51,927 bases of DNA from Halanaerobiales bacterium. Its GTDB lineage: Bacteria; Bacillota; Halanaerobiia; Halanaerobiales; M55B127. This document shows positions 1-51,927 of the stretch, one piece after another (the stretch's first letter is position 1; every line of letters starts with the position of its first letter). The notes under the pieces were generated by a model. The model searched no databases, was not told the DNA's origin, and saw only the letters and a program-made list of their open reading frames with translations. The position numbers were made by a program, and so were the translations under genes. The stretch spans positions 1 through 51,927 of the forward strand of contig JAGYMU010000006.1 in NCBI GenBank assembly GCA_018399995.1. Direction: 5' to 3'.

Positions 1-1093
<1,093 letters not shown>

Positions 1094-1100
1094 AAGTTAT

Positions 1101-1154
1101 CCTGTTATATATAACAGGACTCACCCCCTCAAACTAATAATTCGCTGATTAGTT
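1101..1154 (-). promoter_or_regulatory. Structured leader with hairpin between a strong SD-like element and the start codon
   Basis: Reading the minus strand toward the ATG at 1093 there is first an inverted repeat AACTAAT/ATTAGTT (1148-1154 with 1132-1138). Next comes a strong Shine-Dalgarno-like AGGGGGTGAG (1120-1129), then the perfect palindrome CCTGTTATATATAACAGG (1101-1118), then ATAACTT and the ATG. The strong SD is about 30 bases from the ATG in linear sequence, but only about 12 if the palindrome folds. A second weak SD (CAGGA) is buried in the 3' arm of the palindrome. A TATAAT -10 box lies at 1167-1172, with no good -35. The palindrome could instead be a protein operator. Confidence 0.5.
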
Positions 1155-1209
1155 CTAAATTCCTCCATTATATAGAAAAAAGACAGCGCTTGAGGTGGCG
1201 AGTTGTTTT

Positions 1210-1584
1210 TTAAATCACAGCAATTGCTTCAATTTCCACATTTACTCCTTTGGGCAGTGCAGCTACCTCAACAAAAGCTCTAGCGGGAGGATTCTCATTA
1301 AAGTATTTACCATAAACCTCATTGATCTTATTAAAATTTGCTATGTCATCTGTATAAACTGTTGCTTTAACCACATTTGAAAAATTTCCGCCTGCCTCTT
1401 CTAATATGGCTAACAAGTTTGTTAAAACCTGTTCAGTCTGCTCTGTAATATTTTTTAATATCAAATCTCCATCTAGATTCAAAGGAATCTGCCCACTTAT
1501 ATAAACAGTATTGCCACTTTTAACTGCCTGAGAATAACTACCTATAGCAGCAGGTGCGTTCTCAGTTTTAATAATTTTTTTCAT
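1210..1584 (-). CDS. ridA: RidA family enamine/imine deaminase
   Basis: This is a RidA/YjgF-family protein of the usual length (124 residues from the chosen start). The family hydrolyses reactive 2-aminoacrylate-type enamines and imines released by PLP enzymes. Family signatures are visible: the IGSYSQAVKSGNTVYISGQIPL segment, the conserved Arg in PPARAFVEV, and the C-terminal Glu in VEIEAIAVI. I chose the ATG at 1584, which lies about 8 bases after AGAGG; an upstream GTG at 1593 would overlap the ribosome binding site. The start overlaps the end of the HAD phosphatase gene by 17 bases, indicating co-transcription. Confidence 0.92.
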   Translation of the reverse strand: MKKIIKTENAPAAIGSYSQAVKSGNTVYISGQIPLNLDGDLILKNITEQTEQVLTNLLAILEEAGGNFSNVVKATVYTDDIANFNKINEVYGKYFNENPPARAFVEVAALPKGVNVEIEAIAVI

Positions 1585-2305
1585 CACTCTCACCTCTTTT
1601 TATATAGTCAAGAATTTCTTTTCGGCTGCCCTGCCAGTCAGGTTCAATATCCACTTTGGCTCTTTTTACTTTAAAATCTTCAACCAGAAAGGTTTTGATA
1701 CCCAGCTTTTTTGCAACCATATCATCTCTTAAATCATTTCCAACCATCACACAATCATTGGGGGTACATTTAAGCTTTTTTATTATCTCCTTATAGTAAT
1801 TTATATTAGGTTTGCAGTAATGCATGTTTTCATAAGAAGTTATCAATCTGAAATCTCCTGGATCTAAATTAATCCACCTTAGTCGGTCAATAATTGCCTG
1901 TTTAGGAAAAAGAGGATTGGTTGCAATGACCAGTTTATAGTCCTGGTCGAGAGCAGTCTCAACAATTTGATAACCAAAATTATCTATTGTGAAATACTCA
2001 CTTAAAGTAGGAAAAACATCATTATAAAAACTATGAAATCTCTCCCATATTTCTTCTTCTGAAGCCTTATCTAATTCTATTAAATCAAAAAATTTTTGGT
2101 CAAAGACTTTCATATTTGTGATTTTCCCATCATTTCTCATCATGGCAGCAGTCGCCTGACTAACAATATCTACAAAATACTCAGGATTATATAAATCCGA
2201 AAAATAATCTGATAACAATTTAAAATAATGCTGAACAAATTGATCCATGTTTACAGAAAGCAGTGTTCCATCTAAATCAAACAATATATAAGTTTTACCT
2301 TTCAT
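1568..2305 (-). CDS. HAD family hydrolase (phosphatase-like, subfamily I)
   Basis: The 245-residue protein has the ordered HAD motifs. Motif I is DLDGTLL near residue 10, with both catalytic Asp. Motif II is the Thr in VIATNP near 128, and motif IV is VGNDLRDD near 192 with the Mg-binding acids. A helical cap sits between motifs I and II, as in subfamily IA. The natural substrate cannot be told; small phosphorylated metabolites are typical. A TAGGTGGT ribosome binding site precedes the ATG. It lies 11 bases after the crotonase stop and overlaps ridA, so it belongs to the same minus-strand transcript. Confidence 0.82.
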   Translation of the reverse strand: MKGKTYILFDLDGTLLSVNMDQFVQHYFKLLSDYFSDLYNPEYFVDIVSQATAAMMRNDGKITNMKVFDQKFFDLIELDKASEEEIWERFHSFYNDVFPTLSEYFTIDNFGYQIVETALDQDYKLVIATNPLFPKQAIIDRLRWINLDPGDFRLITSYENMHYCKPNINYYKEIIKKLKCTPNDCVMVGNDLRDDMVAKKLGIKTFLVEDFKVKRAKVDIEPDWQGSRKEILDYIKRGESDEKNY

Positions 2306-2316
2306 AAAAATACCAC

Positions 2317-3084
2317 CTATTTTTTTAAACTTTCTTTCATCTTTTTAATTCTTTCAATATGTTCTTCATTTTTAAAACATTTCTTAAAACTATTGGTTTC
2401 AAATTCCTTGCCTTCTTCACAACCGTGGCAGTAGCCATAATTTATAGCATTTTTAATCAAACCAACTGCCTCAGAAGATTGCTTTGTTATTCTGTTAGCC
2501 ATATTTTTGGTTTCTTTTAACAAGTCACGTGGTGTAACCAGCTTATTTACTAAGCCTATTTCGAAAGCCTCTTCTGCATCAATAATATTGCCTGTAAATA
2601 AAAGTTCCTTTGCCCTGCCTATTCCTAAAACACGGGGTAATCTCTGAGTACCAGAAAAACCAGGTATTAAACCCAGAGTGACTTCTGGCTGACCAAAACG
2701 AGCTCTAGTACTAGCAATCCTTAGATCACAGGCAAGGGTTATTTCCATTGCCCCACCAAGGGCATGGCCATTTACGGCCGCCAGGACTACTTTTTCAGTT
2801 TTTTCTATTAAGTCACAGATCGCTTTACCTTTGTCAGCTAACCGCTCCGCATTATGAAAATCTAAATCTTCTAAAAGTTCTAAATCAGCCCCTACTGAAA
2901 ATGCTTTTTTGCCTCTTCCAGTTAATATAACAGCTTTTATTTGCTTATCACTAAAAAGTTCTACCGCTTCTTTTTTAAATTGGTCCAACAATTCTTCATT
3001 ATAAGCATTTAAAACTTCAGGTCTAGAAAAGAATATAGTAGCCAGCGGGGGTGCATAATCCACCTCGACATATTGTTCTGTCAT
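2317..3084 (-). CDS. Enoyl-CoA hydratase/isomerase (crotonase) family protein
   Basis: This 255-residue protein is typical in length for crotonases. It has the oxyanion-hole segment FSVGADLELLE, the NGHALGGAMEITLACDLRIA block, and FGQPEVTLGLIPGFSGTQRLPR. Both acidic residues used by true hydratases are present, the Glu in GGAME and the Glu in GQPEV. Hydration of a 2-enoyl-CoA such as crotonyl-CoA is therefore chemically plausible. AGGAGG precedes the ATG. It lies 42 bases after pyrG and just before the HAD gene. It is far from the lysine fermentation genes that make crotonyl-CoA, so a direct link is speculative. Confidence 0.85.
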   Translation of the reverse strand: MTEQYVEVDYAPPLATIFFSRPEVLNAYNEELLDQFKKEAVELFSDKQIKAVILTGRGKKAFSVGADLELLEDLDFHNAERLADKGKAICDLIEKTEKVVLAAVNGHALGGAMEITLACDLRIASTRARFGQPEVTLGLIPGFSGTQRLPRVLGIGRAKELLFTGNIIDAEEAFEIGLVNKLVTPRDLLKETKNMANRITKQSSEAVGLIKNAINYGYCHGCEEGKEFETNSFKKCFKNEEHIERIKKMKESLKK

Positions 3085-3126
3085 TTTATTCCTCCTAAAA
3101 TTAATGTTTAAATCATAATAAAATTA

Positions 3127-4734
<1,608 letters not shown>

Positions 4735-4767
4735 TTAAATTCATCTCCTTTCTTTTTTGAATAATAT

Positions 4768-6432
4768 CTACATTTGTTTTGGAGCATCTATACCTAATAC
4801 TAAAAATAGATTCTGTAAAACCTGTTGTAGTGATAAAACCAATTTTAACCTGGCTTGACTTCTTTTTTTATCCTCTGATATCACTTTGCATTGATTGTAG
4901 AAAACATGGAAGGCATTAGCAAGATCATATGCATAGTTTGCCAGTAAATGAGGTTGTCTACTTAAAGCACTATCTTTTATCACTTCAGGATATTGTGCCA
5001 TCAGCTTTATTAAATCTAACTCCTCTGTACACTTTAATAGTTCTAAGTTGGCTTTTTCAACCTCTATATCACCTGCATTTTCTAAAATACTGTGGATGCG
5101 GGCATGAGCATATTGAATATAATATACAGGGTTACTAGCGGACTGCTCTTTTGCTAATTCTAAGTTAAAATCAAAGTGGCTGTCAGCGCTGCGCATTATG
5201 TAAAAGTAACGGGCTGCATCTTTACCAACTTCATCAATTACATCTCTCATTGTAACGAATTCGCCTGCTCTTTTGGACATTGTTAATTTTTCTCCATCTC
5301 TGAGTAATGTAACAATTTGAACTATAATAATCTCTAAAACATCTGCTGGATAGCCGAGAGCCTGAATAGATGCCCTAACTCGATCTATATATCCATGGTG
5401 ATCAGCACCCCATACATTTATCAATTTATCAAACCCTCGCTCTAACTTGTCTAAATGATAAGCTATATCGGCAGCCAGATAGGTTAAAGAACCATCTGAT
5501 TTAACAACCACCCGATCTTTGTCATCCCCAAATTTTTTTGATTTAAACCAAAGTGCCCCTTCTTCTTTATATATATACCTTTTTTCTTTTAAGATATCTA
5601 TGGCTTTTTCTATTTCGCCATTATGAAGACTGCTCTCATAAAACCAATTATCAAATCTTATACCGAAGTACTTTAAATCGTCCTCTATCTTATTTTTAAG
5701 CCTCTTGAAGGCAAATTCTTTGCATATTTTAATCTGCTCAACAATTTCTTTTTCAAGAAGTTCACTTCCCCATTTATCTTTTAAACTTTCCGCAATATCT
5801 ATAAGATATTTCCCATGGTAGGCATTGGAAGGAAGGTCTATATCAATATCAAATAATTGTTTGTAGCGAATTAGTGTAGATTCAGCCAGTATATCAATTT
5901 GATTACCGGCGTCGTTAAAATAATATTCCCGCCACACATCAAAACCAGCTTTTTCCATAATATTCGCGGTCATATCACCAACTACCGCACCTCGGCTGTG
6001 TCCAACATGGAGAGGTCCGGTTGGATTAGCACTGACAAATTCAATCAATACCCGTTGATTATTTGCAACATTTATTTCTCCATATTTGTTTTGTAATCTA
6101 TCAATCAAACGTATAGTATCATATAACCAGCTATTGTTGAGTTCGAAGTTGATAAATCCCGGGCCATCTACCGAAATACTTTTGATCAATTTTGCATCAA
6201 TGTTTTTAATAAGTAATTCGGCAATCTCTCGAGGTGATCTTTTAAAATGTTTAGCTGTAACCATAGCTATATTTGTAGCATAATCCCCATGCTCTTTTTC
6301 CCGGGGTACTTCAACTTTTATGTCTGGAATCGGCTCTATTTTAATATCCTGTTCTTTCATGGTTGTTTTTAGAGCTGATTTTATAGCTTTTATCAACTTT
6401 TTTTCTACCCACTCAACCATATTATTTTCCAT
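4768..6432 (-). CDS. argS: Arginyl-tRNA synthetase
   Basis: This class I aminoacyl-tRNA synthetase charges tRNA-Arg. The 554-residue protein has the N-terminal Add-1-like domain, then the HIGH-type motif in GPLHVGHSRGAVVGD. The KMSKS-type motif is LTMSKRAGEFVTMRD, and the C-terminal all-helical DALR anticodon-binding domain ends VLGIDAPKQM. The start ATG shares one base with the stop of the DUF1934 gene (TAATG) and follows AGGAGGAG, so the two are translationally coupled. The DUF1934-argS pairing also occurs in other Firmicutes (ywiB-argS). Confidence 0.97.
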   Translation of the reverse strand: MENNMVEWVEKKLIKAIKSALKTTMKEQDIKIEPIPDIKVEVPREKEHGDYATNIAMVTAKHFKRSPREIAELLIKNIDAKLIKSISVDGPGFINFELNNSWLYDTIRLIDRLQNKYGEINVANNQRVLIEFVSANPTGPLHVGHSRGAVVGDMTANIMEKAGFDVWREYYFNDAGNQIDILAESTLIRYKQLFDIDIDLPSNAYHGKYLIDIAESLKDKWGSELLEKEIVEQIKICKEFAFKRLKNKIEDDLKYFGIRFDNWFYESSLHNGEIEKAIDILKEKRYIYKEEGALWFKSKKFGDDKDRVVVKSDGSLTYLAADIAYHLDKLERGFDKLINVWGADHHGYIDRVRASIQALGYPADVLEIIIVQIVTLLRDGEKLTMSKRAGEFVTMRDVIDEVGKDAARYFYIMRSADSHFDFNLELAKEQSASNPVYYIQYAHARIHSILENAGDIEVEKANLELLKCTEELDLIKLMAQYPEVIKDSALSRQPHLLANYAYDLANAFHVFYNQCKVISEDKKRSQARLKLVLSLQQVLQNLFLVLGIDAPKQM

Positions 6433-6869
6433 TACTGCTGCTCCTCCTTTATAAAATTGTATTCTATATTCAATTTATTAGTAGTAAAGACCTGTCCCTT
6501 ATGCCTTAATATGTATTCGATCACTATTATGGTATTCCCCTTATTACTTGTGATTTCAATATATTTGGTATCTATTAAAAATCTCAGCTTATACTTACCT
6601 AAATTATATTGGAAATCATAATTTTTATCAACATCAAATACCTGCTTCATCTCATTTGGTTCAGAGCGTTTTAATAAAATCCTTTGAGAGCTTTTATCAA
6701 TGCGCAGTATAGTTTTTACATCCTTTAATCCTTCATTTTTTTCTTTATATATTAAATAGTGTTTGCCATTTCTCTCGTTATAATAACCATGGCCCTGAAA
6801 ATTAATCTTATCTTTTCTACCATCCGGCAAAACCTGCTTATTTAATAACTTTATAGCCACTTTCTCCAT
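6432..6869 (-). CDS. DUF1934 (YwiB-like) beta-barrel protein
   Basis: This 145-residue protein matches the DUF1934/YwiB family in length, beta-rich pattern and position directly upstream of argS. Family members are thought to adopt a calycin-like barrel; the function is unknown. Alternating hydrophobic strands (for example LRFLIDTKYIEI and TIIVIEYILRH) fit that fold. There is no signal peptide or membrane segment. AGAGGTC precedes the ATG. Only about 33 bases separate it from the terminator of the preceding gene, so its promoter must be short or lie within that hairpin region. Confidence 0.8.
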   Translation of the reverse strand: MEKVAIKLLNKQVLPDGRKDKINFQGHGYYNERNGKHYLIYKEKNEGLKDVKTILRIDKSSQRILLKRSEPNEMKQVFDVDKNYDFQYNLGKYKLRFLIDTKYIEITSNKGNTIIVIEYILRHKGQVFTTNKLNIEYNFIKEEQQ

Positions 6870-6901
6870 ATAAAAAAGACCTCTTTAACAATTATTATTT
6901 T

Positions 6902-6926
6902 AAAAAACCACAGCTTTAACTGTGGC
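6902..6926 (-). terminator. Rho-independent terminator after the flavodoxin-like gene
   Basis: On the minus strand a GCCACAG/CTGTGG stem with a 6-base loop is followed by a run of T (6902-6907). It lies 14 bases beyond the stop of the flavodoxin-like gene and separates it from DUF1934-argS. Confidence 0.8.
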
Positions 6927-6940
6927 TTTTATCTAAAAAA

Positions 6941-7348
6941 TTAAAGCTGCAGAGACTGACCAAAATCAACAGCTTCCTTTCTATTTTTTATTGTCCTGAA
7001 ATCATTAACGATACAACCTATTTTTTCCAGTTCCCCCATCACTTTCTTTAATGCTTTATTTGTAGCAAAGAATCTCGGTGTTACAAATGCAACTGCTTTT
7101 TGTCCTCCGGTTCTTTTGCATTGTTTTAAAAATTCTGATAGGTCAGACGGAATTGAGGCCCTGATTATACCTTGAGTAGGGGCACCGGCAACAACAAGAT
7201 CATATGGAAAAAAAGTGACAGGTCGCCCAGAGTATGTGGTGTCAAGAACTTTTACCTCATTACCATCTTTTCTTGCTCCTTCAGCAATTCCCTCAGCTAT
7301 TTCTTTTAGTTCTCCTTCTTTTGAATAAATAATTAATATTTTATGCAA
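6941..7348 (-). CDS. Flavodoxin-like fold protein
   Basis: The protein has a flavodoxin-like alpha/beta pattern. It opens with beta strand 1 and a phosphate-loop-like turn (HKILIIYSKEGELKEIAEGIAEGA), followed by LVVAGAPTQGIIRASIPSDLSEFL, which resembles a flavodoxin 50s loop. It is short (135 residues) and its first loop (SKEGEL) is not the standard T/SxTGNT FMN phosphate loop, so cofactor binding is uncertain. I chose the TTG at 7348, which follows an excellent AGGGGTGAT site; the longer frame would start inside that site. It is a single-gene unit with its own terminator and upstream TATAAT box. Confidence 0.75.
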   Translation of the reverse strand: MHKILIIYSKEGELKEIAEGIAEGARKDGNEVKVLDTTYSGRPVTFFPYDLVVAGAPTQGIIRASIPSDLSEFLKQCKRTGGQKAVAFVTPRFFATNKALKKVMGELEKIGCIVNDFRTIKNRKEAVDFGQSLQL

Positions 7349-7402
7349 AAAATCACCCCTCAAAAGAAAAATATAACTAATTACAACTTTTATACAAAGT
7401 GA

Positions 7403-7408
7403 ATTATA
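7403..7408 (-). promoter_or_regulatory. Putative -10 box for the flavodoxin-like gene
   Basis: A TATAAT hexamer on the minus strand lies about 55 bases before the TTG start. No convincing -35 is visible at 16-18 bases, so this is a weak call. Confidence 0.35.
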
Positions 7409-7451
7409 TCATAGTTAAAAAAAATTTTCACTATATTTGAGGGATTAAATG

Positions 7452-7474
7452 AAAAAAAGCAGGTAGCTACCTGC
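7452..7474 (-). terminator. Rho-independent terminator after trxA
   Basis: The perfect palindrome GCAGGTAGCTACCTGC (7459-7474) is followed on the minus strand by seven T. It lies 22 bases after the trxA stop. Confidence 0.85.
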
Positions 7475-7495
7475 TTTATTCATCTGACTATTCTC

Positions 7496-7822
7496 TTATT
7501 TTAAGCCTAATTTAGCAACCAACTTGTTTTTAGGAGCATAGCCAACAATTCTATCTTTTTCACGACCATCTTCGAAGATTAATAAAGTCGGTATACTCAT
7601 CACATTATATCTAGAAGCAGTAGATTGATTTTTATCCACATCAAGTTTAGTTACTTTGATATCATCTGAATATTCCCTGGCGATTTTTTCTACCACAGGG
7701 GCTACCATCTTACAAGGTGCACACCAGTCAGCCCAGAAATCCACCAATACTGGTACATCTGATTTTAATACCTCTCTTCTGAAATTGCCGTCATTTACTT
7801 CGATTGGTTTTTTACTCATCAT
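7496..7822 (-). CDS. trxA: Thioredoxin
   Basis: This is a single-domain thioredoxin of standard length (108 residues) with the redox motif WADWCAPCKM, the cis-proline segment SIPTLLIF, and the usual VDKNQ stretch. It acts as a cytoplasmic dithiol donor. It follows the two-domain disulfide oxidoreductase gene by 27 bases in an apparent operon. Two adjacent ATG codons follow AAAGGAGG; the second (7819) has better spacing (7 bases rather than 4), so the protein may begin MSKKPIEV. The motif WCAPC differs from the classical WCGPC, but that substitution is seen in other thioredoxins. Confidence 0.93.
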   Translation of the reverse strand: MMSKKPIEVNDGNFRREVLKSDVPVLVDFWADWCAPCKMVAPVVEKIAREYSDDIKVTKLDVDKNQSTASRYNVMSIPTLLIFEDGREKDRIVGYAPKNKLVAKLGLK

Positions 7823-7849
7823 ATTTCCTCCTTTAAAATTTAAATTAAT

Positions 7850-8497
7850 TTATTGAATTACTGTTTTTATTTTATTCAAAATTGTTTTTGCGGGTACAGC
7901 ACCTACCTGTTCTCCTGCTCCACTATTTATGACAGTTTTTGGTACACCAGATACCTGAAATCTTTTTGATAATTCCGGAAACTCTATTGCCTCAACCATT
8001 TCACCTTTTATTCTAGGATTATGCATTGCCATTTCATGGGCAACCTTTACAGCTCGCGGACAATATGGACAGGTTGGAGTAATAAAAACCTGTAATAATA
8101 TATCATCTTCTATTTTTTTGAGTTCATCAATAATTTCATCTGTCAGCTGTGTTTCTCCATTAGACATACTTACAATACCCTCAATCAAGGTGTTAAATTC
8201 GTGCCCACTGGGTATACCATAAAAGTAAACACCAGAGTCGTTCCCACTATGGTCTGTAAATAAAATTGCCGGTACTCTATCTATACCGTATTTTTCAGTA
8301 TTACCATTACCAAGTTCATTCTTTTGAATATTAATCTTATCAGATAAATCCTTTAATTCATCTAATATTTCTTCAGTGTCATCACAGTACTGACAGTCAT
8401 TTTCTGAACTGAAAAACTGTATATAAACATCATCTTCCATTTTAGATTCAAATAATTCTTTTATCTTTTCTTGTTCTTCTTCTTTAATCTTCGGCAC
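7850..8497 (-). CDS. Two-domain protein disulfide oxidoreductase (glutaredoxin-like PDO)
   Basis: The protein contains two tandem thioredoxin folds. The first has a CQYC centre (near residue 35) with cis-Pro in DRVPAILF; the second has CPYC (near residue 142) with cis-Pro in SGVPKTV. This is the architecture of the PDO family known from archaea, Aquifex and anaerobic bacteria, which act as disulfide oxidoreductases or as intermediates to thioredoxin. I chose the GTG at 8497 (MPKIKEEEQ), which follows GGGGTGG by about 5 bases; a GTG at 8506 overlaps the site. It is the first gene of a PDO-trxA operon. A TATAAT box at 8549-8554 is a possible -10. Confidence 0.85.
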   Translation of the reverse strand: MPKIKEEEQEKIKELFESKMEDDVYIQFFSSENDCQYCDDTEEILDELKDLSDKINIQKNELGNGNTEKYGIDRVPAILFTDHSGNDSGVYFYGIPSGHEFNTLIEGIVSMSNGETQLTDEIIDELKKIEDDILLQVFITPTCPYCPRAVKVAHEMAMHNPRIKGEMVEAIEFPELSKRFQVSGVPKTVINSGAGEQVGAVPAKTILNKIKTVIQ

Positions 8498-8835
8498 CAA
8501 AACCACCCCTTTTTATTATTGTTACTTTTTTTATTTTCATTACATACAATTATACAGAAATCAAAAAAAAATAAAGTTAAATATTTTACAAAAAAAATAA
8601 AAAGTCCCATAAAGAAACTTTTTGAGTTTTTTAAAAGTATAAAAATATCAAGTACTTAAATATATATATCTCGTTGTGAGGTTTTTAGAGAAATTAAAGT
8701 AAATAAAATATTTAAATAAAAAAATGTTTATTTATGTTTCATTGGCCTAAAAAAATTTTGAAATTATATTAGTAGTATAAAATTTAAAAAAATAATCGTA
8801 TTTGAAGTAGGACTCATTAATAATGAAACCTTTAC
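8498..8835. other. Intergenic AT-rich stretch
   Basis: About 340 bases of very AT-rich sequence lie between the PDO start and the flavodoxin-family pseudogene. A TATAAT hexamer at 8549-8554 on the minus strand could serve the PDO-trxA operon. I see no open frame with family resemblance, no repeat array and no convincing terminator. Confidence 0.6.
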
Positions 8836-9174
8836 CTAATGATAATCCTCCCACCCATTCCATACCAGTTTATTCCACAAATTTATTGCAAATCTACTGG
8901 GAAAAGTTAATCCCACTAGCTTTTGGATAACCGCTGCTGGAGGTGTGTCGACATAGAAAAGATAGGAAAGAATAATAATATCAGCTTCATTCACTTTTTT
9001 TATTTATTCAACTTTATCTTCTTCTTGATTCAATTTCTTCTATATAAATAACTTAGCTGTTTTAAATTTTCCCTTATTAATATTATCTAAAATATACTGT
9101 CCCGGAGAGTTTGAAGTACTATTATCTCCTTTTGGACTCCCTATTAACAGTAACAAATTTTTAAAATCCTTCAT
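8836..9174 (-). pseudogene. Decayed flavodoxin-family NAD(P)H/FMN oxidoreductase
   Basis: Minus-strand translation from the ATG at 9174 gives MKDFKNLLLLIGSPKGDNST, the beta-1 strand and GSPKG phosphate loop of flavodoxin-family FMN oxidoreductases. It continues NSPGQYILDNI and then hits a TAG after AKLFI, near 9048. The family resemblance resumes in another frame as EADIIILSYLFYVDTPPAAV (near 8990-8930), typical of the family's second FMN loop. It then continues to WNKLVWNGWEDYH and a stop at 8836. At least one stop or frameshift and an internal deletion therefore separate two recognisable halves. The gene looks inactive. Confidence 0.65.
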
Positions 9175-9212
9175 AAAAAACATCACATAATTTAAAAAAC
9201 TACAACTACTCT

Positions 9213-10973
9213 TTAATCTATATCAAGCCCTTTAAAGTCTTTAAGACTGTAAACCACAGGAGAACGTTCAATATTATCTACCTTGAGTTCCTTATATTTC
9301 CAATTCAGTTCTTTATAGATATCAGATAAACCATAGTAGGTGTTTTCACCAACTAAAATTTCATAAGAAGTTGTAAATTCAATCAATTCATTAATATTGT
9401 GAACAACATCCCCAATAACTTTTAATTCAACTCTATACTTTGAACCAATATCACCTAAAATTATTTTACCTGTATCTAAAGCAAGTGCAGGTTCTAGCTC
9501 AATATTTTCTTGTTCTATATAATTCATGATTTCTAAAGCTGCTTTTACTGCCCGGCTACGGTGGTTGTCCTGTTGAAAATCCTTGTTCCAATAAGCTAAT
9601 ATTCCATCCCCTAAATATTTGTCAATAACTCCATCATATCTAAAGATTATCCGGACGATATTATTGTAAAAATGGTTTAGATCTTCTATAACTTTTTCAG
9701 GAGAATTTACCTTAGAATATCTTTTAAAAGATCTGAATTCAAAGTACAATAATGTGGATGTTGATTGATTACCCTCAATCGTTAACATATCAGGATTTTT
9801 AGTAATTTCATCTAAAAGATAATCAGAAAAATAGGGCTTTAATTTTTGTACAATAGCATATTTCTTTTTTCTATTAAACAAATTCCATGTAATCAGACTA
9901 CTTAGATAAATTACCACAAATCCTACAATATATATTGATATTTCTGTATATAAATAATAATATACACACAGATAATAATTTACTATACCTATTGTTGTGA
10001 CCATCAAGATTAATATAATAAAGGAATAATAGGGATTAAATTTATCAAATAAGTAAAATGCCAGCCACAATAATACAAAGGCAATTAATATGTTCCGACC
10101 CACTTTATTTACATTAATATAATTTTGGTGTAGATAATTATTGGTCATTTGAGCCAGAAGCTGGACCTGACTAAAAGAATCATCCTCTGCAAATATAGAT
10201 TTAAACTGCTTGGTTTGCTTACCTGCTGTAATCCCAATAAAAATAATATTATCTTCGATAAGCTCAGGTCTGTAGTTACCATCTAAAAAATCATGTAATG
10301 AAATACGAGGAATAGTCCCTGAAGGACCAAGATAATTAATGAGATACTCCCCTTCAGTGATTATGATCTCTTCCTGTAAAGCCAATTCTGCCGCTCTTCT
10401 GGCAATAGGCAAATAAGAAGCATTTTGTTCAATAAATAAAGGCGGTAACCTCCTTATCTTTTTGTCTTGATCTGAAAGAAAAGAAGTGTGGCCTAGTTTG
10501 ACCAGATTTTCAAATGAAGATATCGGTTTTTTTATGGAATCAATAACGAATTGTTGGTTGGAATTATTACCCTGGATACTATATTCAATTTTAACCGGCA
10601 TTACAATATTTTTACGCTCTCTTAAAGTATCTATCATTAAACTGTCAGCACTTACTTCCTGTGCTTCACTAAATAAAATATCAAAAGCAATAACATTATC
10701 AGTATGATTCTTTAATTTTTGGATAGACTGTACATAATAATTCCTATTTAAAGGCAAATCGCCTAATTTCTTTAAACTGAGTTCATTTACTTCAATGATA
10801 GTAACATCACTTTCTTTATTATTTATGTTAGAAAGGTATTCTATTTTTTGAAAGCTATCATATATGTAATGATCAATTTTATCAAAGTAGTTATATAAAT
10901 AAAATACTATTAATACAGCTATTATTAACATATATATAAGTAACTTCTTAGTACTAAAAAAATTATTACTCAT
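9213..10973 (-). CDS. CHASE2-domain membrane protein with degenerate class III adenylate cyclase domain
   Basis: This 586-residue protein has an N-terminal membrane anchor (about 11-29) and a large extracytoplasmic CHASE2 sensor domain (about 35-285; EVNELSLKKLGDLPLNR, IIFIGITAGKQ). Three to four membrane segments (about 290-370) precede a cytoplasmic cyclase homology domain (about 400-580). The second metal Asp is present in DKYLGDGILAYW. The first is Glu412 (YFEFRSF instead of the FxDIxGF pattern). In the VIGDVVHNINEL segment the catalytic Asn is His525 and the transition-state Arg is Glu529. Catalysis is therefore doubtful; a nucleotide-binding or regulatory role is possible. AGGGGG precedes the ATG. 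Confidence 0.85.
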   Translation of the reverse strand: MSNNFFSTKKLLIYMLIIAVLIVFYLYNYFDKIDHYIYDSFQKIEYLSNINNKESDVTIIEVNELSLKKLGDLPLNRNYYVQSIQKLKNHTDNVIAFDILFSEAQEVSADSLMIDTLRERKNIVMPVKIEYSIQGNNSNQQFVIDSIKKPISSFENLVKLGHTSFLSDQDKKIRRLPPLFIEQNASYLPIARRAAELALQEEIIITEGEYLINYLGPSGTIPRISLHDFLDGNYRPELIEDNIIFIGITAGKQTKQFKSIFAEDDSFSQVQLLAQMTNNYLHQNYINVNKVGRNILIAFVLLWLAFYLFDKFNPYYSFIILILMVTTIGIVNYYLCVYYYLYTEISIYIVGFVVIYLSSLITWNLFNRKKKYAIVQKLKPYFSDYLLDEITKNPDMLTIEGNQSTSTLLYFEFRSFKRYSKVNSPEKVIEDLNHFYNNIVRIIFRYDGVIDKYLGDGILAYWNKDFQQDNHRSRAVKAALEIMNYIEQENIELEPALALDTGKIILGDIGSKYRVELKVIGDVVHNINELIEFTTSYEILVGENTYYGLSDIYKELNWKYKELKVDNIERSPVVYSLKDFKGLDID

Positions 10974-10994
10974 AAGAAACCCCCTGAATTTGAT

Positions 10995-11017
10995 AGGGGA
11001 GGGTTTTAACCTCCCCT
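10995..11017. repeat. Inverted repeat between aminopeptidase and CHASE2 gene
   Basis: AGGGGAGG and CCTCCCCT form a perfect 8-base stem with a 7-base loop, 10 bases past the aminopeptidase stop. There is no T run on the minus strand, so it may attenuate or stabilise the mRNA end rather than act as a classical terminator. It lies about 20 bases before the AGGGGG of the CHASE2 gene. Confidence 0.55.
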
Positions 11018-11027
11018 TGTTCTTTAA

Positions 11028-12428
11028 TTACTTTTCCAGGAATGTAAGGTAAGCAAGATAAGTGTGGTATACATCAATTTTGCCTACAAGTTCAAAAGGA
11101 GAATGCATGGATAAAACTGCCGGACCGGCATCAATTACATCCATATTGTAATTTGCTAAAAACTTTGCAATGGTTCCTCCCCCACCTTCATCGACCTTGC
11201 CTAACTCTGCGGCCTGCCAGATAACACCAGCTTCATTGAAAAGGGAACGGACCTCTGCTACAAATTCAGCAGACGCTTCAGAAGAACCCGCTTTACCATG
11301 AGCCCCAGTATATTTAGTTAAAGTAATCCCCTTATTAACAAAGGCTGCATTTCTTTTATCGAATACTTCTGAGAAATTAGCATCATATGCTGCATTTACA
11401 TCCCCTGAAAGTGATTTGGAACTTTCTAATATCTTTCTCAAATCTAAATCACTGTATTTTTTATAGTATTTGGCAGTCATCTCTGCCACAAAATTTTCAA
11501 AAAATCTTGACTGCATACCTGTAGTACCCATACTACCTATTTCCTCTTTATCTACAAGAAGGGTAATAGCAGTATATTCAGGCTGGTTTATATCTAAAAG
11601 GGCTTTCAAGCCAGTATAACTACAAACTCTATCATCATGACCATAACCGCCCAGGATTGCCCTGTCAAAACCAATATCTTTAACTCCATCAGCAGGAACG
11701 ATTTGTAAATCCGAACTCACTAAATCTTCCCCTATAATATCATATTCTTCTGCTAGATATTCTAATACAGCATCCTTTATTTTATTTCCTTCATCATTTT
11801 CTTCATCATTTTTTAAGGGAATACTACCAACTATTAAATTTAAATGCTGAGCATTTATCCCTTCCGTCATCTTCTTTTCTCGCTGCTTTTTACCCAAATG
11901 AGGTAAGATATCACTAATATAAAACACAGGGTCATCTTCTTTTTCACCAATATTTATTTTGACCTTTGTACCATCTTCTTTAATAACTACTCCTCTGAGA
12001 GCCAGTGGTATTGTAACCCATTGGAATTTCTTTATTCCACCATAATAATGGGTTCCAAAATATGCCAGCCCTCCTTCTTCGTACAGGGGATTGGGTTTTA
12101 AATCAATCCGCGGCGAATCCATGTGAGCCGCTACTATTTTTAAGCCATCTTTAAGATCTTTTTTTCCAATAACAGACGCTATTAATTGTCGGCCTCTATT
12201 AACAGCAAAAATTTTGTCCCCTGCCTTTAAGGAATCAACTTCACTGATATTTTTAAAACCTTCCTCTTTTAGCATCTGAATGGATCTGCTCGTCACTTCC
12301 CTTTCGGTTTTGTTTTTTTCTAAAAATTCTTTATACTCACTATTAAATTTGAAAACTTCTTCTCTTTCTTCATCTTCCATTTCTAGCCAGGCATTCTTTG
12401 CTTTATAACTTTTTTCATCTTTAGACAT
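11028..12428 (-). CDS. M18 family metalloaminopeptidase
   Basis: This 466-residue dinuclear zinc aminopeptidase of family M18 trims N-terminal residues from peptides in the cytoplasm. Metal and catalytic segments are visible: AAHMDSPRID (first His-Asp), GYGHDDRVCSYTG (bridging Asp region), DKEEIGSMGTTG (catalytic and metal Glu pair) and the C-terminal LSMHSPFELVGKID with the last His. Length and the long central insertion match the ApeA-like branch. It is a single-gene unit with a well-placed sigma-A promoter (12467-12495), divergent from ccdA. Specificity for acidic or other N-termini cannot be read. Confidence 0.92.
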   Translation of the reverse strand: MSKDEKSYKAKNAWLEMEDEEREEVFKFNSEYKEFLEKNKTEREVTSRSIQMLKEEGFKNISEVDSLKAGDKIFAVNRGRQLIASVIGKKDLKDGLKIVAAHMDSPRIDLKPNPLYEEGGLAYFGTHYYGGIKKFQWVTIPLALRGVVIKEDGTKVKINIGEKEDDPVFYISDILPHLGKKQREKKMTEGINAQHLNLIVGSIPLKNDEENDEGNKIKDAVLEYLAEEYDIIGEDLVSSDLQIVPADGVKDIGFDRAILGGYGHDDRVCSYTGLKALLDINQPEYTAITLLVDKEEIGSMGTTGMQSRFFENFVAEMTAKYYKKYSDLDLRKILESSKSLSGDVNAAYDANFSEVFDKRNAAFVNKGITLTKYTGAHGKAGSSEASAEFVAEVRSLFNEAGVIWQAAELGKVDEGGGGTIAKFLANYNMDVIDAGPAVLSMHSPFELVGKIDVYHTYLAYLTFLEK

Positions 12429-12466
12429 ATATATTTACCTCCTATTGTTATTTTTAACTTAAATAC

Positions 12467-12495
12467 ATTATAACTTAGAAATAAGGATAATTCAA
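12467..12495 (-). promoter_or_regulatory. Sigma-A type promoter for the M18 aminopeptidase
   Basis: On the minus strand TTGAAT (12490-12495) and TATAAT (12467-12472) are separated by exactly 17 bases. They lie about 40 bases before the start codon. Confidence 0.7.
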
Positions 12496-12528
12496 TTAAG
12501 TGATACTTTTATAACCGTAATTCTTATA

Positions 12529-12557
12529 TTGATTTACTAAGATAAATATGTTAAGAT
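12529..12557 (+). promoter_or_regulatory. Sigma-A type promoter for ccdA-resA
   Basis: TTGATT (12529-12534) and TAAGAT (12552-12557) are separated by 17 bases and lie about 45 bases before the ccdA ATG. The -10 is imperfect. Confidence 0.5.
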
Positions 12558-12601
12558 ATATTTATATATTTGAATATTATGAAATAGCGTTGGTGATTTA
12601 A

Positions 12602-13282
12602 ATGAATGGTAATTTATCTTTTGTAATAGCATTTACAGCTGGGTTACTCTCTTTTTTATCTCCCTGTGTTCTGCCCTTAATACCCTCTTATCTTGCATTT
12701 CTACTGGGAGATTACAGCAATCAAAAGAAAAAAGACAATGAATATTCTATTATCCCTGCTTTAATATTTATTGCAGGCTTCAGTATTATATTTATATTAT
12801 TAGGACTATCAGCCACTTTTTTAGGTAAATTTTTAATGCAAAATCAGTCTTTGCTAAGAAAAATTAGTGGTGTGGTAATTGTAATATTTGGTCTTCATAT
12901 CAGTGGCATTATAAAAATTAAGTGGTTGTATTATGAAAAGAAAATATCTATAACTCAAAAATCAAATAAATACCTACAGTCTTTTATATTGGGAATTGGT
13001 ATCGCCTTAGCCTGGACTCCCTGTATAGGACCAATATTATCATCTATACTAATTTTGGCCAGCAACAGTCAGAACTTAATATATGGAGCCTTCTTGTTAC
13101 TAATATACTCTTTGGGATTTGCCCTGCCCTTTTTGTTCACAGCCCTGGCGGCTAAAAAAGTCTTACCCGCTTTAAAAAAGGTAAATGAATATTTAAATTA
13201 TATAAATATAGTAGGCGGTATTTTGATTATAATTCTCGGTATCTTAGTATTCACAAATAATTTAAACCTTATTAATTTTTAG
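12602..13282 (+). CDS. ccdA: CcdA-type thiol-disulfide transporter
   Basis: This 226-residue integral membrane protein of the CcdA/DsbD-beta family passes electrons from cytoplasmic thioredoxin to extracytoplasmic thiol proteins. About six membrane helices are apparent. The two redox Cys lie in SFLSPCVLPLIPSYLAFL (helix 1) and AWTPCIGPILSSI (helix 4), each followed by the conserved Pro. A TTGGTGAT site precedes the ATG. It is followed 9 bases later by a membrane-anchored TlpA/ResA thioredoxin, its likely electron acceptor, in a two-gene operon with its own promoter and terminator. Confidence 0.92.
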   Translation: MNGNLSFVIAFTAGLLSFLSPCVLPLIPSYLAFLLGDYSNQKKKDNEYSIIPALIFIAGFSIIFILLGLSATFLGKFLMQNQSLLRKISGVVIVIFGLHISGIIKIKWLYYEKKISITQKSNKYLQSFILGIGIALAWTPCIGPILSSILILASNSQNLIYGAFLLLIYSLGFALPFLFTALAAKKVLPALKKVNEYLNYINIVGGILIIILGILVFTNNLNLINF

Positions 13283-13291
13283 GAGGATATT

Positions 13292-13825
13292 ATGAAGAAT
13301 TTTTCTAACAATAAGATTACTATTACTTTGATTATAGCTGTAATTATAATCGTGGGAGCCTTTTTCTTTTTCAATAAAGACTCACAGCAAAGCTCAGAAC
13401 AAATTATCCAAAAAGGGTCTGAAGTTGGGAGTCTCGCCCATGATTTCAGTTTAAATAATATAAGTGGTAAAGAAATCAACCTCAGTGATTATCGAGGTGA
13501 AATGATTTTCTTGAACTTTTGGGCTACCTGGTGTCCACCCTGTGACGCCGAAATGCAGGCAATCCAAAAATTACATGAAGAAAATGAAAATGTCAAAGTA
13601 ATTGCAGTTAATTCCAAGGAAAATAAGGATGATGTCCTAGATTACCTAATGGTAAATAAATATTCCTTCACCACTCTTTTAGATCAAAAAGGTAAAATAA
13701 CCTCGAAGTATCTTATTAGAGGCATTCCAACAACATTAATTATTGATAAAAATGGTGTTGTTATAAAAAGGCATAGTGGGACTTTAAGCTATGAACAGAT
13801 GCTAGATATGGTAAAAGGAAAGTGA
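13292..13825 (+). CDS. resA: Membrane-anchored TlpA/ResA-like thiol-disulfide oxidoreductase
   Basis: The 177-residue protein has an uncleaved-looking N-terminal membrane anchor (residues 8-27), then a thioredoxin-like domain exposed outside the membrane. The redox motif is WATWCPPCDAEM and the cis-proline is in RGIPTTLIID. The AhpC/TSA-like entry GSLAHDFSLNNISGKEINLSDYRG is typical of TlpA/ResA. It probably receives electrons from the adjacent CcdA. I see no cytochrome c genes nearby, so its target is unknown. AGGAGG precedes the ATG. Confidence 0.88.
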   Translation: MKNFSNNKITITLIIAVIIIVGAFFFFNKDSQQSSEQIIQKGSEVGSLAHDFSLNNISGKEINLSDYRGEMIFLNFWATWCPPCDAEMQAIQKLHEENENVKVIAVNSKENKDDVLDYLMVNKYSFTTLLDQKGKITSKYLIRGIPTTLIIDKNGVVIKRHSGTLSYEQMLDMVKGK

Positions 13826-13845
13826 CCTTTTAAGGTCACTTTTTT
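13820..13845 (+). terminator. Rho-independent terminator after resA
   Basis: AAGTGACC and GGTCACTT form an 8-base stem with a 6-base loop, overlapping the resA stop codon and followed by T residues. It also lies just beyond the end of the converging CoA-disulfide reductase gene and may act weakly in that direction. Confidence 0.85.
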
Positions 13846-13849
13846 AATT

Positions 13850-15196
13850 CTATTTAGTTAATTTCTTTTCTGCAACCATTCCCAGTACAGCCACCGGGTC
13901 TTTAGGTGTTGAATATGGGGGGGCATAAGCCAGATCTATTTGAAATAGATCTTCCGCTCCCAGTTCTCCATATATTGCAGTAGAGATAACATCAATCCTC
14001 TTATCAACTCTATCTTCACCCTCTATTTGTGCACCCAATAATCGATGGGTTTTTTTATCAAACACACCTCTTATCTTCATTTTTTTAAGGCCAGGAAAAT
14101 AACCAGCATGATTGGCCCCCGTTATTGTGACTACTATTGGGTCATAACCGCTCTCGGAAGCTTCAGTTTCATCTATACCCGTTTTGGCAACAGTATAATC
14201 AAAAATTTTGGTAATTGCGGTTTGAAATACACCCAGATGATGATTATTACCCCCTGCAACATTTTGTCCGGCTACTCTGCCCTGTTTATTGGCAGTTGAT
14301 CCCATAGGAATCCATACCTTTTCATTTGTCAAAAGGTTAATCGTTTCAGCACAATCACCGGCTGCATATATATCATTAATGTTTGTTTCCATTCTTTCAT
14401 TAACTTCAATTGCCCCAGTTTTGCCAATTTTAATTCCCGCTTCTTTCGCTAAGCTGATCTCTGGTTTGATCCCTAAAGAAAGTAGCACAAAATCTGCTTT
14501 TACTTCACGTCCGGAGCTCGTAATTACTTTTTTTACTTGCTCTTCTCCCTCAAAAGAATTTACTCCATCTCCTAAAATCAAGTTAACCCCTTGATCTCTT
14601 AAATGTTGATCAACATATTTTGTAATATTTTTACTAAAAAGCGGCAATATCTTGTCCTGTAATTCAATCACTGTTACTTCTTTACCCAGTTCAGAAAAGG
14701 ATTCAGCCATCTCAAGTCCGATCAGCCCGGCCCCAATAATTGATACTTTCTTTTTATCACCTATTTTTTCTTTGATAAGATCGGCATCTTTTACAGTACG
14801 TAGGGGGTGGATATTTTTTAAATCTATACCTTTGATGGGTGGTATAATTGGTTTTGCTCCCGTTGTTATAACTAATTTATCATATTTATAGATCCCTTCG
14901 GTATCTGTTTCTAAATCCCTATAAGTCAATGTCTTTTCCTCTTTGTTAATATCGATGACTTCATGCTTTATTTTGACCTCTACTCCATAACTTTCTTCAA
15001 ATTCCTCAGGACTATTAATCACCACTTTATCTCTGGACTCGGTAACTCCAGATATATAGTAGGGCAGACCACAGCCTGCATATGAAATATCTTCATCCTT
15101 TTCAAAAATGACAATTTCAGCATCTACGTTAGTTCTACTCGCCTTAGCAGCAGCGCTTGTTCCTGCCGCTACTCCTCCTATTACTGCAATTTTCAT
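13850..15196 (-). CDS. CoA-disulfide reductase / NADH oxidase family flavoprotein
   Basis: This 448-residue FAD enzyme has the N-terminal dinucleotide fold IGGVAAGTSAAAKASR. The single redox Cys42 sits in YAGCGLPYYISG, the NAD-binding fold is IIGAGLIGLEMAESF, and the second FAD motif is DIYAAGDCAE. A C-terminal dimerisation domain ends in DLAYAPPYSTPKDPVAVLG. This matches CoA-disulfide reductases and related NADH oxidases, which keep coenzyme A reduced or remove oxygen. There is no C-terminal rhodanese domain. GGGAGTGAT precedes the ATG. It is a single gene, convergent with resA. Water-forming NADH oxidase is the alternative. Confidence 0.88.
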   Translation of the reverse strand: MKIAVIGGVAAGTSAAAKASRTNVDAEIVIFEKDEDISYAGCGLPYYISGVTESRDKVVINSPEEFEESYGVEVKIKHEVIDINKEEKTLTYRDLETDTEGIYKYDKLVITTGAKPIIPPIKGIDLKNIHPLRTVKDADLIKEKIGDKKKVSIIGAGLIGLEMAESFSELGKEVTVIELQDKILPLFSKNITKYVDQHLRDQGVNLILGDGVNSFEGEEQVKKVITSSGREVKADFVLLSLGIKPEISLAKEAGIKIGKTGAIEVNERMETNINDIYAAGDCAETINLLTNEKVWIPMGSTANKQGRVAGQNVAGGNNHHLGVFQTAITKIFDYTVAKTGIDETEASESGYDPIVVTITGANHAGYFPGLKKMKIRGVFDKKTHRLLGAQIEGEDRVDKRIDVISTAIYGELGAEDLFQIDLAYAPPYSTPKDPVAVLGMVAEKKLTK

Positions 15197-15453
15197 TCAT
15201 CATCACTCCCTTCAAAATTATCTTTAATTGTTCTTATATTAATTCATCATTTCCGAGACATCACCCGTATGAACTAAATATATTGATGTTTGAGATTCCT
15301 TTTAAGATCATCAGTAATCAGACTTATTCAAACTAAAAACTCTACTCTTAGATTCCAGGCCGTAGATGAAACTACTGCCATTAGCTAGTCTCTATTTTGT
15401 TTTCAAAACTTGCAACTTTTATAATATATATTAAGTCATACTCGAAAAAACTA
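15197..15453. other. Intergenic stretch, content unresolved
   Basis: About 250 bases lie between the CoA-disulfide reductase start and the mrp terminator. It is less AT-biased than the other spacers, and minus-strand translation gives broken short frames with no family resemblance. It may be a leader or a remnant, but I cannot support a feature. Confidence 0.5.
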
Positions 15454-15480
15454 AAGTGCCCGGTATAATACCGGACACTT
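15448..15480 (-). terminator. Rho-independent terminator after mrp
   Basis: On the minus strand AAGTGTCCGGTAT/ATACCGGGCACTT forms a long stem with one mismatch (15454-15480), followed by TAGTTTTTT. It lies 26 bases after the mrp stop. Confidence 0.85.
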
Positions 15481-15505
15481 ATCTCATAATTTATCTTATA
15501 ATTTA

Positions 15506-16354
15506 TTATTGTCCGGGACCACCCTTTAGTTCCATTGGCTTAATATTCGGATCAAATTCTTTTTTCCTCTTAATAATTTCCTCCGCAATATTAATGAATT
15601 CTTGACTGATAGCATCCTCCCTATCTTGATTTACAACAGGATTTCCTTCATCTCCCCCCACTCGAACATGTTTCATAAGAGGTAGCTGGCCTAAAAGGTC
15701 TACATCCAGTAAATCTGCTAGTTTTTTCCCTCCACCTTTACCAAATAAATATTCCTTATTACCACATTTTGAACATTCATAGTAAGCCATATTCTCTATT
15801 ATTCCCAAAATATCCGAATCCATCTTTTCAGCCATATGGCCGACTCTACCCGCTACATTTGTAGCTGTGATCTGTGGAGTTGTAACTATTAGGGTTCTAG
15901 CGTGAGGTAATTTCTGCATTATATTCAAGACCATATCACCTGTACCAGGTGGTAAATCTAATAAGAGATAATCAAGATCTCCCCATATTACATCTTTAAA
16001 AAACTGCTGAAGTGCTCCAAGTAGCAATGGACTCCTCCAGATAACAGGGTTTTGTTCATGTACAAAAGAACCCATTGAAATTACCTTAACACCCATCTTC
16101 TCAGCAGGTTTTATTAGTTCTGATTCCTGCTGTACCTCAACCTGTTCTTCTATACCAATTATACGGGGTATACTAAAACCATGTACATCTGCATCAATGA
16201 TCCCTACATTTTTACCCATGTTCTGTAAAGCAATAGCTAAATTTGCTGTTACAGTTGATTTGCCAACTCCCCCCTTACCGCTGGCAATTGCTATTATACC
16301 ACCTTTAATAGTCCCGTTCTCTAATTGAATCTTACCATTTTTTACATCATACAT
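15506..16354 (-). CDS. mrp: Mrp/NBP35-family P-loop iron-sulfur carrier
   Basis: This 282-residue Mrp/ApbC-type ATPase binds and transfers [4Fe-4S] clusters to apoproteins. It has the deviant Walker A SGKGGVGKST (residues 27-36), the DADVHGFSIPR switch, and LLDLPPGTGD. The cluster-binding CSKC (near residue 193) is followed by a GKGGGKKLA segment. It has no N-terminal DUF59 domain. A GGGAGG site precedes the ATG. It begins 17 bases after feoB, so iron uptake and cluster assembly appear co-transcribed. Confidence 0.92.
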   Translation of the reverse strand: MYDVKNGKIQLENGTIKGGIIAIASGKGGVGKSTVTANLAIALQNMGKNVGIIDADVHGFSIPRIIGIEEQVEVQQESELIKPAEKMGVKVISMGSFVHEQNPVIWRSPLLLGALQQFFKDVIWGDLDYLLLDLPPGTGDMVLNIMQKLPHARTLIVTTPQITATNVAGRVGHMAEKMDSDILGIIENMAYYECSKCGNKEYLFGKGGGKKLADLLDVDLLGQLPLMKHVRVGGDEGNPVVNQDREDAISQEFINIAEEIIKRKKEFDPNIKPMELKGGPGQ

Positions 16355-16371
16355 TTTAAAATCCTCCCTTT

Positions 16372-18177
16372 TTATTCCATAAGCCTTTGATGCTTTTTAC
16401 CTGTCATTCTATATAAGATCATAATTAAAATGAATATTGAAAATAGGGTAATAATAATACCAAAAATTGAGTTGAAACCCAGATTTAAAATGGTTCCAAC
16501 TGTTACGGCAGTTATAATCATTACTCCCGCTGATTTAATCATATTTTTTAGCCCCAACTCTCTAAAAAGCACAATAAAGGTTGCCACACAGGGGAAGTAA
16601 ATCGTTAAAATTGTACTGGAAATTACCAGCTGTTTTACAGTTAAATTTAAGGGCGCTAACATGCCCATCGCCAGGTCTTTTCTTAAAAAGCCCATCAGTA
16701 AAGCCGAAATTACCTCCTTAGGCAGCCCAAATAACTTTGCAAAGATAGGGCCTATAAATCTGGTCAATAGATCAAAAAATCCTAATGCATACATCGCATT
16801 GACCGCTAATACACCAAGTAATACAAAAGGAATTGCTTCTTTAAGAAAATTAACAATTCTCATCCATAGCTTTTTTAAGACAACTTTAAATACGGGTGTC
16901 CTCAATGTGGGTATTTCTAATAATAGATCACTTGAGTAACCCGGTAAAAAATAATTCAATAATAATCCCACAATTATCCATACTACAAATAGAGATGCAA
17001 ATACATAAAATATATAAATTCCGCCAAATGCACCGACCAAACCTATTATCATGGCCGTCTGTGCCATACACGGTATTGAAATAGACATCAAGGTACTGGC
17101 AATAAACTGTTCCCTTTTACTGTCCAAATTCCTGGCAGCTAAAGCAGCAGGAACATTACATCCAAAACCCAATATCATAGGTATTATGGAAAACCCGTGT
17201 AAACCCACCTTATGCATTAAGTTATCGACCAAAACAGCCAAACGAGGTAGATAACCTGAATCCTCTAAAATACTTAAGACAAAATAGAAAGAAACAATAT
17301 AGGGCAGCACTGCTGCAAATGGGATAAATATCCCGGTAGTTAGAAGCCCAAAAGACTGTTCAAAATCAATCTGCCCATTAACTAGTTGCCCGATAAACAG
17401 GTCATGTAAGAAAGATCCCTCATTTAATAAACTACTAATCCTCATTAATAAATTATAGTATGGGCCTGCAAAAAAGGGTTCTGCTATATAACCAATCAAG
17501 CCCTCTCCTATAAATCTGATCACAATGAAAACTAAATATAATACACCTGCTGCAATCGGTATGCCTGACCAGGGTTTAAGAGTATATTCTTCTAATAATT
17601 CTTTTCCTGAATGATGTTTGGGTTTAATCTCCTGTACTGCATTTATAATGTGACCTATTTCAACCCACCTTTGATCAGAGGTTAATCTATCAAAATCTTT
17701 TATTTCACGATAGTCTATATAATCTAAAGCCTCCCTCAATCCATTACCGGTTGTTGCCACTGTTGGAATAACCGGTACCTTGAGTTTCTCCCTTAATTTT
17801 TCTAAATCAATGTTAATTCCCTTATGCTTGGTCTCATCCCACATATTCAAAAGAACTACAACTGGAATATCTTCTTCTAATAGTTGTAAAGTTAAATTCA
17901 AATTTCTTTCCAGGTTGGTAGCATCGATTATATTATAAACTATATCTCCTTCTTTTAACATCTCAACTGCTACTTCTTCTGCTTTATTGGTGGGATCAAG
18001 CGTGTAGGTACCTGGAACATCAATCAATTCAATATTTTTTCCATCATGTTTAAATAAACCTTGTTTATACTCAACAGTTGTTCCAGCATAGTTAGAAGAA
18101 GTAACACTGGTACCTGTCAGCCTTGAAAAAACAACACTTTTACCAACATTCGGATTGCCCATTAATAAAACTTTCAT
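16372..18177 (-). CDS. feoB: Ferrous iron transporter FeoB
   Basis: This 601-residue Fe(II) permease has an N-terminal G domain: G1 GNPNVGKS, G2 in the YAGTTVEY region, G3 DVPGTY and G4 NMWDE. A short guanine-dissociation-inhibitor-like spacer follows, then two Gate-type membrane blocks (VLPYIVSFYFVLSILEDSGYLPR; GFGCNVPAALAARNLDS; FLRKDLAMGML). It is compact compared with the roughly 770 residues of E. coli FeoB and lacks a long C-terminal tail. Its ATG overlaps the feoA stop (ATGA). It is Fur-controlled through the box at 18453-18467. Confidence 0.95.
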   Translation of the reverse strand: MKVLLMGNPNVGKSVVFSRLTGTSVTSSNYAGTTVEYKQGLFKHDGKNIELIDVPGTYTLDPTNKAEEVAVEMLKEGDIVYNIIDATNLERNLNLTLQLLEEDIPVVVLLNMWDETKHKGINIDLEKLREKLKVPVIPTVATTGNGLREALDYIDYREIKDFDRLTSDQRWVEIGHIINAVQEIKPKHHSGKELLEEYTLKPWSGIPIAAGVLYLVFIVIRFIGEGLIGYIAEPFFAGPYYNLLMRISSLLNEGSFLHDLFIGQLVNGQIDFEQSFGLLTTGIFIPFAAVLPYIVSFYFVLSILEDSGYLPRLAVLVDNLMHKVGLHGFSIIPMILGFGCNVPAALAARNLDSKREQFIASTLMSISIPCMAQTAMIIGLVGAFGGIYIFYVFASLFVVWIIVGLLLNYFLPGYSSDLLLEIPTLRTPVFKVVLKKLWMRIVNFLKEAIPFVLLGVLAVNAMYALGFFDLLTRFIGPIFAKLFGLPKEVISALLMGFLRKDLAMGMLAPLNLTVKQLVISSTILTIYFPCVATFIVLFRELGLKNMIKSAGVMIITAVTVGTILNLGFNSIFGIIITLFSIFILIMILYRMTGKKHQRLME

Positions 18178-18425
18178 CTATGGTTCTCCAATCTTACCAT
18201 AATTTTTTCAGCCATCCCTCGACCGATGGCTATTCTTGAACTATTTTCTATTTTAATGGTAATGGGGCCTCTTAGTACCATATCACTTATTTTTTTTACA
18301 CTCTTACCTTTTCTGATTCCCAGAGAGTCTAACTTTTTTCTTAATTTTTCTCCCCCTCTAAAATCAGTAACTATTCCCCTTTCTCCTTCTTTTAAATGAG
18401 ATAACGAAATTAATCTATTTTTCAC
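18174..18425 (-). CDS. feoA: FeoA family SH3-like protein
   Basis: This 83-residue SH3-like FeoA protein is the small cytoplasmic partner of FeoB. Typical features are LSHLKEGERGIV, LDSLGIRKGKSV, GPITIKI and RIAIGRGMAEKIMV. The start is GTG at 18425, about 11 bases after AGGAG, a long spacer; no other start lies in frame nearby. It overlaps feoB by 4 bases. Confidence 0.92.
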   Translation of the reverse strand: MKNRLISLSHLKEGERGIVTDFRGGEKLRKKLDSLGIRKGKSVKKISDMVLRGPITIKIENSSRIAIGRGMAEKIMVRLENHR

Positions 18426-18452
18426 TATGTGATCATCTCCTAAAATATCTAA

Positions 18453-18467
18453 TGATATTCATTATCA
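18453..18467. promoter_or_regulatory. Fur box upstream of feoA-feoB-mrp
   Basis: The plus-strand sequence TGATATTCATTATCA differs at one position from the 7-1-7 Fur consensus TGATAATnATTATCA. It sits between a TATAAA-like -10 (18469-18474, minus strand) and the feoA ribosome binding site, a position suited to iron-dependent repression. Confidence 0.75.
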
Positions 18468-18503
18468 ATTTATACATATATATATATTAACACAAGTTAA
18501 AGT

Positions 18504-19670
18504 TTAGTTCAATAACATACACCTATCATTTTTACTGATAAAAAAAGTAAATATCATGATAATCGAAACCATTAGGAAAGTTAAAGTATAGCCTAATAGG
18601 TTAATCAAAAGGCCTCCCATTAATGGTAAAATAATAATTAATATATTTAAACTATCTCTGATCCCCAAATAAATCGTGCGCTTATTATGAGAAGTTATAT
18701 CCAACAAATATGGAGTAAAACCTATTTTCCGCCCGCTGACTACAAAACCAATTAAGAAAAAAAGATATTTATATACCTCAGGTCCGATTCGTCCTGCTAT
18801 TAGTGCTAATATAGGTATGATTCCACCAATTAAAATACAAATCTTTACAATATTTCTCGCATTACTCCGATTACCTATATATCCCCAAAAAATGTTTGAT
18901 AAGATCATCCCTGTAATTTGAAATATTAAGAATGTCCCCACATATTGACTGGAAAGCTGAAAAGTATCTTTGGCATATACTATATAAAAAGGTAGTATCA
19001 TCAAACTGAAACTGGACATGTTTTCAATTATGACAAATTTTAAAAAAGTAGGGTCACTTTTTAATATACCGGGAACTTTTTTTAAGAAAGTTGAAAGTCT
19101 TAATTTGTTGTTATTTACCACAGAAGGTTCTTCATCTATAAACCAAAATGAAAAAGCTGCAATGATGAGTCCTACAAAACCAATAATAAGTAATATACTG
19201 TAATTATTGGGAAAGGTCAATTTCCCCGGGCTAAAAATATATTTAACAATGAGTCCTCCAGTAAAAGCCATAATACTGGCCACAAATTGTTTGGCTGCAA
19301 ATATTTTTTCTCTATCTCCTTTTGTAGTTAATTTAGCAATTATTTCATTGTATGATAAAGAAGCAAAGCCCCCACTTATTGAAAATATGAATATTAATAC
19401 AAAAAAGAAAAAAACAACCATTAAGGGATTACTTTTGCCGTAATAGTAAGTAGTTAATGCTAAACCAAAAAATGAAAAAGCCCTTAGATATATACCTGTA
19501 ATTAATATTTTCTTTTTATACTTAACATAGCTTAAATAATGACTAAATATTATATTAAATAACCGCGGCACACCTAATATCATTGAATATAGTAATCCAA
19601 AAATTATTTTGGAATCTATCAGTTCAGCTATCAAAGAGGGTAATACAGTATTTAAATCAATCATTGACAT
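18504..19670 (-). CDS. MFS-type transporter, unknown substrate
   Basis: This is a hydrophobic protein of about 388 residues with 11-12 predicted membrane helices, the conserved loop DREKIFAAKQF after helix 4, and a second-half repeat, as in the major facilitator superfamily. From the first ATG (19670) the protein lacks most of helix 1. In-frame codons upstream to about 19736 encode KVYLIFLWHGAFLALT, the missing helix start, preceded by a GGGGGG ribosome binding site but with only ATC or ATA as possible starts. Either a rare start codon is used or the original ATG has mutated. The substrate cannot be inferred. Confidence 0.78.
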   Translation of the reverse strand: MSMIDLNTVLPSLIAELIDSKIIFGLLYSMILGVPRLFNIIFSHYLSYVKYKKKILITGIYLRAFSFFGLALTTYYYGKSNPLMVVFFFFVLIFIFSISGGFASLSYNEIIAKLTTKGDREKIFAAKQFVASIMAFTGGLIVKYIFSPGKLTFPNNYSILLIIGFVGLIIAAFSFWFIDEEPSVVNNNKLRLSTFLKKVPGILKSDPTFLKFVIIENMSSFSLMILPFYIVYAKDTFQLSSQYVGTFLIFQITGMILSNIFWGYIGNRSNARNIVKICILIGGIIPILALIAGRIGPEVYKYLFFLIGFVVSGRKIGFTPYLLDITSHNKRTIYLGIRDSLNILIIILPLMGGLLINLLGYTLTFLMVSIIMIFTFFISKNDRCMLLN

Positions 19671-19941
19671 GGTTAAGGCTAAGAAAGCCCCATGCCAGAG
19701 AAAAATAAGATAAACTTTTTTATGATTTATTTTGATATTATCCCCCCTTATATTCGTTTAAAACAAATCATATCAAAAACATATATCTGCTTCTGTAAAG
19801 CACTTACATAAAATCGATTAATTTAAAGCAAATTACTTTTAAAAAAATATTAATGTCAATATTTAAAGTGAATTCATAGATGATGGACTAATTCAATTTA
19901 AGTTTTTAATATGTATTTTTTATAATATTTGATGCTTTAAA

Positions 19942-19970
19942 TTGATGAATAAAATGTTATATGATAGTAT
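19942..19970 (+). promoter_or_regulatory. Sigma-A type promoter for the O-antigen ligase gene
   Basis: TTGATG (19942-19947) and TAGTAT (19965-19970) are separated by 17 bases and lie about 40 bases before the ATG. The rest of 19737-20009 holds only AT-rich spacer. Confidence 0.5.
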
Positions 19971-20009
19971 TAATTTATTAGGAAAAGCAACGTATGAAGG
20001 GGCTTTTAT

Positions 20010-21188
20010 ATGAATAAATTAACGAAAGTAAAATCCGTCAAAAAAAATAATAAGTTGACTTATACCGGTTGGTTTCTAATATGTTTACTCTTTTCCTGGG
20101 GAAATACATCATTAGGCTTTATTTTTCTTATGATCCATTCCTTGATATATTTATATAAAAACAGGAAATCGCTCAAATTAAAAAAAATAATCGATAAAAA
20201 AATATGTCTTTTTTTAATTTTATTTATTATTTGGAGTTTGATTTCTACACTTTTTTCTTATGATAAAAAAATTGCTTTTAGTTCTTTAATAGTTTTTTCA
20301 ATATTATTAGTAGTTACAATTTTTGAAACACAAATTTTAATCACTCTAAAAAAATTTAATTATAAAGTATTATTACCAACTATGTCTATAGGAATTACCA
20401 TTTCTGTCCTTTATATTATTTACAATTACTTTAGCACAGATATTTCACGTGCTACTGGTATCTTTTCCGGTATCAATGATACAGGCACTTTATTAATGGT
20501 CTCTTTGATATTTGTCATTTCATCCTTTGAATTTTTAAAAAACAAATATAGATATTTAATGTTAGTACCTGGTATTTTAGGTTCTTTAGCAATATTATTG
20601 ACCCTTTCAAGAGGCTCGTTTATTGGACTTATAGCCGGTTTAATAACATACAGCTTAAGATCAAAAAAACATATAGTTATTTTTGTCATCATAATAATAT
20701 TGTTTTCTGCTGTGATTTATTCTAACCCGAAATTAAATAATAGATTTTTTGATTCAATAACAATAAGAGAAAATATGGATAGAATATATATTTGGCTTTC
20801 ATCAGTTGAAATGATTAAGGATTATCCCATTAAAGGTGTGGGTCCCGGCAATTTTCCCATAATCTATCCTCTATATAGGCACGATTATAATCAAAAAACT
20901 CATACCATGTCTTTTGCACATAATATATTCTTGAATATGGCTGTTGAAACAGGATTAATAGGTTTTATGTTATTTTCAGCTATAATAATTTCAATATTAA
21001 TTATGGGTATAAAAATATTTAATAAAAACGCATTAAGTAGAGGAATTGTAGCTGCCTTTATGTCTGTCTTAGTACATAATCAATTTGATTGTACTATTTT
21101 AAAATTTGAAATCGGAGTAGTCTTTTGGATATTAACAGGTATAATTATCGCTATTTACTCTTCAGATAAGAATCATAAAGTAACTTAG
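20010..21188 (+). CDS. O-antigen ligase family (Wzy_C) membrane protein
   Basis: This 392-residue polytopic protein (about 10-11 membrane helices) resembles the O-antigen ligase/polymerase superfamily. A large extracytoplasmic loop after TLSRGSFIGLIAG contains IWLSSVEMIKDYPIKGVGPGNF and the His-bearing THTMSFAHNIFLNMAVETGLIG, the signature region of Wzy_C. It would join or polymerise glycans on a lipid carrier or outer-membrane core. AAGGGG precedes the ATG. The 3' end overlaps the opposite-strand LpxB-related gene by 38 bases. WaaL-like ligase and Wzy-like polymerase cannot be told apart from sequence. Confidence 0.85.
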   Translation: MNKLTKVKSVKKNNKLTYTGWFLICLLFSWGNTSLGFIFLMIHSLIYLYKNRKSLKLKKIIDKKICLFLILFIIWSLISTLFSYDKKIAFSSLIVFSILLVVTIFETQILITLKKFNYKVLLPTMSIGITISVLYIIYNYFSTDISRATGIFSGINDTGTLLMVSLIFVISSFEFLKNKYRYLMLVPGILGSLAILLTLSRGSFIGLIAGLITYSLRSKKHIVIFVIIIILFSAVIYSNPKLNNRFFDSITIRENMDRIYIWLSSVEMIKDYPIKGVGPGNFPIIYPLYRHDYNQKTHTMSFAHNIFLNMAVETGLIGFMLFSAIIISILIMGIKIFNKNALSRGIVAAFMSVLVHNQFDCTILKFEIGVVFWILTGIIIAIYSSDKNHKVT

Positions 21189-22341
21189 AAACTTTTTTTA
21201 TAGCTCCTCTATCTCCCATCCTCTTTTTGCCGGCTTCACTTCTTTTTTGATATTCATTATCATCTTCTAATAGTTCAATTATAGAATATGCAACATTTTT
21301 AAAATTCCTCTCTACAAACTTCACACCTTCACCAAGCAATCTTTTCTGATCTGCTGCAAATTCATAATCAAACTGAGCACCTGTTCCGGGAAATATTATA
21401 ACCGGTTTACCCATTCCAGCAGCCTGTTCGTTAGCAGTACCAGCCATTCCCATAAATAATTTTGCCTGGTCTAATACATCACCAAAACCATTATAAATTA
21501 TATTGACATTACTATATCCATTTTTAGATTGCATTTTTAATCGTACATGCTCATTTGCTGATTTGATAACTTTCCAGTTTAATGTCAATAATTTTTTTCT
21601 AAATTTATTAACAGAAAAATTACCCGTAACAGCGGTTAAAAATTCATATTTAACCTTTTTTAATCTCTCTAATTTTTCTATAACATTGATAAAGTCCATC
21701 ATATTTTGATAAACTTCTTTCCTGCTGCCCGGTAAAATTCCAATTTTAATACTGTTTTTTTCTAAATTAAAGTCCAGCTTTTTAATATCAAAACAGTCCA
21801 TCATCAGATTTCCGAAAAAGTCTGCTTTAACTCCATGTTTAACTAAATCTTCTTTTGTTTTCTGATCCCTTGGTAAAACTATATCTGCATACTTTTTCAT
21901 TATCTGTTTCTCTACTGTATAATGGCTATTTATATATTCTGATTTGGCAGTAGGTAAAAAAATTATATTTCCACCTTTAAAAAAACCAGTTAATAAAAGA
22001 ATATAAACATCACCTACCACTACCGAAAGATCATATTTATTTTTACTCTTCTTTAGGGTTTTAATCTGCTTATATATACTGCTTAAAAGACCTGCCCTTA
22101 GATCTTTTAATAAATTAATAAAGCTATTACGAGCAAAACCACCACTGGGTAACTCGTTTTGAGGACCGATTATATCAACAGGTAAATTTTGAAAATGATC
22201 ACCCTTACCTACAATAGGTAAAGCCCCAATATTAATCTGCTCTTTTTTTGCTTTTTTTAATACTTCTTTAACTAAATTGGCCGCAATCAGATCTTCACCA
22301 TGGCCATTACTGACCATCAATATATTTTTTTGTTTTATCAT
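21151..22341 (-). CDS. LpxB-related glycosyltransferase (lipid-A-disaccharide synthase-related)
   Basis: This 396-residue GT-B-like protein resembles the lipid-A-disaccharide-synthase-related family, which is distinct from canonical LpxB. It begins ILMVSNGHGEDLIAANLVKEV, a nucleotide-sugar-transferase-like entry, has the middle strand IKIGILPGSRKEVYQN, and ends with FMGMAGTANEQAAGMGKPVIIFPG, the donor-binding segment. The substrate is unknown. It lies 5 bases after the msbA-like exporter, so the pair probably makes and moves one envelope lipid. AGGGATGAT precedes the ATG. The tail overlaps the converging O-antigen ligase gene. Confidence 0.82.
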   Translation of the reverse strand: MIKQKNILMVSNGHGEDLIAANLVKEVLKKAKKEQINIGALPIVGKGDHFQNLPVDIIGPQNELPSGGFARNSFINLLKDLRAGLLSSIYKQIKTLKKSKNKYDLSVVVGDVYILLLTGFFKGGNIIFLPTAKSEYINSHYTVEKQIMKKYADIVLPRDQKTKEDLVKHGVKADFFGNLMMDCFDIKKLDFNLEKNSIKIGILPGSRKEVYQNMMDFINVIEKLERLKKVKYEFLTAVTGNFSVNKFRKKLLTLNWKVIKSANEHVRLKMQSKNGYSNVNIIYNGFGDVLDQAKLFMGMAGTANEQAAGMGKPVIIFPGTGAQFDYEFAADQKRLLGEGVKFVERNFKNVAYSIIELLEDDNEYQKRSEAGKKRMGDRGAIKKVSKLLYDSYLKSK

Positions 22342-22346
22342 TTATA

Positions 22347-24071
22347 TCATCCCTGTTTGAATTGAGATTTATAAAGATTATAGTAATAACCTTTTTTGTC
22401 ATACAATGCTTTATGTTTGCCTTTCTCTACTATACTACCGTTTTCTAATACTATTATCTTATCTGCATTGATAACAGTAGATAAGCGGTGGGCAATTATG
22501 AAGGTCGTCCTGTCCTTCATAAGCCTTTCCAGGGCCTCCTGAATCAAAGCTTCTGATTGCAAATCTAATGATGAAGTGGCTTCATCTAAAATTAATATTT
22601 TATGGTCTGTAAGCAGGGTTCTGGCGATTGAAATCCTCTGCTTTTGCCCGCCTGAAAGAGATACTCCTCTTTCACCTACTTCTGTTTGATAGCCCCTATC
22701 AAAGTCCATTATGAACTGATGTGCGTTGGCCCTGCGAGCCGCCACTTCGATTTCCTTAATTGATTTTTGTTCAGCTCCATAAGCAATATTTTCAGCTATT
22801 GTTCCCTTAAATAAAACCGTTTCCTGGGGAACAATGCCAATCTGTTTCCTCAAAGAATTTATCTTTACATCTTTTATATTAACTCCATCAATTAAGATTT
22901 CCCCTTGATCTGCATCATAAAACCTGGGTAGAAGATTAACTAAAGTAGTTTTGCCTGCTCCACTATGGCCGACCAGCGCAACCATTTCATCAGGTCTTAC
23001 AGTTAAATCTATATCTTTTAAGACCTTTTCACTCTCCTTATAACTGAAGCTGACTTTTTTGAAGTCAACCCGCCCCTGAATTGTGTCCATTTCAACTGCA
23101 TTTTCTTTTTCTTCTACCTTTTCTTCCACATTTAACAGCCTAAAAATCCTTTCTGAAGCCCCCACAGCTTTCTGCATCAAGTTATAGCTTTTACTTAAAA
23201 TATTAATGGGACTGACTAAAAGACCTATATATCCTATGAAGGTGATTAGCTCTCCTGTAGTCATCTCTCCTCTTAGTACCTTATGACCACCGTACCAAAG
23301 AAAAGCCGCTGCTCCGAAAGCAATAATTATTTCAACTACAGGTGTGATGGTCGCTTCCACCTGTACCCCTTTTAAATTTTCTTCTAGAGTCTTATCATTT
23401 GCTCGGTTAAATTTCTTAATCTCCTTATCTTCATTATTAAAGGCTTTGACAATTCTAACTGCTGAGAGGGTTTCCTGTAATATATTAGTAACATTGCTCA
23501 TTTCATTTTGTATCCTGGTACTTATAGATCTCATTTTAAAACCAAATTTACTGATCGCTACCGAAACCAGTGGGATAATCAAAAATGAAACCAGAGCTAA
23601 TTTCCAATCAATATATATTAAAAAACCAACAATTCCAATAACCATAATGGGCTGTAAAACGATATTTGATAACCCTGTTGTTAGACTTGTTTGAATAACA
23701 TTTACATCATTTGTTATACGGGACATCAAATCACCGGTTCTTTGCCTTTCAAAAAAACTTAAAGATAACTTCTGCAAGTGCTGATAGAGGTCATTCCTTA
23801 AATCAACTATCACATGCTGACTTAATCCTGATATTAAATATTTCTGTGCATAATTAAATATGCCTTTAAGGAGATAGAGCAAAATAGCTCCTGCCGCAAT
23901 ATAATTTAAAATAATCGGATTACCAGCAATTAACACGTCATCTATTAAGAATTTAAATAACCAGGGGATTAATAAGCCGGTTATACCCACCAATATTAGA
24001 CAAATCAGACCAGCAATTAAATTAGCGGTATACGGCTTCATATATTTAAAAATTTTTTTGTAGTCTTTCAA
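22347..24071 (-). CDS. msbA: MsbA-like ABC exporter (half-transporter)
   Basis: The protein has a six-helix membrane domain (about residues 15-310) fused to an ATPase. Walker A is GHSGAGKTTL, the Q-loop is IGIVPQETVLF, the signature is LSGGQKQRI, Walker B is ILILDEATS, and the switch His is in IIAHRLST. MsbA-type exporters flip lipid A or other glycolipids. The neighbouring LpxB-related gene supports a lipid substrate, but a drug exporter role is possible. I chose the TTG at 24071 (MKDYKKIFKYMK), which follows GGAGG by 8 bases; the longer frame begins within that site. Confidence 0.88.
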   Translation of the reverse strand: MKDYKKIFKYMKPYTANLIAGLICLILVGITGLLIPWLFKFLIDDVLIAGNPIILNYIAAGAILLYLLKGIFNYAQKYLISGLSQHVIVDLRNDLYQHLQKLSLSFFERQRTGDLMSRITNDVNVIQTSLTTGLSNIVLQPIMVIGIVGFLIYIDWKLALVSFLIIPLVSVAISKFGFKMRSISTRIQNEMSNVTNILQETLSAVRIVKAFNNEDKEIKKFNRANDKTLEENLKGVQVEATITPVVEIIIAFGAAAFLWYGGHKVLRGEMTTGELITFIGYIGLLVSPINILSKSYNLMQKAVGASERIFRLLNVEEKVEEKENAVEMDTIQGRVDFKKVSFSYKESEKVLKDIDLTVRPDEMVALVGHSGAGKTTLVNLLPRFYDADQGEILIDGVNIKDVKINSLRKQIGIVPQETVLFKGTIAENIAYGAEQKSIKEIEVAARRANAHQFIMDFDRGYQTEVGERGVSLSGGQKQRISIARTLLTDHKILILDEATSSLDLQSEALIQEALERLMKDRTTFIIAHRLSTVINADKIIVLENGSIVEKGKHKALYDKKGYYYNLYKSQFKQG

Positions 24072-24091
24072 TTTAAATACCTCCAAAAGAT

Positions 24092-24120
24092 ATTATACAA
24101 TATATAAGGTACAACCTCAA
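24092..24120 (-). promoter_or_regulatory. Sigma-A type promoter for msbA-lpxB-related operon
   Basis: On the minus strand TTGAGG (24115-24120) and TATAAT (24092-24097) are 17 bases apart. Transcription would start close to the ribosome binding site, giving a very short leader. Confidence 0.65.
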
Positions 24121-24127
24121 TCCAATA

Positions 24128-24156
24128 TTGAATTTGAAAGTTTATTGCTATATAAT
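24128..24156 (+). promoter_or_regulatory. Sigma-A type promoter for the GT2 gene
   Basis: TTGAAT (24128-24133) and TATAAT (24151-24156) are exactly 17 bases apart, divergent from the msbA promoter and only 7 bases from its -35. Confidence 0.7.
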
Positions 24157-24193
24157 AAATTAAACATATACACAAAAACTGGAGTGTTAATAA

Positions 24194-25102
24194 ATGGCCG
24201 ATAATATAAAAGTAAGCGTTATTATTCCAACTAAAAACAGAAAAAAAATACTTCGAAAATCCCTTCAAGCTTTAAATAACCAAAGTTATGATTACAATAA
24301 ATTCGAAATCATAATCATTGATGATGGATCAAGTGAAGATAATAAAACAATGATAAGAAAAATAAATTTAAAACCTGAAGTTAACTACATATACCAGAAA
24401 AACACCGGACCGGCTCAAGCCAGAAATAGGGGTATAAAATTAGCCAGAGGTGAGTATATTGTTTTTATTGACGATGACATAATAGTAAATAGAAACTTCC
24501 TTAAAAGCCACATGAAAAATCATAAAAGTAATGACAATGTTATAGTTCATGGCCCTGTCATCTATACTAATGATTTAGAAAACCCTCGAAATACCGAAAA
24601 AAAAATAAGTGACTTTTCCAACGCCTACTTCGCAACTGGCAATGCATCAATTAAAAAAGATCATCTCAAAAAAGCCGGACTTTTTGATAGTAGATTTAAT
24701 GAATATGGATGGGAAGATCTGGAATTAGGGACAAGATTGAAAAAACTTAATCTAAAACCCGTTCAAGAAAAAGAGGCGCGGGGATATCATCTTAAACATG
24801 AATTTTCCACTCAGGATATACCAAATATAAAAAACAGAGAACGGCAGAGAGGCAGAATGGCAGTCCTTTACCATGATATTAATTCTTCTTTTGCAGTCAA
24901 GGCCTCTACCCTATATTGGAAACCATTTATGGTCATATTAGAAATATTGACCATCGGTAAATGGCCTCAAAAAAAAGCAGTCAATAGATTAATTACCTAT
25001 CTACATGAAAAAAATCTAAATTCTTTGAGAAATTTCTTTTTGTATTTTGTCAGACTAGATTCCTATCTGCTAGGATTAAAAGAAGGATATAAAAATAGTT
25101 AA
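24194..25102 (+). CDS. Family 2 glycosyltransferase
   Basis: This 302-residue GT-A glycosyltransferase begins VSVIIPTKNRKKILRKSLQAL. It has the IIIIDDGSSED donor-site Asp, GPAQARNRGIKLARGEYIVFIDDD with the metal-binding acid cluster, and FNEYGWEDLELGTRLKK, where the ED pair is the usual catalytic-base region. It is cytoplasmic with a basic C-terminus that may touch the membrane. It is probably part of exopolysaccharide or surface glycan assembly with the surrounding envelope genes. GGAG precedes the ATG by 9 bases. Donor and acceptor are unknown. Confidence 0.9.
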   Translation: MADNIKVSVIIPTKNRKKILRKSLQALNNQSYDYNKFEIIIIDDGSSEDNKTMIRKINLKPEVNYIYQKNTGPAQARNRGIKLARGEYIVFIDDDIIVNRNFLKSHMKNHKSNDNVIVHGPVIYTNDLENPRNTEKKISDFSNAYFATGNASIKKDHLKKAGLFDSRFNEYGWEDLELGTRLKKLNLKPVQEKEARGYHLKHEFSTQDIPNIKNRERQRGRMAVLYHDINSSFAVKASTLYWKPFMVILEILTIGKWPQKKAVNRLITYLHEKNLNSLRNFFLYFVRLDSYLLGLKEGYKNS

Positions 25103-25344
25103 TAGATATATTTAATAGTCATCCACTCTTATATTTTTTCATTGCAATTTTTTAATATTAATGTGGATAAAGAAAACTACAAACTAAATAGAACAAAACC
25201 CTATACTGCTTTTGGGATAAAACTTTATATTCACTTTTTTCACCTGCCTGTTTTATAATTAATCATTAATCAAAGTATACTATTTTTTGAACTTTCCTCT
25301 ATATTTTTATGTCTCTCTTATTTAAATTGTTTCTTGCAATTTAA

Positions 25345-26568
25345 TTATTCTCCTTTTTTTAGATTAAGATCCTGCAGAATATCATTAATGATATGATCGG
25401 CGGCTCCCTTTTCTAATCTGAGGTTCTGCAGTCGTTTCTTCATTACCTCTATACCCTCACCATTTAAGAGATCAAGGATTTTCGCCGTTAGGTCTTGATT
25501 GTCAATCAAACCTCTCATTTCCGGTACTATTTCTTCTTCATAAAACAGGTTGATTGAAGAAATATACTTCCTATTACGAGACATCTTTGGTATAATAATC
25601 CTCTTTAAAAATTTACCCAATAGGGGAATCTCCCCTATTAAACCGATTAAACCTGGTAGAGGAATTAACTCCGGCTTATTCAAAGGCAGGATAACCAGCA
25701 TAGGAGTTTCTAATACAGCTAATTCTAAATTATTGGTACCAGGAATGGTTAAAGTAAAATCAGATTCTCTCATGATGCTGTAAGATACTTCATCATAGAT
25801 TTCAATTTCAAAGTCATCAATGCTTAAGCGATTTTCTTCTTTTTTATATGCTGTATCAGCTTTTATCCTCTTATCTCTTAAACTCTGCTTTATTTCCTTC
25901 TCATCGATAAAAGGGGATTTTGTTAAAATAAATCTGTATTTACTCTTCTTTTGTTTAATTTCAATAGCGGTGTTTAAAAATAGAGGCAGAGTGTATTCAA
26001 ACTCCCGCGGTCTGCTGCCCGGCATTAAGTTTATTATTATTTGATCATCCTTTTTATTTAATTTAGCCTTGGCTTGTTTGTCGGTTAAAACCGGTTGGAT
26101 TGAATCAATAATCAGATTTCCCACAACCTTCAATTTGGCAGGATCAACACCTTTTTTTAACAACTTCTGATATATTTTTTGGTCCGATACATAGAATTTT
26201 TTTATGCTTTTAATAAATCCATAATCTCGTTCTGTATAAGAATAAACAGGATAATTTAATCTCTTAGCCAAAAAAACCGCATGCATAAGATCACCGCCTA
26301 AAAAAAGGACAAATCCTTTTTTAGCTGTTTTGAAATTGCTGGGCCTTATATTAAAAAGAATAAACTTTAGATAATCCTTACTGTTATATACTTCCTCAAC
26401 TCCTTTTAATCCCAATAATACTTTAGCTTCCTTTCCACTGGAAAAAACGCAGGGTGGAATAAATACATATATATTTATTTTAATATTCTTTTCATTTAAT
26501 TTTTTTATCACAGGCCTAACCCAGGCAGATACCTCACCAGGACTATTTGTAGTTAATACAACATTCAT
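25345..26568 (-). CDS. Second LpxB-like glycosyltransferase
   Basis: This protein of about 407 residues has an LpxB-type layout. The N-terminus NVVLTTNSPGEVSAWVRPVIKKL replaces the usual SGExSGD entry with NSPGEVS. VLFLGGDLMHAVFLAKRL follows, then the donor half begins IIINLMPGSRPREFEYTLP, and SDFTLTIPGTNNLELAVLETPMLVILP matches the LpxB TxSGTxxLE segment. It is divergent from the 21151-22341 protein, so the window holds two paralogous or analogous transferases. I chose the ATG at 26568; a GTG at 26571 is equally well spaced from AAAGGA. It lies 38 bases after the histidine phosphatase. Confidence 0.78.
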   Translation of the reverse strand: MNVVLTTNSPGEVSAWVRPVIKKLNEKNIKINIYVFIPPCVFSSGKEAKVLLGLKGVEEVYNSKDYLKFILFNIRPSNFKTAKKGFVLFLGGDLMHAVFLAKRLNYPVYSYTERDYGFIKSIKKFYVSDQKIYQKLLKKGVDPAKLKVVGNLIIDSIQPVLTDKQAKAKLNKKDDQIIINLMPGSRPREFEYTLPLFLNTAIEIKQKKSKYRFILTKSPFIDEKEIKQSLRDKRIKADTAYKKEENRLSIDDFEIEIYDEVSYSIMRESDFTLTIPGTNNLELAVLETPMLVILPLNKPELIPLPGLIGLIGEIPLLGKFLKRIIIPKMSRNRKYISSINLFYEEEIVPEMRGLIDNQDLTAKILDLLNGEGIEVMKKRLQNLRLEKGAADHIINDILQDLNLKKGE

Positions 26569-26606
26569 CACAAGAATCATCCTTTATAATGGTTTCTTGA
26601 ATAAGC

Positions 26607-27221
26607 TCAAATCTGTTTTAAGTGATGGGTGCTATTTAATAATTTTACAACGGGGTACTGATCATAGAATTTAACTCTTGATATAGAAACATTATCCACT
26701 TCTATGCTGAACATACGGTTTAGAGGTAATTCGAGCAGATATGCAATAATAATTCTTACTATTCCACCATGAGTGGCTATTAATACTTTTTTATCTCGAT
26801 TCTCTTTTATAATTTGATCTATAGCCTCTCCAACTCTTTCTTCTACTTCCTGAATATGTTCACCTTCAGGGGGTTTACAGCAGGTTGGGTCCTTTGCCCA
26901 CTTATGAGCTAATTTAGGATAACTTTCTTCTATCTCAGCAAAAGTTAGACCTTCCCACTGACCAAAATCTATTTCCATCAAATCTGCAATCGTAATGAGG
27001 TCTTTATTTTGATAATCAGCTATGTCTTTAACAGTATGATAAGCTCTTTTTAAAGTGCTGCTGTAGATTGTGTCAAATTTTTCATCTTTAAGAAAATTAT
27101 ATAGTTCTTGGGCCTGTTCCTCACCTTTTTTATTTAATTCAATATCAACAGCACCCTGATATTTAGAATCTTTATTCCACTGGGTTTCTCCATGTCTAAC
27201 TAAAACTAAATTAGTTACCAT
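26607..27221 (-). CDS. Histidine phosphatase family protein (CobC/phosphoglycerate-mutase-like)
   Basis: This 204-residue branch-1 histidine phosphatase has LVRHGETQWN (nucleophile His10 in RHGE), the catalytic Glu region DFGQWEGLTFAEI, and the second His in IATHGGIVRIII. The length and the GxxEGLTxxEI segment resemble alpha-ribazole phosphatase (CobC), and the B12 salvage operon ends 214 bases upstream. A terminator lies between, so the link to B12 is suggestive only. A general phosphatase is the alternative. AGAAGGTG precedes the ATG. Confidence 0.85.
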   Translation of the reverse strand: MVTNLVLVRHGETQWNKDSKYQGAVDIELNKKGEEQAQELYNFLKDEKFDTIYSSTLKRAYHTVKDIADYQNKDLITIADLMEIDFGQWEGLTFAEIEESYPKLAHKWAKDPTCCKPPEGEHIQEVEERVGEAIDQIIKENRDKKVLIATHGGIVRIIIAYLLELPLNRMFSIEVDNVSISRVKFYDQYPVVKLLNSTHHLKQI

Positions 27222-27363
27222 TTTAACACCTTCTTATTTTTCATTTTCTTTTTCTATTATAATTGAAAAAGAAGACTATATCAATTCTAATATATTTTTA
27301 TATTATAATTTTTTATCTAAATGATGTGCTTAAATAGTCTGATTTCCTCATATTATATAACTA

Positions 27364-27389
27364 AAACCCCTACTATATTAAGTAGAGGC
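27364..27389 (-). terminator. Terminator-like hairpin after the B12 operon
   Basis: On the minus strand CCTCTACT/AGTAGGGG forms an 8-base stem with one mismatch and a 6-base loop, followed by TTTTAGTT. It lies about 45 bases after the btuF stop. Confidence 0.6.
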
Positions 27390-27434
27390 TCAGATTTTAT
27401 ATTTATTATCAAATAATAATAGAAGATAATATAA

Positions 27435-28379
27435 TTAATTTACAATCTCATCAACTTGTTCACTAAGTTCTGGGAAAACAGCCTTGGTAACAAGCTCCAA
27501 ACCAGTAATTAACCTGGGAGAAGCCCTATTTAATATGTTTGCGTCAATTATATAAATTCTATCATTTTGGATTGCTGATATAGGTTGAAACCTCTCTCTG
27601 CTCTTGACTGCTTCCACCGATACCTGCATCTGTGCACTATGTGGAGTTGATATATATACCTCAGGATCTTCCATTAACAATTTTTCCAGGCTGTACTGTG
27701 GCCACTGCCCTTCTGCCAATCTGCCGATGTTTGTTCCACCAGCCATTTGAATTAGATCATCTACAAAGTTGTTCTTGCCGGCTGTAAATAGAGGATCATT
27801 CCAAAGTTCATAAAATACTTTAGGCTTTTCATTGGTCTTTAGATGTTCTTCGACTAGATTTTTAATTAAATCTATCTTATTTTTCATATCAATAGCTATT
27901 TGATCGGCTTTTTCTTGGTTTCCGGTTAATAAACCGATTTTTTGAATATTTTCAATAGCTATCTCTACACTGTCTGAACTGAACCCGGCCACCTTAATAT
28001 TTAATTCTTTTAACCTTTCTACGGTTTCAATTTTATTTACAGAAGCAGCAATTACTAAATCCGGTTCCATGGTTATAATTTTTTCAATATTAGGTTCTGT
28101 AATAGTGCCTATCTTTTCAACCTTGGTTGCTTTTTCTGGGTAATCGGCAAATGTAGTTACTCCTATAACATTATCACCTGCTCCCACGGCAAATAAAATC
28201 TCTGTTGTATTAGGTGACAATGAGATTATCTTTTCCGGTTTTTCTTCCATAACTATCTTTTCATCCAGATCATCTAATAGTGCAAGAGGATACTTTTGAG
28301 CAGCCACACCTCCGCTGGTAATTAATATACTGATAATTAATAATGAAATGATAAAAGTAATATTCTTTTTAGAAATCAT
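27435..28379 (-). CDS. btuF: BtuF-like corrinoid ABC transporter substrate-binding protein
   Basis: This 314-residue class III periplasmic binding protein has a hydrophobic signal segment (residues 7-27) without a lipobox Cys, so it is secreted or anchored rather than lipidated. KPEKIISLSPNTTEILFAVGAGDNVIGVT is the BtuF-type opening, and the C-terminal half contains FYELWNDPLFTAGKNNFVDDLIQMAGG. Its position at the end of a cobalamin-riboswitch operon supports corrinoid binding; an iron-siderophore ligand is less likely. The permease and ATPase partners (btuC, btuD) are not in the window. GAGGAGG precedes the ATG. Confidence 0.85.
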   Translation of the reverse strand: MISKKNITFIISLLIISILITSGGVAAQKYPLALLDDLDEKIVMEEKPEKIISLSPNTTEILFAVGAGDNVIGVTTFADYPEKATKVEKIGTITEPNIEKIITMEPDLVIAASVNKIETVERLKELNIKVAGFSSDSVEIAIENIQKIGLLTGNQEKADQIAIDMKNKIDLIKNLVEEHLKTNEKPKVFYELWNDPLFTAGKNNFVDDLIQMAGGTNIGRLAEGQWPQYSLEKLLMEDPEVYISTPHSAQMQVSVEAVKSRERFQPISAIQNDRIYIIDANILNRASPRLITGLELVTKAVFPELSEQVDEIVN

Positions 28380-28400
28380 TTTATTCCTCCTCTTATTTTT

Positions 28401-29486
28401 TTATGTCATATTTTTTAAAAATCTATCCAACTGTTCTAAAAGTTTTAAATTGTGCTCTCTCTTTTTTACTGCTATCCTGATAAAATTATTGCCTAACCCA
28501 CGATAATTACTACAATCTCTAATTAGAATTGCTTGTTTAGCTAACTCATCACAAAGATGTGGAGCCGTTATATTTAAATCAGATATATCAATAAAGATAT
28601 AGTTTGCATTAGGATAATACACATCAATATCCTCATATTTTTTAAGAGAATTATATAAAAACTTCTTTTCTTTATTTACAGATATCTTAGTATCCTCGAT
28701 ATACTGCCTTTGTTTTAAAAGTAATTCTCCGGCTCTCTGGGCCATGATATTTACATTCCAGGGGTCTTTGTGATCATGCATCTTATTTATTATGTTCTTC
28801 TGACCGATACCGAATCCTAATCTCAAACCTGGAATGGCAAAAATTTTTGTGAGAGACCTGAGAACAAAGAGGTTATCATATTCTTTAACCAAAGTTACTG
28901 ACGAAATATCCCTGTCCATAAAGTCAACAAAGGCTTCATCAATTATAGTATAGATACCTCTTTTTTTATTATATTGTAAGATATTAAAAATAGTTTCTCT
29001 ATCAATAAAATTTCCAGTTGGATTATTGGGATTACATAGGATACAAAGATCAATATCTTGACTAATATCTCCTTTTAATTTCTCAACATCTATTCTAAAT
29101 TTGTTACTTTTATTTAAATAATGATATTTGATATCACTACCCTTTGAATTTAGGGCTTTTTCATATTCAGAAAAAGTAGGAGCAAGTATAAGACTATAAT
29201 TAGGTTCTAATACTGAAATAAGCAGATAAATTAATTCGACTGCTCCATTACCTAGTATATAATTATTTGCAGCAAAGCCATATTTTTGCGCTAATCTAGA
29301 TCTTAAATGTTCGGAGTCAGGTTGGGGATATTTTTCTATCAAGTTAAGTTCATTTTGTAATTTTTGATAGAGTTGTGGTGGAGGACCTAAAAAATTTATA
29401 TTAGCACTAAAATCTATTATGTCTTCTCGGCATAGATTATATTTTTTAACTGCCCCTTCTATATCACCTCCGTGCTGTTTATCCAT
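28401..29486 (-). CDS. cobD: Threonine-phosphate decarboxylase (CobD)
   Basis: This fold-type I PLP enzyme makes (R)-1-amino-2-propanol phosphate from threonine phosphate for the cobalamin side chain. The N-terminus MDKQHGGDIEGAVKKY is typical of CobD. PLP-binding features are LCNPNNPTGNFI, the Asp in IIDEAFVDF, and the Schiff-base Lys in RSLTKIFAIPGLRLG. The ATG at 29486 is chosen because AAGGGGG precedes it by 8 bases; the open frame extends 12 codons further upstream. It follows pduX by 13 bases. Histidinol-phosphate aminotransferase is the nearest alternative, excluded by context. Confidence 0.9.
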   Translation of the reverse strand: MDKQHGGDIEGAVKKYNLCREDIIDFSANINFLGPPPQLYQKLQNELNLIEKYPQPDSEHLRSRLAQKYGFAANNYILGNGAVELIYLLISVLEPNYSLILAPTFSEYEKALNSKGSDIKYHYLNKSNKFRIDVEKLKGDISQDIDLCILCNPNNPTGNFIDRETIFNILQYNKKRGIYTIIDEAFVDFMDRDISSVTLVKEYDNLFVLRSLTKIFAIPGLRLGFGIGQKNIINKMHDHKDPWNVNIMAQRAGELLLKQRQYIEDTKISVNKEKKFLYNSLKKYEDIDVYYPNANYIFIDISDLNITAPHLCDELAKQAILIRDCSNYRGLGNNFIRIAVKKREHNLKLLEQLDRFLKNMT

Positions 29487-29499
29487 TACATTAACCCCC

Positions 29500-30372
29500 T
29501 TATAACACTTCATATCCCCCATTAATCAATCTGGATTTAAAAAGTAAATCCAGAAAAGGAAAATTAGCATTGATAACTGATACAATATCTTCACCAAACC
29601 TCTCTTCTTTTAGAATAACACCTATAACTGTACCACTATGGGCAGTTATTAATCCTAAAAACCCAGACTGTTTTTTCAATATACTTACAAGGCTTTCCAG
29701 ATCTGGCTTATTAATTATAGCCTGATTGGCTAGACTACTGATAGTTGCTCCCCATCCTAACATTTTATAGTCCCTGGTTTTTATGCCCCTTTTTATTAAT
29801 TTAAATGCCTTTTTTATATGATTAGATTTCTGCCTATTTAAAGTTGCCAGATCTTTTCTTGCATTAAATGATAGGGTTTCAATCTCACCTCCGTAATCAA
29901 AGATTAAAACAGGCAGTTGATCTATTTTTCCTAGATACTGATTTATATGGCCATTTATGTGATCAAACAATACAATCCCTTTCATAAAAGTGGCATCGGT
30001 TGGTTCAACTTCAAGTGCAATTTTTTTAACGAATTCGATTTCTACTTCTTTATTAAATAATAATAAAGTGGCTATTACAGCTGCCGTTATATCAGCAGTT
30101 GAACTGCTCATACCTTTAGCATATGGGAGATCAGATTCTATTTTTAAGTTTAAACCAACATGCTCTTTATTACAGTAACTTAAAGTTTTTTGCACTGCCA
30201 AATATGTCTTTTGTTTATTATCATTTATTAATATTTGGCTGTGTTTCTCTGTTTTCCTTACACAAGCTGTACTGAAAATATCTACAGGAGAACTTATTAA
30301 AACATTTTCTCCATTCAAATATCCCTGAATAAATTCACCACAGCTGCCTGGTACTTTGACTTTTACTTCCAT
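29500..30372 (-). CDS. pduX: L-threonine kinase PduX (GHMP family)
   Basis: This 290-residue GHMP kinase phosphorylates L-threonine to feed CobD. The N-terminus VKVPGSCGEFIQGYLNGENVLISSPVDIF is characteristic of PduX. The ATP-binding motif is DLPYAKGMSSSTADITA, and the C-terminal segment GLITAHSGTVIGVIL matches GHMP motif 3. It stands between cobS and cobD in the salvage operon, so aminopropanol phosphate can be made from threonine. AAGGAG precedes the ATG. Confidence 0.9.
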   Translation of the reverse strand: MEVKVKVPGSCGEFIQGYLNGENVLISSPVDIFSTACVRKTEKHSQILINDNKQKTYLAVQKTLSYCNKEHVGLNLKIESDLPYAKGMSSSTADITAAVIATLLLFNKEVEIEFVKKIALEVEPTDATFMKGIVLFDHINGHINQYLGKIDQLPVLIFDYGGEIETLSFNARKDLATLNRQKSNHIKKAFKLIKRGIKTRDYKMLGWGATISSLANQAIINKPDLESLVSILKKQSGFLGLITAHSGTVIGVILKEERFGEDIVSVINANFPFLDLLFKSRLINGGYEVL

Positions 30373-30382
30373 AACTATCTCC

Positions 30383-31117
30383 TTAGAAGAATAAAATTAA
30401 CATGAATAATATAAATAATTCCATTATCTCATTGAGAGCTCCGTAAAGATCACCTGTTAATCCATCAATTTTTCTGATAAAAAACTTGCCATATAACCAA
30501 ACCGCTACAGCGGTAATTGCTAAAATTAGGGCTCCTTTAAAGAAAAACAAAAATAAACTGACCAGAACTGTCCATAAAACAGAAATTAGAACCTGAGATT
30601 TTTCTAAATATATCTGATAGACCTTGCCCATTCCTTCCCTTCTTGCGTAAGGAAATATATAAACTGCCAATACCATTGCACATCGGCTTACGGTTGGAAC
30701 CATTATCAAGGCTGCATTCTTTTGAGCCAATGGAAGTTCGATTAATAAGGTAAATTTTAAGAGTAAAAGCAAGACCAAAGCAAGCACACCGTAAACACCT
30801 ATCCTGCTGTCATGCATAATTGATAGAACCTCTTTTTTATTCTTTCCTCCAAATAATCCATCAAAACTATCTGCTAATCCATCCATATGAATACCACCTG
30901 GAAGAATCACAAAAAATAGTAAAATCAATCCATCCCTAACCAAGTTAGGTAAAAACATTGTACCTAATAGATTGATAATAACTAAAACTAATCCTAACAA
31001 TGTTCCAATTAACGGATAATATAACATGGATCGAGCTATATTCTTTTCACTATAATTGAGTTCTTTTTTAACAGGTATTACTGTAATAAACTGCAGGGCT
31101 ATTAAAAATGAATTCAT
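30383..31117 (-). CDS. cobS: Cobalamin synthase CobS (adenosylcobinamide-GDP ribazoletransferase)
   Basis: This polytopic membrane enzyme joins adenosylcobinamide-GDP and alpha-ribazole to form cobalamin. Family marks are MNSFLIALQFITVIPV, then LPGGIHMDGLADSFDGLFGG (acidic metal site) and IMHDSRIGVYGVLALVL. The ATG at 31117 is chosen: AAGGAGG lies 6 bases before it, inside the gap after cobT. The frame is open further upstream, but that part overlaps cobT and lacks homology. Confidence 0.93.
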   Translation of the reverse strand: MNSFLIALQFITVIPVKKELNYSEKNIARSMLYYPLIGTLLGLVLVIINLLGTMFLPNLVRDGLILLFFVILPGGIHMDGLADSFDGLFGGKNKKEVLSIMHDSRIGVYGVLALVLLLLLKFTLLIELPLAQKNAALIMVPTVSRCAMVLAVYIFPYARREGMGKVYQIYLEKSQVLISVLWTVLVSLFLFFFKGALILAITAVAVWLYGKFFIRKIDGLTGDLYGALNEIMELFILFMLILFF

Positions 31118-31127
31118 CTCAGCCTCC

Positions 31128-32168
31128 TTAAAAATCAAGCGTATCGAAAGTAGCCATTTCTTTAATAATTCTGATAGAAGATTCAACTATCCCCATTCCC
31201 AAAATAGCACCTGTGCCTTCTCCCAATCTCATATTTAAATCAAACATAGGCCGCAAATTCAAATACTGATAGAGTTTATCATGACCCGGTTCTACAGATT
31301 TGTGAGAAGGGATTAAAAAATTGATAACATCAGGTTCTATCAGATAAGCAATTAAGGCAGCTGCCCCCGATATTAGACCATCAATCATAACCGGCTTTCT
31401 ATGAGCAGCTCCAGCTAACATCACTCCTGCCATGCCCCCAATTTCTAATCCTCCCACCTTGGCGAGGATGTCAACCCCATCATCCTTTTGCGGTTTGTTT
31501 ACCTCTAAGGCCTTTTTAATTACTGCCTTTTTATTTTCTAAACCTTTTTTATCAAGTCCAGTACCATACCCTACGATTTCATCTAAACTATTTTCGATTA
31601 CCACAGAAATTATAGAGCTGGAAGGAGTAGTGTTTCCTATACCCATCTCACCTGTCCCAATTATATTCTTTCCTTGAGCGATCAACTGCTCTGCTATTTT
31701 AATACCTACTTCTATACTTTCAACTGCTTCTTTGTGACTCATTGCAGGTCCTTTTAAGATATTATCTGTCCCTCTTTTGATATTGGCCTGGATCAATTTA
31801 TTATCTTTTATCTCCTCTACCATTCCAATATCGGCAATGGAAATATCCACATTGTACTGATTGGCAAATACATTGACAGCTGCTCCGCCCTTTAAAAAGT
31901 TTTTAACCATAGCAGCAGTTATGGTTTGAGGAAAGGCACTCACCCCTTCTTTAACAACCCCATGGTCCCCGACCATGATAATATGTGCTTTTTGGCTTAC
32001 ATCAGGCAGTGTTTCTGCCGTTATCCCGGCAATTTTTACAGCAAGTTCTTCTAAGTATCCTAAACTACCCGGTGGTTTAGTTAGATTATCAAGACGTGTT
32101 TGAGCACTTTCCATACTGGCTTGATCTAAACTGCTAATCTTTTTAATAGTTTTTTCTAATAATTCCAT
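31128..32168 (-). CDS. cobT: Nicotinate-nucleotide-dimethylbenzimidazole phosphoribosyltransferase
   Basis: This 346-residue CobT activates the lower-ligand base to alpha-ribazole phosphate. Visible segments are RLDNLTKPPGSLGYLEELA, IMVGDHGVVKEGVSAFPQ, GEMGIGNTTPSSSI and the catalytic Glu in MRLGEGTGAILGM. No bluB or bza genes for making the base are nearby, so the base may be scavenged. TAGGAGTG precedes the ATG, and it sits 10 bases after cbiB. Confidence 0.95.
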   Translation of the reverse strand: MELLEKTIKKISSLDQASMESAQTRLDNLTKPPGSLGYLEELAVKIAGITAETLPDVSQKAHIIMVGDHGVVKEGVSAFPQTITAAMVKNFLKGGAAVNVFANQYNVDISIADIGMVEEIKDNKLIQANIKRGTDNILKGPAMSHKEAVESIEVGIKIAEQLIAQGKNIIGTGEMGIGNTTPSSSIISVVIENSLDEIVGYGTGLDKKGLENKKAVIKKALEVNKPQKDDGVDILAKVGGLEIGGMAGVMLAGAAHRKPVMIDGLISGAAALIAYLIEPDVINFLIPSHKSVEPGHDKLYQYLNLRPMFDLNMRLGEGTGAILGMGIVESSIRIIKEMATFDTLDF

Positions 32169-32178
32169 TTTCTCACTC

Positions 32179-33123
32179 CTATCTAAATATATATAATAAA
32201 AAGACTGACATTAATATAAAACTAAAGCTTGCAATATACATTAAGCTAATAGTTTCTTTTATATTTTTATTACTAAAATCTAATATTTTTTCTCCCAACA
32301 ATGCTTTTTTACTGACCCGCCCAAAGTAGTAATTAACACCTCCCAGTTGGATTTTAAGGGCTCCTGCTACCGCTGACTCCGGATAACCGGCATTAGGACT
32401 GACGTGTTTGTCAGCATCGTTTAATATGGTCTTATAGGCTCTTTTATAATCTTTTTGTAATAAAACAGCAGCTATTATAATAAAGAGGGCTGTTAACCGG
32501 GCTGGAATGTAGTTAACCACATCATCCAGTTTGGCTGCAGTCCAACCAAAATATCTGTATTTCTGATTTTTATATCCCAACATGGAATCCATAGTATTAA
32601 CCGCTTTATATAAAACTGCTGCAACCGGACCACCTATTAGATAATAAAAAAGAGGCGCTATAATACCATCACTTGTATTTTCAGCAATCGTTTCAACCGT
32701 AGCCCTGATAATTTCATCTTCGTTTAACTTATCTGTTTCTCTACCAACAAACATATTTAAGCTGCTGCAGGCCTTTTGTTTATTATCCTCTTGTAGACTT
32801 TTATATATTTTTCTACCTGCCGCACTCAAACCTTTTATTGCTATTGTTGTATATAGGATAAATATTTTAAGGGCTGTACTTAAATAATTATTTAGATAAG
32901 TGAAAAGAGAAATCGTAAAGTAAGTTATTAAAAAAGTAATTGATAATACCAATAATACTAAAACAAAACCCTTGAATCTCTGCTTTCTATTATCTTCTAA
33001 ATTATTCCGTAATATATTATCAAAAGATGAAATCAATTTTCCCATTAAAACAACTGGATGAGGATATGAAGTAGGATCACCTAATAGTAAATCAAGGATA
33101 ACAGCTGAAAATAATACAAACAT
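32179..33123 (-). CDS. cbiB: Adenosylcobinamide-phosphate synthase CbiB
   Basis: This 314-residue membrane protein attaches aminopropanol (phosphate) to adenosylcobyric acid. Diagnostic segments are LDLLLGDPTSYPHPVVLMGKLI, VETIAENTSDGIIAPLFYYLIGGP, AVNTMDSMLGYKN and SPNAGYPESAVAGAL. About five membrane helices are apparent. GGGGAGG precedes the ATG, and it follows cobQ by 11 bases. Confidence 0.95.
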   Translation of the reverse strand: MFVLFSAVILDLLLGDPTSYPHPVVLMGKLISSFDNILRNNLEDNRKQRFKGFVLVLLVLSITFLITYFTISLFTYLNNYLSTALKIFILYTTIAIKGLSAAGRKIYKSLQEDNKQKACSSLNMFVGRETDKLNEDEIIRATVETIAENTSDGIIAPLFYYLIGGPVAAVLYKAVNTMDSMLGYKNQKYRYFGWTAAKLDDVVNYIPARLTALFIIIAAVLLQKDYKRAYKTILNDADKHVSPNAGYPESAVAGALKIQLGGVNYYFGRVSKKALLGEKILDFSNKNIKETISLMYIASFSFILMSVFLLYIFR

Positions 33124-33134
33124 TAAATCCTCCC

Positions 33135-34655
33135 CTAATTAAGTCCGATTATTTTATACAATAAATCCATATTTAAATTTTGCTTTACCTCTTCTGCTAA
33201 TTGATCGAGTGAACCGCTTCTTTTTTCTTTAAAATTTATCAAATCTATCTGATCTCGCTTTTTGATTTTGTTCTGGCTGAGTTTATTCATAAATTTTTTT
33301 CTAAAAATATCATTATCAAAAATTCCGTGAATATAAGTTCCCCATACCTTCTGATCTTTTGATATAGCCCCATCATTGATCAAGCACTCTTGATCAGAAC
33401 GCGATATTATTTTAAATAAAGGTAAAGCATTTTCTTTCAATTCTGTTTTTCCCATATGTATTTCATAGCCTTCAATTACCTCTTTTGAAAAATCTATTGA
33501 CAGTTCTAAATTATTATGTGTTAGAGCCTCTATTTGATGAGTCTCTTTACCTGCACTAAATTCAGTCTCTATATCCAGCAGGGAAAGTCCTTCTATAACC
33601 TTCAAACTACCCTCAGTTCGTTCGGGATCAATTAAGTTGTTCCCCAGCATTTGATATCCTCCACAGATCCCGATAATTTCCACTCCCTTTTCAGCTGCTT
33701 CGATTATCTTATTATCTAATCCTTTTTCTTTTATATAAAGTAAATCTTCAGTTGTATTTTTAGTACCGGGTAAAATAACTGCATCATAGTTATCAAGATT
33801 ATTTTGATCACTCTCTATGTAATTCAATTCGAGCAAAGGCTCCATACCCAATACATCGAAATCAGTAAAATTTGATAAGTGGGGAAGTTTAATCACGCCA
33901 ATTTTAATTTCTGCCTTTTGGTTTTTGTGATCTTTAATCATTACGGAATCTTCTTCCGGCAGTGAAATATTTTTTAAATAGGGCATAACTCCCAGAACAG
34001 GTATCCCGGTCTTATTTTCGATAAATTTTAAACCGGACTGCAGTGATTCTCTGCTGCCTCTAAATTTATTTATTATAATGGCTTCGATTAAATCTTTTTT
34101 GTCACCCAATAATTCCAGCGTGCCTACGATGGAAGCAAATACCCCTCCCTTGTCAATATCAGCTACTAATATGACCGGTGTTTTGAATAATTCTGCCACC
34201 TTCATATTAGCCAGATCTCTATCTTTTATATTGATTTCTGCTGGACTACCGGCCCCTTCCATAACCACTACTTCATAGTTTAAAAATAGTTCATTTAGTG
34301 ATTCTTTAATTATGCGAAGTGCCCATTGAACATATTCTTTGTTTTGATAATTGTCAGTGAAATCACCGAGCGGATTTCCCTTAACAATAACCTGTGATTT
34401 CCCCTTACCCTTTGGTTTTATCAAAAAGGGCTGCATATTAACTGTCACTTCGGTATTGCAGGCCTCTGCCTGTAAAGCCTGAGCTCTGCCAACCTCCCCG
34501 CCGTTTTTTGTCACATAGGAATTCAAAGCCATATTCCAGGATTTAAAGGGAGCAACTTGATAACCTTCTTGGTATAATATCCTGCATAAAGCTGCCGCCA
34601 TCATGCTTTTCCCCACATTAGAGGCTGTTCCTTGAAACATAATTGTTTTTGTCAT
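33135..34655 (-). CDS. cobQ: Cobyric acid synthase
   Basis: This amidotransferase amidates adenosylcobyrinic acid a,c-diamide to cobyric acid. The N-terminal dethiobiotin-synthetase-like ATPase begins TIMFQGTASNVGKSMMAAALCR. The C-terminal class I glutamine amidotransferase has the nucleophile Cys in IGICGGYQMLG and the His in WGTYIHGIFDN. I chose the ATG at 34655, just after the cobU stop; a GTG 12 bases upstream overlaps cobU. Also known as cbiP. It is the only corrin-ring amidation gene here, so the operon can use incomplete corrinoids. Confidence 0.93.
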   Translation of the reverse strand: MTKTIMFQGTASNVGKSMMAAALCRILYQEGYQVAPFKSWNMALNSYVTKNGGEVGRAQALQAEACNTEVTVNMQPFLIKPKGKGKSQVIVKGNPLGDFTDNYQNKEYVQWALRIIKESLNELFLNYEVVVMEGAGSPAEINIKDRDLANMKVAELFKTPVILVADIDKGGVFASIVGTLELLGDKKDLIEAIIINKFRGSRESLQSGLKFIENKTGIPVLGVMPYLKNISLPEEDSVMIKDHKNQKAEIKIGVIKLPHLSNFTDFDVLGMEPLLELNYIESDQNNLDNYDAVILPGTKNTTEDLLYIKEKGLDNKIIEAAEKGVEIIGICGGYQMLGNNLIDPERTEGSLKVIEGLSLLDIETEFSAGKETHQIEALTHNNLELSIDFSKEVIEGYEIHMGKTELKENALPLFKIISRSDQECLINDGAISKDQKVWGTYIHGIFDNDIFRKKFMNKLSQNKIKKRDQIDLINFKEKRSGSLDQLAEEVKQNLNMDLLYKIIGLN

Positions 34656-34656
34656 C

Positions 34657-35265
34657 TTATCCTTCACCCAAATCTTTCAAAATATCAGCCTGATTATTTT
34701 TATTTAGTTCATTTAAATCAAGAGCAAAACCAGCTATAGTTAAATATACTTTATCGGCTCTCTGAGCCACCATCTGATTAGCCCTCCCTGAAATGTCTCT
34801 AAAAAGTCTGCCCAGTTCATAACTTGGTACCAGGCCCTGCCCTACCTCATTTGATACTATTATCAAATTCATATGTTTTTTGCGGGCTATATCTATAATT
34901 TCTTTAACCTCATTGATAATATCATCTTCAAGCTGATTTTTTATCTCTAGATTATTCTCATCTTCTAAATTTTCTTTTTCTAATAATAAGTTGGAAATAA
35001 AGAGAGTTAGACAATCTATCAAAATTGTTCGGCTGTTTTCTAATCTTTTAATAACTTTAGATACTTCTTTTGGCTCTTCTATGGTATCCCATTTTTTTGA
35101 TCTCTGAGATTGATGAAGTCTGATCCGTTCCTGCATTTCTTGATCAAGAGCTTCTGCCGTTGCTATATAACTAACTTTATCGCCGCCTATTTTTTTTGCG
35201 ATCTTTTCTGCAAAAGTGCTCTTCCCGCTCCGGGCACCACCTAAGATTAATATAATTTTAGCCAA
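34657..35265 (-). CDS. cobU: Bifunctional adenosylcobinamide kinase / guanylyltransferase
   Basis: This CobU/CobP enzyme phosphorylates adenosylcobinamide and transfers GMP to it. The P-loop is LILGGARSGKSTFAEKIA, and the characteristic LIIVSNEVGQGLVPSYELGRLFRDISGRAN block is present. It is the first gene of the operon behind the cobalamin riboswitch. Start choice: a TTG at 35265 (MAKIILILGG), 9 bases after AGGAG; another TTG at 35274 touches the ribosome binding site. Confidence 0.93.
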   Translation of the reverse strand: MAKIILILGGARSGKSTFAEKIAKKIGGDKVSYIATAEALDQEMQERIRLHQSQRSKKWDTIEEPKEVSKVIKRLENSRTILIDCLTLFISNLLLEKENLEDENNLEIKNQLEDDIINEVKEIIDIARKKHMNLIIVSNEVGQGLVPSYELGRLFRDISGRANQMVAQRADKVYLTIAGFALDLNELNKNNQADILKDLGEG

Positions 35266-35296
35266 GATTTTCAACTCCTTTTTATATATAACAAAT

Positions 35297-35331
35297 AAAA
35301 AAACCAGATCTTCTTCAAAATTAAAGATCTG
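35297..35331 (-). terminator. Regulatory terminator of the cobalamin riboswitch
   Basis: On the minus strand CAGATCTT/AAGATCTG forms an 8-base stem with an 11-base loop, followed by GG and seven T (35297-35303). It lies between the aptamer and cobU. A second hairpin AATCTAC/GTAGATT (35345-35351 with 35373-35379), followed by ATTTTT, precedes it. CCTGTTT (35356-35362) can also pair with AAACAGG (35382-35388) at the aptamer edge, an alternative fold that could switch termination. Confidence 0.8.
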
Positions 35332-35382
35332 ATGTAATAAAAATAATCTACTGATCCTGTTTTTCGAAGAATGTAGATTATA

Positions 35383-35540
35383 AACAGGCAGGTCTCCTGA
35401 CTCACAGCTTAACGTCCTTCCAAACCTTCCCTGTTAAAACAAGTGGTTATTATGGAGGACTAACTGCTTACAGTGGCGAACCCGTTCAGGATTTTAACCT
35501 GATTCCCTATTCTCTTTCAGCTTAACTGAAAGCACCTATT
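35383..35540 (-). ncRNA. Cobalamin (AdoCbl-type) riboswitch aptamer
   Basis: The minus strand carries the conserved B12 aptamer landmarks in order: the GGTGCTTTCAG opening, a GGGAA segment followed by TCAGGTTAAAATCCTGAACG, then GTTCGCCACTGTAAGC (B12-box region), AGTTAGTCCTCC, GGAAGG, and the closing GTGAGTCAGGAGACCTGCC. A terminator follows 50 bases later, before cobU, so cobalamin binding should stop transcription of the eight-gene salvage operon. Confidence 0.93.
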
Positions 35541-35575
35541 TACAATATATATGCAATTTTTATTCTGCTATTACT

Positions 35576-35581
35576 ATTATA
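35576..35581 (-). promoter_or_regulatory. -10 box of the riboswitch operon
   Basis: TATAAT on the minus strand lies about 35 bases before the aptamer. No good -35 is evident, and the box sits just beyond the nadE stop. Confidence 0.45.
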
Positions 35582-35604
35582 CGATATCTTTTTTAATTAT
35601 CCTG

Positions 35605-36348
35605 CTATTTTGTTAATCTTTTTCTGCTTGGGACTGGAATAGGATCAAGTTTATGACTGTTTTTTTGGGCTAATTTATCAATTTTTTCTTTGATTTCAGG
35701 CTCAGCCTGGCCTGTTAAAATATAATGATCTAATTGTTTATAGCTGAGTCCCATCTCGTTCTCATCGGTCTGATCTTCCCAGAGTCCTGCCGAAGGTTTT
35801 TTATTTATTATTTCATCCGGGATATTTAAATACCTGGCCAGTTCTCTTACTTCAGTTTTGACCAATCTCCCTAATATGGTAAGATCAATTCCACCATCAC
35901 CATACTTGGTAAAGTAACCAACCTTTAATTCACTCCAGTTATCTGTGCCTAATACTAGATAATTATTTTTAGCTGCATAATAATATAAGGTAACCATACG
36001 TAATCTGGGTTTTGCATTGGCCAGGGCTAAACTATCTTTGCTTTTCATATTTTCCGCTTTGACTAAATTTTTAAAAGAATCGAAAAAATTATCTAAATTT
36101 TTTACCTTATAATTTATATTAAATTTCTCCGCCACTTTTACTGCATCAATTTTATCTTGTTTACTACTGTAACAGGGCATAATAAGGGCCAGCGTATTAT
36201 TGGGAAAGGCTTTTTGGGACAATACAGCCGTAACAGATGAATCTATCCCCCCACTTAAACCCAACACAACACCATCTGCATTAGCATTCTTCACTTTTTG
36301 TTTCAACCAATATAACAACGTATTTTCTACATGTTCATAATTTAACTC
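35605..36348 (-). CDS. nadE: NH3-dependent NAD+ synthetase
   Basis: This N-type ATP pyrophosphatase converts deamido-NAD to NAD with ammonia. The P-loop is LGLSGGIDSSVTAVL; other conserved segments are LVLGTDNWSELKVGYFTKYGDGG and KKPSAGLWEDQTDENEMGLSY. There is no nitrilase glutaminase domain, so ammonia is the donor. Start choice: GTG at 36348 (MELNYEHVENTLL), 4 bases after a perfect AGGTGAT; a GTG at 36360 lies upstream. It is coupled to the preceding kinase-like gene, whose stop is 13 bases before it. Confidence 0.93.
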   Translation of the reverse strand, partial: ELNYEHVENTLLYWLKQKVKNANADGVVLGLSGGIDSSVTAVLSQKAFPNNTLALIMPCYSSKQDKIDAVKVAEKFNINYKVKNLDNFFDSFKNLVKAENMKSKDSLALANAKPRLRMVTLYYYAAKNNYLVLGTDNWSELKVGYFTKYGDGGIDLTILGRLVKTEVRELARYLNIPDEIINKKPSAGLWEDQTDENEMGLSYKQLDHYILTGQAEPEIKEKIDKLAQKNSHKLDPIPVPSRKRLTK

Positions 36349-36360
36349 CACAATTATCAC

Positions 36361-37722
36361 CTATCCCTCAAAATTTCCTTCAATTAAATCAACAATATCT
36401 CCCTTAATTTCAGTTATCTGCCATTTACCATCTTCTTTTTTGACTAAAAGTCTATCCACCATATTTTTTTCTTGCATCTTATTTTCACGTGGATAATAGA
36501 ATATATAACTTATTTCATATTGATAATAATCACTGACTGTAGTACTATTGATATTTAAATTCTTAATACCAAATACCTCCTCTTCAATATCTTCCTCATC
36601 ATTCGTATTTTGATAAGCACCCCGCATCGTTTCCATAACATGTCCTTCTGAAACCATAGTTTGTAGTTTTTTTAGATTAACTGAGGTGGTCTGAGTTAAA
36701 ATCACAGGGTTCTTTTTATCTATTGAATCATAAAAATAGTTAATAAGTTGATCCGGTGTAGTTGCTTCAGTTATAACAGGAGGATTGGTACCTAAAAGTC
36801 CAACTGATAAGATGGCTGCAATTATAATTCCAAAAAATAGTGTTTTCCCCCAATGATGCCTAAAATAAAATAAAATATTTTCTTTTAACCTACTTTTCTT
36901 TAATTGTGTTTCTTTTTTATTTAAACTCTGCTTTCTTACTTGAGGCAGGGCCTTTATTAAATTTTGCTCTTTTAAATGTTTTATTTCATTTACTATAGCG
37001 ACGATGGAAGCAGGTTGTTTTTTTTGATCAGACTGCAGCATCTTCGTGATTAAATCACTGAATTTAATAGAAATTTCCGAATTTAAATAACGGACTTTCA
37101 AAAAAGAACCCGTCATTTTTTTATCATACATATCTTTTTTATTATCTGCTTGAAAAGGGAATTGTCCTGTCAAAAGATAATAAAATATAACTCCAAAGTT
37201 ATATATACGCGCCTTTTCATTCCAATTTTGACTGCTGATCAAATCTGGAGACCGGTATATTTCATCAAATTCTTTTTCAAAATCTGGATATCTATACTGC
37301 TCAATAATCCTATTTATGTGAGGATCGACCAATTTAATATTATCTTTGTGATCTACTCTAAAGTAATTTAATTTAATTTCAGATGAAAATTCTACCTTAT
37401 CATTTAATGAATCCCAAATTTGTAGAATCTGTAAGCACCAATCTGCAGCTTTATCTGTTTCAATATTACCTGTGCTAAAATTTTCTATCAAAGAAGGGTA
37501 ATAATTTTCTTCTTTTGCCAATAAAAAGTATTCACCATCAATCCTCTCAACTTTGCTAAAGTTAAGAACTTTATCGCTGCCAAACCTACATCTTTTAAAA
37601 TTATTTTTGATGTCTTTAACTATATCAAGCATAACCCGAGAACGGGGCTTTTTGTTGATAAATATTTTTTCGGCTATTAATTTTTTGTTGTCTTTATCGT
37701 ATTCAATATATTCATTATACAT
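36361..37722 (-). CDS. Membrane-anchored pseudokinase-like protein with extracytoplasmic domain
   Basis: The 453-residue protein has a protein-kinase-like domain (about 1-255). RSPDLISSQNWNEKARIYNFGVIFYYLLTGQFPF matches the APE-to-DxxSFG region of Ser/Thr kinases. The catalytic loop is degenerate: the usual catalytic Asp is Glu115, the metal Asn is Tyr120, and DFG is DPH (133-135). No glycine-rich loop is visible. A membrane helix (about 294-311) leads to an extracytoplasmic domain (about 320-453) ending LVKKEDGKWQITEIKGD, reminiscent of NTF2-like domains. It is probably a pseudokinase sensor or scaffold. It sits between pgi and nadE, 15 bases after pgi. Confidence 0.72.
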   Translation of the reverse strand: MYNEYIEYDKDNKKLIAEKIFINKKPRSRVMLDIVKDIKNNFKRCRFGSDKVLNFSKVERIDGEYFLLAKEENYYPSLIENFSTGNIETDKAADWCLQILQIWDSLNDKVEFSSEIKLNYFRVDHKDNIKLVDPHINRIIEQYRYPDFEKEFDEIYRSPDLISSQNWNEKARIYNFGVIFYYLLTGQFPFQADNKKDMYDKKMTGSFLKVRYLNSEISIKFSDLITKMLQSDQKKQPASIVAIVNEIKHLKEQNLIKALPQVRKQSLNKKETQLKKSRLKENILFYFRHHWGKTLFFGIIIAAILSVGLLGTNPPVITEATTPDQLINYFYDSIDKKNPVILTQTTSVNLKKLQTMVSEGHVMETMRGAYQNTNDEEDIEEEVFGIKNLNINSTTVSDYYQYEISYIFYYPRENKMQEKNMVDRLLVKKEDGKWQITEIKGDIVDLIEGNFEG

Positions 37723-37737
37723 AATTTTTACCCCTTT

Positions 37738-39168
37738 TTATACTATATATTTTCCTTTTTTTTCAGGGCGTGAATGATACTCATCCTTCATCTTTTGGTA
37801 ACCTTCTCTTCCAAATACTCCATAAGTATATTCTTTCCCCAATTCAACACCGGGTTGGTTGTAAGCATTTATGTTAAACAATTCTCCAACAAGAGCTGTT
37901 TGCAGTTCAAAGAGATAAATGAGCTGTCCTACTGTGAATGCATTGATCTTAGGTACTAAAATTGTATTGTTTAACCTACCTCTTTTGCTCAAAGCCAATT
38001 CTGTAGCTTTTTTTTCTGTATTTATGAGATCAGATAAAGATTTATTTCTTAAATAAGATACGCCCTTTACATCTCCATATAAATCTGGAATCTTAAGATC
38101 TGTATGGAACTTTTCAACTTCAATAAAATTAATAACCTTATCATAAGGTCCCTCCATATATAGTTGAGCCTGAGAATGTTGATCAGTAGCGCCCAAAGCT
38201 TTAATTGGAGTAGGACCTACATTTATTATTTCACCTTTTCTGTTTTCTTCTTTACCTAGCGACTCTGCCCAGAGCTGTCTGTACCAATCTGCTATATCTT
38301 TTAAAGAATGCGCATAGGGCATCATAACAGACATTATTTTACCCTTTTGATATGCTAAATATTGCAGAACACCGTTTAAATATGCCGGGTTTTCCCAGAT
38401 ATCTGTACCAGAAGCTATTTTTTTCATATAAGATGCACCGGCTAAGAGTTCACGTATATTAATACCTGCAAAAGCAGCATATATAAGACCTACTGGTGTT
38501 AATACTGAAAATCTACCGCCCACATTATCCGGTATATAAAACATTTTAAATCCTTCTTTTCTAGCAATTATTCTCAAATAACCAGAATTTCGACTGGTAG
38601 TAGCAATAAAATGTTTAGAAATATTATCAGAGCCTACTTCCTCTTCTACAGCCTTTCTGGCAATTAAAAATAAACTCATCGTTTCTGCTGTACTGCCTGA
38701 TTTAGAAATGACATTGAAAACTGTTCTTTCTAAATCTAGGGTGTTTAATAAACTTTGAAATCTTTCGGGATCAATATTATCAGGTACATAAATTCTCAAT
38801 ACATCTTTGTTTTTTAAATTGTGGTAAGGATCCTTTAAAGCAGTCTGTAAAGCAATATTACCCAGAGCAGAACCTCCAATACCTAAAATAACAAAGTTAT
38901 CAAAGTCGCCCCGCCTTTTATTAACAAAATCTTCAATTTCGTTAACTACCTCTTTCTGCCTGTCAGGTAAATCAATAAAGCCTAATTTGCCTTCCTTATA
39001 CTGCTTTTTGATACTGCGGTCTGCTTTTTCAACCTCTTTTGCCATCCCATCTACTTCAGAAACCTTGATCCCGTGTTTTTCACCAATAAATTCTGCAAAC
39101 ATATTGTTTACATCTATTTTAACCCTCATCTTTTCTTGCCAGTCCTGACTCTTATATCTAGCTTCCAT
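37738..39168 (-). CDS. pgi: Glucose-6-phosphate isomerase
   Basis: This enzyme interconverts glucose-6-phosphate and fructose-6-phosphate. The 476-residue protein has VILGIGGSALGNIAL, NVISKSGSTAETMSLFLIAR, the PGI signature region SLGKEENRKGEIINVGPTPIKALGATDQHSQ (His for ring opening) and the C-terminal Lys region in NAYNQPGVELGKEYTYG. AAGGGGGC precedes the ATG. It is the first gene of a pgi-pseudokinase-nadE operon behind the promoter at 39275-39302. Confidence 0.95.
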   Translation of the reverse strand: MEARYKSQDWQEKMRVKIDVNNMFAEFIGEKHGIKVSEVDGMAKEVEKADRSIKKQYKEGKLGFIDLPDRQKEVVNEIEDFVNKRRGDFDNFVILGIGGSALGNIALQTALKDPYHNLKNKDVLRIYVPDNIDPERFQSLLNTLDLERTVFNVISKSGSTAETMSLFLIARKAVEEEVGSDNISKHFIATTSRNSGYLRIIARKEGFKMFYIPDNVGGRFSVLTPVGLIYAAFAGINIRELLAGASYMKKIASGTDIWENPAYLNGVLQYLAYQKGKIMSVMMPYAHSLKDIADWYRQLWAESLGKEENRKGEIINVGPTPIKALGATDQHSQAQLYMEGPYDKVINFIEVEKFHTDLKIPDLYGDVKGVSYLRNKSLSDLINTEKKATELALSKRGRLNNTILVPKINAFTVGQLIYLFELQTALVGELFNINAYNQPGVELGKEYTYGVFGREGYQKMKDEYHSRPEKKGKYIV

Positions 39169-39274
39169 TAATTTTGCCCCCTTTTTGCTTTAACTTAAGA
39201 TTTTTACTATTAAAACCTTTTTGGTTATAATTATAATTTTTAGTATTGGCTTAATTTTTCTTTGATTTATAAAA

Positions 39275-39302
39275 AGTATACCATTTAAATATCTATTTTC
39301 AA
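39275..39302 (-). promoter_or_regulatory. Sigma-A type promoter for the pgi operon
   Basis: On the minus strand TTGAAA (39297-39302) and TATACT (39275-39280) are 16 bases apart and lie about 100 bases before the pgi ATG. Confidence 0.5.
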
Positions 39303-39393
39303 ACTATATTTTCTTTATCTGTATTTATTCCTATACGGTAATTTTGATATATAATAAGGAATGTAAATTTAGTTGATGCTCTGTTTAAAGATT

Positions 39394-39906
39394 TTAAACA
39401 ATTAATTTTTTTAACTTCTTATACATTTTTAATTGTTTTTCATAACTTGTCCTGTTTAAGCCACTAGGAGAAGATACAACAAATTCTCTCACACCATCAA
39501 CATGAATTTCATCCTGCAAGCCTCGGCATATATTTCTTTTTTTGCTAAACTTTTTATACACACCTATCCCTGTAAAACAGGCTACTTGAGGGCAATAATT
39601 TTTTAATTTTATGAGAAGTAATTTCCTCCCTTTTTGATACTCGCTGTCTTTTATTTCAGCGGCTGACTTAGTCGGCCGCTGAACAATATTGCTCAAGCCA
39701 TAACCTAATTTGAGCAATTTTTTATCTTCCTCTGGTTTATATAATCTGGGAGTTAAGCCTGATTCATTGAGCAATTTATAAAATCTATTTGTGGGATGAG
39801 CATAATGATGACCTGTTTGAGAAGACTTAATCCCAGGATTAAATCCTATAAATATTACTTTAAGATCCTTTTCTAAATGATCTTGTATGTTTTTTAGTCC
39901 AGACAT
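39394..39906 (-). CDS. mug: Mug-like mismatch-specific DNA glycosylase
   Basis: This uracil-DNA-glycosylase family 2 enzyme excises U or modified bases from G mismatches. Motif 1 is VIFIGFNPGIKSSQTGHHYAHPTNRFYKLL, with the catalytic Asn in FNPG. Motif 2 is SPSGLNR, close to the NPSGLSR of E. coli Mug. The 170-residue length fits. I chose the ATG at 39906 (MSGLKN), which follows GAGGGGGATT; the frame opens at a GTG 5 codons earlier, inside that site. It is a single-gene unit. Confidence 0.9.
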   Translation of the reverse strand: MSGLKNIQDHLEKDLKVIFIGFNPGIKSSQTGHHYAHPTNRFYKLLNESGLTPRLYKPEEDKKLLKLGYGLSNIVQRPTKSAAEIKDSEYQKGRKLLLIKLKNYCPQVACFTGIGVYKKFSKKRNICRGLQDEIHVDGVREFVVSSPSGLNRTSYEKQLKMYKKLKKLIV

Positions 39907-40063
39907 AAAAATCCCCCTCACATGAGCAAAAATTTAACACGAAAAACGCATATTAATTCTTATGGCTTATATTAATTTTGGTTTTTTAAGTTTGTAATTC
40001 AAACCTTAAGTCTGACAAATATATTACAATGTTTCATCCAAAAGTAACATTTTTATAGATCAA

Positions 40064-40103
40064 ATAAAAATATCCCCTGCTCCGTACGTTCCAGAGAGGG
40101 GAT
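40064..40103 (-). terminator. Rho-independent terminator after the superoxide reductase gene
   Basis: On the minus strand ATCCCCT/AGGGGAT (40097-40103 with 40072-40078) encloses a GC-rich loop that can extend the stem, followed by ATTTTTATTTG. It lies 24 bases after the stop. Confidence 0.8.
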
Positions 40104-40126
40104 AAACTGAAAAATTTATATAAAAT

Positions 40127-40477
40127 TTATTTTACTTCGATTTCTTTTTCATGTGCCCAATAACCATGTAGATTACAGTATTCTGCAACTTTTAGGGTTA
40201 CCGATTCTTCTAATTTCAATTTCAATGTGGCCTCTGCTTCACATTCAGGGGTAAATGTTACACTGGCAATTTTCATATCATCTGCATAAACATCAAAATA
40301 TTCAATGAAATGTCCTTCCTGCATAGGATGATCAATTTCTTTACCCATTTTAACGGTTATTTCAAAAACCTCTCCCTTTTCAACGCTTTCAGGAGCTGTA
40401 ATGAAAGGAATATGCTTTTTTTCTAAAACAGTCTTATCTTCAGGATCATTTAAGGTTTTAACTTTATACTTTGACAT
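40127..40477 (-). CDS. Superoxide reductase (neelaredoxin-type, class II)
   Basis: This 116-residue non-heme iron protein reduces superoxide to peroxide without making oxygen. The iron-site ligands are in EKKHIPFI (Glu and His), HPMQEGHFIEYFDVY (two His) and CNLHGYW (Cys and His). It lacks the N-terminal desulforedoxin Cys4 domain, hence class II. AAAGGAGGG precedes the ATG. It follows rubrerythrin by 49 bases, so superoxide and the resulting peroxide are handled from one transcript. Confidence 0.92.
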   Translation of the reverse strand: MSKYKVKTLNDPEDKTVLEKKHIPFITAPESVEKGEVFEITVKMGKEIDHPMQEGHFIEYFDVYADDMKIASVTFTPECEAEATLKLKLEESVTLKVAEYCNLHGYWAHEKEIEVK

Positions 40478-40526
40478 ATAAACCCTCCTTTATGTTGATT
40501 ATAACTATATTATATTAAATAATTAT

Positions 40527-41084
40527 CTATTTTTCAAATACAGTAAATTTTTCTTTTGGCGCAGAGCAAATTGGACATTTGTCAGGGGTACCATCTTTAA
40601 CAGTATGACCACATACCTCACATACACTCACACTTTCCAATTCATAGTCATCACCACTTAATACTGACTCCCTGGCTTCACCAAATAAAGTAGAGTGTGT
40701 TTTTTCAGCCTCTAAGGCATAGTGGAAAGACCGAACAGCTTCATTTTCCTGTTGTTCTTTTGCCACCAAATTATATGTAGGATACATCTGATTGATTTCA
40801 AAATCCTCACCTGCTTTAGCACCTTCTAGGTTATCAGCTGTAAAACCTAGCCCAAATTCAGCACCGGATGCAACAAGAAAATCCCCTTTACAGTTATCAA
40901 GGGCTTCAAAGTGATTTCCAGCATGTATCTGTTCTGCATGCGCTATTGCTTTAAAAAGAAGGCTCACATTGGGAAATCCGTCCTTTTTTGCTTTTTCACT
41001 CCAGACTATATATCTTTGATAAGCCTGGCTTTCTCCTCCAAAGGCAGATCTCAAATTTTGAGCTGTCATGTCATTATTTACCAT
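40527..41084 (-). CDS. rbr: Rubrerythrin
   Basis: This NADH-peroxidase-type rubrerythrin has a four-helix diiron domain, with Glu/His ligands in LRSAFGGESQAYQRY, AIAHAEQIHAGNHFEAL, AKEQQENEAVRSFHYALEAEKTHSTLF. A C-terminal rubredoxin-like domain has CEVCG and CPICSAP for the Fe(SCys)4 centre. I chose the ATG at 41084, about 12 bases after AAGGAGG; a TTG four codons earlier touches the site. It has a perfect consensus promoter. Confidence 0.93.
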   Translation of the reverse strand: MVNNDMTAQNLRSAFGGESQAYQRYIVWSEKAKKDGFPNVSLLFKAIAHAEQIHAGNHFEALDNCKGDFLVASGAEFGLGFTADNLEGAKAGEDFEINQMYPTYNLVAKEQQENEAVRSFHYALEAEKTHSTLFGEARESVLSGDDYELESVSVCEVCGHTVKDGTPDKCPICSAPKEKFTVFEK

Positions 41085-41139
41085 TATATTATCCAACCTC
41101 CTTGAATTTTCTTATCAATAATTATTACTATTAAAATTG

Positions 41140-41168
41140 ATTATAGCATCCGCACCTAATGATGTCAA
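41140..41168 (-). promoter_or_regulatory. Perfect consensus sigma-A promoter for rubrerythrin-superoxide reductase
   Basis: On the minus strand TTGACA (41163-41168) and TATAAT (41140-41145) are separated by exactly 17 bases, with no mismatch. It lies immediately after the stop of the DUF4438 gene. No clear operator was seen around it, suggesting high constitutive expression. Confidence 0.85.
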
Positions 41169-41187
41169 GAAACCTTCTAATTAAATT

Positions 41188-42054
41188 TTAGTCGTAGAGA
41201 TAATTAATAAGATTAGCATCTTGATCAATTAAAGGTTTTAATAATTTATCTTTGGCAGTCATTACAGTAGTTACCCCAGGACCATGCCCCATTTTTATGC
41301 AATCACTATGGACTACTACTCCGATACTACCTGCATCCTTTTTAAACTCCCTGCCATATGTATTATCACAATCTTTAAGGTAAACAAAATCACCCAATTT
41401 TAATTTGTCTATCTTTAGTCTTTCAATTTCTTCTTGATCACCGGTTGTTATATCATAATCACCCAATGCCACACTTGAAGCACCAATACCTGAACCCATT
41501 AAATGGGCGGGAATAACAGTACTGACACCTACTTTCAGATAGCCGTCTTTTTGATTGATATTCATCTTATCCAGTAAGTTTGGATCCAGATTAAAGACTT
41601 TAATATCCGGATAATCCAGTAATTTAATACCCTGACCAAATGCTTTGATCAAAATGTCATCACCTATTTTTAACTTTTCTAATACATCAGCTTCAAAGTC
41701 CACAATCACATGTTCTATTCCACCATGGGTACCTGTAACATAACCATATGAGCCCTGCCCATCACCACTTATTATCTTCGCCTTATTTCCTATACATGCC
41801 AATAAGCCCAATCCATAGTTGTCACTTGATTTGTTCTTGTCACTTATCTTCATACTAACTCCCGGTTCAATATGATCCCCGGCCCAACCAAAAGCAGGAT
41901 CCCCTATTTTAACATTATAAGAAATACCGCCTGTGCCCGGTACTATCTGTCCTACACCCTCTCTATCCATTCTATAGGGAGTCCGGGCTGACATCGGATG
42001 AGATATAGAACCCTGGACGGCCTGCATAACAAGTTTCTCCTTATTTATTTCCAA
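41188..42054 (-). CDS. DUF4438 family protein, last gene of the lysine locus
   Basis: This 288-residue protein matches my recollection of the DUF4438 family: HPMSARTPYRMDREGVGQIVPGTGGISYNVKIGDPAFGWAGDHIEPG at the N-terminus, GSYGYVTGTHGGIEHVIVDF in the middle and GSIGVVVHSDCIKMGHGPGVTTVM near the end. Conserved His, Asp and Gly clusters hint at a metal-binding or enzyme site. The function is unknown. The start is TTG at 42054, 6 bases after GGAGGGG. It follows the methionine sulfoxide reductase by 39 bases and lies in line with the catabolic genes, with no terminator seen before the rubrerythrin promoter. Confidence 0.8.
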   Translation of the reverse strand: MEINKEKLVMQAVQGSISHPMSARTPYRMDREGVGQIVPGTGGISYNVKIGDPAFGWAGDHIEPGVSMKISDKNKSSDNYGLGLLACIGNKAKIISGDGQGSYGYVTGTHGGIEHVIVDFEADVLEKLKIGDDILIKAFGQGIKLLDYPDIKVFNLDPNLLDKMNINQKDGYLKVGVSTVIPAHLMGSGIGASSVALGDYDITTGDQEEIERLKIDKLKLGDFVYLKDCDNTYGREFKKDAGSIGVVVHSDCIKMGHGPGVTTVMTAKDKLLKPLIDQDANLINYLYD

Positions 42055-42093
42055 GCTATTCCCCTCCTTATTGATTTAAATAATCTAAAAATA

Positions 42094-42564
42094 TTAAATA
42101 TTAGAAGCCTTAATTAAATAACGAGCCATCTTCTCTAAATAAATTCTATCAACTTCATTAAAATTATTCTGTAAAGGACTATCGATATCTAAAACTCCGA
42201 TAATCTCTCCATTTTTGATCAAAGGAATTACTATTTCTGATTTAGAAGCAGTATCACATGCTATGTGTCCATTAAATTGATCCACATTATCAACAATGAT
42301 AGTCTTTTTCTCTTTAACTGCAGTACCACATACTCCAGAACCAACTTCAATTCTTATACAAGCTGGTTTGCCCTGAAAAGGACCTAAAACCAACTCACCT
42401 TCTTTTAATAAATAAAAGCCAACCCAGTTTACATTTTCTAGATGTAAATATAATAAAGCAGATGTATTGGCCAGATTGGCAATCCAATCTTGTTCTCCTT
42501 CCAATAGTGCCTTTACACTATCATACATCAACAGGTAATCCTCATTTTTCTTATCCAAACCCAT
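42094..42564 (-). CDS. msrC: GAF-domain free methionine-(R)-sulfoxide reductase
   Basis: This single GAF-domain protein of the fRMsr family reduces free methionine-R-sulfoxide. The three family Cys are present, in KPACIRI, GSGVCGTAV and HIACDTASKSEIVIPL, followed by GVLDIDSP. I chose the ATG at 42564 (MGLDKK), 8 bases after AGGAG; a GTG three codons earlier overlaps that site. It starts 15 bases after kdd. No other methionine gene is in the window. A sensor role for the GAF domain is possible, but the intact Cys set favours the reductase. Confidence 0.88.
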   Translation of the reverse strand: MGLDKKNEDYLLMYDSVKALLEGEQDWIANLANTSALLYLHLENVNWVGFYLLKEGELVLGPFQGKPACIRIEVGSGVCGTAVKEKKTIIVDNVDQFNGHIACDTASKSEIVIPLIKNGEIIGVLDIDSPLQNNFNEVDRIYLEKMARYLIKASNI

Positions 42565-42579
42565 GCACAACACTCCTAA

Positions 42580-43614
42580 TTAAGTATATAATCTTGTAAA
42601 AATCTCTTGCAGCTTTTTATTTTCTCTCAATATCTCCAGTGAAATCTGGGCATGGCCCTCTGTAAAACCATTGCCTATAATCATATTTACGTCTTTACCC
42701 ACACCTTCTGCTCCCAGAGCGGCCTTCGTAAAACTTGTTGCCATTGAAAAAAAGTAGATAGTCCCTTTATCTTTTGTACATAAGACAGATGCCATCTCGG
42801 TATCTGTAATGTTTACATTGTTGATAACTATATCGGCAAGTTCTCCCCCGGTTTGAGCCTTGAGAAGTTTTAAACTTTCTACAGGTTGAGTCGCATCACC
42901 CTGAATAATAATATCTGCTGCACCCAATTTTTTTATCCTCTTACAACTGCTATCACTGTGTCCCATTCCTATTACAGTACCTGTAACGCCAGCCCTTTTT
43001 TTAGCTTCATGTAAGCATAATAATCCGGATTTCCCACCTGCTCCTATAATTAAAACATTATCACCAGGCTTTACTAATTTTGCTGTTTGAGCTGCTGCCC
43101 CTGCTACATCAAGTACTGCCAGAGAAAGAGTATCTTCTATATCGGCAGGCAGTTTTGCATATATACCGCTTTCAAACAAAATAGCCTGTGCTTTTACTTC
43201 AACCTGATCAATCTCCTTATGTACCTTTTTAATTTTCTCAATTTTAAGGGGTGTTAAAGACAATGAAACTAAAGTTGCTATCCTATCACCGACTTTTAGA
43301 TCCCTGTCCAAAAGCCTATCTCCTATCTCTTTAACAGTTCCAATTAACATACCACCAGAACCTGTAACTGGATTATGGTGCTTACCTCTTTTATTCACTA
43401 TCTCCATCATTTTTTCCTTTATTTTTTCCTCATTATCTCCAACTTCTGCTTTAATTTGGGTAAAACTGGCAGAATCGATATTTAAAATCTGTACATCTAT
43501 TAAAATCTCATTATCATATAATTCCATCGTATTATCAATTTTTTGGGCCGGTTGTGGTAAAACCCCTTTTGGTTTAATAACTCTATGCAATCCATATTTG
43601 TTACCTTTTTTCAT
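42580..43614 (-). CDS. kdd: L-erythro-3,5-diaminohexanoate dehydrogenase
   Basis: Kdd oxidatively deaminates 3,5-diaminohexanoate to 5-amino-3-oxohexanoate with NAD(P). The 344-residue protein has a GroES-like front (MLIGTVKEIGDRLLDRDLKVGDRIATLVSLSLTPL) and a Rossmann fold with NVLIIGAGGKSGLLCLHEAKK and GMGHSDSSCKRIKKLGAADIII. It differs from ordinary zinc alcohol dehydrogenases in its N-terminus (YGLHRVIKPKGVLPQPAQKI), which is typical of Kdd. GGAGG precedes the ATG. It lies between kce and msrC in the operon. Confidence 0.92.
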   Translation of the reverse strand: MKKGNKYGLHRVIKPKGVLPQPAQKIDNTMELYDNEILIDVQILNIDSASFTQIKAEVGDNEEKIKEKMMEIVNKRGKHHNPVTGSGGMLIGTVKEIGDRLLDRDLKVGDRIATLVSLSLTPLKIEKIKKVHKEIDQVEVKAQAILFESGIYAKLPADIEDTLSLAVLDVAGAAAQTAKLVKPGDNVLIIGAGGKSGLLCLHEAKKRAGVTGTVIGMGHSDSSCKRIKKLGAADIIIQGDATQPVESLKLLKAQTGGELADIVINNVNITDTEMASVLCTKDKGTIYFFSMATSFTKAALGAEGVGKDVNMIIGNGFTEGHAQISLEILRENKKLQEIFTRLYT

Positions 43615-43653
43615 TAGTAATTACCTCCTGATAAAATCATCATTTTTTATTTA

Positions 43654-44469
43654 TTAGTTAATTTGCAATATCTGGCGGGCTTCCTGGGGAGAAGCAATCT
43701 CTCGTCCGTAATTTTCAGCCAGCCTTACAATCCTTTTTACTAATTGAGCATTACTTTCAGCCAGTTTTCCTTTTTTATAATAGATATTATCTTCAAATCC
43801 CACCCTTACATGTCCTCCCATTGTTATTGTGTGGTAGGCCATTTCAAGCTGATGTCTGCCAATCCCTGCAGAGGTCCAGGTCGCATCTGAAGGTAAATGT
43901 TCAACCATAAATAATAGGTTCTTAATCGAAGCCGGCATAGCACCCGGGATCCCTAAAACTATATCAAAGTGGAGATGTTTATCTAAAAATCCTTCTTTTA
44001 ACAGCTGTAATGCATTATAAATATGGCCAACTTCAAAACACTCTAATTCAGGTAAAATATCAAGTTTTTTCATCTCTTTGGCAAAATTTCTCATTAAAGG
44101 TAGATCATTCACAAAAATATCATCACCGAAATTGGTTGTTCCACAATCCAGAGTAGCCATCTCCGGATTCAAATAAATGGGTTGAATTCTTTCCTGCCAG
44201 GTCATGCCGGCAGCTCCTCCTGTCGAGGGTTGAATTATGGCTTTCACCCCAGATTCTTTAATTTTATCAATTACCTTTTTAAATACTTCTTTTTGCTGGG
44301 TTGGGTTTCCTTCTTCATCCCTAACATGCAAGTGTATAATTGAGGCACCTGCCTGTTCAGCAGATAGAGAGGCCCGGGCAATTTCAGAGGCACTTATGGG
44401 AAGATTAGGATTGTCTTCTTTTGTCACTTCCGCTCCACAAATAGCTGCAGTTATTATTAATTTTTCCAT
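43654..44469 (-). CDS. kce: 3-keto-5-aminohexanoate cleavage enzyme
   Basis: Kce, the founder of the BKACE family, condenses 5-amino-3-oxohexanoate with acetyl-CoA to give acetoacetate and 3-aminobutyryl-CoA. The TIM-barrel protein of 271 residues has the zinc His pair in IIHLHVRDEEG, the distal Glu in PELECFEVGH, and GIPGAMPASI plus TSAGIGRHQLEMAYHTITMGGHVRVGFEDN. Its ATG shares a base with the kal stop (TAATG), so the two are tightly coupled. The specific neighbours kal, kdd and kamDE make the Kce assignment firmer than a generic BKACE call. Confidence 0.94.
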   Translation of the reverse strand: MEKLIITAAICGAEVTKEDNPNLPISASEIARASLSAEQAGASIIHLHVRDEEGNPTQQKEVFKKVIDKIKESGVKAIIQPSTGGAAGMTWQERIQPIYLNPEMATLDCGTTNFGDDIFVNDLPLMRNFAKEMKKLDILPELECFEVGHIYNALQLLKEGFLDKHLHFDIVLGIPGAMPASIKNLLFMVEHLPSDATWTSAGIGRHQLEMAYHTITMGGHVRVGFEDNIYYKKGKLAESNAQLVKRIVRLAENYGREIASPQEARQILQIN

Positions 44470-44861
44470 TATGATTTTCTCTGCCTTTCCCTGGGTACGA
44501 CACAGGTTCCGCTGGCCTTACATACTATTATGGGTTCTTTTAAAACATCACAGGCTGATGCAAATTCTGGATTGTCAGCAGAAGTTATCACTTTGTAAGC
44601 TGTGAATTTCATCTGTCGAGATGTCTTACCCTTTTTTACTATCTCTCCCCTGGCTTCTATAAAATCACCGGCAAAAACAGGGGCTTTAAATTCCACATTA
44701 TCATATGCCAAAAAAAGACCTTCATCACCATCACTTCTAATCAATAATTCTGTTGCAACATCTCCAAATAATTCCAATAACTTTGCTCCATCGACTAACT
44801 CACCCGCATAGTGGGCATCATTTAAACCCATTCTAACTCTAATCATAACTGTGTTATCCAC
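44469..44861 (-). CDS. kal: 3-aminobutyryl-CoA ammonia-lyase
   Basis: This small hotdog-fold enzyme releases ammonia from L-3-aminobutyryl-CoA to give crotonyl-CoA. Characteristic segments are [35 protein letters not shown] and [29 protein letters not shown] chose the GTG at 44861 (MDNTVMIRV), 8 bases after AGGTGG, just after the kamE stop; GTG codons at 44870-44873 and an ATG at 44846 are alternatives. It is coupled to kce. Confidence 0.92.
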
Positions 44862-44862
44862 T

Positions 44863-45618
44863 TTATTCACCACCTTTAACTAATATTGAATCTTTATAGA
44901 CCTTTTGCACAATATATGAAGCAACCTCATTGGGTTTGGTTCCACTACCAAAACCTGCATCAAAACCTAATTCTAAAGCTAGTTCATGACTTATCCTAGG
45001 ACCACCTAATATTAAAATGAACTGATCTCTTAAACCCTCTGCTTCTAATATTTCAACAAATTCTGTCAAATTTTTTATATGTATATTCTTCTGAGTTACA
45101 ACCTGTGAAACTAAAATTGCATCTGCCTTAATCTTTACAGCAGTTTCAATCAGTTTTTCATTTGCAACCTGGCTGCCCATATTTACAGTGTTAATCTCAT
45201 GATATCTCTCTAAACCGTATTCACCATCATATCCCTTCATGTTTAAGATTGCATCAAGTCCCACCGTATGAGCATCTGTACCTGTACAGGCCCCCACAAC
45301 ATTTATCTTCCTATTAATTTTTTCTTTTATATAGTCATTAATTTTATAATAATCCATTATTTCAGTATCGATCTTTGCAACAGTTATCTTATCAAGGTTA
45401 ACAGATTCTTTTGAAACAGCATAAACAACAAAAAAGGTAAAACCTTCTTTGAGATCCTTCATATGAACAACTTCCACATCTTCTAATCCCAACTTAAAAC
45501 AGTATCTCTTACAAGCTTCGGCTGCTTTTAATCCTTGTTTAACCGGGAATGTAAAGCTGAGCTGTATTTTACCATCATTATATGTATCACCATAGGCTCT
45601 TATAATATTATCTTTCAT
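44863..45618 (-). CDS. kamE: Lysine 5,6-aminomutase beta subunit
   Basis: This is the B12-binding subunit of the adenosylcobalamin- and PLP-dependent aminomutase that moves the terminal amino group of beta-lysine (or D-lysine) to C5. The base-off B12 motif DxHxxG appears as DAHTVGLD in [15 protein letters not shown], followed by [25 protein letters not shown], the Rossmann-like cobalamin domain. The ATG at 45618 overlaps the end of kamD by 11 bases; an upstream in-frame extension is a hydrophobic non-homologous stretch. The nearby B12 salvage operon could supply its cofactor. Confidence 0.94.
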
Positions 45619-47179
45619 CTTTAATTTCCAACTCCTTAGAAAATACTTCAGCAAAAGGATTAAAATAATCAATATCTTTCTTTATCACACCATCGGCACC
45701 TTTTCCACCATCGATAGGTCTTTTAATATCTGCAAATATACCTTCAGAAAGGGACTGCATTAGACCTTTTTTAGCTATTACTTTTAATAATTCGGCAGTT
45801 TCTTTTAATACTTGATCAGCTCTTTTTTGAATTTTTCCATTAGAGTTAAAGGTAATTTCACTGCTGATATTACGAGCAGAATTAAACACATGTTTAGCAT
45901 TTTCTATACTTAAGGCCCGATCCTGTATAAAAGGAGTATGAATTGCTTCTGTTAACATACCCAGTAACTGGATCGATTGATCAGTTATAATTGAAGCAAA
46001 GTTGAACATACCATCCATGAGATGGCCCTTAAAAATATCACCATTCATATATTTAGTTGGTGGCATGTACTTTAATGGGGCATCAGGAAAAATCTGTCTT
46101 ACTAACTGAGCTTGAGCAATCTCCAATAAAAAGCTGTCTTTAATTTCTGGATTAATTTCAAATGCATGACCTAAACCCAACTGTTCGTTCTTTAAACCAG
46201 TTCTAAGACCCAACTCCTGATTAATAAACTGAGAAGCTAAAACTGTATGTGACTCTTCTAAAGAATCAGCAGTAGTCAAATAGTTGTCCTCACCAGTATT
46301 AATGATTATCCCTGCATAGGCATTTATCATCCTGGAAAAATGCTGGTCAACAAAGGTTCTTTTCATATTTATATCTCTAAAAAGTATACCATACATCGCA
46401 TCATTTAACATCATATCTAGTCTTTCTTCTGCACCCATCTGCGCTATCTCAGGCATAGCTAAACCCGAACAGTAGTTAACAAGCTGAATATATCGTTTTT
46501 CCTCTTCTATCACTTGATCTAAGGCATCTCTCATTATCTTGAAGTTAGCCTGGGTAGCATATGTTCCACCAAAACCTTCTGTAGTGGGGCCATAAGGTAC
46601 ATAATCTAATAAACTTTGGGCAGTACTTCTAATAACTGCAATAATATCAGCACCTTCTCTGGCTGCAGCCTTTGCCTGTTTTACATCTTCATTTATGTTA
46701 CCTGTGGCAACAATTACATAAAGCCAGGGTTTTAATCCAAGTGGGTATTTAGACTGCATCATTTCTCTTTTTTTGACCTGTTGTTTTATCTGTTCAGATT
46801 TTTTTTCAGAAATTTCTAATATAAATTCTATAATATCTTTGTTTTTTTCTTTGGGGAGTGAAAATAAGTCGATTTTTCCTTCAGATATCTCTTCTGCTAA
46901 TCTTTGTGCCGGTAGACCAGTTTGAATTAATCCATTTCCAAACCAATACGAAATACCTTTATTTAATTTCTGTTCATTTCGGACTTTATCTACTATTACA
47001 TTTGGTAGGGGAATTCCATGTTCATCAACTCCATCAACACCCAAAAATCTCAAAACTGTTCTTTCTACTGAAGTAGTTGTGTTATTGACTATCTTTTTTT
47101 CTACCTTATCAGCAATACTTTTAGTATAATTTCTGCAAAGTGAGATTAGTTTTTGATCTAAATCTAATTTATTGTTCAA
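45608..47179 (-). CDS. kamD: Lysine 5,6-aminomutase alpha subunit
   Basis: This is the catalytic TIM-barrel partner of KamE, 523 residues, of typical length. Recognisable segments are NTTTSVERTVLRFLGVDGVDEHGIPLPN, ISYWFGNGLIQTGLPAQRLAEEI, AVIRSTAQSLLDYVPYGPTTEGFGGTYATQ and the long C-terminal part PPTKYMNGDIFKGHLMDGMFN. The start is TTG at 47179, 7 bases after AAAGGAGG. It lies 21 bases after kamB. Substrate choice between L-beta-lysine and D-lysine cannot be read, but the downstream genes fit the beta-lysine route. Confidence 0.95.
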   Translation of the reverse strand: MNNKLDLDQKLISLCRNYTKSIADKVEKKIVNNTTTSVERTVLRFLGVDGVDEHGIPLPNVIVDKVRNEQKLNKGISYWFGNGLIQTGLPAQRLAEEISEGKIDLFSLPKEKNKDIIEFILEISEKKSEQIKQQVKKREMMQSKYPLGLKPWLYVIVATGNINEDVKQAKAAAREGADIIAVIRSTAQSLLDYVPYGPTTEGFGGTYATQANFKIMRDALDQVIEEEKRYIQLVNYCSGLAMPEIAQMGAEERLDMMLNDAMYGILFRDINMKRTFVDQHFSRMINAYAGIIINTGEDNYLTTADSLEESHTVLASQFINQELGLRTGLKNEQLGLGHAFEINPEIKDSFLLEIAQAQLVRQIFPDAPLKYMPPTKYMNGDIFKGHLMDGMFNFASIITDQSIQLLGMLTEAIHTPFIQDRALSIENAKHVFNSARNISSEITFNSNGKIQKRADQVLKETAELLKVIAKKGLMQSLSEGIFADIKRPIDGGKGADGVIKKDIDYFNPFAEVFSKELEIKDER

Positions 47180-47200
47180 AATATTCCTCCTTTCGATATT

Positions 47201-48232
47201 TTAACTTTTGACATTAAATACTTCAATATCGAACTCTTCTTTTATTTTTTTATAAAAATCAGATGCTATAAAATCTTTCCCATAAGGATTAAAGGGATTA
47301 ATTGTAATCGCTATTAGATTTATTTTAAAAAGTACTTTAAGCTTAATATTTCTCTTTTTTAACCGATTATATACCATTTGATCTAAAAATATTTTAGTCG
47401 AATCAGAAACTAATACAGTTAGTTTTTCAAGACCTAAATCAATTAAAACATTAGCAGTAGTATTGGTAAATGCACCCTGTAGTAGTATATATTTAATATT
47501 AATTTTATTGCTCTTTAATATATCCGTATTGTTTTTTAAAAAAAGATTTGATAGTACTGGTTTATAAGAAAAAATATTGTTATCTTTTGTCCAGATTAAA
47601 TTATTTTTTTTATTATAGTTATCTTTTAAAACGAGTAAATCTTTTTCATTTTTTAAACTATCTGTTAACAGTTTCTTAACCTCATATTTGGTTTTTATAA
47701 TTACCTGATCAATATTTTGACCGATTACTGCTCCCGTTGTTAATATTACAGCATCACTTAATATCGGTAGGGCAGAACTTTTTCTGTCAAGAGCGCCATC
47801 TATTATTAAATAATCTATATGATCAACTAGAATTTCTTTTATTTCTTTCAGCTGGCTGCTTCTGTTTACACCTACAAGTTGAGCTTCTCCTTCTGATAAA
47901 CTTTTATATATCTTTACCCTACCCATTGTAGATTGAATATTTGTTTCTTTTATAAATTTAAACTTTAGTTTTATATTATTTACTGCCTTTTCGGCAGTAA
48001 CAAAATAGGTATTGGGATGGATCTTAACCGGCGGCTTTTTTAGCTTAGTTAACAGATCATATTTTTCTCCATCACGACCATATGACATTATAGCCACCTT
48101 TTTTTGCATTAAAAAAAAGTCCTCAATAACCTTATTTAAGGTTACTGTTTTCCCAGTATTTTTAGCCAACCCAATTATTGATAGGGTTTTAATATTATTT
48201 TTTATAATTAGATCACTTATTTTAGAAGACAT
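47201..48232 (-). CDS. kamB: KamB-like aminomutase reactivase subunit (P-loop protein)
   Basis: This 343-residue P-loop NTPase-like protein has Walker A LAKNTGKTVTLN (about residues 23-34) and ends in ITINPFNPYGKDFIASDFY. Its position directly before kamD fits KamB, which works with the MutS-like ATPase KamC to reactivate lysine 5,6-aminomutase. The assignment rests on context, the P-loop and length. No kamC is present in the window, so it may act alone or with a distant partner. It is the first gene behind the putative sigma-54 promoter; GAGGGG precedes the ATG. Confidence 0.68.
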   Translation of the reverse strand: MSSKISDLIIKNNIKTLSIIGLAKNTGKTVTLNKVIEDFFLMQKKVAIMSYGRDGEKYDLLTKLKKPPVKIHPNTYFVTAEKAVNNIKLKFKFIKETNIQSTMGRVKIYKSLSEGEAQLVGVNRSSQLKEIKEILVDHIDYLIIDGALDRKSSALPILSDAVILTTGAVIGQNIDQVIIKTKYEVKKLLTDSLKNEKDLLVLKDNYNKKNNLIWTKDNNIFSYKPVLSNLFLKNNTDILKSNKINIKYILLQGAFTNTTANVLIDLGLEKLTVLVSDSTKIFLDQMVYNRLKKRNIKLKVLFKINLIAITINPFNPYGKDFIASDFYKKIKEEFDIEVFNVKS

Positions 48233-48256
48233 CTACTTTCCCCTCTTTATTAAAAT

Positions 48257-48272
48257 TGCAATTTCTGTTCCA
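48257..48272 (-). promoter_or_regulatory. Sigma-54 (-24/-12) promoter for the kam operon
   Basis: The minus-strand sequence TGGAACAGAAATTGCA matches the sigma-54 consensus TGGCAC-N5-TTGCW with one change (C to A). It has the invariant GG and GC at the required 10-base spacing. The predicted start, about 12 bases beyond the GC, leaves a short leader whose first bases are the GAGGGG of kamB. A sigma-54 activator gene lies two genes upstream. Confidence 0.72.
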
Positions 48273-48283
48273 TATTATATTTG

Positions 48284-49207
48284 CTATAAAGATAAAATAA
48301 ACGGAACTAAAATCGGCACCAATATCGATAAAACCATACCACTTATAAATGCCAGGACTGCGATATCTTCACCGGCTGTTTTTTTTATTAAAGGTAGGGT
48401 TACATCCATTGTAGTGGCACCACCAGGACCAATTGAAGGTATCTTTCCAAAATATCTTACAATAAAGGGAAGAGTAATTATTGTTAATAATTCTCTAATT
48501 ACATTAGTTAAAAATGCAATAGAACCCAGTTCAACACTGTGTATATTTGTTATCAAAACTGCAGAAAGACTGTACCATCCAAAACCTGCTCCTACAGCCA
48601 AAGCATCTTTGATTACCATCTTTAAAAAGAAACTAGCAAAAAAACTGCCCAAAAGGGTACCGATTACAATTAATATCGGGATTATTAATATTTTAAAACC
48701 TAATATCTTAAGTCCTCTAAAGGCCTCTTTGTTTAAACCTATATCAACTCCAACCCCAAATAACAATACTGCCAGGGCATATGTAGTAATAATTTCTATT
48801 AGGTTAATCGAATCATTATTCAACACACTAAGACCTAAAATTATTCCTATAATGACTGAAAATATAATAATTATTGTTAGTCTATGATCAGATTCTTCTT
48901 GATCTAACTTTTCAGCATTTTTTAGTTCTAGATAATTTTCTTTTAAGAACATGGAAAATACTTTCAATAAAATTACACTACCTATAATTGAGAATAATGC
49001 TAATATAAAAGATTTGAACCCTATTACCCCAATTTGAGTAATTATATTTCTATCAACACCAATCCTTGCACCCATTGATCCTAATAATATTATTAAACCC
49101 AATTCTGTAATATAACCTGAAAACCTATAAAACAGATCTGGTAACGGTTTGAAATAACCAATTAGAAATCCTGTAAATAAAAATATTAAAATTAATGTTA
49201 TATCCAT
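48284..49207 (-). CDS. lysO: LysO-family (YbjE/DUF340) amino acid transporter
   Basis: This 307-residue membrane protein has about eight or nine helices and the LysO hallmarks: LGLIILLGSMGARIGVD in the first half and LAVGAGFGWYSLSAVLI plus IPSIGPGGATTMDVTLPLI in the second. E. coli LysO exports lysine and thialysine. Here it is the second gene of a catabolic locus, so it might move lysine, beta-lysine or an end-product in either direction. TAGGAGTG precedes the ATG. It begins 17 bases after the activator gene, and the sigma-54 promoter follows its stop. Confidence 0.88.
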   Translation of the reverse strand: MDITLILIFLFTGFLIGYFKPLPDLFYRFSGYITELGLIILLGSMGARIGVDRNIITQIGVIGFKSFILALFSIIGSVILLKVFSMFLKENYLELKNAEKLDQEESDHRLTIIIIFSVIIGIILGLSVLNNDSINLIEIITTYALAVLLFGVGVDIGLNKEAFRGLKILGFKILIIPILIVIGTLLGSFFASFFLKMVIKDALAVGAGFGWYSLSAVLITNIHSVELGSIAFLTNVIRELLTIITLPFIVRYFGKIPSIGPGGATTMDVTLPLIKKTAGEDIAVLAFISGMVLSILVPILVPFILSL

Positions 49208-49224
49208 ATTTTCACTCCTATAGT

Positions 49225-50694
49225 TTATGATTTTATGTCATATTTTTTTAGTTTATACTGTAATGACTGTCTTGAAATATCTAGTTTTCTAGCTGCAGCA
49301 CTAATATTAAAACCCGTTTTATTTAAAGCTTTTTTAATAAGTTTTAACTCAATATCTTCTAAAAAAATATCTAAAGCAGGCAGTTGATCTTGGTCTATAA
49401 TTTGATTTGGGAATCTATTGTCACTCTTGCTTTTTTGATCTTTACTTAATCTTTCATTAATATATCCTGGTAAATCACTTAATACTAAAGTGCTCCCCAA
49501 CTGTTTTACATTATAAGCACTCTCTATAACGTGTTTGAGCTCTCTAATATTACCAGGCCAATTATAGTTTAAAAAAATCTCTTTTAAATCAGATGATATA
49601 CCTATGATCTCCTTATTAAACTCCTTATTATAATGTTGTATAAAGTAATCGGTTAATAAAAGTATATCATCTTTTCTATTTTTTAAAGGGGGTAATTTAA
49701 TATGAACAACATTTAATCTATAATATAAGTCCTCTCTCAAATCATTCAACTCAAAAGCTTTATCAGGATGAACATTCATCGTAGTAATAATTCTAACATC
49801 AACTTCTTTCTCTTTTTGTCCTCCAATTCTTCTAACTCTACCATCTTGTAAAACTCTAAGTAACTTTGCCTGTAAAGCAAGATCCATTGAGTTTATTTCA
49901 TCTAAGAGTATTGTTCCTCCATCAGCCATTTCAAAAAGACCGGGTTTACTCCTTGCACCTGTAAAACTGCCTTTTTCTGTTCCAAAAAGTAATGATTCAA
50001 GAAGATCCTTTGGTAAAGCTGCACAGTTTTGGGCAATAAAATCATTTTTTCTTCTTCTACTAGCATTATGTATACTTTGGGCAAATAGTTCTTTACCTGT
50101 ACCTGTCTCACCATATATTAAAACAGAGGAATCACTTTGAGCTGATTTCATGGCATTACTTACAACTTTATTGAAATTACTGTTTTGTCCAATTATATCA
50201 GAAAATTCATAGTTTGTATTATTATCTCTTTTTATATCATTATCAACTTTAATATCTTTTTTATTGACTTGAAGCTTTTCTCTCAAATCAGTAATATTAT
50301 CAACAAGCTGTTCAGTTTGTGTAATATCTTTTGATATTTCTACAGCTCCCACACTGTTGTCAGAAAATACAATTGCTAAGGTATGGTTTATTGTTGTTAT
50401 CTTTTTCCCCCGATAGTTTATTATCGTCTGTTTATGATTAAAATAGCTTTTTTTATTCTTTAAGGTCTTCATTAAAGTTGAGGTCTCTAAGGTAAGAGAT
50501 GGAAATACTTCAAAAATATTTTTACCCAGTACTTCCTCTGGTTTGAGACCATCAATTTCAGAGGCTTTTTTATTATATAATATTGTGTTTCCTCTCTGGT
50601 CAACTATATGTATTCCTTCATTTAAGTTATTAAAAAGCTTACACAAACTATCTTTATCAATATTCATCTTATCTAAAAACCATTTCTGTTCCAT
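49225..50694 (-). CDS. PAS-AAA-Fis sigma-54-dependent transcriptional activator
   Basis: This 489-residue enhancer-binding protein has an N-terminal PAS sensor (about 20-130; GIHIVDQRGNTILYNKKASEIDG) and a linker. The AAA+ domain (about 168-395) has Walker A GETGTGKELFAQ, the sigma-54 contact loop GSFTGAR in place of GAFTGA, Walker B GGTILLDEI, and the Arg fingers in REDLYYRLNVV. The C-terminal Fis-type helix-turn-helix is ISAAARKLDISRQSLQYKLKKY. It probably senses a ligand through PAS and activates the kam promoter. AGGGGG precedes the ATG. Confidence 0.92.
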   Translation of the reverse strand: MEQKWFLDKMNIDKDSLCKLFNNLNEGIHIVDQRGNTILYNKKASEIDGLKPEEVLGKNIFEVFPSLTLETSTLMKTLKNKKSYFNHKQTIINYRGKKITTINHTLAIVFSDNSVGAVEISKDITQTEQLVDNITDLREKLQVNKKDIKVDNDIKRDNNTNYEFSDIIGQNSNFNKVVSNAMKSAQSDSSVLIYGETGTGKELFAQSIHNASRRRKNDFIAQNCAALPKDLLESLLFGTEKGSFTGARSKPGLFEMADGGTILLDEINSMDLALQAKLLRVLQDGRVRRIGGQKEKEVDVRIITTMNVHPDKAFELNDLREDLYYRLNVVHIKLPPLKNRKDDILLLTDYFIQHYNKEFNKEIIGISSDLKEIFLNYNWPGNIRELKHVIESAYNVKQLGSTLVLSDLPGYINERLSKDQKSKSDNRFPNQIIDQDQLPALDIFLEDIELKLIKKALNKTGFNISAAARKLDISRQSLQYKLKKYDIKS

Positions 50695-50757
50695 AATAAT
50701 CCCCCTATCTTTTCTATATTAATCACTTCTACTAAAGGTAATTTAAGTCCTTTATTT

Positions 50758-50777
50758 TATGCAAATTATTTTGCATA
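50758..50777. promoter_or_regulatory. 20-base palindrome in the activator/amidohydrolase divergent region
   Basis: TATGCAAA-TTAT-TTTGCATA is a perfect inverted repeat with 8-base arms. It overlaps a TAAAAT -10-like box for the activator gene (minus strand, 50754-50759). A second short palindrome, TTGCGCAA, is at 50790-50797. Fis-type regulators bind such dyads, so this may be an operator for autoregulation or for control of the divergent gene. Confidence 0.55.
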
Positions 50778-50848
50778 TTGAAAAATTTCTTGCGCAAAAA
50801 AGGAATAAATTATACTAATCTGGAAAGTATAAAATGAGGGGTGAAAAC

Positions 50849-51927
50849 ATGAACCAAAAAAACTTATTTGTAAATGTTAATATAGCTGATAACAAATTTA
50901 ATAATTCAATACTAGTTGAAGATGGAATTATTAAAGAAATTGGAAAAGGAATTCAATTAAAAGATACCATAAGTGAAGATACAAAAATAATTGATCTAAA
51001 TAACAGATTTTTAATACCTTCTTTTACAGATGCCCACCTACATTATTTTTATTATGCTTTAAAAAAAGAAAGTATCGATCTTAAAGACTGTAACAGCATC
51101 TCAGAAGTATATAATAAGATTAAAAGCAAAACAGATCAATTAGATTCAAAACATTGGGTAACTGTCATAAACTGGGATGAAGAAAAGTATTCCAACAGTG
51201 AACTAATGGATAGGCATTTTTTAGATAAAATATCTAAAAATGTCCCTATCTTAGTAAAAAGAAGATGTTTACACCTGGCTTATGTAAATTCAAAAGCCTT
51301 AAAAATTGCTAAAATAAACAAAAACTCACCTGATCCAGTCGGTGGTAAAATATTAAGAAATAAAGACGGAATACCAACTGGAGTTCTTCAGGATGAATCA
51401 ATAACAAAATTTGATGATATTATACTTAATAATTATAAAGATCGTTTTAAAAATATATTAGAAGATAATTTTAAAGATTTTCTTAAATATGGTATAACTA
51501 CTATTCATACTGATGACTTCTGGCAGAAAAAATACAGAAAGCAGATATTAAAAAGCTATATTGAGCTTGCTAGAGAAGACAAACTACCTCTCGATATTAT
51601 ACTACAGTTAAGAGTAAATAGTATTGATGATTTTAACTTTCACTTAAAAATAAAGGATAAGGTTAAAGGATTAAAAAGATTAAATACAGGCCCTGTTAAG
51701 TTTATGTTAGATGGTTCTTTAGGTGGTAGAACTGCTGCTTTAAGAAAACCCTATACAGATCAGACAGATACAAAAGGAGAGCTGCTTTATAAAAAAGAAA
51801 AGTTAGAAAGTTTAATAAATCAGGCTTACAAACTTAACTTTCAACCAGCAGTACATGCTATCGGTATTAAAGCAGTAGAATTAATAGTTAAAATATATGA
51901 AAAAATAAATAAAAAATATCCAGATAA
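50849..51927 (+). CDS. YtcJ-like metal-dependent amidohydrolase (cut by window edge)
   Basis: The first 359 codons are present; the 3' end lies beyond the window. It resembles amidohydrolase family 3 (YtcJ-like). There is a small N-terminal beta domain (residues 1-55; SILVEDGIIKEIGKG), then the metal motif FTDAHLHYFYYAL (HxH), KFMLDGSLGGRTAALRKPYTD, which matches the family's DGSLG segment, and a later metal His in FQPAVHAIG. Such enzymes hydrolyse amide or cyclic amide bonds of N-acyl compounds. It is divergent from the sigma-54 activator of the lysine locus. GAGGGGTGA precedes the ATG. The substrate is unknown. Confidence 0.85.
   Translation, partial: MNQKNLFVNVNIADNKFNNSILVEDGIIKEIGKGIQLKDTISEDTKIIDLNNRFLIPSFTDAHLHYFYYALKKESIDLKDCNSISEVYNKIKSKTDQLDSKHWVTVINWDEEKYSNSELMDRHFLDKISKNVPILVKRRCLHLAYVNSKALKIAKINKNSPDPVGGKILRNKDGIPTGVLQDESITKFDDIILNNYKDRFKNILEDNFKDFLKYGITTIHTDDFWQKKYRKQILKSYIELAREDKLPLDIILQLRVNSIDDFNFHLKIKDKVKGLKRLNTGPVKFMLDGSLGGRTAALRKPYTDQTDTKGELLYKKEKLESLINQAYKLNFQPAVHAIGIKAVELIVKIYEKINKKYPD

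Follow-up and report, generated by a model that had tools for sequence, protein, structure and literature searches.

The window, by which we mean the whole 51,927-nt stretch of DNA that was analysed, comes from a salt-loving bacterium and carries on its minus strand a lysine fermentation locus in the order activator, lysO, the candidate promoter element TGGAACAGAAATTGCA, kamB, kamD, kamE, kal, kce, kdd, GAF-domain protein and DUF4438 protein. Anaerobes can obtain butyrate and acetate by fermenting lysine via 3,5-diaminohexanoate. The features are as follows, with the evidence for each in brackets.

42580..43614, minus strand: kdd, L-erythro-3,5-diaminohexanoate dehydrogenase (NF052381, 278.9 bits)
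43654..44469, minus strand: kce, 3-keto-5-aminohexanoate cleavage enzyme (NF052387, 434.9 bits)
44469..44873, minus strand: kal, 3-aminobutyryl-CoA ammonia lyase (NF052388, 189.6 bits, cut-off 160)
44863..45672, minus strand: kamE, lysine 5,6-aminomutase beta subunit; true start probably further in (NF052385, 380.4 bits)
45608..47179, minus strand: kamD, lysine 5,6-aminomutase alpha subunit (NF052384, 848.8 bits)
47201..48232, minus strand: kamB, lysine 5,6-aminomutase reactivase subunit, first gene of the operon with the predicted promoter (NF052386, 294.5 bits, cut-off 210)
48246, minus strand: predicted transcription start, +1 (from the -24/-12 spacing)
48257..48272, minus strand: predicted sigma-54 -24/-12 element TGGAACAGAAATTGCA, 5' of kamB (top window score and GG/GC conservation)
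48284..49207, minus strand: lysO, lysine exporter homologue, between activator and promoter (PF03956, 243.7 bits)
49225..50694, minus strand: KamR-like activator with PAS, AAA+ sigma-54 activator (GSFTGA loop) and Fis-type HTH domains (PF00158, PF13426, PF02954; orthologue alignment)
50760..50775, minus strand: predicted operator/enhancer copy TGCAAAATAATTTGCA (position kept in every complete locus; pair unique in genome)
50779..50794, minus strand: predicted operator/enhancer copy CGCAAGAAATTTTTCA, 19 bp from the TGCAAAATAATTTGCA copy (same evidence)
50834..51925, plus strand: divergent amidohydrolase, cut by the window end, with kamA beyond it in relatives (PF07969)

The GAF-domain and DUF4438 protein genes (41188-42573) lie 3' of kdd on the same strand and are perhaps operon members.

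The kamB promoter element and its predicted activator

Within the lysO-kamB gap (48233-48283, 51 nt), 40 nt 5' of the kamB start, the minus strand reads TGGAACAGAAATTGCA (48272-48257), which has GG-N10-GC spacing and is close to the consensus TGGCAYR-N4-TTGCW. We scored both strands of the window with an approximate -24/-12 weight matrix, the weights of which came from general knowledge of the consensus and were untrained. The element was the top sigma-54 match, with 15.5 bits, while the runner-up reached 12.8 bits. In shuffled windows, scores at least as high turn up 0.6 times per window, which corresponds to about 0.0002 for the 51-nt gap (36 positions, one strand). The loose pattern TGG-N9-TTGCA with one mismatch gave chance-level matches only, an uninformative check because the pattern is too weak. 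Transcription starting at 48246 would produce a 14-nt leader containing an AGAGGGG ribosome-binding site. A sigma-A promoter, with TATAAT just 5' of the -24, was weighed and set aside: sigma-70 patterns matched 30 times over 47000-51000 versus 24.9 by chance, and none of the matches listed for this interval falls on the minus strand at the kamB promoter site. A 14-mer, TATGGAACAGAAAT, is common to the promoter (48261-48274) and the activator start codon region (50682-50695), but since it is absent from G001 and G002 it is probably shared by chance, and we attach no meaning to it.

The activator has the defining parts of an enhancer-binding protein, namely an AAA+ sigma-54 interaction domain with a GAFTGA-type loop and a DNA-binding domain, and its GSFTGA loop is an activation-competent variant (PMC6615313). 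The closest named genome, Halanaerobiales bacterium GSL_CB2_7, shows 96% identity over the activator PAS region. The best NCBIfam match is PrdR (NF041552), whose PAS-AAA-HTH layout is alike. We rejected the identification as PrdR because the match scores 396.2 bits versus a curated cut-off of 795, and because the PrdR operator class, TGT-N10-12-ACA (PMC6615313), differs from the TGCAAAAWWTTTTGCA form found here. As in KamR-type systems, the activator stands next to lysine aminomutase genes with a predicted -24/-12 promoter, and Bacilli homologues with the order activator, sigma-54 site, kamA were found (e.g., Peribacillus L198). On layout and gene context, the activator resembles KamR of Bacillus thuringiensis (HD73_2539). 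Its intact GSFTGA loop and PAS domain, and the conserved operator, fit ligand-controlled switching of lysine breakdown. These results bear out the core of the first-pass annotation, which had described an invariant GG-N10-GC with a near-consensus -24/-12 in a 51-base gap, named the genes on either side lysO and kamB (here by PF03956 and by NF052386 above its cut-off), and recognized the first upstream regulator as a PAS-type sigma-54 activator (here by PF00158, PF13426, and PF02954).

No RpoN was found in the source assembly, which is 80% complete, and two weak PF04552 matches (L001 and L002) were rejected as RpoN because they are LacI-type regulators. RpoN is present in 4/4 congeners, and in the closest relative, G003, rpoN lies within rapZ-yvcK-whiA-rpoN-cggR-gapA, genes that we named by inspecting their translations. 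An 8-kb query spanning this block matches the source genome over its first 365 nt only, exactly at the end of contig C160. Since the block from rapZ to gapA, gapA included, falls in an assembly gap, we attribute the absence of rpoN to the contig gap. The source genome has six strong sigma-54 activator domains.

Two observations on rpoN concern other genomes. In genus g8 (G011, G017, G020, G023, G026, and G032-G035), matches to the RpoN core-binding domain are split or partial, and the rpoN ORFs are mostly ~370 aa versus ~448 aa, which suggests a shortened RpoN. In L080-L083 (G042, G047, G040, and G049), a second KamB-like gene is found some 4-7 kb away from rpoN, and three of these four also have an adjoining weakly KamE-like (B12-mutase-like) gene there, which hints at another sigma-54-linked aminomutase locus.

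Conservation of the promoter element

We located the activator, lysO, and kamB in relatives and scanned the intervals between them. GG/GC at fixed spacing occurs in 15/15 kamB-side sites of orthologous Halanaerobiales loci, with an invariant -12 TTGCA in the same 15, and is kept in all orthologous loci whose activator is intact. The sites that we found on the kamA side (described below) retain GG/GC in 14/14 cases. Conservation of these positions in related loci was the check that the first-pass annotation had named for its promoter, and the outcome favors it. Members of the genus carry the site in the gap between lysO and kamB, 39-40 nt ahead of the kamB start, with invariant T-GG and TTGCA positions and variable flanks. 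It is likewise within this gap in L055, L061, and L066, and between activator and kamB in L058, which is without lysO. In the f5 family, the site is between activator and lysO, so the transporter gene is inside the predicted sigma-54 operon there. The candidate kamB-side promoter is thus before or after lysO, depending on the family. LysO (48284-49207), a lysine exporter homologue, is itself retained among the genes for lysine degradation and, depending on the family, belongs to the predicted sigma-54 operon or stands apart from it. The earlier suggestion that activator and transporter are transcribed separately would fit the genus, where the promoter is 3' of lysO, although the gap holds no terminator, and does not carry over to the f5 family.

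Overall, the -24/-12 element is conserved across at least five families. A second set, largely independent although its first dozen loci are again Halanaerobiales, came from named genomes: 80 loci were fetched with the activator PAS domain, 63 of them with lysine genes. These span Bacillota, with Tissierella, Alkaliphilus, Lutispora, Geosporobacter, Paenibacillus, and others, and 51/63 have a site of at least 13 bits 5' of a lysine gene.

Presence of the site also goes with the state of the activator loop. Where the loop is intact, a site was found in 55/57 complete lysine-linked loci (counting as intact L187, which reads GAFTGS; 54/56 before L187), and where the loop is lost, in 0/3; since the loci are phylogenetically non-independent, we take this association as support, not proof. 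In L077 (the same locus as L141), the GAFTGA segment is lost from the activator orthologue, in which ERVD stands at the DExx motif; the locus has no -24/-12 site and retains the operator pair. In L172 and L173, ASFPSA replaces the GAFTGA loop, and there is no -24/-12 site. Two side observations concern these proteins. The L077/L141 activator (G045, 5223-6677 of L077) was probably converted to a sigma-54-independent regulator, and the L172/L173 homologues, which adjoin kdd-kamA-kamB, possibly represent an independent loss of sigma-54 control. Taken on its own, the reading of TGGAACAGAAATTGCA as the predicted -24/-12 promoter of the lysine-fermentation operon is one in which we place high confidence.

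A probable remote operator pair between two candidate targets

A pair of inverted repeats, each 16 bp long and of the type TGCAAAAWWTTTTGCA, lies just 5' of the activator gene, and we regard it as the probable operator. Such a pair is found 5' of the activator in every complete Halanaerobiales locus; its copies are 19-22 bp apart (23 bp in L077), and about 60-130 nt separate the first of them from the activator start codon. L061 and L066 carry it although they are without the divergent amidohydrolase, and L062 has one strong copy only. Because we originally recognized the motif by eye in these stretches of DNA, scores on the same loci are partly circular, and we therefore searched 61 whole genomes with a fixed pattern for the pair. 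It matched in 19/61 genomes, compared with 1/61 for a reversed control pattern. The pair occurs once per genome in the genus and is the sole such pair in the source genome. In genomes that had not been used for motif finding, matches adjoin an activator orthologue (L087, L088, L090, L098, and L102); one match, in G049 (L086), is without a neighboring activator, and there is one extra match in G014.

Outside the order, the arrangement changes. L088 and L087, which belong to the same class, have the pair after the activator, then a sigma-54 site about 75-260 nt further on, and then kamA. The palindrome that corresponds to it in Clostridia and some Bacilli is TGCCGAAWWTTCGGCA; a copy immediately 3' of the activator stop mostly precedes the sigma-54 site of kamA or kdd by 70-190 nt, and one or two further copies are found just 5' of the activator start. 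The 70-190 nt distance to these predicted sites is the normal enhancer position. As a separate observation, in L209 (Firmicutes UBA4916, 7413-7548) an activator homologue precedes a TGCAAA-type operator pair and a sigma-54 site; a distant KamD relative (28%) is nearby, and this is possibly an ornithine aminomutase locus.

The second candidate target is kamA (lysine 2,3-aminomutase), which in contiguous relatives lies beyond the divergent amidohydrolase; like the remote pair, it is an addition to the first-pass annotation. A separate sigma-54 site precedes kamA by about 60-120 nt in Halanaerobiales loci. In the source genome, kamA is on contig C222 (L121), where its sigma-54 site reads TGGTACGAATTTTGCA (17.7 bits) and no operator was found near that site. 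An operator close to the kamA site is present, and strong (18-22 bits), in L055, L058, and L066, and none was found close to it in the genus or the f5 family. The distance from the pair to the kamA site, in the direction opposite to kamB, is about 2.84-2.85 kb as measured in G003, a 95%-identical relative. A PLP-dependent amino-acid racemase-like gene (L121 2660-3770, contig C222) is divergent from kamA; it is retained beside kamA or the activator in most Halanaerobiales loci and could link L- and D-lysine routes.

On the kamB side, the pair centre is 2505 bp from the site in the window and 1568-2562 bp across 13 loci. The nearest credible operator is thus well outside the usual range, since most operators of Clostridiales sigma-54 activators are 100-250 bp from the promoter (PMC6615313). 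Exceptions exist at sox and rocG (PMC4941409), so that the 2505 bp does not exclude the activator from the enhancer-binding proteins. Since the only activator sites found lie 2.5 kb away, we reasoned that the switch probably works by DNA looping.

The model that we consider likely as a whole is the following. Sigma-54 RNA polymerase would read TGGAACAGAAATTGCA as the promoter of a kamBDE-kal-kce-kdd operon. The KamR-like PAS activator, encoded two genes upstream, would bind the pair 5' of its own gene as multimers and would sense a signal through its PAS domain, probably lysine or a pathway intermediate. The kamB promoter would then be opened by bound activator through a DNA loop of ~2.5 kb that spans the activator gene and lysO, and in the other direction the same pair would serve the sigma-54 promoter before kamA, at ~2.85 kb. 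The pair probably also autoregulates the activator gene. We lean, with less assurance, towards a more specific form of this model, in which the genome has no enhancer other than the single pair, this pair serves two sigma-54 promoters that read outward from it (1.6-2.6 kb on the kamB side, about 3 kb on the kamA side), at least two families have no proximal enhancer at either target, and the kamB-side promoter moved across lysO in evolution.

The operator keeps a constant distance to the activator start codon, not to the promoter, which would also fit pure autoregulation. The sigma-54 promoter would then be genuine and the remote pair would only autoregulate the activator, while kamB would be activated via a weak proximal site in lysO or by activator from solution. 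The outgroups lend this some weight, since a pair at the activator start coexists there with a separate promoter-proximal copy and may therefore have its own role. There are also weak operator-like matches near kamB: TGTAAGATATTTTGGA (10.5 bits), which the window and G003 have within lysO, 189 nt 5' of the site, one in L055 (9.1 bits), and one in L066 (9.5 bits, at 269 nt). However, we found no credible operator copy near the kamB promoter, the best match within 500 nt 5' of the site being background-like in the other 9/13 loci. TGTAAGATATTTTGGA is without the GC contacts of both half-sites, falls on Y-F-G codons, and has no counterpart in G001 or G002; we rejected it as a kamB-proximal operator because it is coding-constrained and not conserved across the genus. 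The proximal copies at kamA, in contrast, have the high scores given above. We judge activation of kamB from a proximal site or from solution to be unlikely.

It is far less probable that the kam transcript comes mainly by read-through from a sigma-A promoter before the activator and lysO, with the sigma-54 site adding little. Activator, lysO, and kamB are collinear, with gaps of 17 and 51 nt, and since no terminator was found in the lysO-kamB gap of the window, read-through from the activator and lysO is possible. Nevertheless, the site is far better conserved than its surroundings, a terminator-like hairpin (-13.3 kcal/mol) stands immediately 5' of it in L066 and a weaker one in L058, and the promoter is retained in L058 despite the absence of lysO. 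Finally, a chance match of TGGAACAGAAATTGCA to the -24/-12 consensus can be dismissed almost entirely: loose patterns are abundant in this AT-rich window, but such a score is hardly expected in the gap, the element is conserved over at least five families, and it is gone where the activator loop is lost.

Relation to known regulators and significance

Control of kamA by KamR and sigma-54 is established in B. thuringiensis HD73 (PMC4428206, which reports Zhang et al. 2014). As described there, a PAS-type enhancer-binding activator adjoins its target in the same direction, and a -24/-12 promoter (TTGGCATAACTATTGCT in B. thuringiensis) precedes a lysine aminomutase gene, both of which are also seen here; in B. 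thuringiensis, there is Sigma-K control as well. Unlike in the KamR system, the predicted target here includes the whole kamBDE-kal-kce-kdd 5,6-aminomutase operon, with lysO in between, and no promoter-proximal operator was found at kamB. Relative to known KamR control, the arrangement is thus extended to a whole fermentation operon, and we infer a remote-only enhancer in this order.

Precedents for a shared remote enhancer come from other pathways. At the B. thuringiensis sox locus, as here by prediction from sequence, the operator is 5' of the activator gene (PMC4941409). There, soxB, soxC, and soxR itself are reported to share a single operator next to soxR, which acts on a divergent sigma-54 promoter, on another sigma-54 promoter (that of soxC) past the activator gene at a distance of at least 1.7 kb, and, by autoregulation, on the activator gene (PMC4941409). 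The pathway and the operator differ, and the divergent sox target adjoins the operator, whereas here both candidate targets are remote (2.5 and about 2.85 kb). For RocR of Bacillus subtilis, PMC4941409 describes an enhancer between rocG and rocABC that serves two promoters, acting on rocG from 1.5 kb. A single sigma-54 enhancer for two promoters would be common to both systems, but the RocR enhancer is 3' of rocG, while the pair here is 5' of the activator gene, between two outward-reading units. Among the 39 sigma-54 activator groups reconstructed in Clostridiales, there is no lysine regulon (PMC6615313), and a 2025 survey found lysine 2,3-aminomutase enriched in Bacilli sigma-54 regulons (PMC12316311). 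We found no published description of an activator of a 5,6-aminomutase operon.

Taken together, these findings outline a concrete regulon, with predicted activator, operator, promoters, and targets, that is recognizable across Bacillota. They also provide a natural, conserved set of candidate long-range bacterial enhancers, with distances and promoter positions that differ from family to family; such a set would be useful for testing the reach of bacterial DNA looping in native chromosomes.
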